This document shows positions 1 to 64,000 of a stretch of 64,000 nt of DNA, piece by piece (position 1 is the first letter of the stretch; each line of letters starts with the position of its first letter). The DNA lies in the NCBI GenBank assembly GCA_903813345.2, contig CAIIXF020000009.1:17817759-17881758 (forward strand), given 5' to 3'. The notes beneath the pieces are model-generated. The model was not told the DNA's origin and made no database searches. It saw only the letters and a program-made list of their open reading frames with translations. The DNA comes from Owenia fusiformis. Taxonomy: Eukaryota > Annelida > Polychaeta > Sabellida > Oweniidae. The position numbers and the translations under genes were made by a program.

Positions 1-162
1 AGTTTCACTTTGTTCTATGTATGACTGTACAAGGCACAAGGAGAAGATAGTTATTTAATCATATCAGTCTTGCCTAAATAACCATGCCAAAAGACAAAAA
101 AATGTTCTTTTCTAGACTAAACTGTTTTCAAAAAGCAGCAGCTATTTGTATTTAATACCTAC

Positions 163-2826
163 CCTGTTTAAGTTCTGTATTTTTGCAATGTTTACTCCAG
201 AAACATCTACTTCATATATCTTATTAAGGTCACTTTCTTGACTGCCCTCCAACTATAACATAATAAAGGATAGTGTTATGGGAGGTTTAACATGGGGTTT
301 ATCGGTATACATGTAATACTGTATGTTGTATTCAGACAAAGCTAGGCATGATAAATCATATTCTGGCCAACCAGAAAACAGTATAGCCAATCTATATGGT
401 ATAACAAATGAATGGCTAATAAAGGTTTTAATAGACGACATGGACCTTCTGTAAAAAACTATTACATGTAATGTTATCACAAAGTAAATTGCTTATGCAG
501 GTTAAAGCATTGACATTGACCTTGCTAAAAATACTTTCAAAACGTTTTCTGGTTGAATTTGACTCATATTAAACTCTTCTGCAATGTGTAAAAAAAGTAT
601 CGATGAATTGTGTTGTTTAAGGCATGTACTATTTTTTGTATGATTGCCTTTGTACTTTGGCTCCCTTGTTTAAAGTCCCATTCAAAAACTGTGTGCTTAA
701 AATTATCCACAAATCTTGTAGTCCTCGTGCAGGGCACAAATCCTTTTAAATCAATAAACTACAATTTGAAAATAAAATGGGTACCAACCAGACTTCATCA
801 AACCATGTGAATTCTAAGCTGAGTATTGAGCTGATCATACCATCCAGTTTGCTAATACATGAAACCCCTTGCCATACATAGCTACATGAATGATACCACT
901 AAGAAAAGTTATATACTGTATTTACTTACATTACATCATGGGATTTGGATTTTACCCATGAAGTTGGAATTCATATTTACCTGGGGCTTTAGTACAGTTT
1001 TCAACAAGAAACAAGAATATAAGTACAAGCTATACTTTACTCACCACCATTTTTAAAGTTAATTCATTTATTTTCCTAGATGGCAATCGTTCTTCTAATT
1101 CCTTCCTTCTATTGGCTGATTTTTCTCTGCCACTTGGGATATTAGTGAAAAGTACATCTTGGCCCTCCAATTCTACATCACCATTGATAATATCTGAACT
1201 TGGAGATGGGGATTGCATAGGGCTTGTGGTCCCCAGAGTAGAATTGCTAGTAGCAGACACAGTTCTGATTGCCCCGCGTTTCCCTCCAAGTGGTCCAGCC
1301 CTGAGAAAAGAAGACATTAGAATATGGTAAACAAAAGATGCACCTGTAGGCCTTTTTTAATATATCTGATATAGATGGGGAGGGGATACAGGTGCATAAA
1401 CGGCCATATCATTTTTTTCATAACATCAACGACTGAAAAACTTAAATTTGGATTTTTTTCAGATTTGCTTTACGTTCATCTTGAAAATTCTTGCACCACT
1501 GGAAAGTTACGATGTTTTTCTTCAAAATGATACTGGTTTTGTCCCGCTAAATTATATTCTTTCTATCACATTATTGTATTAAATGATGTATTGAACTTTC
1601 TGACCAACTTATTAGGGATGTCACAATTTCCTGATACTGTCCCAACTGCACTAACGAACATATCCGGAAGAAGATGAAAAACTGAAGTTCTTGTCTCATC
1701 CCGTACCAAAATATTTTTGTTCCATGACATTCCCTACTTCTTATTCCCTACGAACATTACCGAACTGAGGACTGTTGGGAGATTTCAAATTATTTTTAAC
1801 ATTTTTCAAAATAAACATGGCGGACAAAATGGCCCCATGTTCAAATAAGCCCCATGACGAAGTAACGACATACATCGAAGTTTGATGCATTTCCCCCTAT
1901 AAGCCCAGCAGATACATGGTTTCTTGAACAAACAATGTAAAGTTACTCACTTCAGGAGCCATGTTAGATTTTGAAACTTATGGCTCTCAAACGGGAAAGT
2001 GAACAGCTGATCAATAGTGACCTTTGAAATCGAATTAAGTCGATCAGCGGCTTACTTTTGGTCTCTAACTGTGTCTTACATCAGTATCATCAATCCTTGT
2101 AAGTATTGGAGCGCTGGAGTACTTCTTTTTCGATCAAGACTTGTAAATTGTTCATCGAGTGAAAGTTTTTAGACCTATTTCCAATATGGCGGTTCGCTAG
2201 GAGCGAGATACGCAACGAATGAAATGAATTTTGAGAATTAGTTAGGTTCGGACAACCTCCGGAGATTTACGAAAATGTCCGAGCAGAAAACGCCATATTG
2301 GAATTTGGCAGTAAAACGATTCACTCGACTAACAATTACAAGTCTTGATCGAAAAAGAAGTACTCCAGCGCTCCAATACTTACAAGGATTGATGATACTG
2401 ATGTAAGACACAGTTAGAGACCAAAAGTAAGCCGCTGATCGACTTAATTCGATTTCAAAGGTCACAATCAATCAGCTGTCCAAATGCTCCGTGGGAAAGC
2501 TATTATATCAAAATCCAAATAGCTTTCGCAGGAAGTAAATGTAAAGTAGTTCTGAGAGTGTAATTGAGACCATCACTCAGTGACCGAGTGCGAGACAGGA
2601 AAACTGAAAACCAAAATCATGATTGGAAGGATCAAGTCAAGGACTGAATGTCAATTTCAAATTGAATTTAGAAAATTTAATTGAAAATATTGGAAAATAA
2701 AAAAAAACGATACCCTTTCACTCTACGCCTAAGTTTAGGTCTTTCTCCAACATCCACTTCAGTGATATTTGTCCTTATGATAGGTTGGAGTGTTGGTACA
2801 CCTCTTTGTTTCAACCTTGTTCCCAT
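163..2826 (-). CDS. 5' part of an unidentified gene with a probable LRR start (partial, runs off left edge)
   Basis: Three minus-strand coding exons join in phase: 2826-2714 (starts with ATG, phase 2 end), 1300-1045 and 252-163, each with GT-AG borders. Together they give 153 residues and the frame is open at the last donor, so the gene continues beyond the window. The N-terminus is basic (KLRRR, GGKRGAIR), followed by a Ser/Thr/Pro-rich low-complexity stretch, then a charged helical segment (RRKELEERLPSRKINELTLK) and, in the third exon, IYEVDVSGVNIAKIQNL, which resembles the start of a leucine-rich repeat. I do not recognise the family; an LRR protein with a disordered N-terminal tail is inference from that last exon only. 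A foldback transposon lies in intron 1 (1301-2713). The gene is divergent from the PIDD-like gene to its right. Splice phases agree across all three exons, which makes the model credible although the product is unknown. Confidence 0.6.
1943..2538. mobile_element. hAT-type foldback MITE, copy 1, with 8-bp TSD
   Basis: A 596-bp non-coding element flanked by a perfect 8-bp direct repeat ATGTAAAG (1935-1942 and 2539-2546). Ends begin TTACT and finish AGTAA. The interior is one long imperfect palindrome: arms about 2017-2200 and 2283-2465 are reverse complements around a short centre. A near-identical copy in opposite orientation lies at 8651-9247. The 8-bp target duplication fits the hAT superfamily; no transposase is present, so it is non-autonomous. 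The open frames inside it are a by-product of the palindrome. Confidence 0.88.
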
Positions 2827-5280
2827 TGCACCTCAGTAAGGCTTGGACTATGATAAAAATGAAGACTTTTCAAAACTGTCGCTCGGCATAAACACATATA
2901 TGGAGTGACTAAATTCAAGGGATTTGATTGGTAGAAACTACACGGCCAAGGTCAAGGTCAACTTTACGTTTTGACTTTCTTGGCAACCTTAAGCCTCACT
3001 CATACCAGAGGATTTTTTCACTGATTCTTTTTGTATCAATTTAGCTACACTGATTATCGTCGTCAAATGTAATGAGACTCTAATTGACCCATTTGACCCC
3101 CACGTCACATGATTGCTTTTGACCAATCCAGTTGATCCATAGATCCCGGCCAGATTCTTTTTTAGTAGGATCAGTAGCTCAATAAATATTAATTAACTAT
3201 TCTTTGAGCTTCTGACCCTACAATTAAATCTTTTAATATTAATACAGGTGGCAAAATGATTGGTGTTTTCACGTAGCCCATAATGCATCATTATTTGACC
3301 CCGCCCACAATCAGCCTTTGACTGACATGCGCGCTTCTTATTTGCATAGGAAAATGGCGTCCACTACTACAACAAACTCATGTGTTTATAGTAAATTTAC
3401 AATGGTTATACACCATATCAACCTGTAATGACAAAAGGTACGTATTCTTCACAATCTTTTCTATGCAAGGAAATATCTTGAATTGGGTTAATTTGTCTAG
3501 ATTTCAAAGAAAAAACATATTTCCCGAATGTTTTTGTGATTCAAACCAAATGAAAGTCTCCATAATTTTTACAAATTTTTGGCATCAAAACTTCATCATA
3601 TAAGAAAGTATGAGTCTGAATGTATGTGTCTAAATATTTTTATTTAGCGATAACTGATATTATTACATGACAAAAATGCCGAATATTGCGAATACTTAGG
3701 CTGTTTGACAACGATTTTTTGAATGTAGGTCAAGTCAGTTTCACATAAAATCGCTCACATGATTTGTTACACAGGTCCAGGAACAAGCGTTCAAACTCAC
3801 TGTGCACCAAAGAAGAGCGCAGAACAGGAACATGAAGCGGCGTCTTTACTGTTCTGACTGAAACAGAAAGGTTTTATTGAGAATACAGTCTTTCAGTCAG
3901 AGCAGTAATAATAGATGTCGCTACATGTTCCTATGTCGACAGTCTGTTTCACTGCAAGGAGGATTGAGTGCAACATTGATATTCTGTCCCATATATAGTT
4001 GGGAAAAAAGTGAATGACACATGGATTTTCTATCACCATTTCCTAACCATGGTCGTCTGAAAGCCCATAATTTCCAATATTGTCTAGATTTACCTTCTTC
4101 CAAGGCCACTGTATCGTGGCCTTCGTCCGGAGATAAATTCCTGCATGTATAACGGGTCAAATCGTAATCATTAAATTTGAAATCAAATGTCCACCATTTT
4201 TCCACATCACAATTTGAATTGTGAGTTTTAGTTTTATTACCTCACCAAAAATTCCAAAACACACATGAAGTGATCAATGCCTATGTCCTCTTGTAATTTG
4301 AGGTCTATCCTCCGTGTTATTTTTTCGGAATTGACATGGCAGAGAAGCATCAAAATATAAGAGGTTACAGACTTTTTAAGCCAATTCACATGCAATCCAA
4401 GATATACAAATGGTATTTGTGTGCAAAATGAATATATCTTTTTATATATTATTGTAAAATAGTCTTCAGATTACTTATTTCTTTGGTTCAACTGGTTGTT
4501 TTAAAGCAGTGTAACAGACTGTATGTCAAGAATTTGCAAAGGCCCAATAGGGCTAAGCCCATTTGAAGCAGATATATGATTTAAAAGTGATAGAATTTAA
4601 ATGCTAGAATATAGTTTTTTAAACCCTAACATTTATATATAGATCTATGGTTTGGTGGCTTCAATTTATTTTAAAACTGGATGGCTATTTATCATGTTTT
4701 ATTTAATACAATGATATATGTTAAAAGAAACTGTCAACATTGGACAACTGTCAGGTCTGAATTGTGAAAATGAGAATTTTGCACCCACCTGAGAAAAAAT
4801 CCTGGGGAGATCACTGTTTGTAGGGCTCGATTGGAACAAATTTCATACACTAACAGCCTCTGAGCTTAATTGCTCTTATTTGAAAACGCTATATCTGTTT
4901 TTTGTGATGGAAATTTATATATTGTATCACATAAATCTAAAATGCTTTATCCAATGGTCTCTCATATAAGTAAATATATGCAGCAAACAAAATAATTCAA
5001 ATCGGTCAATATGTTCAAATATCTCAAATTTCATTTTTTATCATTCAAATATCAAGTTTCTCCAACCCATTTTCTCAAAAGTATTTGACTATTCATTTCA
5101 CACCTACTATACAGTGGTATTTTGATTGATAGTGCCATCATATTCAGTTTTAAATTTAAAAAGTTGTCTTCGCATTTATTGAATGATATCTTTATGTTTT
5201 TGTCTAAATTTGTAAGACTTTATGAACTGAAATGTGTTTTGTATGACATTGCCTCAAACGATGCATTTTTACTTTTCCAG
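2827..5280. promoter_or_regulatory. Upstream region between two divergent genes
   Basis: About 2.4 kb between the start codon of the minus-strand gene and the first coding exon of the PIDD-like gene. Possible core elements are a CCAAT motif at about 3122-3127, a GC-box-like CCGCCC at 3301-3306 and an ATTTGCAT octamer-like site near 3340, just before a small ATG-containing stretch at 3354. The first non-coding exon(s) of the PIDD-like gene should lie here, because its coding exon opens with a 3' splice site, but I could not place them. The rest (3.6-5.1 kb) is AT-rich with no coding exon that I can see. Confidence 0.35.
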
Positions 5281-5292
5281 TCAGTCAGTGCT

Positions 5293-8200
5293 ATGCACAC
5301 ACTACGAGGGGCCTCCAATGTAGATAGGGAACTTTACGAGGCTAAGAAGTCTCGTAAAGCGGAGGTCTCGCTCCGAGGAGCAGAGTTAGAAAAGTTGCCG
5401 CTAAGTCTACTATTGCCTCCATTCACCAAGACTCTACAGAAGTTAGATCTTAGCCACAACAACCTGTTGGAGATTCCTGCAAGTCTTTGTAAGCTTCATT
5501 ATCTGAAGGTGCTCTCAATAGGTTGGAATAAATTGACAGATCTTCCACCTGAGTTAGGTTGCCTTGCCTCTTTAGAAGTCCTTGATGCAGCTCACAATGG
5601 ATTACATTATATACCAAAATGTTTATCAACACTTCTACAGTTGCAAACCATCAATTTCTCTGGGAATAAAATCTGTGAGATTGACAAGCAGCTATTACAG
5701 TTGCCAAAGTTACAAAAGCTTCATCTTACAAAAAACTATATAACAAATGTGCCAAAGGATGTTATCCTGTCAGGATTACCAAAGTTGAGACAGTATTTCC
5801 ACATTGAAATCAAGCCATCAGTAGTCTCAGTTTCTGATGACTGTGATACATCCTTTTTAAATGATCTCCAAAATTTAAGACTGACCAATCAAACCAGCAG
5901 TCATGTAATAAATGCCCCTCTTCCGCCAAGATCTAAACTTGTGACCAGTGACTATGGATCTTGTTCACTTGATCTCACATCTGACTCGTTATCTGAGGAA
6001 CCAGAAACTGGAAGTTGTTATGGGGATTATGGTAGTGACAGTGATGCTGACATTGATACGGAATCTGAACGTTCTCCACGATGTCATCATGATGACTGTT
6101 CAGATTCAGACTCTGAAGCGGAAGATTACTATGAAGAGCGAGTTTTACGGGACAGAACAAAACTCATAAAATACAAAAATGTATCAGTAGTAATTCCAGA
6201 GTATAACAAATGTGGATTTCTACAAGATGAGTTCAAAATAGATATTTTAGAGGATATATTTTATACTCCAGATACTGATGAGCGTGCTGTGCATGCAAGT
6301 CAGGTTTTATCCATAGAGCCTCATGGGTCAAGATTTTATGATACTGATCCTGCCATAATCCATATCCCTTTAGGAGTGCTTATTGATTCAGATGACCAAG
6401 TGATCTGTCTATGTAGTGACACATGTGAAGGAGACCCCCCTAATTGGCAGCCAATGTGTAACAAAGACTACAAACTAAATGATAAAAAGAATAGTGTCAA
6501 ACTACGAACCAACCATTTCAGTTTATTCACGGTAATAGCAGCTAAGCCATACCCTGAGGCTAAGAAGCATATTGATGCAAATTTGGGTGGTGTGCTGGAA
6601 GTAGATGAAGTAGAGGGGGTGCAGGTTCACTTCCCAAAAGGTGCACTCAATTCTGATATTAATGCCAGTATTAAAGTATTTTATGGGGATGAACCATTTG
6701 GCTGCGATATAGCACATGGGGATAAACCATTAGCATTAGCTACTCCTGTTGTCAGAGTTGGCCCTCATGGGTGTCAATTCAACAACAGAGCTAGCCCTGT
6801 GATAATAAAGCTCCCTATACCAGACTGCCATGCAATAATGCGAAAACTGCATGCTGAACCTACATCTGGGTTGACAATCTGGCAGAGTCAGACAGGAGAT
6901 GTAGACGACCTCCAATGGGAACAAATGAATGTGGATTACACCATAGAATGTGATAAAAATGCGAACTATTTTGTATGCATTCCTATAAGGCATTTCTCAT
7001 GGTACAAAGCATTATGGGATCTCCTTAGTTCTTCAGTACAAGAAGCGAAGATTGGAGTGTCATATTTTTACCCCTATGTACAATTCTCAATGATGTGCCA
7101 AGCATTCATGCAGGAAAATCCAGGTAGTAGCACCTTTGGTCTGGAGGTGATATGTTACCGTAGTGACAAGAAGATGCCAGAGATCGGCAACTACACATGT
7201 CGTGTAGGAGGGACAATCAAACCAAAGATGGTCAGACCAGGTAAGGTTTAATATTGGTCAATATGAATGAACTGTAAAGAGATGACATTGATCGGTGAAT
7301 ATTATTATCCCACCGAATGAAGATCATAAGGATATAGAGAAGCTGTCTTAAATTTTATTCAATTGACAGGAAGTGACGCAAACAAATTTTGAATTTAGAA
7401 TTTTTTATAAAGCACTTCGAATGATTGATATATGTGAATTTCTGATGTATTTAGCAATATTATGTTATTTCATGTCAAGATAAAGAAAGATGGAAGGAAT
7501 ATGTTTAATCGATTAAAACATCACATCGAGGTTTGGTATTCTGAAACTAGATGCTTGAAATTTGGTCAAACGAATGTGAAACAAGAGAGATATAAGATAA
7601 TTAATTATAATCATCTCTGAACTCAGGGGTTTCCTCATATATAGTGTGCAGAAAATTGATGAATTAAAACTCTCTGAGCAATGATTCAATGTTAGTTTCA
7701 TAAAAGTAAATTTCATGTCACATCATAAGTATTCATAAATATAGTTTTTTCCAAAAGGAGACAATACAACTCTACTATTTCCTGCTTATTGCAATCATGT
7801 TGTGTCCAAAATGACGTGGTATTGAATAAAATATGTTTGATTCGGTGGGATTGGATTTGCCACCGCACTCCGCAGAGTTGCTGTTTTCTAGTTCATCCAT
7901 TTTCCTTTACTGTCATTCTTTATCAGAAATAACCAAAATATTTGAAGCTGGATCTATACCGGTATCCTCTCAAGTTGTTTATGAATAGTTTGATTTCACT
8001 TCTTAAAAAGAGAGCTTCATGTACTCACTAGATGAAGAATCTTTATAGAAATCGGTAAAATCTTCTGATTCATCGCCTTACCAAATCAGTATAAGTCCAA
8101 CAAAATCAAGCTACCAGTACTTCAATTAGAATTACAGTCAATCCGCACTGGTCTCCACCTGGTTAATGCCTTCCTAACAAAATGGATCAGAGTTCAAAAT

Positions 8201-11200
8201 GGAATGATGAACTTCTGTCGGAAGCAATTTTTATTTTCATCATATTCACCATGAAGAAGGTTGATTTGTATCTAAATATTTTACTTGTATGACATTCAGT
8301 TACCAGTTACTGGAAAGCGAATCAGTCACGAGTATTAACATCCAAGGACTGCAATGATAGAGTGAGAAACCCTCCTTGGTTACGTTGTGTTAAAACGTCC
8401 AGGTTGCTGAAGTAAGGGAATTTTCACTCAGTTATTGGAGATGCCTTATAATTTGCTTATGACTGACATGTGGGTGAAATATTTGGAATTTGGATACAAA
8501 TCAACCTCTTTGTTGGTGAAAATGATGAATCTTAATAAATAAATAATAAAAAACCTGAAAATTTTTCTCTTAGACTAATGTAAGTTCATCCCTTTTGTTA
8601 TAAAGATGTAACATCTTTATATAGACCAGGTGGAAACCAGTGATCTTAGCTTACTTCCTGCGAAAGCTATTTGGATTTTGATATAATAGCTTTCCCACGG
8701 AGCATTTGTACAGCTCAATGATCGTGACCTTTGAAATCGAATTAAGTCGATCCGCGGCTTACTTTCGGTCTCTAACTGTGTCTTACATCAGTATCATCAA
8801 TCCTTGTAAGTATTGGAGCGCTACAGTACTTCTTTTTCGATCAAGACTTGTAATTGTTAGTCGAGTGAATCGTTTTACTGCCAAATTCCAATATGGCGGT
8901 TTCTGCTCGGATATTTTCGTAAATCTCCGGAGGTTGTCCGAACCTAACTAATTCTCAAAATTCATTTCGTTCGTTGCGTATCTCGCACCTAGCAAACCGC
9001 CATATTGGAAATAGGTCTAAAAAACTTTCACTCGATGAACAATTTACAAGTCTTGATCGAAAAAGAAGTACTCCAGCGCTCCAATACTTACACGGATTGA
9101 TGATACTGATGTAAGACACAGTTAGAGACCAAAAGTAAGCCGCGGATCGACTTAATTCGATTTCAAAGGTCACTATTGATCAGCTGTTCACTTCTCCGTT
9201 TGAGAGCCATAAGTTTCAAAATGTAACATGGCTCTCGAAGTGAGTAAATCTTAGCAGTATCAAAACTGTACATTTATTGTAAATGTTTCAATGTTTTAGG
9301 CCAGTTGCAGATTCGTTTAGCATCAAATGACTTTGAGGCAGACGTTTTGCATGGAGAAGATATTACTCTATCTAAAGTTGAACTGGATTTCCGCGGGCGG
9401 GAATTTGAAAAGCAATTTGCATGTAGATTCAAGGTAAGATCTTATAATATTGTTTTCAGCATTTTGATTCTTTACACTCTTTGAATAAGAGATAATTAAG
9501 TCATTAATCTAGCCTTGCCTTAGCCTAACCCAGTAGGTCAATCAACTCAGCTAATTAATATATACTAAATCTTTTGTTTTATTGACAATTTACAGTAATA
9601 CAGTACAGTAATTTAGAGGAAAAGTATTTTGATAGAATTATATCTTCTTGTTTTGTTATTGTAAATGTGAGTTGAATATGAGCACTTGTGTTTGAAAAAA
9701 AATTTGGTGTAACATGACATTTGCACAACACTAAATGAAAACAACTAACAATGTGTAATTGGAAGATTTCCAACTTTATGTCTGGTAATAGTATCTCTCA
9801 GTTCAGTGCACAGTGTAACACTGTAGTATGATACATTAGAAAATATAGTACTGTTGTAGTCAGTTGAAAGTTTGATTTGGTTCCTGATCTTTTTTACACA
9901 TAGATGATAGGTATTAGTTTTTTCTTTGAACATCTACCTCTTAGATTATCATCAGTTATTTAATTAATGCAATGAGCTTCAGGAAATGATGTTTTGTAGG
10001 TAATATTTGTGTAACCTTGAAACAAAACAACTATTTTTCATGTAGTTATTATGAATTTCTTGTTGTATTACTTTATGTTTATAAAGACCACCTAAAATAA
10101 GTACTTTATCATTTGGTGCAAAATGAGCATTGGAAGTTGGAACCCTTTGTCTAGAACCCTTCACCTTACTCTCCAACCAGAGATTTGTGAGCTTTAGAAT
10201 GTGCAAGTTTGTCATTGTACTGCTATATGAAGTAATCTGATGAACCACTTGCTGGAGATTGACCTGGTGCCTGGAGTGTGCATGCCAAGACATGCCCACT
10301 AAACACACACACTTAAACACTGTACATAAATTATGTTAATGAGCAAGCTATGAATGAGTCATTCAAGCTATAGTAAAATGGGGACCTGTCATTTTGTACA
10401 CAAAGCTTATGATGGCTTAGGGCAATAAAGGATTGAAAAGAAGTGTTTGGAATAGAGATTACAGGGTGAAAAAAGCATGCAATTCAAATAACTATGCAAA
10501 AATTGTTTTATTATAGGGTGCATCTGTTGACAAAGGAGTCTTTGGTAAAGTATTTCTCGAGCGTAAAATTGCAGCTATCTTTACACCTTTACTGGAGTTT
10601 AATCTCACGAAGGTAAGCACCCATAATAAATAAAAACATTATATTTTCAATATTCTGTTTTAATTGCACATTTTATTATTGATTTACTGAATACATCAAG
10701 TTCACCTTTCATCTTATCTTTTGCAATATTGTATAAGATCAATATCAAAATTTATGATTATGATTGTCTTAATGTTAACCTCAGTAATTGAACAACCTAA
10801 GTGCACTAACCTTACATTAAGCAACAGTAAATGACCTATAAATCTATAATTGAACAAAAAGTGCTTTAGATCTCTAGTGACTTCAATTGTTTGGCATTAA
10901 CTCATGAATTACTCAAATGATTTACTGTTTTCTTTATAAATAATGCCTATCAAACAGGTGTGTGGAATTTCATTATCGGGGCAAAAATATTTTGAGACAA
11001 ATGTTTAATTACAGTTTGGGACATTTTATCATGTTAAAGGTGGTTATACAGATACCTGGAGGTCCTGGCAAAAACCATGCCTTAACAATAATAAATAGAA
11101 TTTGGATCATAAATTTTTCAGTCTGGTGGTGAGGGGGAGATGATATTGGACAGTACAGATAGATGGAGCTTGAGTGCACTGAAGGAACTCGCAAGTAAGT

Positions 11201-13631
11201 AATGCAGGGGCTCTGCTGGGGAGTTCTTCAATGACTGTCAATATAGTTAGATTCTTGCTTTATTTAAGCGATCTTTATCGTATTCTCTCCAATAACGATA
11301 CGTATCATTATTTTAAAAATATTCTGTCACTTTCGTTGCAAATGAGGCATTTTTGGCAAGAAAAATTATCATACATGAAATTCCCGGGGATTTTTGACTT
11401 CTCTCATATATGGGTGCTCTTTGTAATGGGTTACAATGGGAATTTCAATTTTAAAAGCACCCTGGGTGCTTTTTACGGTGAATACGGTAGTCAGTATGTC
11501 CCCTTTATATAGATAAATAATTTTTGGGGAAATTATTCTGTCAGAACTTACAACTTTTATTGGCCACTAAATAATGATTCAGAGTTACAACCACTTCTGT
11601 CCAAGAGGGCATTTAAATCAAAGTGACTGCTCATATCAAAATGCCAATTTGCCTTAAAAGATTTAGGGGGATGGAGGGGACCCTTGTCACAATGCTACTG
11701 TAATATATTTTTCTGAGAACATGGTATCCATATTCTTTTATTTAAATGTTGTATTTCATATCAAAGTCTACTTTGTTTTCAGCAATGTTAGATATCACCA
11801 AAGATGATAACTGGAAACTATTTGCCAAACACCTTGGTTTTACAAACCACGAAATCCGTCACAAACTTGCATATACCAGTGATGCATTCGCAATGATCCT
11901 TGGTGCTTATCAGGCACGTGGAGGGACCCCAGAGGAATTCCTGCAGGGTCTGTATGAAGTCAGCAGGAAGATTCGTCTAAATGGTGGAAGTACTGGGGAG
12001 AATCTCGACCAGATTGGCTTTAAACAGCGCTTCAGTGATTCTGACGATAGCTTCAGTGATGGCTCTATGCCAGGTTAGTAGAAATAATAGCTAAATCTAA
12101 ATGATTATTGTGAAGTAAAATAATATTTATTCTCTTAGAAACTCACAATATTCCAACATTTTTTTCAAGATTTCATTCATATTTTTGCTGCAATTATATT
12201 ATTCGCATAAATTTTATATTTAAAAGGATTATTTTTGTAGTGTAGCTGAAGCCCTCGTACTCTCTCTCTCTCTTATAATGTTGAAATTGCAGTCAGAATG
12301 CATTCATAAGTACCTTATAAAGTATTATCAGTATAAAACTATTCAGCACTAGAATGTTATTTTGCTGGAATTTAATTAAACAGTAGCTGACATTTTAATT
12401 CAGACTGAATAAGTTGTTTTCATAATGTGAGAGGGATATATTGATATACCCGTAACTTGAACTCCTAGGTACAAGCAAAGATGAAGTAAATGATACCAGT
12501 GAAAATGATGTGTTTGTAACACCAACTCGTCCTAAACGTAAAAGGCCGGGAGGTCATGTGACAACAAGAAAACGGCAAAAAAAGACAAAATCAACTTCAA
12601 ATAAGTCTGAAATTGAGGCTTCCTTGGAGGAAGGGGAGGGGGGAGAAGTGGTTGTTAAGTTAAAATGTATGAGAGTAGTTGATTAGATAGTTAATATTTT
12701 GTTACATGTTGTTACTGTTGCTGAATACTGTTGCTTGTTTGATTTCAGATTCAATAATTTAAGATGTTAATTTCCAGGGTGAAGTTTACACTGTTACTTC
12801 AATAATTTTTTGATTTGCAGTTGACTTTACATATATACTAGGGCTGGCATGGTACAATTATTGTCTGATCCATAGTGTAAAATAGGTCCCTAATAATCCC
12901 TAATTCTGGAAGCAAGTTCCTAAATCTCTTCCGTTCCTATTTCTTTTCATTCCCTGCCAGCCCTAGTATATAAAGAATAAAACAATGATAGAAAATTGAA
13001 AAGTTAACTTTATTCATTGTTAAGTTCAAAGTATTTACTAGACCAACTAAAGACCAGAACTTATACTAGTGTCTCTCATGTTTTATGATTCAGTTTTACT
13101 TGCTGCTATGTTTGTATTGAGGTAATGTAATATGTATTTGATATGTTGTGTTGTATTTTAAACAGAAACTTAACAAATTGTGGATGGTTTCCAGGTCCAA
13201 GTGGGCTGATGTCACCCCCAAGGAAACGTGGCTCGCACTCAGGATTAGATCGTAGCCCTCCAGCGACACCTATGGGCAAACGGAAACGGAAAAACTCTGC
13301 TGGGTCTTTTACGGGATCAAGTGAAATGTCAGGTATTCATAATGAGCAAGCATGCAGGGAAAATAAACGGGACCTTGAAATCAATGCCTTATGGCATATA
13401 TCTGGCCAAGTAAACCAAAATTGGAAATCTTTGGGTCGGACGTTAAATTTACCGGAAGAGGAGCTAGCCTCTATAGAGCATTCAAATAAGGATCTGAGGG
13501 AGTGCTGTTACCAGATGTTCTTGAAATGGAAGGATCGTTGCCCCCAGCAATGTAAGGTTGGATTCATGTATAAAATCCTCTGTGATAACGGACTGAAATC
13601 AGTAGCTCAAAAACATTGTGCTCCAGATTGA
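5293..13631 (+). CDS. PIDD1: PIDD1-like protein: LRR, two ZU5 domains, UPA region, two death domains
   Basis: Six coding exons join in phase: 5293-7240, 9300-9433, 10517-10612, 11122-11194, 11783-12073, 13195-13631; total 991 residues. Residues about 30-200 are leucine-rich repeats with LDLSHNNL-type units. About 215-300 is an acidic Ser/Asp linker. Two ZU5 domains follow, each ending in an HFS motif (Ser410 and Ser569), matching the two HF/S self-cleavage sites of vertebrate PIDD1 that make the PIDD-C and PIDD-CC fragments. A UPA-like region leads to a death domain (about 740-825), a basic linker with PPRKR and KRKRK (nuclear-localisation-like), and a second death domain (about 905-990). In vertebrates PIDD1 assembles the PIDDosome with RAIDD and caspase-2 and responds to DNA damage or extra centrosomes; here function is inferred. 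The second death domain is unlike the vertebrate protein (about 910 residues, one death domain). The exact start is uncertain: Met at 5293 follows an acceptor ending at 5280 and the exon is open upstream of it. Confidence 0.85.
8146..8642. repeat. Inverted-repeat element in PIDD intron 1
   Basis: The ends are imperfect inverted copies (CACTGGTCTCCACCTGGT at 8146-8163 against ACCAGGTGGAAACCAGTG at 8625-8642), and a second inner pair around 8235-8285 and 8470-8540 is also complementary (shared GGTTGATTTGTAT). It looks like a decayed MITE. Its right end abuts the target duplication of the hAT-type MITE at 8651. Confidence 0.6.
8651..9247. mobile_element. hAT-type foldback MITE, copy 2, with 8-bp TSD
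   Basis: A 597-bp element flanked by a perfect 8-bp direct repeat ATCTTAGC (8643-8650 and 9248-9255). It is the reverse complement of the copy at 1943-2538, with only scattered mismatches by eye, and has the same internal palindrome. It sits in intron 1 of the PIDD-like gene and ends only 44 bp before the splice acceptor at 9298-9299. Confidence 0.88.
12469..12686 (+). CDS. PIDD1: Alternative terminal exon of the PIDD-like gene (basic tail, one death domain)
   Basis: An acceptor ending at 12468 opens a phase-1 exon that joins exon 11783-12073 in frame and reads 72 codons to TAG at 12684-12686. It is very basic (RPKRKRPGG, TRKRQKKTK) then acidic (EEGEGGE). Skipping it joins 12073 to 13195 equally well in frame, giving the second death domain instead. 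Using it gives a protein of about 919 residues with one death domain, close in length to vertebrate PIDD1. I see no good phase-1 donor inside it that would make it a cassette exon, so an alternative last exon is most likely. No transcript evidence is available here. Confidence 0.6.
12833..12972. repeat. Short MITE in the last PIDD intron
   Basis: About 140 bp bounded by inverted termini ATATACTAGGGCTGGCA and TGCCAGCCCTAGTATAT. No coding content. It lies between the alternative terminal exon and the final coding exon. Confidence 0.65.
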
Positions 13632-15600
13632 TTCAGATGCAAAATGACTGGTCACTCTCGACTGTATAATTCGACTGAAATCAGAATTCAGGAATCATGT
13701 ATGCATGAATGGTAGACTGAAGAACAACTAGGACTTGATACATCCTCATAAAAATGATTCTCTTAATATATACTTGCACCTTAATTCCTTATTCTCAGGG
13801 ACTCTGTTTTGATTGCATTTTTTAAAAGAAATGCAATTGCTGTTTGTACCATTCTTAATACAGTAAAATGTGTTTAAAGTGAACAGCTGTGGAACCACAA
13901 ACTCTTTAGTGCTGGTTTTATAATGATTTAGTCTGAAAAAATACAACCGAAATCCATTTCATACTGTTAGTGAGTTTAAGATGTATTTTCTTAAGTTTGC
14001 AAGTTGTTTCATTGGTTCATTGTTTCTTTGTTACCAGTTACTCTAGTCAGCTTTATATGAAGAAATTTACCAAAATGCAACAGATGATATGGGATTTCTA
14101 CCATTCTTCCATTTTTTGTTTGAATATCTCGGTCTAAAATCTCAACCTTTTTGCATTAGCCTATAGTTCCAGGTGTAGAATACTCAGAATTGTGCACTTT
14201 TCATTCATACAAAGATGGCTCATCATCCTCGTAGAAGTAACACATGTAACATACCTTACTCAATTTGAACAAAGCTTAAGTTATGTAACCATATTATTTT
14301 TGGGTTTGGAATACATATATATTATGCAAGTTTTGCACTGAACGATATCTAATTTCCCGGGGAAAATTGCCAGTCGTTAATGCATTATTGACTGGGAATA
14401 TGGCCCCCACTATGACGTCACAGACTGGATTACTGCTCAGGTCGATATAGTAAAATTCTGGATTAATGATATCCGGGTTATGATACATTGACATAAGTAA
14501 AGATGGTAGCATGTATATAAAATGTACATGAGAGTTAATATATTCAAATGTATAGTACAGTAGTAATGCTGTTGTTTGCAGAAACACTCTGTCCCTAATT
14601 TTTAAAATGTGATCTGGAAAATATTGAATATGTAATAAATGCAAAAATATGTGTCTGTTAGCTTTTAAATGATCATACATTTTGTTGGGTAATGTAAAAG
14701 GGAACATGCCTTATAAAAGAACCCCAACTTCCATTTTTCTTTATAAACAAGGTGACCCAAAAAAACAGTATGCCCAACAGTTAAATGATTTCTTTCTGAC
14801 TTCATTATTACAATTTTGGGCAGTAATGTTTTGGGACACTCTGTACAGTACAGACAGTATTGACTGCTTACATCTATTTGCACAGTAATCCATTTGTAAA
14901 TATGGCACAATCATCTAAATATTAAGTACATTGTACAGTGAGTGTACATGTATATACTGGTAAATGGTGATAGATTAATTCGGTCATCAGGTCATATATA
15001 TGTACAGAAAATCTACATAATGTATGTATATAGATATGTTTCCATTATAAAATTGTTATTGATATTTCCATTCAAATGGAACTTGATGTTTCATAAAAAG
15101 TTAATATTTATCTTCGTTGTATTTTAAATAAAAACATTTTTAGTGGTTTGGGATGTGCATTGTTTGTCTGGATTTTAAGTCCATAAATAATTATTATAAC
15201 GATGTTTCATTCTATTGACTCGATTGAGGTAAAATTGAATTACACTGGACTAAGTAGTGACTGATGAATATCATTTGATATATACCAGTCATGTGTATGA
15301 ACTGTGTACAGCTGTTGAACATCGCTTCTTATTTCATGTGTAGGTTATAGACCAATCAGAGAGTGAGGAATATGACAGTGATATAATAATATAAAATATT
15401 ATTGGTTTTAATTTCCTGATTGAAAACATGGAAAACATGTTTTAACAAGTTCATACATTTTTAATGAATGCATTTTAAGATGTTATTGAATTTATTTTTG
15501 TATTGAAAAAGTATCTGTACATAACATTTGAACCTCTTATTTGTGTGATTTATAAGTTTTGTATTTAAAACACAAAAAAACTAAAGATGAATAAATTTTT
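13632..15600 (+). other. Probable 3' UTR of the PIDD-like gene
   Basis: AT-rich non-coding DNA after the stop at 13629-13631. Candidate polyadenylation signals AATAAA occur near 15127 and 15590. A small mariner-like inverted repeat (14747-14845) lies inside. No supported coding region on either strand. Confidence 0.4.
14747..14845. repeat. Short mariner-like MITE remnant
   Basis: About 99 bp with imperfect inverted ends ACAAGGTGACCCAAAA and TTTTGGGACACTCTGT, similar in style to Tc1/mariner termini. Non-coding. Confidence 0.45.
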
Positions 15601-15861
15601 AAGAATTATGGGATAGTCTTGTTCAATTGTTTATGTCTGTATATATTTTAATTAGATTCTGCAGAAAATAATTCAAAAACTAAATCATCTTTTCATCCAT
15701 AAAATTGTGTTTGTTTTTGTTCCCTGTAGGTTCAGAATTTTTTGTAATGGTAAGTTTTCTAAAGTGGGTGTGGCAGTTTTCATACTTTGTGAAGTATTAA
15801 CATTTTTCTTAACCTCATAGAAACTCGTGTATACTTCACATTTGAAAATAATAACAACACA

Positions 15862-16374
15862 CCGGAATAGCCTGACTACGGTAAAGTCAGATACCGTTTT
15901 CACAAATGGCGGACTTAACGGTCGCTTCAATTGTTTAATCACCTGGTCCTCATTTCATGGGATTTTATCTTCGCTAATTCTGTGCATGCATTAAGCTCTT
16001 GTGATAATGTATCATATGAAATCCCATTTTCTATTAAATTGGGTCGGGAATCGCCACAATATAGCATCTTCGATATCGTCAATGACATCGGAATCTGATT
16101 TTGAGTAATTTAGAAAGACAACGACATATGGTAATTACAGTGTCCGTTGTCCCGTATCTCATTTTGATCGGTTAAATTAAAGACTTTATTTCGATGGTAG
16201 AACATAATTAACTGTACAATGAGTATTAAGACACTTTGATTGATTGTTGTTCCAAAGGAATTTAGTCTAGGTGCTCTATTAAACATACAGTTCATGAAAA
16301 TCTAATTGAAGCGATGGTTATGTCTGCCATTTGTGACCATGGTATCTGACTTTACCGTAGTCAGGCTATTCCGG
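15862..16374. mobile_element. MITE with about 73-bp terminal inverted repeats
   Basis: Arms 15862-15934 and 16300-16374 are near-perfect reverse complements (outer part CCGGAATAGCCTGACTACGG). The 365-bp middle has no convincing coding sequence. I found no clean target duplication. It lies between the PIDD-like gene and BTAF1. Confidence 0.75.
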
Positions 16375-16689
16375 GGTGAACAAGGGTTTGGTGAATTAAA
16401 CTTTATCAAGGAAACATCCATGCAAGGGGAAATGAAATGCTATTTGATCCAACCTTAGCACTAATCCATTCATCATGCAGTGGTGTTATCATGGTTCAAT
16501 CAGATTGCAGTGTAGTTAGTTTTTAATTCTTGATAGATATTATTAACAAAGATAGACTAAGACCATTGCAATAAAATTGTGTCATTATAACAAATGTTGA
16601 AAAAGTTTTCGAAACGTCATAAAGATGGCATTACTGAATATGCCACGTTTATCTCAGTGTTCTGAAAAGAGAGTTGACCTTTGTTACTG

Positions 16690-17195
16690 TCTTTTCATTG
16701 GATGATGTTTCGAAAGGTCATCCAATCAGGACGCATGCACGATGTACTTTTGTGGCTCGAAACTCAAGATGGACGTCAGTATAAATACAGAGCTTGAAAA
16801 GTGCACATCAAGGCCAAAGTTGATACTTTTAGAAGCCAAATTTCAGCGCAAATCGTGGAGAATCAGTTCGTAAGTACAGGCCCTCCAACTATATGTACTT
16901 TATTACACTTTTTGACTGAAACACTACCTACGATGGAACTCTGAAACTCTTGAAAAAGTTTGATATTTTTTTTATTTTTTTCAGGAAATTTTGGAGAGGC
17001 CCAGATCCATTTTCCTATTTGCCCCCTTGATGTTATATCCCATTCATTAGGACGATATTGCACCTAGAGTAGAAGCCGATGTTGCTGTCCTTCACGTTGA
17101 ATCAACTGTCACTCAGCACAAGTCAACACCAGCGTCCTTCTAAGGCCAAGTTAGATCTCTAAAATGTTAAAAGTTTGACATTGTCATATTGAAAT
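16690..17195 (+). promoter_or_regulatory. Probable BTAF1 promoter and 5' UTR
   Basis: Facing CCAAT motifs (ATTGG at 16697-16701, CCAAT at 16722-16726) precede a TATA-like TATAAATA at about 16780. A likely non-coding first exon ends with a GTAAGT donor at 16870, and an acceptor ending at 17050 opens a second 5' exon that holds the start codon at 17196. A tiny upstream ORF (ATG at 17164, five codons with stop) lies in this leader. Promoter assignment is inference from motif spacing. Confidence 0.4.
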
Positions 17196-20100
17196 ATGGC
17201 TACCAGGTAGGTATTTATCTTACATGATTAGCCTATAGCCTAACATTTGAAGATTGTTCTCCAATTGTACGATTAATTCATTATGACGTTTATCGATCTC
17301 TACGACTAGTCTTTATAGTTGCAGTGTTCAATTAGACAACCAGGAATGATCAAGCCTGGCAAATTTGGTCCTTGAACAGACTGTTAACTCCATCATTGAT
17401 TGTGTGGAGATCAGTCTCGATCAAGACTTCAGAAGGAAGCCTTCTTTTAGACAACTGTACCCACTGCCCACGCGTATATAGAGAATTTCGCTTTACTGCA
17501 TGAACGAAATCAAAAACTATTCTGATCAGCCTGAATTTGATACCTCGCTGAATTGACACCTGTCTTGTATCACTGATCTTTCATTTCATGTATTATTTAA
17601 TTCCAATCCTTAATAATCCTCTGACTGAAGGTGTTTACCTCACATCCAAATGAAAAGATTGTTAAAAATAATACATGTAATAATAATGAAAATAATAACA
17701 TGTGAATAAACACAAGGAGCTCAAGGTCTCGAACTCACAACCTCATGGTTATGACGTCAGCGCCCAGCTGAGTTAGTTCTGGCGCTCTAGACAGGTCGGC
17801 CAATGCGGCAACCCCAAAAAAGTTGTTTCATTAGCTAATCTGACTATGTAAGCGTCACACGAACTAAGGAAAAGTTCAATTATTTCTGGTTCAAACGTGT
17901 TGCATAAAACACAAATCCAATTGAGCCCAGAGATGTTTACATGCAGTTCATGGCAATCTGTAGTGAGAGGAAATTGCACATCTGTTATATTGGTCACTAG
18001 AGTCTGCAGTGAAACCTGTAAAGTGGAACATCTCTAGGGGCCTCTCTAGGAATGTTCCTGGAACACTTTTGAGTCCCAACACCAACTGACTTAATGTTTA
18101 ATGAACCTAAGTGGAACACCTCTCACGTAGAACACTTTATAGATACCAAAAAATATTGAAAAACATAAGCAGTTTGTAAGAATCACCATTGGATCTAGAA
18201 GGGGGTGTGGGGGGATGCACCCCCTCAAAAGTCATTGTGATAATTATTCGTAGGTTTAAGGGGATTTCCTGATGTCTGCCATGTTATCTGACCCAAGTTA
18301 ACCACCTGTTGGTGAAACTGGTAACTACCTACTGGCACCAAAGGGCACATACTATTTTTTGTCCTCGAGTTGTTCACTCTTTTTATTTTGCATTTTAAAA
18401 TTTATGAAAAATGAATGCAAGCTGTTAAAATAAAACATATGAAAAAAGTAGTCAAAATATTGTGTTGTATCATATTGTACTGTACATGTACTATTAAACG
18501 TGAACTACATGGAGGATGTGTGTGGTAAAAAAACTGATAATTAATGTATTTGCCTAAAAATCTCAGAATTTCATTCTGTAATGAATGTATATTATCACAT
18601 TTTAGCTCTATCTAAGTATGTATTTATATTGTTTGTGCTAATACTATAGAGAATTCCTATGAATTATGAGTGATAAGATTTTTGTCCAAGAACAGATATC
18701 AAAGATTACCAGTGAGGGTACGAGAGACTGCAGATATCAATATCCATAAGTGGATAAAAATCATATCATGAGTAAATTGTTGGATGATCTTCATATTCCA
18801 TTATTATTAATTTGGGGCACATATAACTGGCAAAATTACCATACCTCAATAATTTCCTGGGTATTTTAGAATTCTTTCTCTTGAAAGTCCATGTTGAAAC
18901 CCAATTGTCTGGGTTTATTAAACAATACACATTGATTGAATCATTTATTTTGTGTATTGGAATTAAGAGGAATATCATTGGTTAGAGGTGTCAGATATGA
19001 ATAAAAGTCTTTATCCTATGCCTAGTAGAGTTTTAGGGAGATAAGTTGGTAAGATATATCCCGTATCCTGATTTTGAAGTTTCCATATATCCAGAACATC
19101 CATATCTCCCGCTCCAGGGCATATTTTTCCATTTTGAAAAAAAGTTGAAAAAAAATTAGAAACTCAACTGGGTATAGGATAAAGCAATTATGTACGGTCA
19201 GTTTGGATATGGGGTTTATCCCTCGTGAGACATGCACATTTATCTTCGGTCCCTACAGTCCCTCACGTAGATATGCATATATCGCTCTGGATAAACCCCA
19301 TATCTAAAACCTCCCAGTACATAACCCTTATGTATGTATCAATGTTACAGGTTGGATCGTTTATTTCTGCTGTTAGAGACAGGAAGTACCCCTGTTGTAA
19401 GACGCTCCGCAGCAGAGCAGTTAGGGGAAGTTCAGAGGCTGCACCCCCATGAACTAAACAACCTGCTCTCTAAGGTATAGACCACAATTTTTTTCAAATA
19501 TTTTTTTTCAAAATATTTTTTCAGGAGCGGGACTGGGATGGATACAGCGTGTATCCATCCCTGTCCCGGGCCTTGGTGATAGCTCCCTAGATACACTATA
19601 TATTCCCGCTCGTTATGTACCTAGTACCTCAGTAGGTATGAAATACGCTATATTAAACCCTATAGTTTCATGTTATAATGCTATTTTACGTCATGTACAA
19701 TTCTGATAACGGGAATAAAATTGACATTCTAAAAATTAGATCCCAAGCTTTTCATATTTTGAGGTGCTCGCTTTAGAAAAGTGTTCATTTTCTAATAAGA
19801 TTCAGTTGAAATGTTACAAAATATCTTGTGAGATAATGCACAATTATACTACATAGTAATTAGATACCAAAGTCAGATCAATATAACAGAACACATTGTG
19901 CGCAATATAAGTGCCACTATATAACCTGATAAATTAAACAGCAAACTTGCTTTGACTTTAATTACCTGCAATTGTTTTTTAACCTGGTTTGCCTAGGGAT
20001 CATATGTTATATGTCACCTAGATAGCTCATTCTGCCATTTAATAACATATCAATTGTTTCAACCTGTTTAAACATTAATTAAAGTTTAAAATATCCAATT

Positions 20101-23100
20101 GTGTACTTGTATCTAGTGCACATGATGTTGATCCCATTCTATTGAAACTGTTGGTTAATGTTTAGAAAATGTAATAGTTAATTAGCCTGAGTGACTCCCA
20201 GTCAGTATTATATTTTCGAAGAATGATATGGTGTAAAACCATATATCAATTTGTTCATTTTTGTATTGGTTTTATTTTGCATTGGACAGGTTCACACATA
20301 CCTATGTAGTTCTAGCTGGGATACTAGAATAGCAGCAGGACAAGCTGTCCAGGCCATAGCGAAACATGTTCCCCAATGGAACCCAAAACCTGCAGTACAT
20401 CAAGGTACATGTAAATATAAGTGATATAATATGAACCTCAAAACCCACAGTACAGCAATATTGATAGCTAAACATTCACCCCCAGTGGAACTTAAAACCT
20501 GCATTAAAGCAAAGTCAATATGATGAGATGATATACTCATGTATTTCCTTACCTTTTTATGTACATTGATTCATTTATTTTCAGAAAATGTTAATGAGCC
20601 AGAAAAGAAGTTAGATTCCAGGTTCTCTGTCCTGTCACAGTTTGACATCAGGAAAGTCTTGCAGAAAGGTGCATCTCTACTGGGATCTGCTGGTAAAGAG
20701 TATGAACTGGAAGACACTGCTACAGGTACAGGTACATTAAAAAAATATTCAACTCTTGGTAATGGGAACCATTTCACTGGATTTGCACCTGCGGTTTTGA
20801 CATATTTCAATAAAATGTTTGGGATGAGTTGGCTCTCAGCTCAATGAGGGAGAGCTGAAGATTGTGTGATATCTTGTCAATTAGTTTGCTCCATTTGTTG
20901 TTATAGGTCTTGATCAAAAGGAACGGTTGAGTAAACAGCGCCAACTATTGAACAAAAGATTAGGCCTAGATGTCGCCGGTGGTCTTGGTATGCAGACAAC
21001 AGATTTATTTGCAGATGAAGATCTTGTTACTAATGGCAACAGAGATGCTAAACCAGGCCCAAGTCAGGTAAAAAGTTAAATTGTGTCTGTTCAGGTCTTA
21101 TATAATTACAATGCCCCAATAATCGTAGAAGAAATCCTGATATAAGGAATCAGTTCTGTGATTTCATGTATTGAAAATATCTAGCAGTAGCAGTAATCTT
21201 GTGATATTCCCAGACAAAAACTCATGGAATATTTAACTTAAATTACTATTTAGGTGCAAGTTGGTGACCTGGTTGAACAGCAGATGTTGTCTACTGTTGC
21301 TACTGGAGACATGAGTTCCCGAGAGATCAACAAAGCCAAAAGAAAAGCCAAACTCCTTGCTAAACAGATATCTAGAGACTTCCAAACCAATGGGTATGTG
21401 AAATGTATTGAAATATTTTGTATTAAATTGTGGTCGAAACTGCAAGTATATGGTCCCATGTAATTATGCCACATACTGTACATGTGTGTTTACTCTATAG
21501 TGGACACGCATGATACTTTAATCCAAAATGGCTACACATCTTTTAATCCAAAAAGGTCACACATGTTTAAATCCAAAATAGCCACACATGTTTTCATCAA
21601 TAATAGCCACATATGTTTTAAACCATAATAGCCACACATGTTTTAATCCATTGTGGCCACTCTTGTAATCCATAATTGGGATTGATATCTTACAGTGGAA
21701 GCAACAATAAGTCTCTTGATGAACCAGCTGTTAAACTACGTAAAACCAGCAGTGTAGTTGTCGATCAGCCTGCAGATGACAACAAAGTAGTCATTGACAA
21801 TGTGCCAAATGATATCATCGACTTGGATGAGGTAATGCTGTATACAAATTCATGTAAATTGTACATAATTAAATGTTATATTCTCTGGATTAGTCAAGTC
21901 AGCCACATTTATTTCAAGAGTAGTAGGCCTTTGAACATATTCCAAGCCACAGTTCACAAGAAACATAATGTATTACATGTACTAGGTAATTGGACAATGG
22001 AAATGAATGGCCCTAATCCAGTTAGTTCCAACCAGTGCAAAGTGATTCTTGAGTATGGATAAGAAAACTGATCCATAATTCAATGTTGACCAGTAGGTTG
22101 GAATTCTTATGAGACATCTTGTATGTAAGTTTCTTTGAAAATGTAGGATGAAATCCTATGCTTAGGGCTGATGTGAAAAAGTCACTCCACCACGGTGGGA
22201 ATTGAACTCATTACATTTATTTGTATTTCAGCTGGATGATTGGCAGTTTGAATCATTCTGTGAGGTTCTGACCAATGATCTCTTTAACCCTCTATGGGAG
22301 GTACGTCACGGTGCTGCAATCGGCCTGCGTGAAATCATGAAACTACATGGTGCAGGTGCTGGCAAGCTGGTGAATAGAACATTAGAAGAGGTAGGGGACA
22401 CGTTTGATATCTCAAAATACCCACATTAGAAGATTTGTCTGAGGTCTGTTATGCTGTATGCATCCTCTAGATAAGTTTTGTGACTATGTCTTATAGCCAG
22501 ATGATTACTAATTAATAGGTATTCACTATCATAATATTCTGTTAATATTTTAGCTGCACACAGACAACCAGAGTTGGTTGGAGGATCTCTCTGTGAGGTT
22601 ATGCTGTGTACTTGCCCTAGATAAGTTTGGTGACTATGTCTCTGATGAGGTTGTAGCTCCAGTGAGAGAGAACTGTGCACAAACTCTAGGTGTTGTCTTA
22701 CGTCACATGGCTCCCAGTGGTATAGCAGGTATGGTGTATTCGATAACCTCATTTAAGAGCCAAACTCTTACAGAGGGGTCTGGATTTTAACCATGTAGTT
22801 ATCATATTGATTTGTCTCACACCAAATATTTCACAATACATGACAACAAGTAGGCATTATCTTGTCATTAAGAACTCATCTTTTCAAATACATCTTTTAA
22901 AAACCCTGCAACTGGCTCTGAGTTCATGTACATGCATTTGACAGGTACATGTATCATCATGTATCTATACTTAAAGTGACTTGTATTTCAGGTGTACTTG
23001 GCATAATCATGCAGTTATTGGGCCAGGCCCAGTGGGAAGTCAGACATGGGGGTCTGCTTGGACTAAAGTACATGCTAGCTGTTCGACAAGTAAATCATTT

Positions 23101-26100
23101 TTACAGATACATTATTACATCTATACAATATATATAGAATTGATTGTTTCAACTCAGGTGCTGACAATACATATTATATGCATGCACTTTGATGAATAAA
23201 CATAGAGAAAATATACAGATATATTTTTTATTATACTTGTCAGGATATGACCTCACAACTGTTGCCATCGGTGATGTGGGCTGTCTATGCAGGTCTTAAT
23301 GATGGGGATGATGATGTTAGAGCTGTGGCAGCTGCAGCACTCCTACCTGTCATAGATTCCCTAATCAATACTCTGCCAATGGAGGTAAGATTATAACTGA
23401 TTACTCTGCATGTATTAATATATAACATGGTGATGCGTCCAAAATTCACTTTTAAACAGTAGGTCTAAGTCACTATGAAGAATTCTGTTATTGTTAAATG
23501 ATATTTTATGAAACTATGTTACTCTGATTGTAGGTTCCTAAATTAATCCTATGTCTCTGGGATATATTACTTGATTTGGATGATTTGACAGCTTCTACAA
23601 ATTCTGTAATGACCTTACTCTCAGCACTGCTGTCCAAGCCTCTGCAGTCTACTTCAAGGTAACCCATAATAGGTTAATTGCTTTAACCTATTGTAAGACA
23701 TAGCCTTGCATTTTGTGGGCCTAAAGAATGACAAGGTTCACATTCCATACATCACACCCTCTTGCAATTGAACAATCCTTAGAATATCTTTTAATATCAA
23801 AATCAAAGAGAAATGGAATGTCTATTTTACACTAAAATGTTCAAGTTAAACTTGATATTTTAAGAAAAGATATGATTGATCTTCCATATTATCTTGATGA
23901 GCTATTAGATAAAACAATTCATTGCAGTCTATCAAACCTCCAAGATCTTGTGCCAAGATTGTGGCCATTTCTGCGTCATAACATCAGTTCTGTACGTCGT
24001 GCCTCTCTCGACACACTCCATACAATTCTGTGCCAGTCTGGAAACACATCTGATTGGCTGCCACCTATTCTCCTGGACACATTGAGGCATATCTACCAGA
24101 GGGCGCTACTAGAATACAATGATAGCCTACTTGAGCACATTTATAAGGTAGAGTGTAGTTTCTGGCTTTTGGCAATTTAATTGACCATTTAAGACTTTAT
24201 ATGACAGAAGTGTTGTAGACATTGATTTAATGTAGCATGGCATCAATGACTCATTTGACAATTTTATCACATACTTTAAGACCTTAACATGTAGTTAGCA
24301 TATGCTCAGTATAAAGCTTCAAGCAAAAGTAATTTGATGTACTAAGCATGTATCTGAAATAAACAGGGTGTCCATGAAGTCTGTTTACAATTACAATACA
24401 AAGTCTGTTAAGTGTAATGAGACTTTATGGAAACCCTATATAATAATTAAGCAATAATTTTTTAAATCATGATACTCTGCAAACAACTTTCTTCAGGGAA
24501 ACCTCAATAGCAATGACAGGCTAATTCTGGTAAATCAGAATGGTAGCTTGGGCATCTAGATATTGCCATAATTTCTATGGTTGGATTTGTGAACTTTTCT
24601 AGCTTTAAAAATGTCTGCTAAATGCAACTCAGAATATTAAAATAAAATATTTTGAATATAATGACCTCTTCTTGATAGGTATGGTGTGCAGTGTTGGAAA
24701 AATCACCACTGGACATATTAGTACAAACTGCTTGTCCCTGGTTGAATATGTGCCTATGCCAAATGATGCAGCCGCTGAACACTCCCTTTGATCCAAACTT
24801 CATAATACAGGCTCAACACAGAACAAAGGTCAGCTGCTTTTCATGGACTGTGGTGCAATATGATTTTACAGATGACATCTCTTGAATATACCCAGAAAAT
24901 TATAACCAGTACTATTAAGAAACTTCACAGAAATTAGAATTAGGAATGACAGTTAGTAGTAGTGTGCACATAATCAGAGACATAATATATATTTATATGT
25001 CTCTGACTTAATCAATTCATGTTTTAGGACATGTGTCATAGCAGTAGAGGACATCAAACCAGTGAGAATCCTGCTAAAAAGCAACAAGATTACATCGCAG
25101 GGTATGAGTCATTTACGCTGCTCCCGGCTGATCGGGACATCAGAGTTATACGGTCACGCCTCTTAGCTACTAGGTCAGTAGCTTTGTTATTACACTTACA
25201 CTATCATGAATGAAATATCATATTTGTAACTGGAGGTGTCATAGCATGCACTTTCCAGAACCTGGTTGCCTCATATATTGAGAAACACCAAAATGCATCT
25301 ACAGACCAGGTCTTTATAACTAATAACATCTACATTTATATGTACTACATTTTTCAAATGTGACAAATACTAATGATGTCTTCACTATAATTGAAGATAA
25401 AGGAAAAAGCTGACAAAACAAGGAAAATGCTTATTTCAAATCCACATATTTCTTGAATATTTCAGAATGTTGGGTCAACTGTCATTCTACATCACAAAGC
25501 CAGTGACATTTCTCCCTGAGGGTGTTGAACTTCCGATAGAATCTCTTGCCAAACTTCTTGTATTTCACCTCACCAACAAATCTGCTGTTCAAAGGTTCAC
25601 AGTTGCTGAGATGATCATACATTGGACTAAGGATAAGGTAGGGATAACCCAACTGGATCGATGACCATTAATTTAACAAAAAACGTTGATTGAATTGTGC
25701 TCTTTCAGCTAGACTTTTGGTGCATTTTAAGAATTTGGTGCGTTCATGATGAATTTCAACATTGAAATTTTTATGAATTTTAAATTCATTTCAATTTTTA
25801 ATAGCTCAATTTCAGCACAAAAACAGCATTCTTGGATATAATTGTGAAGTTACTCTTGTCAAGCAACAAAAACATGCACCTGGTAAAGGTTAATTCAGCT
25901 TTCTTTACTAAGCCCAACCATATCAAAGGGATCACATTAAATATCAATATGACATTTAGTCGCATAATTATTCATATTTAAAGAGGCTCCATAACGAAAA
26001 AATGTTGCACATTGGAGTGTTTGTCATTAAAACAATGTTCAGTTGATGTTCAAACATGGGATAGCGGCCCCAAGCTTTAATTTAATTAGTTTTTCAAAAA

Positions 26101-29100
26101 TACATAAATGATTATCTTAGCCCAGCCCTATACAACTTGATTTTGTTATTACAGATACTGGAGTGTCCAGATGTGATAAAGAGCAAGTTGTTAGAGTGTG
26201 CCAATGAGGCTATCTACTTTGATGAGATAGCTCTAATGTTTGCAAGGCTACAGAATGAGTGTAAAGACTTCATGGCAGGTCTCAAGCAGGCAGGGGTTGA
26301 TGTACAGCCAATCATTAATGCAGGGTCAGTTAATTTTATGTTATGTCAAAGCCCTGTTTTATGCAGTGTAAGTGGGTTTTAGAAATGTCGTGGTAAAGGG
26401 GCCCTTTCATCCCTTTCAGTGAGGTATCAGAATAGGCAGAGGGCAAAGTCTGATTTAATGGCATTTGCTGAATAATATGTATTTGGAATCCAAGATGTAA
26501 ATTAATGAGTAACTAGTTGTTGTAAATGTTGTATTTATTAAGCTCATTTTGCAATAGACTTTTTGGGTTACTGGAACATGCAATGTTTATTAAAGAATTT
26601 TAAGTTATTGTTATTAGTTATAAAAGTGACACAGCTCGATAGTGCAATTTGCAATATATTTTCCAGGGCTGTCTTGACTCTGGACCAGGCTACATTACTG
26701 GCTACCACAGTGTATGAGAGTGTGAAGAATCAAATCAAACCAAAAGCTCACATCCCAATGTTTGATAGCAGATGCTCCGCTTTACTGAACACAGTCACAC
26801 AGACCAGTAAAGAACAGCAGATACTCAGTATCAGGTATAATTGCATCTCTAATGCTTTATTGCTTGGATGAATACCAGAAAATTTGTAAAGTTAAGAATT
26901 CCTTAGTCTATGTTTTGCTTTTGTGTTCCAGGGTCCAAGGGAGTATAGCAGGTACTCTGGTTATCCTCAACCACTTACCAGAAAAACTCAACCCAGTTGT
27001 ACGACCTCTCATGGATATTATTAAAAAAGAAGAAAATGTTCAACTGCAAGTAAGTATTATTTTAACAAATTAATCTGTCAAAACTGTCATCTCTTGCTAT
27101 CCAAAGATGTCGTTCAAAAACACTGTCTTGAGTAATGGTCAATAGCATGTTCTAATTAAAATAGGTCAATGTGCCTCCTTAATGAACCTGTATGATTTAT
27201 ATTAATCTCAGAAATTATGTTACTTCCCCAAGTATGAGTTTATCTTTTTATTTAGTGTCTAAAAACTACATGGCAATTATATGGATATCTAGAATTGATT
27301 TGATTTCTCTACTTGTTCCCCTTCAGAAACAGGCCTCTGAGAGATTGGCCCTGTTGATTGAGCAATGTTGTAAGCGGTCTCAACCTCCTACGGCAAAGAT
27401 CATGAAAAATCTGTGCACATTTTTGTGCAGTGATACTACATGTACTCCTTCCATATCAACCAGTCAGGAAAGCCTTGTTGCTCAATCTCCTTATGCAGAT
27501 ATGTACTCCGGAATTTTAACATTAGATTCAATAAGTAAGGTTAGTAATTTTTATTTGTTATTCAATTGTTTGCATCCAAGATTACTGAGTACTAATATTA
27601 ATGGATGTCAAAATGTTATTACCATATAGTTACTTTGTACGGATGGTGTCTCCCATCTATGAGCAATTGTTAGAATTTGATGGAAATGAAACTTGATGAT
27701 GCAAGTTGCCCTGGTAATAAAGTATCACATGGGTATTTGAACCTGAATTGCCCAACAACTGTTCCACTCAAATGCAATAGTTTTGCAAGGTTCATAATAC
27801 TACTATGGTTTTGATTCAAGATTTGAATTTATTTCAGAATGCTGAAAAAAGTGCCAAAAGTACAAGGGGACGTAAACCTTTAGCTCTAAACACAGACTCA
27901 ATATGTACTGCTGGAACTCCTGAGGTGGGTCTTGAGATAATATCCTCATTTATACTTAATGCCTCAGTTTCATTTATCTCATTATCTACTGTAAAATAAG
28001 TGTGTGTTCCCTGATGTTAATATTTCATCCCAGGTTTTCCTGAAGCACTGTGTGGTTCTTGCCATGCATAAGATACCAGTTCAAATATAAAATTGGAACT
28101 GCTCTACCTTGATCCTGAAAACATGACACATGTCAGGTACTTGTGGGATTAAAACTTATTATTTATGTAGAATTCTATACAACGAAGAGGAGCTCAGTTT
28201 GCATTGACTGCCTTGGCAGGACATTTTGGCGATGGCCTTGCTGATGAAGTTCCAAGTTTCTGGGTCACAGCAATACATGGTCTCTCTGTTGAGGAGAAAC
28301 AAGGTAGATATCTTAATATTAAAGATTGAAATGCAAAATCAAATAAAAAAGAAATTAACAAGGATTAAAGCAAACAATTGATACTTCATTACTTTAGAGA
28401 CAGTTTGATGATATGAAATTACACCAATGATTGCTCCATGAAATAAAATTGAAGGTTGGTTGGTTCGGTCAGCCAGGCATTATGTACCCATGGTTTATAA
28501 CCTTCTCAATTGATCATGGCATATATCACAATTCACAGTCTAGAACTGATCGTCGGGTGCAATAATAGTGGTCCATCCTTTAATGAAAAACTAAACATAA
28601 ATAATTTTGGGTATATTTGGTGCATACCCTGGGTTACAATGAGGACTGCTTGTTCCCTGTTGCTTTTTATTTGATAATTAGGACAGAGTATTATTGTCTT
28701 ATTCTAGATTCTGAAACCAGAGACAAAACTGAAGCAATAGAGTTAGTCAATTCACTTCAAGTATTGGAGACTATAGCATCATCTCTGACAGAGAGTCTAC
28801 TGAAACAGGTAAATTATGCATTTTCACAGAAAAGCCTAAATAGTAGTTTGATGCCATTAAAATGATATCTACTTGAACGCATTTTTTCAAACTCTTCAAT
28901 ATGTTTGTAAAAAAATTTATTCTTATATTAATTTACAGGTTTTGGCAAGATTGCCTCAGTTGTGCTCCAGATTAAACAATCCCTTCTCTGCTGTTCGCCA
29001 CATGGCATCACGTTGTCTGGGGATGCTCAGTCGCATAGCAACCAGTGAAACTCTCAGTTACACCCTTGAGCACATTCTCCCTCTATTGAGTGCCTCACAC

Positions 29101-32100
29101 AATGATACTAAGAGACTAGGTGCTATTGAGGCTGTTACAAGTATCCTTTAGATTGACATTATTAAAGATATTTACAGAATAACTTTCATAACTTGTTTCT
29201 CAATAAGTAGTAATATAAGTTATATCAGTCACATTATGTCGGCAGAATGATTATTGGCTAATATTTACAAAAATGGTGTTCTAATGTTTGCCTAGTAAAA
29301 CTACGCTGAGATTACACCCATGTAAAGTTTTCGCCAAACATGATTCAAGGCGGATGAGAAGTGTGTAGGACACTGGACCATAGTATGCAAGTGTGTTATA
29401 TGATTCTTCAATTATGTATTAAAAGACATTTCCTTAATATAACTCAGACATTATCAATGCCCTTGAAGTGGAGATTGTGCCATATGTTGTATTGTTAGTG
29501 GTACCAGTCCTAGGGTGTATGAGTGACCAGAACATTGGTGTGAGACTCATGGCAACACAGTGCTTTGCAACTCTTATACGATATATGCCCCTTGAGGTAT
29601 GTTGTCTTCATGGTTGATTTGTTACTTTACTCTTAGAGAAAAAGCATAACGATCCTTAGAATTTTGTTTAATTTTGAAAATGTGTAAAAAAAATATAAGC
29701 CTTATATCTGTCTCTAACTCAATCAATTAACTGTTTTACTAAGATGTTATCAAGAGAACATGTCATTGAGAGAACATGTCATCGTGAGAACATGTTATGG
29801 AGAGAACATGTCATTGAGAGAACATGTCATCGTGAGAACATGTTATGGAGAGAACATGTCATTGAGAGAACATGTCATCGTGAGAACATGTTATGGAGAG
29901 AATATGTCATTGAGAGAACATCATAATTAATATCACCATTATATATACATGTACTTGTTACACTTTACAGGCTGGTGTACCAGACCCACCAAAGATGGCG
30001 CCTAAATTAATTGAACAGAAAGATCTTCAGAGGAAGTTCTTGGAACAGCTCCTAGATGGCAGTAAAATAGATGACTACAAGGTTCCTATTCCCATAAAAG
30101 CAGAATTAAGAAAATATCAACAGGTATTGCAAATGGCTAACAGATTTCATAGATAAAAAAACATTGCACATTTTGTGAAACTGGAACTTAAATGTTTGAC
30201 AAACAAAGGGTCTTAGCTGTTGTATAGTTGTTTTTAAAATTATGACTGTGTCTCTGATATCTTAGTACTTTTGACATTTGTAACAATTTCCTGCAGGATG
30301 GTGTAAACTGGTTGGCCTTTCTGAACAAGTACAAGCTTCATGGGATCCTCTGTGATGACATGGGGCTGGGGAAGACACTTCAATCTATATGCATTTTGGC
30401 TGGAGACCACTTTAATAGACAACAAAAATACAAGGTTTGTGACTCAAGCTGGCTGTATAAATGTCTTTGGTACAAAACCAGAAAAGATAGTAGCAATTAA
30501 AAAGCAGAATAAAATCTAAGGTCATATATTTTCCATAAATCATAGATTCAATTTGTTTTTTACAGTTTTATTTTGAAAAATGAAAAATTGTATTTGAAAA
30601 AAATTTAACAATCATGAAAATCAGATATTCCATTTTAATCTCTGGATTGTTTATAGGAAGTTGGTTCTGAAGACTGCAAACCCCTACCTTCTATAGTGGT
30701 CTGCCCCCCTACATTGACAGGACATTGGGTGTATGAGGTAGAGAAATTTGTCAGCCCAGAGCACCTGCACCCTCTGCACTACACAGGTCCACCTAATGAG
30801 AGGTTAAGGTAAGTTGCCCTCGTGCAAAATCAGCCATTTTCACAACTTAAAGCAGATATGAAATGGTATTTTTGACCTAAAGGAATCAATTGAATTTTTT
30901 GATAAATGTATTTGGACATGTTTTCTCATCAGTATTGTGAAAATTATTTCACGCTAACGATCATTATAGCTGCTGAATAAGCAATATTCGAATAGGTTGT
31001 GACGTTATTGGCTCCCACGTGATCTCTCACTGGTCCCCACATGGATCAGTGGCAATCTTGTTCAGAATTTTTGAGTTGCTAAATAAAAGCACCCGTCTTT
31101 ACCCAATTTACAGTATTAAATCTGGATTGACATCAAAGACAAAGTAAAATATATTCAAACTGTTTGGTTTTAGAACTTTAAGTTGAGTGATGACAGTTGG
31201 TGTAATGTGTATTTGCATGTGTCGGACTTATACATACTGTATCATGTTAATGATTATATATATATATCTGTTTTACAGGCTACAAAAGGAAGCTAAGCAG
31301 CACAATCTTGTTGTAGCATCATATGATATTGTCCGGAATGATATTGAATTCTTTAGGTCAGTATAAGCATGCTACAACCGATGAGTTCTCAAGTTAAAAA
31401 TGCCTAAATCAATTTTTTTCAAAAAAGAATCGTCTAAATTATTAATAAATATGTGAAGCTCTAATATTTACATTAATGAAGGTTTGCATTTATTTTTTTC
31501 AATTTTAGTGAATCTTAGAGTTAGTAGATCACTTAATCCCTTTAGCTTTAGTTTACTGCGTAGTCTGGTAGCAAGTATATTAAAATCATCATTTCCTTGG
31601 TTTCTGCTGATGGGACTATACTCATCCAAAATACATGCTATGGGGAAATAGCGGACCATTTTATTGGTTCAAATGGTAAAATGGTCCAGACTGCTACCAG
31701 TTAAGGACTCACAACTGATCAAATTTTGAATTTACTGTTCATGATGAACAGACTGTTCCAGTCTTGCTTAACCCTATTTGATTTGTTGCAGCACTTTGAA
31801 GTGGAATTACTGCATACTGGATGAAGGTCATATTATTAAGAATGGCAAAACAAAGGTGAGCCTGCATTTGGCTGAACATTCCAACAGGGCTTATGCTATG
31901 AAACCTTAAAATAATTAGAAATAACTGTCGCATTAAAGTTTGAATCATGTTTACATGTACACATATATAATTCTTTTTTCTTTTATTGACATTAATGCTG
32001 TGGTCACATTTGCTCTGATTTTCAGTACTGGCTCCTAGCTGATGAGTATTTTGTTAAAAATTGCATTCAGTTTTTGCATTGTTCAGATCTACCTGAACCC

Positions 32101-35100
32101 ACTACCATGCCTAGTTGATACAATCAATTAATTTACATTATTCTTTAAACTTTGTAGATCTCTAAGGCAGTGAAACAACTGAACTGCAACCACAGGGTGA
32201 TTCTCTCAGGTACTCCCATACAAAACAACGTCCTTGAACTCTGGTCATTATTTGATTTTCTTCTCCCTGGATTCCTTGGCTCGGAAAAACAATTCAATGC
32301 CCGATATGGAAAGCCGATCCTGCAGAGTCGAGATGCCAAGAGTTCATCGCGGGATCAAGAGGCAGGGGCACTGGCTATGGATGCCCTGCACCGACAGGTG
32401 TTGCCATTCTTACTAAGGAGGCTGAAAGAGGACGTGTTACAAGACCTACCACCCAAAATTATTCAGGATTATTATTGTGATCTCAGTCCACTACAGGTGC
32501 CACATATATTCTTCTTGTTACCTGTGCTTGTTTGGTATTTTTGGCTTATAACATTCATTTGAAATTGTTATATAGCAATAAGAAATATAATAAATTCAAT
32601 ATTTTCTTATAAACTCTTATTTTACAAGATGTTTTTGCCATTTTATTGATAAGTCGAAATTGTTAGAAGAAGTTCAGTACATGAATGTCTCATAACTTTC
32701 TTTATGGCTGTTTCAGGTAACCCTGTACGAGGATTTCTCAAAAAGTCGTGCCAAACAATCAGTTGATGACGGTGTTAGAGCTGGCCAGACTTCTCAGGTC
32801 AATGTTCAGACCACTACACATGTCTTTCAGGTAAATACACATGTCTTTCAAGCCACTACACATGTCTTTCAGGTTCACATGTGTTTTAAGTCATTGCTAC
32901 TATCAGGCCCGTAGCCAGGATTTGCAAAGGGGGGGTTCAGTTTTCAAAAATTTCCAGGGGGGGCAACTTTGGCCCAAATATGGCTAAATCACTTGAAAGA
33001 ATTTTTGGCCAGGGAAGTATAATTATTGGTCCTGTTAGTCTACTTAATTTGAGATTTATAACTTGTTTATGTTTTCAACCTCGCATGCAAGCTATGTGAT
33101 TGTTGATAATTATTAACCGATAAAATGGCTGCATGGTACATTATTGTATGAAATTACGAAATACCTAATCTAAATGTATACAAATTGAATATATTTCAAG
33201 CTGTATTGGAGAACTATTAACATTCCAGGCATTACAATATCTCCGTAAAGTGTGCAACCATCCTTCATTGGTATTAACCAATCAGCATCCACAATACAAG
33301 ACCATCATGCAGAATCTGCGCCAAACAGGTGTTAGTCTTAATAGCATACAACATGCAGCAAAACTGGTTGCACTCAAGTAAGTCTTACTAATTACTAGCA
33401 CTTTGCTCAATAGAATGATTTGATACTATGGTAAAATGTAAAATAGAGTGGGGAAGAGAAGAGAAAGCATGAGATAAAGGTAACAATGAAGCTATAGAAA
33501 TACTAGATGATCAGATTTTAGAGAAATGTGGAGTTGAGAAATCATGAGTTGATAGATTGTAATTGGTTGTATTTATTTTTATTAGAAATGTGTCATTCTC
33601 TAAACATGTTGCAATGGCACTGTACAGTGCAAAATGAATTGAATTTATATTCATTGACAGTACTTATTGACTTGGCATGCCCATTTTCTAAAAAGTCTTC
33701 AGAATTCTGACTTTTTTAAATATTTCGTATAATACTATATAGTATATAGGATGTCCCTTACAGTTTCGATGATTCTGGACATTTCTTTCAGAAGTCAAAA
33801 CGATCCCATTAGGAACACATTGACATGTTAATTAAAAATATTGCCCTCAGCATTTTACACTTCATCCTTTACTGCCACTTTAAAAAGACTTTTAGTGAAC
33901 AACTTATTCAATTTATTAATTGAAGGCTTTTCCCAGAAAGAACAAAATGAGTGTTAATTGAGAATGTTTGGTCTCTTTAGGCAATTGTTGTTAGACTGTG
34001 GTATAGGAGAGGGGAGTGAGGAGAGTCCAGTTGTAAACCAACACAGAGTCTTACTATTAATTTACTTATTAATTGAGAATGTTTGGTCTCTTTAGGCAAC
34101 TGTTGTTAGACTGTGGTATAGGAGAGGGGAGTGAGGAGAGTCCAGTTGTAAACCAACACAGAGTCTTACTATTTTGTCAACAGAAAACCATGCTGGATAT
34201 CATAGAGAAAGATTTATTCAAGTAAGTTATTTTAAATTCAACACACAACTCATTTTCCATCCTTATCAATCTGCATTGTATTGGAGCTACATAATATAAG
34301 GGAAATATTTCCACAAATATATTTGAACAAAATCCCCCAATGTCAAAATTGATAAATCAGTGCCTTCATTCACAGTAAGACACGAGAAAAATACACAAAA
34401 CCTGATTATAATATCTTTAATATTTGCAAAAGCAATCAGAAATCATCTCTCAGATTCTTTTTGCATGAATCTGACACAATACTCCTGTTTGTATTATCCT
34501 TGTAAAACATTATTTCAGGAGTCACATGCCCAGTGTTACATACTCAAGGCTAGATGGAACAGTGCCAGCAGGAAATAGACACTCGCTTGTCAGCAGGTTG
34601 GTTAAGTTCATCTACAGTTGTTGCTATGGTGAAAATGGACCGTTTTAATTGCAATATAAGGGAGCATGATAGATAAAATGGTGATTAAAATCATCATATT
34701 TTGATGGCCACTTCTCTAAATGGATACAGTATTCCTTAAAAATCTCTCTTGATATGATAGCTATAACCATATTATACTATCTGTATTCAGTAAATGTGAA
34801 GAAATGTTTTGATATAATTTCAAAATGGGTCATTTAAAAATGCAGTGCTCATTTCATACAGTTCTGAAAAAAGGAATTATAGTTTGAAAAGGAAAGCATT
34901 TGAGGTAAGAATTTCTGATTGGACATTACATTAATCAATTGATAAACTGCATTGTTATTTATTTGTCTTTTTGGTTTATGTGGGTTTCTTACGGAGTAGT
35001 TTTTATTGTTACACATTTTTGTTTATTTTTTCTAATTAGCTAAAAATAGAATAATACATCTGATCAATACCATAGTGATTACTTTGGTTGCTTACCTTCA

Positions 35101-37064
35101 TGTACCACTAACAATAACTATCTTACCATTTCTTGATCTCACCTTAGTTGGGGGATAATTCATGGGTGGTAAATGGGGGAGGGATGGCAGGCGAGATTCA
35201 CTCAGATAACAACCTGCTTTCTCCTTGTATTAAGAAATGAATGGAAAATGGCGTTCTTCTGCGCATGTGCGTTGACCTACATTCAACTCTACTTCCTGAC
35301 AATCGTAACAACAATCAAATACTCCCATAAAACACACATAAAACCAATTAATTTTCAATTAATTGACATTTTTGTTCGAAGGTTCAACAATGATCCGTCC
35401 ATAGATGTGCTTCTATTGACAACCCATGTAGGTGGCCTTGGCTTGAACCTGACTGGAGCTGATACTGTCATATTTGTAGAACATGATTGGAACCCAATGA
35501 AGGACCTTCAAGTAAGCTTTAGTAACATACATGTCATTAGGTTTCAGTCAACTTTGTCAATGAAACTGTCTTCTGTCCAAAAAGGACTTGTTTTATCTCC
35601 AAAGCAAAAAATGACATTCATAACTAACAGTAGTGTAGTTATTGCTATTTTTCTGACAGCCATTTTGAATTTTCCACATTTGAAAACCTCTTTCAGTGTA
35701 GGACCAAATGCCCCATCATGTTTTCATTTGAAACCTTATGAATTATCAGAAGATTTCTATGACCAATTTCTGCTTTCTGAATGTTTGCATTGACCCATGT
35801 GTTACCGTGTGCATTTTCACTGATAGTCTTAAATACAATGTTTCATACTTGTATATTTAGTGGTCTATCACAGACGTCAAGTAAGTTTCTGGCGAAAGCC
35901 GGAGCATAGATTATTTAAGAGGACTGGAAACAAGAATGACCTACCTTTTTATTTCCCGAATCTCGCCTGAAATTAGCTCATCTTGGTGACTGTAACCTGT
36001 ATATCTGTATTAATACAGTCTCTTTGTATCGCATCTGCCTCAATTTTAAAGTTTTATTGGTATTTTTAATATAATTTCACTGTTTTTGTGGACTGGACGA
36101 TTCAGCCAAGCAAATGACAGCTGACCTGTTCAAAGTACTTTCAGTATTAATTATCGCAAATGACAATAATTTTGGAAACAATATTATACTTATAGATTAC
36201 TAAGCATCTAAGGTAAGTAAAACTTGATGAACAACTGAGTCAATAGTGATAAATAGGCCAACACGAGTTGGCAGATTTGAAATAGACTGCCATCTTGTTT
36301 CCAGTCCTCTTTATAATCTATGCTCCAGCTTTCGCCAGAAACTTACTCGATGTCTGTGTCTGCTATGGTACTAAAATGTCAGAATCATAATGACTTCATG
36401 TTCAGATACGTTTTTTGTTGAATAATAATATCAAAGCCAAACTTTTTCTCTCAACAAAACCCATATTTAATTATTGAACTTTAATGATTATTAATGTGTA
36501 TTGTAGGCAATGGACCGCGCCCATCGTATTGGACAGAAAAAAGTGGTTAATGTGTATCGCCTCATCACTCGTGGTACTTTGGAGGAGAAAATCATGGGGT
36601 AAGATGCTATAAATCACCACATAAATCTGTATAACCAGTTGACTCTTTTTAAACTTTGGATGTAAAGAGATGTGATCTTAGGGGTTTGATAATAAATGGG
36701 CCATGAAAACATGGTATATTATTCACAAAGCATTTAATTCTGCACATCTGGCCCTATTCATTGTGTGGTATAATGCACGGCTGAATTATTTTCCAGGTTG
36801 CAGAAGTTCAAACTGAATATTGCAAATACTGTGATCAGTCAAGAGAACTCAAGTCTACAAACTATGGGAACAGACCAGTTGTTAGACCTCTTCTCATTGG
36901 ACAATAAGACCAAAGGAAGCACCCTTGGCCAAAAATCTGACGAATCAAAATCTGTGAAACAGGAATCAATGGCTAAAATGTTGGACAATTTAGGTGAACT
37001 TTGGGATGAAAAGCAATATGACAATGAATATGATCTGAGCAGTTTCATGAAATCTTTGTCATAA
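17196..37064 (+). CDS. BTAF1: TATA-binding protein-associated factor BTAF1 (TAF172/Mot1), complete
   Basis: Mot1-family Snf2 ATPase that uses ATP to strip TBP from DNA in the nucleus. 38 coding exons join in phase to 1811 residues (human protein about 1849): 17196-17206, 19351-19474, 20290-20404, 20585-20725, 20907-21067, 21254-21393, 21696-21831, 22232-22390, 22554-22728, 22992-23089, 23244-23384, 23534-23658, 23928-24147, 24679-24828, 25028-25173, 25466-25637, 26155-26324, 26667-26834, 26932-27049, 27327-27539, 27838-27924, 28171-28303, 28708-28808, 28939-29140, 29448-29596, 29971-30123, 30297-30434, 30657-30808, 31279-31356, 31792-31855, 32158-32496, 32717-32830, 33229-33377, 34096-34221, 34519-34596, 35382-35511, 36507-36598, 36797-37064. 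Exon 1 encodes only MAT plus two bases and was fixed by phase. Residues 1-1180 are HEAT-repeat-like TBP-binding solenoid; the ATPase follows. The conserved C-terminal segment ([19 protein letters not shown]) is present. No frameshift or missing motif. Confidence 0.95.
17717..17787 (-). repeat. tRNA-derived SINE head in BTAF1 intron 1
   Basis: On the minus strand an A-box-like TAACTCAGCTGG (17763-17775 region) is followed at tRNA spacing by a B-box-like GAGTTCGAGACC (17725-17736). The arms do not pair well enough for a working tRNA, and AT-rich, TTATT-rich sequence follows, so a SINE head is more likely than a tRNA gene. Confidence 0.5.
19009..19330 (+). repeat. Dispersed repeat, longer copy, ending 20 bp before a BTAF1 acceptor
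   Basis: The outer parts (TTATCCTATGCC, GATATATCCCGTATCCTGAT, CCTCCCAGTACATAACCCTT) recur in reverse orientation at 48921-49045, where about 200 bp of the middle is missing. The repeat ends near 19330 and the exon 2 acceptor of BTAF1 is at 19349-19350. Family unknown. Confidence 0.6.
21502..21680. repeat. Degenerate minisatellite, about 26-30 bp unit, BTAF1 intron 6
   Basis: About six imperfect copies of a unit with core GCCACACATGTTTTAATCCA. Wholly intronic (intron 21394-21695) and ending 15 bp before the exon 7 acceptor. Confidence 0.7.
24364..24440. repeat. Short mariner-like MITE in BTAF1 intron 13
   Basis: 77 bp with inverted ends CAGGGTGTCCATGAAGTC and GACTTTATGGAAACCCTATA. Size and termini suggest a Tc1/mariner-derived MITE; no coding sequence. 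Confidence 0.55.
29752..29921. repeat. 48-bp minisatellite in BTAF1 intron 25
   Basis: Three and a half nearly perfect 48-bp units (core AGAGAACATGTCATTGAG), each built from three related 16-bp subunits around GAGAACATGT. Because 48 is a multiple of three it is open in one frame, but it lies between exon 25 (ends 29596) and exon 26 (starts 29971) and is not part of the protein. Confidence 0.85.
29971..37064 (+). CDS. BTAF1: BTAF1 Snf2 ATPase half (exons 26-38)
   Basis: Catalytic half, listed separately for its landmarks. Walker A is DMGLGKT with Lys1262 (exon 30297-30434). Walker B is DEGH at 1369-1372 (exon 31792-31855). Motif III is LSGTPIQNN at the start of exon 32158-32496. The C-terminal RecA lobe carries [15 protein letters not shown] (exon 35382-35511) and motif [10 protein letters not shown] near 1695-1702 (exon 36507-36598). 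All catalytic residues look intact, so an active enzyme is expected. The segment before motif IV (exon 34) was hit by a partial duplication, see 33954-34173. Confidence 0.95.
32810..32872 (+). repeat. Short tandem repeat straddling the exon 32 donor of BTAF1
   Basis: The last bases of exon 32 (ACACATGTCTTTCAG) are repeated twice just inside the intron. The next perfect copy, ending at 32872, is again followed by GT. Using it would add exactly 42 bases (14 codons, reading [14 protein letters not shown]) in frame. Both donors are plausible by sequence. Confidence 0.7.
32905..32985. repeat. G-rich dispersed repeat end in BTAF1 intron 32
   Basis: GGCCCGTAGCCAGGATTT followed by G-runs and GGGGGGCAACTTTGGCCC. 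This style of terminus is common in invertebrate non-autonomous DNA transposons; a similar G-run element lies at 63149-63347. Only one end is clear. Confidence 0.4.
33954..34173 (+). repeat. 115-bp tandem duplication containing the start of BTAF1 exon 34
   Basis: Bases 33954-34058 and 34069-34173 are identical except for one mismatch by eye (GCAATTG against GCAACTG), separated by a 10-bp filler. Each copy carries the intron end and first 78 bases of exon 34. Only the downstream copy continues into the rest of the exon. Splicing to the upstream acceptor (33980) would read in frame to TAG at 34093-34095, so the upstream copy is a dead pseudo-exon. Confidence 0.9.
35869..36358. mobile_element. 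MITE with long terminal inverted repeats in BTAF1 intron 36
   Basis: 490 bp. Arms at about 35869-35930 and 36295-36358 are reverse complements (AGTAAGTTTCTGGCGAAAGC and its complement), with outer ends CACAGAC and GTCTGTG. No coding content; no clean target duplication recognised. Confidence 0.75.
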
Positions 37065-38000
37065 AACTGGAACAAATTGCAAAAGACCTTTCCAATAAAT
37101 CCTGTTCCTTTGGTGAACCAAGGAAACATACAACTTTGTAGACAGCAAGCACTATCCCAGTCTCACCTTGGGACAATACTGCATGTGAAATACCTTGCCC
37201 TTCCCACATGGGGAGTCTCACGCAAACTTTTGCACGGTGCACAAGTTAATCCTATTCCTGTCCTGAAACTGTCAAAATGACACCATATTTATGATTTACT
37301 GCATTGGTCATAATTTTACTTGTTAAATCCCATGTTCATTATGAATAATTTATTAATTTTAATCATTATATTATTATTCAAGTGCTTCAAGTAATATTGT
37401 ATCTTATGATGGTTTATGGTCATAGCCTGAAGTCTGGGACTCTAAATAAGTTTATACATGTATAGTTTTCCGTTTTATGTCACCACCACAAGTTGTGACA
37501 TATTATTATAATCTCCAACTTTTTTGTGGACAGTGTTCATACAGGGTCACCAAATGGACTGATACTCCAATTTGGACTAAAGAATCAAAATATATTAAAT
37601 TTTCAATCAGATATAATCAAGAAAGGTTCTTCTATGGTATTTCTACTTCACATATCACCCTCTTATTCACTTTAGCCAAAACAATAGGCATCTGTTTTAG
37701 TTTTCTTTTTTTGTAGCACATATACTGCTGGATTTGATCCTACACCATCTTGTGGGGGCTCACAGCCCACTAATACATCTATGGACTTTGATGTCACAAT
37801 CATGATACTTTTGGCTTCAGTTGATGACAAACCCAGATTTAATTAACATTCAATTGTTGTTGAAACATTTTTGATTTTTTGTACAGAATTGATGAAAATA
37901 AAATTCCAAGAGTCCATCCAAAAAATGGATTAAATCCTAATTGTTATATCATAAATTGTCATACTCATGTACATGTATTGCAATAAACTGACTTGTACTG
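37065..38000 (+). other. Probable BTAF1 3' UTR with candidate poly(A) signals
   Basis: After the stop at 37062-37064 there is non-coding DNA with AATAAA-type signals near 37093, 37899 and 37981. The last pair, close to each other, is the likeliest transcript end. Confidence 0.4.
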
Positions 38001-40249
38001 TAAACGTGTTGGGCAATAAAATGTTAATGATATGAGTCAATTGTTGTGTCATATCCTGTTGGCTGTAGACAACTTGAGAGCCAAGGCTTTTCTCAGAACT
38101 CCAGTTGATTGAATCTCAACATGTTCATTTACGTGGGATAGTATTGGTAGAATCCATTTTCAACTGGGTTCTTAAACAGGACATTAAAGCTTAACTAAGG
38201 CCATTTTGAAATTGTTAGTGCTTAAATTCTTATTATGGGCAGTATTACATAGGATCTCACTCAACTGCTGACTTGAAATTATGAAATCAATGAAGGTCAT
38301 CAATTTCACTAAATCTAAAAAAATAGCCATGCACTATGTTGTTTAATATAGAATGCATATTATTTGAAATGCTGAATTCCTATTGGCTAGAATTTGATAT
38401 ATTATGCCTAGCTGTGTGAACAAGAGGTAATGCATGCATATTTCCTAATTTTTCAAATTCAGTATTATATAGATGTATCAGATGCTGGCACAGTTTTGCC
38501 GGAAGTTTGCAAGAAGTAACTTTTGGCAATGCATTATGTTAGAGTAACCTAGTAGGTGTAAGAAAATATAAGGTGATGGCCTTTAAAGTGGTAAAAACAA
38601 TTTTCACGGCCTAATTGGACTTCAATTCCTGCGATTTCAGGGGGTACTATAAGACTATTTCATAACATAAAGGATATAGTTGCTATTGTTCTGTTTTCTA
38701 CAGCACACATTACTAGTCCAAAGATGAATAATATCCTAAAGTTATAGGCCGATATCTGTATTAGTCTCAGAAATATTGTAATTAATAGGAAAAAATACGC
38801 AATTTTAGTCATTTTTAAGTCTCACGTATCTTATATTTGTAGCTTCCAGCAAAAGATGGCAGCTTAAATAGCTCAAAATTGTTTTCTAAAAACTAATTCA
38901 AGCTTTGTTTGATATTGTAATACAATTATAATAATGATAATGTACTATTTATGATTTTTAATATGACTTTATAGTACCCTACCCCTGGAAAGTGGGCGTG
39001 GTCAATGTTATCATTTTGCAGCATACAATTAAAAACTTGTATTGATAGAAAGCAAATCAATGCATATAAAACATCTTCACTTGTTACTTGACAATGTAAT
39101 TCATTTATTATTAAAATATAGGACTCTACATATTTTATATATACAATTTCAATTTTGTGCAATGTATCATAATGAAATCTAATAGGCTGTTTCAATTTAC
39201 AAACTTTTTCTCGGATCACCCTTACCTTTTGACAAAATGATCTACTATATGACCAAAAGCCACAAAAAAATAGCAGAACTGATCAACATTTAAACCCCCC
39301 CCCCCCCCTACCCCTATGTTTGTTTTGTATGGAGTCCGCCACAATGCAACAAGTCCATTTTCAGTGCTTACTATCATATGGAATATAAGTCACAATGTTT
39401 CCACAACATCTGGGCAATGAGATAGTGCCATTAAGAATATGTATGCCCAGATTCAAGATCATGGTGTAAATGCTTGCCGATCTATCGGCTTTCAAAAATG
39501 AGGAAAGCTGTCTTGAGTGCCATTTCAACTAATTTTGAATTAAAACTGCTACTTATGAATTTTTTCTCAACAACTGTGATTTGGTTAGAGTCCAAACACA
39601 GGATATCAAGACATAGTGCTACCAAATTCTGGTATTGAAAATTTCAGAGCTCTAGATCAAGTATTCATATCTGCATGGACTCTTAAAAAGACCCAAAAGA
39701 CACAAAGTGCAGTCAGATATCGCCAAAAATGTGACAAAATGCACTATTCAGAACAATTTATCTCTTAAATTTTACTTTTATTTACCATAATTTCTGATTC
39801 TGCCTCTAGTTAGTAATACCAATAATATATATGAGTAGACTTAAGGTCATAGTAAGTGTAGTTACAGATTTATTAGCATCTAAAAATGGGAGAAGCAGTG
39901 TAGCAAGTGCAATTTTCACCTATAATTCATAATATTAAACTGCAGCTTTCAGGATTTTCTTCTCTAAAACAAGAACTCCGTGAGACCCCAAAAGACAGGA
40001 TTCCATATCACTGTACCACCAAATATATATGAGAGTAGTTTCAGGAGGTTATATCAAATAATCATTGAACCATTGACACCTAAAAATATGCAAAATACAG
40101 TCAGAAATGGTGAAATTGTGATTGTGAAAAAATGTATGTATTCTTAACAATTTTTTAACTAAACTGTATTTTATTTAGAACTGAAACTTGAAGTGCTTAC
40201 TAGAAGTTACAACTAGTTATTATTTATTAAGTGACTTCAGCATCCGGAT

Positions 40250-41050
40250 TGATATAAATACAGAATATCACATCATTTTGAGTGATATCATTTTTATCTC
40301 TGAGTTGATATCAAATATCGACACAAGTGAGCGAAGCAAATGAGTGTTGATATTTGATATCTACGAGGCGATAAAATGATATCACGAAATGCAAATGCAA
40401 ATGTGATATCACACGGATATGCGTGAGATAAACGATATCACACGCATATGAGTTTGATAAACGATTTTCTGGAAAATATCACACAGATTTCAATAATATC
40501 AGAAATATCAATAGCTGTTATTGTACAGATAACACATTAATCGTGGGATAATATAGGAATATCCTATGGTTTTGAAAAAATATCATTTATATCCATGAGT
40601 GGATATTGATTTTTTCATGAGTGTGCTCAGCGAGTGAGTGAAGATATTTGTATCCATGAGTGGATATAATTGATATTTAAAAAAAAAAAAAAATTTATCC
40701 CATGAGAAATCATCATCAGCGAAAAAATGTGAAAAATATAATTCGAGAAAAAATTTGAAAAAATAATTGAAAAATAATTGTGAAAAAATGTTGAAATTTT
40801 TTTTAAATATTTTTGAAAATAATTAAAAAATGTAAAAAGAAATTTTTTTTTGAAAAAATTTGAAACCATGGAATATCACTTTTCAAACCACCGAATATCA
40901 CTCTTTAAGACGTGATATTCGATAGTTTAAAAGTGATATTCGATGGTTTGTGAATTTTTTGCTAAAATATTATAACTTGATCCACATATCAAATATATCT
41001 TCATGTGATATTCGATCTATATCCTTGCAACCATGGGATAATCACTGATA
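40250..41050. repeat. Low-complexity GATATC/ATATCAC-rich block
   Basis: Dense, irregular repetition of ATATCA, GATATC and short motifs such as GAGTGGATAT, plus a poly(A)/AAATTT-rich core at 40675-40865. It has strong local self-complementarity and no coding sense. Lies in the centre of the large inverted-repeat structure. Confidence 0.6.
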
Positions 41051-41659
41051 TGCTTAAGACCAAAAAACCTATAAAGAATGTTATTATTGAATACTGAGAA
41101 TACATTGTTTTTACATTACGGAGCTTTATTTCTACCTGAAAGTATTTTGGAACATATCTCTTGCTTAAATATTTCATGCAATGTTACTTTCAAAAACTTT
41201 CTTAGAACAATTAGTCCATCCTATACTTTCATATGTTATTCTCCATTTCGTTTTTAAAAATTGTGGGAGCTTTAAACTCTAGAAGAGCTTAATTACCAAT
41301 TATACCATGCACCCTCTTTGCCCTCCGTCACATTTTTTCTTAGAATGGCCAGGCATATTTCAAATTGAAGAGTAAAGTCAGTTAAAGTGATATATAGCTG
41401 TATATAACAACATATCTTTCACTTGATACTGTGATGTCAAGCTTAAGCATTCAAACAGTGTATTTTGTCCCAAGATACAATAAAGTACTGATTTCATTTA
41501 TTTATCAATTCAGATGCCTTGGAATTAAAGTAAACACTTGGTATATATTACCAATATTATTTTTACCTATTATTGGTGGTACAATGACCAGGTTTCCTTT
41601 TATGTCTTTGTTCTTTTGTGTCATACATTATATATATGTAATATATTTAGCAAAACAGG

Positions 41660-42125
41660 GGAAAATGTTTTCATATGGTCAATATTGATCAGTTAAAAAT
41701 GTAGTACTCATTCCCAGTAAGCTGCCATCTTTTCAGATTTCTTTCAGGAAGTGATGTCATCGACTCTCACCTATTATAACCTTGTCTATTACAGTATAGG
41801 AAAGAAGTACAAAATCACTTCTAAACAAGAAGCCCCTATCTTCTGTGTAAAAATATTTTCAGGAGTTGTCAACTTAGAACTAAAGAAGAGATCATCAAAA
41901 GGATTTTAATCATAGACCAAATTGAAAAAAATATTCAGCTGGTTTAGTAATTCTAATAGCTCCTTACCTATGTTATATGCAAAGTTGAGAGTCGATGACA
42001 TCACTTCCTGAGTGAAATTTTAAAAGATGGCAGCCTACTGGAATTGAGCACTTCATTTTTTAGTGGTCAATATTGACCATTTCAAAACATTTTTCTGTTT
42101 TTTGATAAACTTGCAAAGTATACTA
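41660..42125. repeat. Inner palindromic element
   Basis: Arms near 41670-41775 and 41990-42100 are reverse complements (GGCTGCCATCTTTT, AGGAAGTGATGTCATCGACTC, GGTCAATATTGA). The centre of symmetry (about 41870) differs from that of the surrounding 6.5 kb structure, so it is a separate element nested in it. Confidence 0.65.
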
Positions 42126-42979
42126 TATGGTTATATCTACCATATTGGGAGAGAGATGGTCTGGCAAGGAATACCCCTTTAAGCAGCAGTTTCAGTTCAA
42201 AGTTAGTTAAAACTGCACTCACGACAGCTTTCTCTATTTTTGAACGCCGATAGATCGGTAAGTATTAGTATTAGGACCTTGAAACTGCTCATATTATGTA
42301 GTCTTTGTGGTACTTTCTCATTGCAAAGGTAATTTGGAAACACTGTGACTTACATTTCATGCGTTAGTGAACACTGAAAATGAACCAGCCTATTAGATTT
42401 CATCATGATACATTGTACAAAATTGAAAACGTATATATAAAATATGTAGAGTCCTATATTTTAGTAATGAATGAATTACAATGTCAAGTAACAAGTGAAA
42501 ATGTTAAAAATGCATTGAATTGCTTTCTATCAATATAAGTTTTTAATTGTATGCTGCAAAATTATAACATTGACCACGCCCACTTTCCAGGGGTAGGGTA
42601 CTATAAAGTCATATTAAAAATCATAAATAGTACATTATCATTATTAGACTCCAGATGAAAATCTGGAGTCTATTGCTTTTGCCAGTTTTCTTTATTATTA
42701 TTATTATTATTATTATTATTCTTCTTCCTCCTTCCCAGATTTCTCACCAACTAGAAGAGCTTACTTTAAGCTGCTTACATGATCAACTAGGGAATGTATC
42801 TGGCTTTCTGGGAAATTAGGTCAAATTTTTATCTAGGTCAAAGGTCAAGAACTAGGTCAAATCCAGTACTTTGTCACTTTTTTCAATTTTCTCGGTCGTC
42901 CTTCAATATTTTCAATCCGGGTTTTTTTCATTGTGTTCCTCATAAAAAAGTAGGGGAAAACAGGTCGATTTAGTTTTTT

Positions 42980-44250
42980 GATATCTCAAACCGATTTCGA
43001 GATATCAGTGTCCGAAAACGAGGTCCAAAAAAAAGTTCTCCCAATTCAATGTCCACGCTACTGGTCTTGTAGGAAATTTTCTCAGGATTCCGAATCTGAA
43101 AACCAAATTTCGATCCGACTTCCGGTTCGGAAGTTATATCGTTTTGAAAGCTCAAAAATCGCTAAATTTGGTGCCCATGTTAAGTCAATGGGAAAAAAGA
43201 TTTTTTTGAAGTGAAAAATACGAAATATAGACTGAGTTCAGCTAAATATAATGGAAGCTTTTAAAAGAAGGGGACCTCAAAAGCCATCTAGCTTAAAAAT
43301 TTGGACACAAAAATGCCAAGGTCAAAATCTAGGTCAAATTCAAAGTTTTTCCTTATTTTTGCGATTCTGACACTACACTTTAATTATATTCTTCGAAATC
43401 GTGTATACATGTAGCCAAGAGTGTGCTAATAATGTTAGCCTTTTGCCGTCAGGAAGTATTTTGACCCACTTTTGAGATATTGTGTCCCAAAAGTAGGTCA
43501 AAATAAAAAATTCTTCAAATTTAACTTATGAGTTATGAATCAGGGGTAGAATTTTGTCAGGAATCGGAATCTGCAAACCATATTTCGATCCGACTTCCGG
43601 TTCGGAAGTAATGGCGTGTCCAAAAAGTAGGTCAAAATAAAAAATTCTAAATTTAACGTATGAGTTATGAATTAGGGGTAGAATTTTGTCAGGAATCCGA
43701 ATCTGCAAACCAAATTTCGATTCGACATCTTGTTCAGAAGTTATGATGTTTTGAAAGCTCAAAAATCGCTAAATTTGGTGCCCCATGTTAAATCAATGGG
43801 ACCGAATAATTTTTTGAAGTGTAAAAATACAAGATATAGAATGAGTACAGCTAAACATAATGAAAGCCCATAAAAGAAGGGGACCTCAAAAGCTACTTTC
43901 CTTCAAAATTTGGACACCAAAATACCTAGTTCAAAATCTAGGTCAAATTCTTAGTTTTTTCTTATTTTTGCAATTCGGACACTACACTTCAATGATATTC
44001 TTCGAAATTTTGTATACATGTAGCAAAGAGTGTGCTTATAATGTTAACTTTTTGCCGTCAAGAAGTTTTTAGACCCACTTTTGAGATCTGGTGATCGAAA
44101 TGTAGGTCAAAATAAAAAGTTCTCCAAATTTAACGTATGAGTTATGAATTAGGGGCATAATTTCCTAAGGAATCCGGATCTGAAATTAAAATTGCAATCC
44201 GACCCCCGGTTAAGATTCTAAGCCATTTTGAAGTTTGAAATTCGCACTTG
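42980..44250. repeat. Tandem units of about 605 bp inside the insertion
   Basis: The segment with GTTTTGAAAGCTCAAAAATC at about 43142 recurs at about 43747, and flanking blocks (TTTCGATCCGACTTCCGGTT, GTATACATGTAGC, GAGTTATGAATTAGGGG) recur in the same order, giving two full units and parts of a third. Degenerate, non-coding. Confidence 0.7.
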
Positions 44251-44305
44251 CCAGTATTCACGATGCAGATTGATCAAATAAACTTTCAAAAAGTCCTACA
44301 TACCC

Positions 44306-44500
44306 TACTTTACCTCCCTACCTACTCAGCTACTTATTTGACTACTTACTCAATTGCTTAATTAGTTATTAATTACTTAGCTACTTACTCAGCTACTAAC
44401 TCAGCTTTTTACCCAGTTACTTACTCAGCTACTTACTCAACTACTACTAAGGTACTTACTCAACTAATTACTCAGTTACTTACTCAGCTCTTTACTGATC
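44306..44500. repeat. ACTTACTCAGCT-type microsatellite
   Basis: Irregular array of 8-12 bp units CTACTTACTCAG and variants near the right end of the insertion. Confidence 0.75.
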
Positions 44501-45017
44501 TATCTAGGTCAAATAAATCTGGAGTCTTAAATTGAACTTGTTCAATTTCACAAATCTAGTTATAATTGTATTACAATATCAAACAAAGCTTGAATTAGTT
44601 TTAAGAAAACAATTTTGAGCTATTTAAGCTGCCATCTTTTGCTGGAAGCTACAAATATAAGATACGTGAGACTTAAAAGTGACTAAAATTGCGTACTTTT
44701 TTCCTATTAATTGCAATATTTCTGAGACTAATACAGATATCGGCCTATAACTTTACGATATTATTCATCTTTGGACTAGTAATGTGTGCTGTAGAAAGCA
44801 GAACAATAGCAACTATATCCTTTATGTTATGAAATAGTCTTATAGTACCCCCTGAAATCGCAGGAATTGAAGTCCAATTCGGCCGTGAAAATTGTTTTTA
44901 CCACTTTAAAGGCCATCACCTTATATTTTCTTACACCTACTAGGTTACTCTAACATACTGCATTGCCAAAAGTTACTTCTTGCAAACTTCCGGCAAAACT
45001 GTGCCAGCATCTGATAC

Positions 45018-47566
45018 AAGATGCTCCTAATAATTAATATTTCATGCTTAAACATGCATTGAATCATGATGTGTATTAATAGCTAAACTAATCCTTGCAG
45101 GACAATAATGGGGTTAATTTTTGGGAAGGAAAATCTTAAAATGAACAAATATTCAAAAATAATTTCAGTAGCCTCAGAGCCTACAGTAGTAATGATGAGA
45201 GGATTTGTGTGTTTGGATTTTTATTTATAACACAAAGTGGAAATTAACTATTTATTATGACCTTTTGATGCAGAAACACCAGAATTTATAAACCTGTAAA
45301 AAATCAAAACAAGAAAGCAAGTTGTATTTTAAATTGGATTTATATTTGTTATCTTCCTAGAATTGTATGTAAAATACAACGTACAAGTGTATTTTAAAAA
45401 TAAACTTTTAAAAATCATATTTAACGTAACATTAACAAGCTCGCTTTGAAATTCTCTATGAACATAAAAGCTGATTAGTTTTTAAAGGAGAATATATTGA
45501 CTATAAAATTATCACAATTTTTATGCTACTCTAAGGTATAAGATGTATGGTATATGCTAAAAGTAACCTATACCAAGACAACAGCGTTTTAGGTAATTAG
45601 CCCATGCATGAATTGATTAATGGTTCCAGTCATGGCATTATTTATATTATAACTTCAAGACAGTATTGAATCAGTTTTGGCTTGCACTGTACAACTTCAA
45701 GTGAAAAGTCTATTCTATTACCACATTGGTCATCGTTTCATGAAAATTATCAAATCTATTTCTCAATATTTATGGGTCAACCTGTACATATAAATAGTCA
45801 ATTATAGGGATTATATGTGCAAGTTACTGACATGACAATAATGCCATCATTTCTAAATGCATGCACAATAAAGATGAAGAGACGGTTAACATATTAGGTA
45901 TATACAAAACTTAATTTATCATCTATTTTTTCAAAACCACTATAAATGCACATGTGAAGTGTTACAAATATTCCTCAATTTTTACCATATTCATTTTTCT
46001 TGCAAAAATAATCTAGAAAAGCAGTGACAGACCACGATTGATTTTTCTACACTACATCATCACCCTTTAAAAAATGTTAAAATGGTCATGCTTTCCATGC
46101 TAAATACTATAAATACTACACGGGGAATAGCAAATATGAAAGCAAACAGGCAGTCCACAGAAAATATCCACATCAACGGAAACAAAACAGCTTTGTTAAG
46201 AAAGACCCGTAAAAAAGACTGTATATTGATTTAATTTAGCAACCACTTTAATCCACATATTCTCTAAGTTTTGATATATTTCTTTAGTTAAATCTTTTTT
46301 TCAAATTACATAACCGTGACAGTGATGAAATTGTCAAATGCGCAAAATTTAACCAATTTACAATACTAAAAGTGTTTAGTGAAACATGAAATCAAATTAA
46401 TTCTTTTCATATTGAATGGCTAATGTTTAAAAAGCGTGACACTTTTGACAATTTCTAAAGGTATGGGGCAAATGTTTGCTTTCATTTTTTCATATTGTTG
46501 TTCATATTGTAATGAAACTGCAATCTCATTATTAAGTTCAGAATCACAATTCACGATGACATTATCCATTTGCTATGAAAAAAGCAGACTTATGGGCAGT
46601 ATTAACATTTTACTCCACTCACAGTGTAGATTTTTGTATAAACACAAATCAACATACAAATATTTCATAATTCATACATTACATACAGTATTATATTCCA
46701 TATAAATTATAAGAGTCAGATAACATGCCAAGAAATGGGTCCAGAGTAAAGCACCATAACCCACCATTTACTTTCAAATAATAGCCATCACCTTATTTTT
46801 TATAATCGATTTAATTCATACACAGTTTGAAATACATATGGCTCATTTTAGGCTCTGGTTCTGGATTTTACATTTAAGTGTAATATCTCACATTTAATAA
46901 AGGATACATTTACATTGAACATGGCAATGAATCAATCATGCGTATTTACATCAACTAATACACTTCATTTCATCAACTACATTTCCTTAATGAATACGAG
47001 GCACTCAACTTATCATTTCTTTAAACTACAACGCTATCTCATAAATACATGAACTTACAAATTATTATATAAAATAATTCCCCTCTGAATCAAAATGAAT
47101 GAATGTCTTCTCATGGATTCTTCACAAACAGTATCATTAGAATGTAACATCCAAGTGGGAAAATTCTCCTTATTCTGTGTTTCATGACTCCATCTGGGAA
47201 CACCTCTCAATTTGACCATTTTATTTGTCCCAGGAGAGTTCACTTATGCTGGTTTCATATGCTTTTTCTAGTTCTTAATATTTTCAATTTTTTCGCTTCT
47301 TCTTTGAATATCAATTCTCTTGTCATGGAATTTTATTACAATTTACATTTTTATGTAAAATAAAAGTAACTATGAACATTTCATGTTTCAACTCAAAAGA
47401 ACATGTCCTCACCAATAAGCTAATTCATGCTTAATTTCAATGACATGCTGTATTTCCTCCCACAATACTGAATTTCTGTCTGCTTTATGCTAAATTCCTG
47501 GCTAATTCTGGTCCCATTCCCTAGCACAATATATGTCTACATATATACCATACTACTGGGGCTACG
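45018..47566. other. Intergenic DNA and probable epsin 3' UTR
   Basis: AT-rich, with no coding exon that I can support. The part adjoining 47567 should include the 3' UTR of the minus-strand epsin gene, but I could not choose a polyadenylation site with confidence. Confidence 0.35.
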
Positions 47567-50500
47567 TCACAGAAATGGATTGTTGCTTGCTGGCTCCTGC
47601 ATCATGGGTACAGTCTGCTGTTGTGACATGGGTAAAAGAGGCGTAGGGAGGATTGACTGCTGCTGGGTAAAGCCGACATTCTGCTGACTCTGTAGTTGGT
47701 TCAATGGAACCCTTTGTTGCTGGGCTGCTACTTGGAAAGGGTTTGATTGGTGTGCAGGCTGTGGGTTCATCATATCAAATGGGTTCATTGTACCTGAAAG
47801 GATAAGAGTATCTACAGTTTATATTGATATTTTAACATTGTGAAACTCTGAATAGTATAAATTATTAGAGTACATGTTTTTACAAATGCCATTATTAAAT
47901 ATAAGTATAAAACAAGCCAGAGAATGAATGAGATCACATCACCAAGTAGGATCTAGAAATGTCAAGAGAAAACACATCAAATTTACCAACCATATCTCAA
48001 TAAGTCCAAGGTAAAGTTTATCAGCTGTAGAACTTGATACCACCTAACATTTGCACAGAAGTAAATCTGATCAGCGGTATTTCCTGGGAGGGCAAAAATT
48101 GGAGAGCCATCACTATGGCAACCATTCTGACATTACGCTGATTCTACTTCTCTGGTGGTGTGACAAAAATATCACCAGATAGTAGTGAGTGTTAGGAGGA
48201 GAATTAAGGAATACTTACTCGCTGGGGCTGGTGCAGGCTTAGAAACTAAATTGTCCAAGTTCACTAGGTTAGCATTAGGTCCAAGGAAGCCTTCTGGGCT
48301 CTTTGACATCTTCTGACCATCAATTCCACCTAGATTGTTATGTTGCATGCCTAGAATTAAACACAAACACATTCAGGTGCATGATTCTCAAAAACATTAT
48401 GATTGATTCTATTCCCTGTATTTCAATTATCTTTCACAATCTACTATAGTAGTACTGTGGCAATATTCTAAGACAATTGAGTTCCAAATTCCTGACACTG
48501 ATTCAAGAAGCAGGTCAAAAAGCACTAACTAGTATATTTGACAGTGTGTGAAGGTTTTATTTGTCAAATTCATGTTTTATAATCCCAAATAACCAACTAG
48601 GAGACAAATGGTGAAGAAATAGAGACCATAGTCATAGTCAATTTTACTCAACAGCAGAGCAGATTGCATTTTAAAATTGAACTATTGTATGATGTATATA
48701 GACTCTGAGGCATTGAGACATGTAATATGCACAGATTATTACCATTTAGATAAACATTTCAAATCTGTAAATGACCATGCTTGGTAATTGTGAAAATAAA
48801 ACATAGACTGTACACCAGGGTAAATGACAGTGTAGACTTTTTGCAAATTCATGCACAAAATGACTAATAATCTGGGTTGTAACAACCGCACCTTTCCATA
48901 TACTCCTGGGAGTTAATATATAAGGGTTATGTACTGGGAGGTTTTGGGAGATATGGAGGTTCAGGATATGGAAACCTCAAAATCAGGATACGGGATATAT
49001 CTTACCAACTTATCTCCCTAAAACTCTACTTGGCATAGGATAAAATCATGTATTGATGCTGTTGTGTTTGAATATTTTACAAATTCATGGATTGTTGAAA
49101 ATGTTAATTCCATTTTCTTCTAGTAATTGTTAGTACTTGGTACAAAATCAACAGTAAAACCCAGAATAAAACCCAGAAAACACATTTGTAAGTAAATGTA
49201 ATATCCAAACATAAAATCCAGTACTTAGTGGCTTTATTGTTTTAGACCACGAAACCAAGGTTGCGTTCATCTCTCATCTCAAGTGCAAGCAATATTTCAA
49301 ATTATTTTTAAATGCTTATGATTTTATATTTTATTTTCTATTTTTGGAACTCCAGTCATATATTGGTTGAAATCATTTTTTCTTTGAGATGAAAGATACA
49401 GTCATAGTCAACTAAACTGACATTTTGTATAGGACTGTATATTTACAGACATCTTATACAAACCTGCTTCTTCCCAACGTAGTAAAAATTCTATGTCTTT
49501 GGCTGGAAACCATAGATATTCATTATATGTTATTTGTAAGAGCACTTTAACACAACATTATTTATGTTTTAAAAACTTGTTCAGATTAATATGTGCACTG
49601 CATTTTATCTGCATTCCACCTTGATTATATTTTCCACCACCCACAGCATATTTTCCTTGTCTATGTTATATTTCCCAACCAAAATTACATTTGCCTCGCC
49701 GCCAACACTTTTTTGGAACCCATTCACATTGTTTCTGCCTTGCTCACATTCTAGTTGTCTCACCCACATTATATCTGCCTAAGCCACATTATATCCAACT
49801 TGCCCACATTTAATATTGCAAAATTACATCTGCTTTGCACACATTTTATCTATGCTACCCTACCTGTCATAAGAGGGCTACTGGTGCTGGAAGTTGACGT
49901 CACATTAGCAACCTCTGTTGAGGAACGCACACTCAATAGATCAAATGCGTCATCAATCGAGCCATTTCCATTTTGTGCTGCAGGGGCAGGAGCAAAGGGA
50001 TCGCCAAATGCAGTATTTTTAGAGCTTGCAGTGGGGACTGAGGCTGGGGCCTCCCAGGGACTATTTGTACTGGGGGGTTGGGCTCCAGGGGTTGCAAATG
50101 GGTCCACAGGTGCAGCTGAAAGAATGGAGTCTTTGGTTATTATATCAATGTGGGTGCTGGTTACAGGTTAAAGCAAAGCAGTGGTTTTACCTAATTCTTA
50201 CTATTATATGGAGAGTACATTTATGGCTACTCATGAAATGGATATGAAACCTATTAGTTTCTTACTCATCTTTATAGGATGTGCATATTATTTTAGTTTT
50301 CTAGAACGTGTACTGTTTGTTGTCGTAAGGTTCATAAGGCTGGTAGGGAGACATAATATTTCCTACCTTGTCTTGAATCCAGTGGTGGTATCACTGGGGA
50401 CGAGAATGGATCTACGGGGGCAGCGGTAGGGGCTGGTGCTGCCCATGGGTCAGCTAGGGTGTCACCCGAGGCATCACCCCAGGGATCAGCAGAGGCCTTA

Positions 50501-53500
50501 GGGGATTGTGCTGCAGCCTGAGGGGGAGGCGCTGGTTGTTGGTGTTTATGTGACCCAGGAGGAGGGGCTAGAGGTGATCCCCAGGGATCAGAGGAGCTAG
50601 CCTGGGTTGTTGCCCCTATCACATCTAGTACACCAGAGGGAGCCTGCTGTGGCCTAGCACCTGCTCCTGGCACCCACTGAAAATGTGTTTAAATACATGT
50701 ACTAATATGTAATATTCTTCTTGTGAAACATTTTTTATTCTACTGTCTCCCACAATTGTCCCTGCCAAATCTCAACTAAAATCATGGTTGCTTATAATGA
50801 ACATTTTGTTTCCTGACTTTGCTTTTAGTTACATTTTAGATCATTGTTTATTAACAAATAACAAACATTGTTATTACAATTAATCCTATTTCATTGTGGA
50901 GTTTTGAAGTTAGGCAGAATTACTGTTCCACTTATAAATTACAAAGGTTAATGTTTCAAATTAAAGTTTGGAGTTGTTCCCATCATACGCTTCTACATGT
51001 TGAATTAGCATTAAGTCAATTGGTTTTGCTACTTGTAAACATCCAATTGCAAGGTGGTCCAACTGACAATACTGCACAAAGTATACATGCACAACAAAAA
51101 CATAATTTTTAACCTTTTGAAGAAAATGTCTATATAAATGATAAAATGATATTAATAATACAATCATTAATCCATCTAATGATCATACAAGAAAACATTT
51201 TTTCAAACAGTGAGAAGATACAAAATATAAAGAAATCAAAAAAACTTATTGTCTTCTAATGAGCCCATTATTTCCCCCTTCATATTCATCTCAAACAGTA
51301 TATAGTTTGAGAGGAAGACAGCGGGGGAATAGACTTGAAGCAAGAGAATACCAACTACATTTTAACAATATTAGCCATAGAGTACATGCCATGCAAATCT
51401 TACATGCTTGTGTTTTTGACGGTTTCCAGAACTTTCTCTTAGAATCTAAAACCAATACAGAAAAAACCCATTACCAAATTGTTTATATTTTAAAGTTGGA
51501 AAGCTTTTGAAAAGACCGTTTATTGATCTATTATGTTCTGCTCCTTTACGGAAAATATTGAAGTAAAATCATAATTCATGTATGAAAGCATTAAAATTGC
51601 AAAAGTAGCAGAATAGAAAAAAATATCAAAATTGTGGTTTGAATAACATTGAAAAAAGCCTTTTACCTCATCATCTTTGGAGCGTGCACTTTCTTCTATC
51701 GCCATCTGTAGTTTCACATCATCTTGACGTTTCTTTTTCACTTCCTCATCATGTTCCTCTTTGCTCATAGCCAGTGCTAACTGCAGTTGTAATTCTTCCT
51801 CGCCTAAAAGAAGTCCACAATTTTAATTTTTCAATTTTTCTGAATTTACATACAATTTATCAATAGTCTGTAAAGATTTAATTGTACTTAACATTTTATC
51901 ATGATGTTAGCCTTCATTTAGCTGAGGAAAATGGCCACTCAAAAAATACCATGCTTAATAGCAGAGCATTAATGCCTGTTGTGCGTCCTCACAGCCTAAG
52001 CCGCTAATATGGTTGGTGAAAATATGTAGTACATGCTACAGAGACTCGTGACTTCCATTGACTCTAAAGTGAAGATATACACATAAATTATCTACTCACC
52101 TGTTGTACTTGGTCTTGCAGATTCTATTTCATGGGAGAGTGCACTGTGAGCACTCTCTGACCGGGGTGGGGTACCTAGGAATAATAAAAACATCTTAAAA
52201 ACCACTGTGTGATTTGAAACATTTTATGACACGATTTTTCAAAGGCAAATAGTAGAATTTGATTGAAACTTGAACTTTAAAGGGGAATGATGTTTGAAAA
52301 AAAGTGATTTAAATATTTCAAAGAACTAATCGGAGAGCTGTAGAGGATACAATTGATTATGTAGCTCCTTTCTTTCTATTACTATTAAAAATCCATTAAG
52401 AATAGTCATGGATCAAACAAATTAGGCGAGAGTGATTACCAAACACAAGTTCACAAATTATGTGCCCAATGATCAATTATGGCATTGTTTAGCTCATTAG
52501 CCAAGAATTTAATAAGCTTTATTATGATGTCCAGATTATGGGATGTGATCTAGGGTTGGCTTTAGATGGGGAATAATCTTGACAACATCAATTCTAGAAC
52601 CAACCCTACTGCATTATGAGCCTAGTTTCTATATCCAGCTTACCGTATGTGTCAGTGTAACCCCCGGAATGCTTGGCAGGGCTCCCCGATCTGTCATGTC
52701 TCAATCTATCTCCCTGAAAAACAAAATAATAATAATCTGAGTAAAACCTTAATGTATATCACTCCAGTTTTCTGAAAGTTGAAAACAATAAGTTTCAAAA
52801 ATCTGCATCTACATCTAGTGCACATGGATGATATAGAAGACTCACATCTAAGAAACCTCAGAAAAAGATTTAAAAAATAACAAACTCAGCTAGGATCTCC
52901 AGCATTGAAGTTCACACCACCCAGATTCTGAAAATAGGCTAGTACCCACTTGAAAATGAGAAAAATCATAAATATCACCTCTTACAGTCTGAAAGAACTA
53001 CAATGGCCTTCATTACAGTAATATACATTGGAAATAATTAAATAATGGCAGTTGCACCTAAGCAATTAACATCCACTTTTAGTTAAAATGAGGATAATAA
53101 CAGACTTAGACATTGAGCTTGAAATGCAATATTACAGCACAACATAAGAATATTCCCAATAGAGAGTAGAGAGGCGATAAAAACCAGGAAGTGCTAAAAT
53201 GTTATCTTGCAAATGATTAGGAAATGCAAATTGGTAGTTTTGAAGAAAACAACCAGGGAATCGTGTAGCTTATAATTTACATACTGGTCTACATGATTTT
53301 AGTATTTCTACTATTCTATGAGATGACATATGTGACGATGAATGATTAAGCATTCACAAAAATGAATGATATGACTTAAAGCTTTTGTAACAGGCAGGGA
53401 ATAACAATTTCACTAGTTTGCGCTTAGTGAGCAAAGTAATTGACAAATAGTGAAAGAAGCAGTTATGATTTTGCTGCTGACATGCCATAATGATAGGCTT

Positions 53501-54703
53501 TAGTTTCCTCTTTGAGGCCAGAGATATCAAATGGTTACTTAAACATGTACATGTATGTACATTTCCATATTAAAGCTTTGAAATTAAGCCATACTTTTTA
53601 GATAACAACTGCATTTAGGCTGATACATATACATTCATAATTCCTGTATAACAGATGACCTTAACCTGCCATAAGCTTCATTATGTGAGGTTATGTGAGG
53701 TCATAAGGACTAAGTATAAGTCCCATACTTTTTTTATTGAAAGGTAATGCTAGACTGACTATATAATAAATGTGACTTCATAAATTGTATGGCCTTATCT
53801 CACCATAGTATCTACTTTCATGATCACAGATACCTCCTCAAACAGTGTTATGTGATTTTAAGAAGAGGAGTACATGAATACAGATGTATGTCATGTATTA
53901 CATCTGCCAAGAGAGTCAAATGTAAAGAGACTGAAGACCCAAATACTGAATTGGACAAAAAGGTGACAGCAGCTTCAAATTGCCACAAGTAGATTCATTG
54001 CAATATTATAATGTGATATCAAAATCAGTTAATTACCAGTCTAAGGTGAAATAATAGAGTTAAATGTCATTAGGTAAAATAAAATCAGGTGATCCGCATT
54101 CAATCATCTTTGTTATTTAAGTTAATAATGATAGAAGTATAAATGAGATTTTATTCTTTCGGCAAAATTATATATAAACCAAACATTCAGTTCTTATGAT
54201 TTTTAAGAACCTACCGGTGGAGTAGTGCTTCCAATGCCTACTGAGGTCTGTGCAAATCTCTCTTTGGCCTTCAACGCCTTTGTCCTTTCATTCCGCAACC
54301 GTTCATCATCTTTTAATAAATTCACCAACATTTTAGCCTTCTCTCTCACATTAATCCCTTGATCCTTGTTTTCTTCAACATATTGAAAATCTTTTAGAGT
54401 TTGTACAGCAAATATATTTTCCTTACACTGTTGGGCAACTTTTTCACTACCCGTTTTTATTATATACTCCAATAACATTAGTGATTTATAAACATGCCTC
54501 CAATTTTTTCCATGATCGTTAAGTCTCTTCCAGATCATTTGCATGATCTCAGTAAATGCCACTACATTGTAAGTCAAGTCCGCAATTTCGGACATAAGTG
54601 TACTTGAAGGTCCCCAAGGATCATTGCTAGTTGCTTCTCGGACTTTAACCTGGGCGTCCGAGTAATTGTTAACGACATTTTTTATTGTTCTTCTCATTGG
54701 CAT
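47567..54703 (-). CDS. EPN: Epsin (ENTH-domain endocytic adaptor), complete
   Basis: Clathrin adaptor that binds PtdIns(4,5)P2, ubiquitinated cargo, AP-2, clathrin and EH proteins at the plasma membrane. Eight minus-strand coding exons join in phase: 54703-54215, 52713-52644, 52174-52100, 51803-51667, 50676-50367, 50115-49864, 48350-48219, 47793-47567; 563 residues against about 576 for human epsin-1. Residues about 10-140 are an ENTH domain (VREATSNDPWGP, NDHGKNWRHVYK, CKENIFAVQTLKDFQYV). Two ubiquitin-interacting motifs lie at about 213-232 (EEELQLQLALAMS) and 238-257 (LQMAIEES). Then come DPW/DPF motifs for AP-2 (SDPWG, ADPWG, ADPWA, VDPFS, VDPFA, GDPFA), a clathrin-box-like LVNLD within the epsin hallmark SPEGFLGPNANLVNLDNL, and three NPF motifs for EH domains, the last almost at the C-terminus (NNPFL). 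The start is fixed by homology and by an acceptor at 54736-54737. It cannot be assigned to one vertebrate paralogue. Confidence 0.95.
48921..49045 (-). repeat. Dispersed repeat, short copy, epsin intron 6
   Basis: Reverse-complement match to the two outer parts of the repeat at 19009-19330, lacking its central 200 bp. Intronic. Confidence 0.6.
49610..49855. repeat. Degenerate tandem repeat next to an epsin exon
   Basis: Imperfect units of roughly 19-23 bp with core CCCACATTATATCTGCCT, running to within 10 bp of the exon 49864-50115 donor side. Confidence 0.55.
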
Positions 54704-54858
54704 GCTGTCAGTTGATGCTTAAAACATCCTCCAACCTAAAAATACATGACGGGTAAATGAAGTTAATAAAATAAAAAACAAGAATAGCTTTATACAGTTT
54801 GATTAAATACAGATTAAAAATCATCATACATCAGCAGCAAGATGAAATTTGCTCTACC

Positions 54859-54918
54859 TTTGTGAAATAGGCACAGACTGTTGCTGTAGGTTCCCGTTTC
54901 TGTAGCACTCACTTCCTG
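54859..54918 (-). other. Possible 5' UTR exon of epsin
   Basis: On the minus strand an acceptor-like TGTATACAG is followed by about 60 bp and a donor-like AAAG/GTAGAGC, with no long frame. It is a candidate non-coding exon feeding the coding exon that begins at 54735. Weak evidence. Confidence 0.3.
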
Positions 54919-54939
54919 TATACAATCAAATCAATGTAA

Positions 54940-56340
54940 TCTTAGTATATGTAGAAGTTTCCACTAATATTTCAGTACAGTAGTTTGCACTTGAAAACAA
55001 GTGGAAATAAACACTTCATAAACCAAGTACATGTATAGTAAAACAACAATATGTCAATAAAAATCTGCTACTCCTTTTTAATAACTACCCTTACCAATAA
55101 TTTGATTTGCTATTTAAAAGAGAGCTTCGTCTTCATATTGTAGGAGACTTTGACATCCAGGATAACTTTTAAGTGTTAGAATCTAGAAGAGTGTTATAAA
55201 TATGGAGACAAGAGCTGGATATAAGTTAATAGGTAGCATATACTAAAAAGATGTATAAAAGAGTGGCAGGAGATTATTGTAGAATCCAAAGACTCATGCA
55301 CCTATTTCAACTTTTGTGGTAAACTAAACCACAACTACCTGTAGAAAAATGCCAAATAGGTCACGTCTTCATACATAAAATAAAAAGCTAAATCTAAGTG
55401 TATAAGACTGTAAGGATATACTCTATCAAAATCATGAGAGATTTATTAAATCAAACAAGCATAATAAGACTGAATTAATAAAACGATATGTTACTTTGCA
55501 AAAAAATTGAACAATATATTCTGCTTCAATGATTAGCATAGCACAACAATTTCATCCTCATCCTGTAATAGTAAACCTAATGAGAAATGTAATTCCAAAG
55601 AGTCAAAATGGTCTTGTTGCATTTGCTTCTTAAGGCTAGATCAATGACAGCCTTGCGCATTCTTGAATACATAATGAACGCCAAACCTGTAAGCAAAATT
55701 GCAGATGAAAATACAATTCAAGGAAGAAAAGAGGAAGATTAGCAATATGTTATCAATAATTAATGTGTACTCGAAACTTTTATTGTACATCATAAGGCCA
55801 AGAGATAACGAACATGAGTTAAAAAGAGAAATAGAGAAAAGAGCAGGACAAGATTCAGGAATATCTTCATGGTACTTGGATGTCTAATTACCAATCAGAT
55901 CATACAAAAGGGACATTATGTTCACAAAGTTACATTGATTTTATATGAAGCTTATTTGAATGTATTTGAATCTGAGTAAAACAATAACACTTTCAATCTA
56001 AATCATCTAGAATGCAAAAATACAAGAAAACAAGCGTGTACAACATGTCCAAAACAATGGGTGATCCTATATAAATTTTCATCCACAATATGTGCCGGAG
56101 ACTTAAAAAAACATCAAAGCTACCTTTTATCAGAATATGTATCGCTCATCAAGTTCATTCTCAATTTCTTTCAGAAAGGAGTTCTTTATTCATAGATAAT
56201 TGGAATTAATGAATGGCTAGCTGCTAGCTTACATGCAGTGAGTCTTACTCATGTAAAATATTATAGTAAGGAATGACAAGAAAGATGACACATTGCAGTC
56301 TCAATCCTATAAAAAGATGTAATCTATGGGTACATATATA
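54940..56340. other. Non-coding upstream DNA of epsin
   Basis: AT-rich with no supported exon on either strand. It should contain the epsin promoter or further 5' UTR exons, but no clear core elements were found. Confidence 0.3.
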
Positions 56341-56341
56341 T

Positions 56342-56618
56342 TACCAGAATTCCAAACAGTAACACTCATTACTTTGGTGAGAAATACTCAGGTTTTCACG
56401 AAATATTCCTGCCATCTTCAAAGCAGTAGCCATCTTGAAAAAATATTTTTGTGTACATGTATAACTATTTACAAATGTTCATCTTTCCACCAAATATGAA
56501 GAAAATCCATCTATTAGCATTCATTACAAGTTATTTACCAGACAGACAGACAGACAAACTGACTGACGGACGGGTGGAGGGCTTCACTATATCCCTATTG
56601 AACTTCTTTCATTGGGAT
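56342..56618. repeat. Truncated copy of the 59.0-59.8 kb element
   Basis: Shares with the right part of 59018-59772 the blocks ACCAAATATGAAGAAAATC, a GACA/GACT/GACG microsatellite, GAGGGCTTCACTATATCCCT and the terminus ATTGGGATAA. The left end is missing. Confidence 0.65.
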
Positions 56619-56920
56619 AACTAAGCATGTTATAAAGTATAATACAGCATTTGCAGAAAATGCTGGATCATGCATATTGGCAATATCTCAAACAGGATAT
56701 TGAAGATGTTTACGTTTTATAATCAAATCATAAAAAATCAATTTGGTTTCCAAATAGCCGCTCAAGTTTGCAATCATTTAAGATACAAAAACATATCATC
56801 TTGATCAAGAAAACAACAAATCAAAATCAAGACTGAGACATTAATATACTTAACAGTAACCATTATTATAAGTATCTCATGCATTATCCTCTGTTCCAAA
56901 TGACAACATAAAAAATGTAT

Positions 56921-58370
56921 TGCATGCTGAACATACCCTATTACATGCTATGAACATACCCTATTGCATGCTATGAACATACCCTATTGCATGTTATGAA
57001 CATACCCTATTGCATGCTATGAACATACCCTATTGCATGCTATGAACATACCCTATTGCATGCTATGAACATACCCTATTACATGCTATGAACATACCCT
57101 ATTGCATGCTATGAACATACCCTATTGCATGCTATGAACATACCCTATTGCATACTATGGACATACCCTATTACATGCTATGAACATACCCTATTGCATG
57201 CTATGAACATACCCTATTGCATACTATGAACATACCCTATTGCATGCTATGAAATATACCCTATTGCATGCTATGAACATACCCTATTGCATGCTATGAA
57301 CATACCCTATTGCATGCTATGAACATACCCCATTGCATGCTATGAACATACCCTATTGCATGCTATGAACATACCCTATTGCATGCTATGAACATACCCT
57401 ATTGCATACTATGGACATACCCTATTACATGCTATGAACATACCCTATTGCATGCTATGAACATACCCTATTGCATACTATGAACATACCCTATTGCATG
57501 CTATGAAATATACCCTATTGCATGCTATGAACATACCCTATTGCATGCTATGAACATACCCTATTGCATGCTATGAACATACCCCATTGCATGCTATGAA
57601 CATACCCTATTGCATGCTATGAACATACCCTATTGCATGCTATGAACATACCCTATTGCATGTTATGAACATACCCTATTGCATGCTATGAACATACCCT
57701 ATTGCATGCTATGAACATACCCTATTGCATGCTATGAACATACCCTATTACATGCTATGAACATACCCTATTGCATGCTATGAACATACCCTATTGCATG
57801 CTATGAACATACCCTATTGCATACTATGGACATACCCTATTACATGCTATGAACATACCCTATTGCATGCTATGAACATACCCTATTGCATACTATGAAC
57901 ATACCCTATTGCATGCTATGAAATATACCCTATTGCATGCTATGAACATACCCTATTGCATGCTATGAACATACCCTATTGCATGCTATGAACATACCCC
58001 ATTGCATGCTATGAACATACCCTATTGCATGCTATGAACATACCCTATTGCATGCTATGAACATACCCTATTGCATACTATGGACATACCCTATTACATG
58101 CTATGAACATACCCTATTGCATGCTATGAACATACCCTATTGCATACTATGAACATACCCTATTGCATGCTATGAAATATACCCTATTGCATGCTATGAA
58201 CATACCCTATTGCATGCTATGAACATACCCTATTGCATGCTATGAACATACCCCATTGCATGCTATGAACATACCCTATTGCATGCTATGAACATACCCT
58301 ATTGCATGCTATGAACATACCCTATTGCATACTATGAACATACCCTATTACATGCTAGGAACATACCCCA
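56921..58370. repeat. 23-bp minisatellite with 254-bp higher-order units
   Basis: About 63 tandem copies of a 23-bp unit (GCATGCTATGAACATACCCT plus ATT). Variant units recur in register: the 24-bp variant with GAAATATACC at 57251, 57505, 57920 and 58174, the ACCCC variant at 57327, 57581, 57996 and 58250, and CATACTATGG at 57151, 57405, 57820 and 58074. Spacings are 254, 415 and 254, showing an 11-unit higher-order repeat and a 669-bp duplication of a pair of such blocks. It lies upstream of epsin. Non-coding. Confidence 0.95.
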
Positions 58371-59017
58371 TGAAATATATTATCAGTCAGTTTTAATACC
58401 TATAGATGACTGTTTATTAACCAGACAAGGTTAAAATCCAAAAGCTCACATAAGATCAGTTTATACATGAACATCAACTTTGTATGATATTATTGTTCTT
58501 ACCTACAATTAGAGTGCTACATTTCATAAAAACTCAGATGAAAGGTACATTTGAGATCATTATTTGATGTATTCCAATTACAACTGTAAGATAGTCATCA
58601 TTATCTGAAGCTGGTATAATGAGATGATTATTCTGAGTCCAAGAGCTAGCTAGGTACTTAGTGTCATGCATTTGAAACTCTCTTTTAGAGAATCAAAATC
58701 TATTGTTTGGGAAGAATACTATTAACAGTAATAGATGATGGAGATTGAGTAAATTCTTAAAATTAATAAATGGCATCTATACTACAGCTCTATTCACTTT
58801 AAACTTATGAGTCGATATAATCCATGTCCTCCTGATAACTATATACCCACGTACCTCATGGGTAAAGTTGAGTATTATATTTAATAACAAGAGATAAGGA
58901 AATGTACAGATTAAAGAGAAAGTACTATTACACTTTGATCAAATGAATCAGCCTTTAGTGCTCAATAGCTCATTAACATTATATGAACTAGATAACGGCA
59001 ACTCCGTGGAGTAGCAA

Positions 59018-59691
59018 ATCCCAACGAACAAAATATCAATTACCGAATTCCAATCAATTATACTCATTACTTTGATTAAAATTGGAAAATTTAGATTTTA
59101 GAATTACGAATTCCTGCAAAACAGCCATTTTGAATTTTCTGAGGTACAAATCTGAAAAATAATACCATAATTGTGATCTACTCAAAAATTCCTTCAATTT
59201 GAGTATAATATAGCCATACTTTGAAGGGATCGAAAAATTATTGCGGAATCGTACATTAGACGGCCATTTTGAATTTTACGAGGCTCGAATCAGAAAAAAG
59301 ATACAATATTTGCAATCTACTCTTAATTGCCTTTCATTTGAGTATAATAAAGCTATACTTCAGAAAGATCTAAAAATTAGCGAAAATCTCTGTTTTCCTG
59401 ACCCCCCATACACGGCTCCTGGGGGTCAGGATGAAAAACACGGAATATATGTGAAATAGATAGATGTTGTGAATATACTACCAAAATTTCAAACAATAAT
59501 ATTTATAACTTTGGTTTAGAATGAAAAATTTATGATTTTTGCGAAAAAGTCTGGTCATTTTTAAAGTGGCGGCCATCTTGAAAAAATTTTTTTTTGCGTA
59601 AAACTATTTATCAATATACATCTTTCTACCAAATATGAAGAAAATCGGTCAACTAATATTTGAGTTATCTTCCGGACAGACGGACGGACTG

Positions 59692-59723
<32 letters not shown>

Positions 59724-59772
59724 ACGGACGGAGGGCTTCACTATATCCCTACAGAACTTCGTTCGTTGGGAT
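59018..59772. mobile_element. About 755-bp non-autonomous element with short TIRs and internal GACT microsatellite
   Basis: Inverted ends ATCCCAACGAAC and GTTCGTTGGGAT. A GACTGACT/GACGGACG microsatellite occupies about 59675-59732. A short open frame inside (59241-59459) has no recognisable domain. A truncated relative lies at 56342-56618. No transposase; superfamily unassigned. Confidence 0.65.
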
Positions 59773-59779
59773 AATCATA

Positions 59780-61130
59780 CAACCTTGGAAGCAATCTCTT
59801 TTATGCAAAGGAGCAGAAAAAGGTGATTAGTGTAAAATGAAGGCCTGAGACAGATAATCAAATACAATAATCGAAGATTTTATATAAAAAAGGGTTTAAA
59901 TTTTATATAACTGAGAAGAAGGCATTTCAGAATTTAATGAATAGCTTTCATATCAAATAAGTCTTTGATTTCTGGGAAATCTGTATCAGTAAAAAAAGTA
60001 CAATTATGACATTTTAAAAAATAAAATCATATCCTCAATGGTCAACTCTTCACTACCACAACTCAAATTGGTTGTAATATAGGGACAAAGTGCTGAAATG
60101 AAGTCTCACTTTTGATGTTCATAGTATTTCCAATGGATACATAAGTACCTGATCTTTCATTTGACACCAAAAATAGCTCAAACAGACCACATCAGACTTG
60201 ACACTGGATCATGAAAAAATATTTTTGATCTATCAATTTATATGTGTCAAGTTTTTAGCAATGCAATAGAAAGATGGCATTGTTGTTTGCATTGATTATC
60301 CATTCATTTTTGATAGGATTTTTAAGCATACGCCATCTTTTAATCCAAGAGTTATTTAAAACATACATTTTTTGAAAAGTGGTTATTCACTTTTTTCAAT
60401 CTCTGAACTCCAAATGCCGTTTTCTATGCGAATAATTTTTTTTTCACTTCGGTATTATCCCAAATTAAAGTTTTTATCATGTTTGATTGACTGTGTGAGT
60501 GACATGTCTCAAATAATATTTTGTCCTTTTTCCTTCAAAAATAGGCGCATTGCCTGTTTAATCCAGACATATGAAATGCCTAACTGATCACTGAAGCCAG
60601 CGTTTCTATGTTTTACAGTATAATTTGGCAGGAAATTAAAAGCAATATGCTGTTGAAGAATAGAAAGAATGACCAGCTGTCCTACCATTCATTGATACAT
60701 ATACATTCTTTATAGATTGGTATAAAAAAATATATTAACCATTAGGTAGTAAGCTAGGACACAAAAATGTTTTTACCAGTGAACAAATTTAAATTACTTG
60801 TTTCTTATGTATTTTAAAGTGATACTTCAGAAATTTTTTGTCTGACGCGCCGTAAAATGAAATGAAGTGAACATACTTCCACAGAATCAAAATTTTTATT
60901 CAGCAGTTTTCCATAATATGAAACATCCAGTAACCTGACTTCTGATGTTGTGATGTGTCTTTACTATATGAAAAGTGTTGTCATATGATGTGCCAACATT
61001 TCCATAATATGAAACATCACTTCAAATGTACTGACTAATTGGCAAACTGCTCATGAATTAATCAGAACTTGTCCTATTTCTATATGAGATTATCACACAA
61101 TGGTGAATCTAATCATCTACATGTATGTAT
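59780..61130. other. Non-coding AT-rich DNA
   Basis: Nothing supportable seen on either strand. Confidence 0.3.
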
Positions 61131-61139
61131 ATTACAAAT

Positions 61140-61440
61140 GTCTTAACTGCGAAGTGAGTGTCTTTAATGGCTTCAAGCTGAAAAGTAGAGGTCTTGGGTT
61201 CAAACCCAGGTCACAGCACTTCTTGTGATTTGTCTTTGACCTATGACTGCTGACCTATACCAGCGATTACTAGAGTGCTGCTAACTCGATAAAAGGCTGG
61301 CACTGGCTAGAATTGTCTATGGTTCTAGCCAGGATAAAGATACCAGTTCTTCAACTCGACAATGGGAAGAACTGCTCTACCTAAGTGACTATATGTCATG
61401 ATATGACATCTAAAGAGTTGATAAAAGATATATATAATGA
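61140..61440 (+). mobile_element. tRNA-derived SINE
   Basis: A B-box GGGTTCAAACCC (61196-61207) in a T-arm-like hairpin, with an A-box-like TGGCTTCAAGCTG about 30 bp upstream, heads a 300-bp unit with a unique body and an AT-rich tail (GATATATATAATGAAATGAATG). The tRNA part is too decayed to be a working tRNA gene. Confidence 0.55.
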
Positions 61441-62619
61441 AATGAATGGATTTTCACCAAGAGAACATCAAGAATATTTTGTTATTTGACAAACTCAACT
61501 AAGTATATATTATAATAGACTCTGTAAAATTATATGCTGAGCGCAGAAGTTAGTTACTCAATAACCTAAGAACAGCTAAGACAATTTTACAGTTTAACAA
61601 CCCTGCCCCACTTGCCTAACTCAACCTTGGTCATAAATCAAACCAACCATGTTGATATTTTCTTAACAAATCAGTGATAAGAAAGAAACTGCTTCAATAA
61701 TGTTTAATGTTTGTCAATACTTGGTAAACAACAGCGGAAATGACAATATAAAGTAAACTGTCCTTACGACGATGGCGACGACGACGACAAGCCCAACTTT
61801 ATGGCTTTAGCATAGGAGCTTTTCATGAATATGGGCCATTCAGATCAAATCATTTTAATATATAATAGTCAAAGAATAACACCTCTCTTTGGTACAATTT
61901 GTAACTTGCACATTTGGATTTATATTAGCAACCTATGAATTATGCATATTATCTCTTCCCATGTGATGTCTGGAGCATCAATACAGAATTCACAGTTTAT
62001 GTAATGCTCAGGGCTTGCATTAATGGCGTCCCGTACATGTTAAGGACTCAAAAATAATTTGGAGGACGCAAAAATTGAAAATATTTCCGTTTTTTGGACG
62101 CAAATTTTTTTTAGGTCAATACTACAATGTGTTTACAACGATACCTAACAAAAACAAATAATTATGATCTCTCACCTTTATTTGAATCGTAAATAAGGCT
62201 CAACATGTTGAATACTAACAAATAATCATGATTCTCTCGAATTTTTTCGACTTTGTTTATTTTTAGATTTGAAACCATGACACGCCAGTTTTTCCTATTC
62301 AGAAACAAATATTAGGTTATTCATGAAATAAAATGTATTCATTGTCGAAAACGAACATGCATTTATTCAGTCCGTACTTAACATTTACTTCCGTTTTAAT
62401 TTCGCGGCAAGAAATAAAAAACCGAAAGCTGTGCTCTCCCTACATTGAACTTACTGAGGCGCTGCGCCTCCAAACAATTGCAATCAAAGAAATGCGCCTC
62501 AGGGTTATTCCTTGCGCCACTGACAAACCCTACACGTTGTTTCTCCTCAAAAGATTTAAAATAACAAAATCTTACCGAAAAGTCAAAGTTTTGTTTGTTT
62601 GAAAATTTTCACTTAAGCA

Positions 62620-62850
62620 GTGTTTTATCGAATGCATATTCCTTTGCTTGAATTACAGAATTTACATGGAAGAAAAGCGAACATTCGCTATTTTAGTTGA
62701 CCGATCGTTCACGTCGTTCGTATATGTAGAACTTTATCGAACGCACATTTATTTGGTTCAATGACAGATTAACATGGAAGAAAATGAATTGTTCGCTATT
62801 TCAAACGACCGAACGCAAATTTGTGCCGTTCGTATTCACTCCTCTATTTT
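62620..62850. repeat. Two tandem copies of a roughly 115-bp unit
   Basis: TTTATCGAATGCA...ATGGAAGAAAA...TTCGCTATTT...CGTTCGTAT recurs twice in the same order. Diverged; the second copy lies in a short open frame (62774-62998) that I cannot identify. Confidence 0.55.
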
Positions 62851-63148
62851 TCTCCCAGACTTAAACTTTCCCCTTATTTCGATATATTTACTTGATTTTA
62901 TCAGAAGAATGTCAGAAGCACACCGCTGCCAAGTTGTCTGGCACAACACAATCGAGTGTAAGTACTTTTTAAGTGAATCTGGTCGCCCGATTAAGTAAAA
63001 ATGGCCTTGTTGAATTTCAACAAAAATATGCTTTTTTGCTGAATGGACGAAGCGGCAAATTTAAATTTTAAAAGTTTATTACCAAAAATGAAAACTTAGA
63101 TTACTTTTTTCATAAATATTTGATAAACAGGCATAATGAGTACGTATA

Positions 63149-63347
63149 CAGGGTCGGATCTAGGAACCAACAAGGGGGGGGGCCCAAACTTTTAAAAAAA
63201 TTTGGGCCCCTAAAACCAAAAAGTGGGCCCAAGTTTTGAAAATTTAAGGCCCATTTGCTGCAAAATTTGACCTAAAATTAAAAAAAAGGCTTTAAAAGGC
63301 CCAGTAATGCTCAAAAAGGCCCCCAGCCCCCCTAGATCCGCAACCCT
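63149..63347. repeat. G-run MITE with GATCTAGG termini
   Basis: Inverted ends CAGGGTCGGATCTAGG and CCTAGATCCGCAACCCT enclose about 165 bp rich in GGGCCC and AAAATTT blocks. Non-autonomous DNA transposon by structure; no clear target duplication. Confidence 0.6.
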
Positions 63348-63349
63348 AC

Positions 63350-64000
63350 CACAATTCTTAAAAACACAAATAAAATGTTGCACTTTAGGAGTAAAAAATA
63401 TTAAAATGTTGCACTTTCAGAATAACAAAATCCCAAAATGTTGCAATTTTTTTTACAAAATCCTCCCTACAAAAAAAATCCTGGGGAGAGCACTGGAAAG
63501 GTGTTTTGGTAAAAAATGCTTTTAAAATAAAGTTATACCTCAAAACAGGCTAGAAGTAGGGGACACATTTTTTTTCAAAGGACACACTTTTTTTTAAAAA
63601 TTGCGTCCTTGGGACTCACAAATTTTCTAATTTGACATAAAGTCAACCCAAAGCATTTAATCTTATCTCCTTTATAAAACTACTTAACATTATGAAAAAC
63701 ATAATCAGAATAAAAGGACATAACTCACTTATCTTGGAGAAGATGAATCTGAAGTGAAATTGACAGATAAACCGTGAAAACCAGAAGTCAAATATGATCC
63801 GGCTGTACTATCAATTTGGCATCTTCTTTTAGTATACTATGGCTTGTATAACTTTTTATAATCATGGACATAATTTCTCCTCGAAACCCATATGTTGGGT
63901 GGTAATTTCGGACACTACCATGGGGGTAAACTTCTTTTATTAATTGTTAGATTGATGGTATATCATTATATGGTACCCTGAACTAATGATACAGGTTCCT
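63350..64000. other. Non-coding AT-rich DNA at the right edge
   Basis: Homopolymer-rich (long T and A runs) with no supportable exon or complete repeat. Confidence 0.3.

What the first reader, a model, noticed from the sequence alone, without database searches (positions are those of the whole stretch)
11122..13631. PIDD-like protein with two death domains separated by a nuclear-localisation-like linker
Vertebrate PIDD1 carries a single C-terminal death domain. Here a death domain at residues about 740-825 is followed by a basic linker (PPRKR, KRKRK) and a second, clearly separate death-domain fold (core NWKSLGRTLNLPEEEL, about 905-990). Two death domains in one scaffold could recruit two adaptors or change PIDDosome stoichiometry. 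Both exons join in phase with good splice sites.
Basis: partly seen in the sequence, partly recalled or inferred. Interest (0 to 1): 0.75.

Follow-up and report, generated by a model that had tools for sequence, protein, structure and literature searches.

The report
Invertebrate PIDD1-like protein, two death domains
An invertebrate gene resembling the human stress-response scaffold PIDD1 appears to encode two different death domains instead of one, and the second is the closest relative found in this genome of the death domain of a caspase-linking adaptor, so the scaffold may work through that second domain while the first does something else.

Summary
A plus-strand gene model (ATG 5293, stop 13631; joins in phase) encodes LRRs, two ZU5 stretches, two HFS self-cleavage motifs and two Pfam death domains (DDs), each above the cut-off when scanned alone (25.3 and 44.5 bits; cut-off 22.6). 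No transcripts were available, so that both DDs sit in one mRNA is inferred.

The interpretation shifts. First, by class the odd domain is DD1, not DD2: on profiles of nine DDs drawn 20 times from the genome's larger DD group, human PIDD1's DD scores 42-63 bits, DD2 35-66, DD1 3-14. That group is broad, and human PIDD1 as query did not list DD2 among its best nine. Second, DD2's reciprocal best match is the DD of the only CARD-DD gene found; that CARD's best solved relative is RAIDD. So DD2 is probably the adaptor-facing domain.

A possible 198-nt exon (12469-12666) was missed: an in-phase cassette, or a last exon leaving DD1 only.

Best reading: a new architectural variant of PIDD1, DD2 as effector, DD1 regulatory or docking another partner. 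Function is inferred.

The parts
5293..7240 (+). Exon 1 as modelled (an upstream exon is not excluded): LRRs from aa ~47, acidic linker, ZU5-1, ZU5-2, HFS motifs at aa 408-410 and 567-569
   Evidence: LRR_8 51.6 bits, ZU5 40.9 bits with 2 stretches
9300..9433 (+). Exon 2, UPA-position region
   Evidence: in-phase GT-AG joins; codon score reached by 0.058 of 500 intron windows
10517..10612 (+). Exon 3, UPA-position region
   Evidence: in-phase GT-AG joins; codon score reached by 0.100 of 500 intron windows
11122..11194 (+). Exon 4, start of DD1 (helix 1 region)
11783..12073 (+). Exon 5, most of DD1 (Pfam Death about aa 747-817 across exons 4-5)
   Evidence: 25.3 bits; model pLDDT 77.4 (its first residues are intron, not exon 4)
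12469..12686 (+). Possible exon 6: in-phase 198-nt cassette 12469-12666 (donor GTATGA), or alternative last exon with stop 12684-12686 and AATAAA at 12976; encodes basic PKRKRP and RKRQKK motifs
   Evidence: codon score reached by 0.010 of 500 intron windows; weak splice sites
13195..13631 (+). Last exon: basic linker (PPRKR, KRKRK), DD2 (Pfam Death aa 917-987), stop
   Evidence: (44.5 bits)

Best explanation
The locus is a PIDD1-type scaffold gene, the only one found in this genome, in an architecture that carries two death domains of different kinds. Shown by sequence: LRRs, ZU5 stretches, two HFS motifs, DD1, a basic linker, DD2. Inferred: as in human PIDD1 the protein cuts itself at the HF|S sites (before S410 and S569), releasing a C-terminal fragment (UPA-position region, DD1, linker, DD2). 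DD2 is the effector death domain: it falls in the same broad class as the human PIDD1 DD and docks the CARD-DD adaptor (RAIDD-like, C9:20.65 Mb), which in turn recruits a CARD-caspase. DD1, divergent and outside that class, directly behind the UPA position as in UNC5, is more likely a regulatory DD (packing on the ZU5-UPA module) or a docking site for another partner than a second copy of the adaptor site. The basic linker probably serves nuclear import; a possible alternative exon could vary it or drop DD2.
For: Both DDs pass the Pfam cut-off alone. HFS at aa 408 and 567 match the HF/S sites described after each ZU5 of PIDD (PMC3210808, passages; S446 and S588, PMC11637483, passages). DD2 and human PIDD DD score 69.6 and 62.5 bits on the profile of 57 genome DDs, DD1 12.3; the gap holds over 20 of 20 random nine-member profiles. 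DD2 and the L001 DD are reciprocal best matches (47.8 bits, next 29.9; back 46.2 bits, next 36.7), 40% identical over 65 aa, sisters in the tree at 85/88, not starred. L001 carries a CARD (44.2 bits) whose best solved relative is RAIDD (3crd, E=4e-5); it is the only CARD within 15 kb of a DD among 67 DD and 38 CARD matches. A partial CARD match (28.4 bits) starts 788 bases from a caspase-domain match at C1:37.747 Mb.
Against: No RNA: DD2 could belong to another transcript; its acceptor is mediocre. Human PIDD DD as query does not list DD2 among its best nine of 73 DDs, and human RAIDD DD lists neither DD2 nor L001 among its best nine. In solved structures DD2's best matches are TNFR1 and RIPK1 (E about 0.009), PIDD only at E=0.14 and 0.24. 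UPA is not detected by sequence. Human PIDD1 R815 (its change affects CRADD binding) and R862 (disease variant) align with E and L in DD2 (PMC8385073 passages). DD2's likeness to the adaptor DD is kinship, not proof of binding. DD1's leaning to the p75/UNC5/MyD88 side falls from 22.5 to 10.5 bits without one member, and the comparison with the genome's UNC5-like protein is below its shuffles. Tree tests reject none of the alternatives (p 0.275, 0.322, 0.265).
Confidence: 0.45

Rival explanations
1. DD1 is the orthologue of the vertebrate PIDD1 DD, much diverged, and DD2 is a later gain (a copy of a RAIDD-type adaptor DD captured by the gene). The scaffold then carries its own adaptor-like DD.
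For: DD1 sits near the human DD position (about 170-180 aa after the second HFS; human about 200, DD start recalled). DD2's nearest relative is the same genome's CARD-DD gene, closer than human PIDD DD (28.1 bits pairwise), and human PIDD DD does not list DD2 among its best nine. The tree test does not reject DD1 + human PIDD DD (p 0.322).
Against: Class profiles place human PIDD DD with DD2, not DD1; DD1 and human PIDD DD share only a 17-residue match of 18.5 bits; DD2 and the adaptor DD are only 40% identical over 65 aa, so no recent copy.
Confidence: 0.25
2. DD1 and DD2 arose by internal tandem duplication of one PIDD DD.
For: Both lie in one gene model; the tree test does not reject DD1+DD2 as sisters (p 0.275); neighbouring, sister DD exons exist elsewhere in the genome (C6:15.59 Mb, 1.3 kb apart; 99/98).
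Against: The pairwise match of DD1 and DD2 is 12 residues, E=1.1; different class profiles; DD1 is split by an intron, DD2 lies in one exon.
Confidence: 0.1
3. Two transcripts, not one two-DD protein: exon 12469-12686 is the usual last exon (DD1 plus basic tail, AATAAA at 12976), and DD2 is made only in a minor form or by a separate gene.
For: Open frame with stop at 12684-12686, coding-like codon use, AATAAA at 12976, mediocre acceptor of DD2's exon.
Against: The exon 6 acceptor is weaker still (96 of 430 AGs score as high); DD2's exon is in phase with exon 5 and with exon 6; an AATAAA within 300 bases is expected about once in three such stretches (my estimate from base composition, no call). 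Promoters were not examined.
Confidence: 0.15

Closest known systems
[quoted passage not shown]
   Same: N-terminal LRRs, tandem ZU5, HF|S motif after each ZU5, C-terminal death domain in the same broad DD class as DD2
   Different: One C-terminal death domain in human PIDD1 (PMC11637483 and PMC8385073, passages); here a second, different DD lies between the UPA-position region and the C-terminal DD, with a basic linker
CRADD/RAIDD (CARD-DD adaptor)
   Same: DD2 and the DD of the genome's CARD-DD gene are reciprocal best matches
   Different: No CARD matched in the PIDD-like protein; human RAIDD DD itself does not list DD2 among its best nine
UNC5 / ankyrin ZU5-UPA-DD proteins
   Same: A DD directly behind the ZU5-UPA position (domain order of UNC5 as in PMC3210808, passages); ZU5-2 matches ankyrin-3 in solved structures (E=0.00056)
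   Different: UPA not detected by sequence; no significant match of the UPA-position region plus DD1 to the genome's UNC5-like protein

Membership tests
PIDD1 | N-terminal leucine-rich repeats | tested here: met
   LRR_8 51.6 bits, cut-off 27
PIDD1 | two ZU5 domains | tested here: met
   ZU5 40.9 bits, 2 stretches in the whole protein at E<=1; alone ZU5-2 26.1 bits, ZU5-1 19.5 bits, just under the cut-off 21
PIDD1 | HF|S autoproteolysis motif after each ZU5 | tested here: met
   HFS at aa 408-410 and 567-569; motif only, cleavage not testable; site description from PMC3210808 (passages)
PIDD1 | UPA domain | tested here: inconclusive
   no UPA family listed at E<=1 or E<=10; no match to the genome's UNC5-like protein above shuffles; present only by position
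PIDD1 | C-terminal death domain of human PIDD type | tested here: met
   DD2: Pfam 44.5 bits; same broad class profile as human PIDD DD, pairwise 25% over 77 aa, 28.1 bits; the class is broad and human PIDD DD's best nine do not include DD2
PIDD1 | a single death domain | tested here: not met
   two Pfam Death stretches; a departure in architecture, other tested features are kept; hence filed as a variant
PIDD1 | binding to RAIDD and caspase-2 activation | not testable with these tools
   a CARD-DD gene and a CARD-caspase candidate exist in the genome; R815 and R862 are not conserved in DD2
CRADD/RAIDD (locus L001, outside the window) | CARD followed by DD, with RAIDD-like CARD | tested here: met
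   CARD 44.2 bits, Death 58 bits; best solved relative of the CARD is RAIDD 3crd, E=4e-5, next Apaf-1 E=0.0043; its DD is not among human RAIDD DD's best nine
p75/UNC5/MyD88 side of the DD tree (for DD1) | DD scores on that profile and not on the other | tested here: inconclusive
   22.5 vs 12.3 bits, but 10.5 without locus L005

The most novel reading that the evidence does not exclude
The scaffold has an adaptor-type death domain (DD2, kin of the CARD-DD adaptor) joined by a basic, splice-variable linker to a different DD (DD1). DD1 and DD2 could form the PIDD-RAIDD type layer inside one chain or between chains, so that the scaffold seeds its own adaptor filament, and the choice of last exon would switch between a seeding (DD1+DD2) and a capped (DD1 only) form.
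Probability: 0.15. Interest if true: 0.7.

Novelty: new variant of a known kind. Interest (0 to 1): 0.42.

Why it matters
In the papers I saw, the PIDDosome is described for human cells, with one PIDD1 death domain binding RAIDD. A scaffold in which an adaptor-type DD and a different DD are separate would let the two roles of PIDD1 (adaptor recruitment, and regulation or other signalling) be tested apart, and would bear on whether the vertebrate protein lost a domain. It also gives an invertebrate genome with PIDD-like, CARD-DD and candidate CARD-caspase genes together.

Tried and rejected
Structure prediction of DD2 from a single sequence was of low confidence (mean pLDDT 43.8), so I did not search folds with it. 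The DD1 model (pLDDT 77.4) gave no fold match at E<=0.001; of 39 matches at E<=10 the first is the RIPK1 DD at E=0.87, with DR3, ankyrin-B, FADD, p75 and Pelle/Tube DDs among the rest: agreeable, not evidence on its own. DD1 had no DD match by phmmer in solved structures (one chance match, E=1.2). DD1 was not among the 67 genome matches of Death at E<=0.001. No relative in viral contigs (4 pattern matches, none confirmed). NCBIfam listed no PIDD or death-domain family, only matches far below their cut-offs, mostly bacterial LRR proteins. A tree of 73 DDs on 97 columns could not decide the origin of DD1 or DD2. I rejected a chance open frame for DD2 (44.5 Pfam bits; 166-codon frame). A second PIDD paralogue was not found (46 of 261 candidates scored). 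No two-death-domain PIDD appeared in the listings, nor in the passages I read of five of the listed or cited papers; the library is open-licence only. The odds of the best explanation were lowered from 0.5 to 0.45 when I rechecked and the make-up of the profile sets.

Full report
What is there. On the plus strand a gene model runs from ATG 5293 to a stop at 13631 with exons 5293-7240, 9300-9433, 10517-10612, 11122-11194, 11783-12073 and 13195-13631; every join has GT-AG borders and keeps the frame, giving 992 aa. Pfam finds LRRs, ZU5 in two stretches and Death in two stretches. Scanned alone, DD1 (exons 11122-11194 and 11783-12073) scores 25.3 bits and DD2 (exon 13195-13631) 44.5 bits, both above the curated 22.6. 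HFS motifs lie at aa 408-410 and 567-569, as described after each ZU5 of PIDD (PMC3210808, passages read; S446 and S588 in human, PMC11637483, passages read). A UPA domain is expected behind the second HFS but none of my searches detects it. The protein is therefore PIDD1-like with one added death domain.

The gene model. No transcripts were available. The 12073 donor is good (7 of 452 GTs between 7260 and 15000 score as high, itself included); the 13195 acceptor is middling (61 of 430 AGs); the matrices are recalled human-like frequencies and serve for ranking only. Codon scores trained on exon 1 put exons 5 and 7 above all 500 intron windows drawn, exon 4 above 99.6% and the possible exon 6 above 99%; exons 2 and 3 are weaker (0.058 and 0.100 of windows reach them). 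The possible exon 6 (12469-12666, 198 nt) keeps the frame between exons 5 and 7 and would add PKRKRP and RKRQKK motifs; read to its stop at 12684-12686, with AATAAA at 12976, it would instead end the protein after DD1. Its splice sites are weak (acceptor 96 of 430, donor 27 of 452).

The genome. The window lies in G000:C9:17817759-17881758; G000 has 498,259,871 bases in 525 contigs. Contigs C1-C12 are 31.9-62.2 Mb long. Owenia fusiformis has a 505.8-Mb assembly with 12 chromosome-scale scaffolds (PMC9977687, passages read); the likeness is suggestive, the species is not verified. One PIDD-like locus was found; the matches of the whole protein outside the window cover the LRR part, apart from one DD (44 matches, 46 of 261 candidates scored). 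ZU5 has 10 matches, of which I looked only at the window and one UNC5-like place.

Which death domain is which. Death gives 67 matches in G000 at E<=0.001, DD2 among them, DD1 not. I translated the other 66. DD2's best match is at C9:20654463 (47.8 bits; next 29.9), and it is reciprocal (46.2 bits; next human RIPK1 36.7). That gene has an upstream CARD exon (44.2 bits) and a DD (58 bits); the CARD's best solved relative is RAIDD (3crd, E=4e-5; next Apaf-1 E=0.0043). Among 67 DD and 38 CARD matches this is the only pair within 15 kb (adaptors with longer introns would be missed). Against this: human RAIDD DD as query lists neither L001 nor DD2 among its best nine, and human PIDD DD does not list DD2 among its best nine; in solved structures DD2's best matches are TNFR1 and RIPK1 at E about 0.009, with PIDD at E=0.14 and 0.24.

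In a tree of 73 DDs DD2 and the L001 DD are sisters at 85/88, not starred; DD1 has the second longest end branch (2.54) and falls with L005 and L061 (90/73, open) inside a 12-row side (76/94, weak) that also holds L017 and L049, which lie 1.5 and 3 kb from ZU5 matches and so look like UNC5, and four C2 DDs. L005 resembles p75/NRADD; one of the C2 DDs, the only one tested, resembles MyD88. Human PIDD, RAIDD, RIPK1, TNFR1 and ankyrin-1 DDs fall on the other side.

I then built two profiles: nine DDs of the 12-row side (chosen after seeing the tree; DD1, L011 and L061 not included) and the 57 others (L011 and L061 among them). Scores: DD1 22.5 and 12.3 bits; DD2 8.7 and 69.6; human PIDD DD 17.0 and 62.5; the best of 300 shuffles reaches 5.1 and 4.3 for DD1, 7.5 and 9.0 for DD2, 3.1 and 7.5 for human PIDD. 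With 20 random nine-member subsets of the 57, DD1 scores 3.3-13.8, DD2 34.7-66.0, human PIDD DD 42.1-63.4. So DD2 and human PIDD DD share a broad class and DD1 stands outside it. DD1's own class is unsure: without L005 its score on the small profile falls to 10.5, below human PIDD's 12.1. Tests of forced clades reject nothing (DD1+DD2 p 0.275; DD1+human PIDD 0.322; DD2+human PIDD 0.265).

How it may work (inferred). By analogy with human PIDD1, self-cleavage at the HF|S sites frees a C-terminal fragment; in human cells the fragment after the second site is reported as required for RAIDD/caspase-2 activation (PMC11637483, passages). Here DD2 is the best candidate to dock the CARD-DD adaptor, and a CARD-caspase candidate exists (a partial CARD match of 28.4 bits starts 788 bases from a caspase-domain match at C1:37.747 Mb). 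DD1, directly behind the UPA position as in UNC5, would be regulatory or bind another partner. Against a conserved interface: human R815 and R862 align with E and L in DD2 (numbering inferred from R815, R862 and Q863 falling on matching letters; variants from PMC8385073, passages).

What is known. PIDD homologues are reported in the clams Mya arenaria and Ruditapes philippinarum, and a RAIDD homologue in a mussel (PMC7836458, passages), so an invertebrate PIDD is not new in itself; their domain make-up was not given in those passages. I found no two-DD PIDD in the listings, but that library is open-licence only and unpublished database entries may well show it.

Verdict. Two genuine death domains in a PIDD1-like gene: very likely. 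Same mRNA: likely, unproven. The extra domain is DD1 rather than DD2: supported by class profiles, opposed by position and by the pairwise rankings, not settled by the tree. New variant of a known kind.

Noticed in passing
window 2000-2482 and 8707-9190: Two palindromic (MITE-like) elements of like sequence, 147-nt arms 97% and 93% complementary; the second lies in intron 1 of the PIDD-like gene.
   Followed up: partly
window 32158-32562 and 35173-35793 (+): Open frames that look like a SNF2-type ATPase, by recalled likeness BTAF1/MOT1; no family search was run on them.
   Followed up: no
window 54203-54718 (-): Open frame that looks like an ENTH domain of an epsin (recalled likeness).
   Followed up: no
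G000:C2:28347787-28474646: Four closely similar death-domain exons in about 127 kb; the one tested resembles MyD88.
   Followed up: partly
L001 (G000:C9:20649500-20659400): RAIDD-like CARD-DD gene, 2.8 Mb from the PIDD-like gene on the same contig.
   Followed up: yes
G000:C6:15593730 and 15595061: Two death-domain exons 1.3 kb apart, sisters in the tree (99/98): another possible two-DD gene.
   Followed up: no
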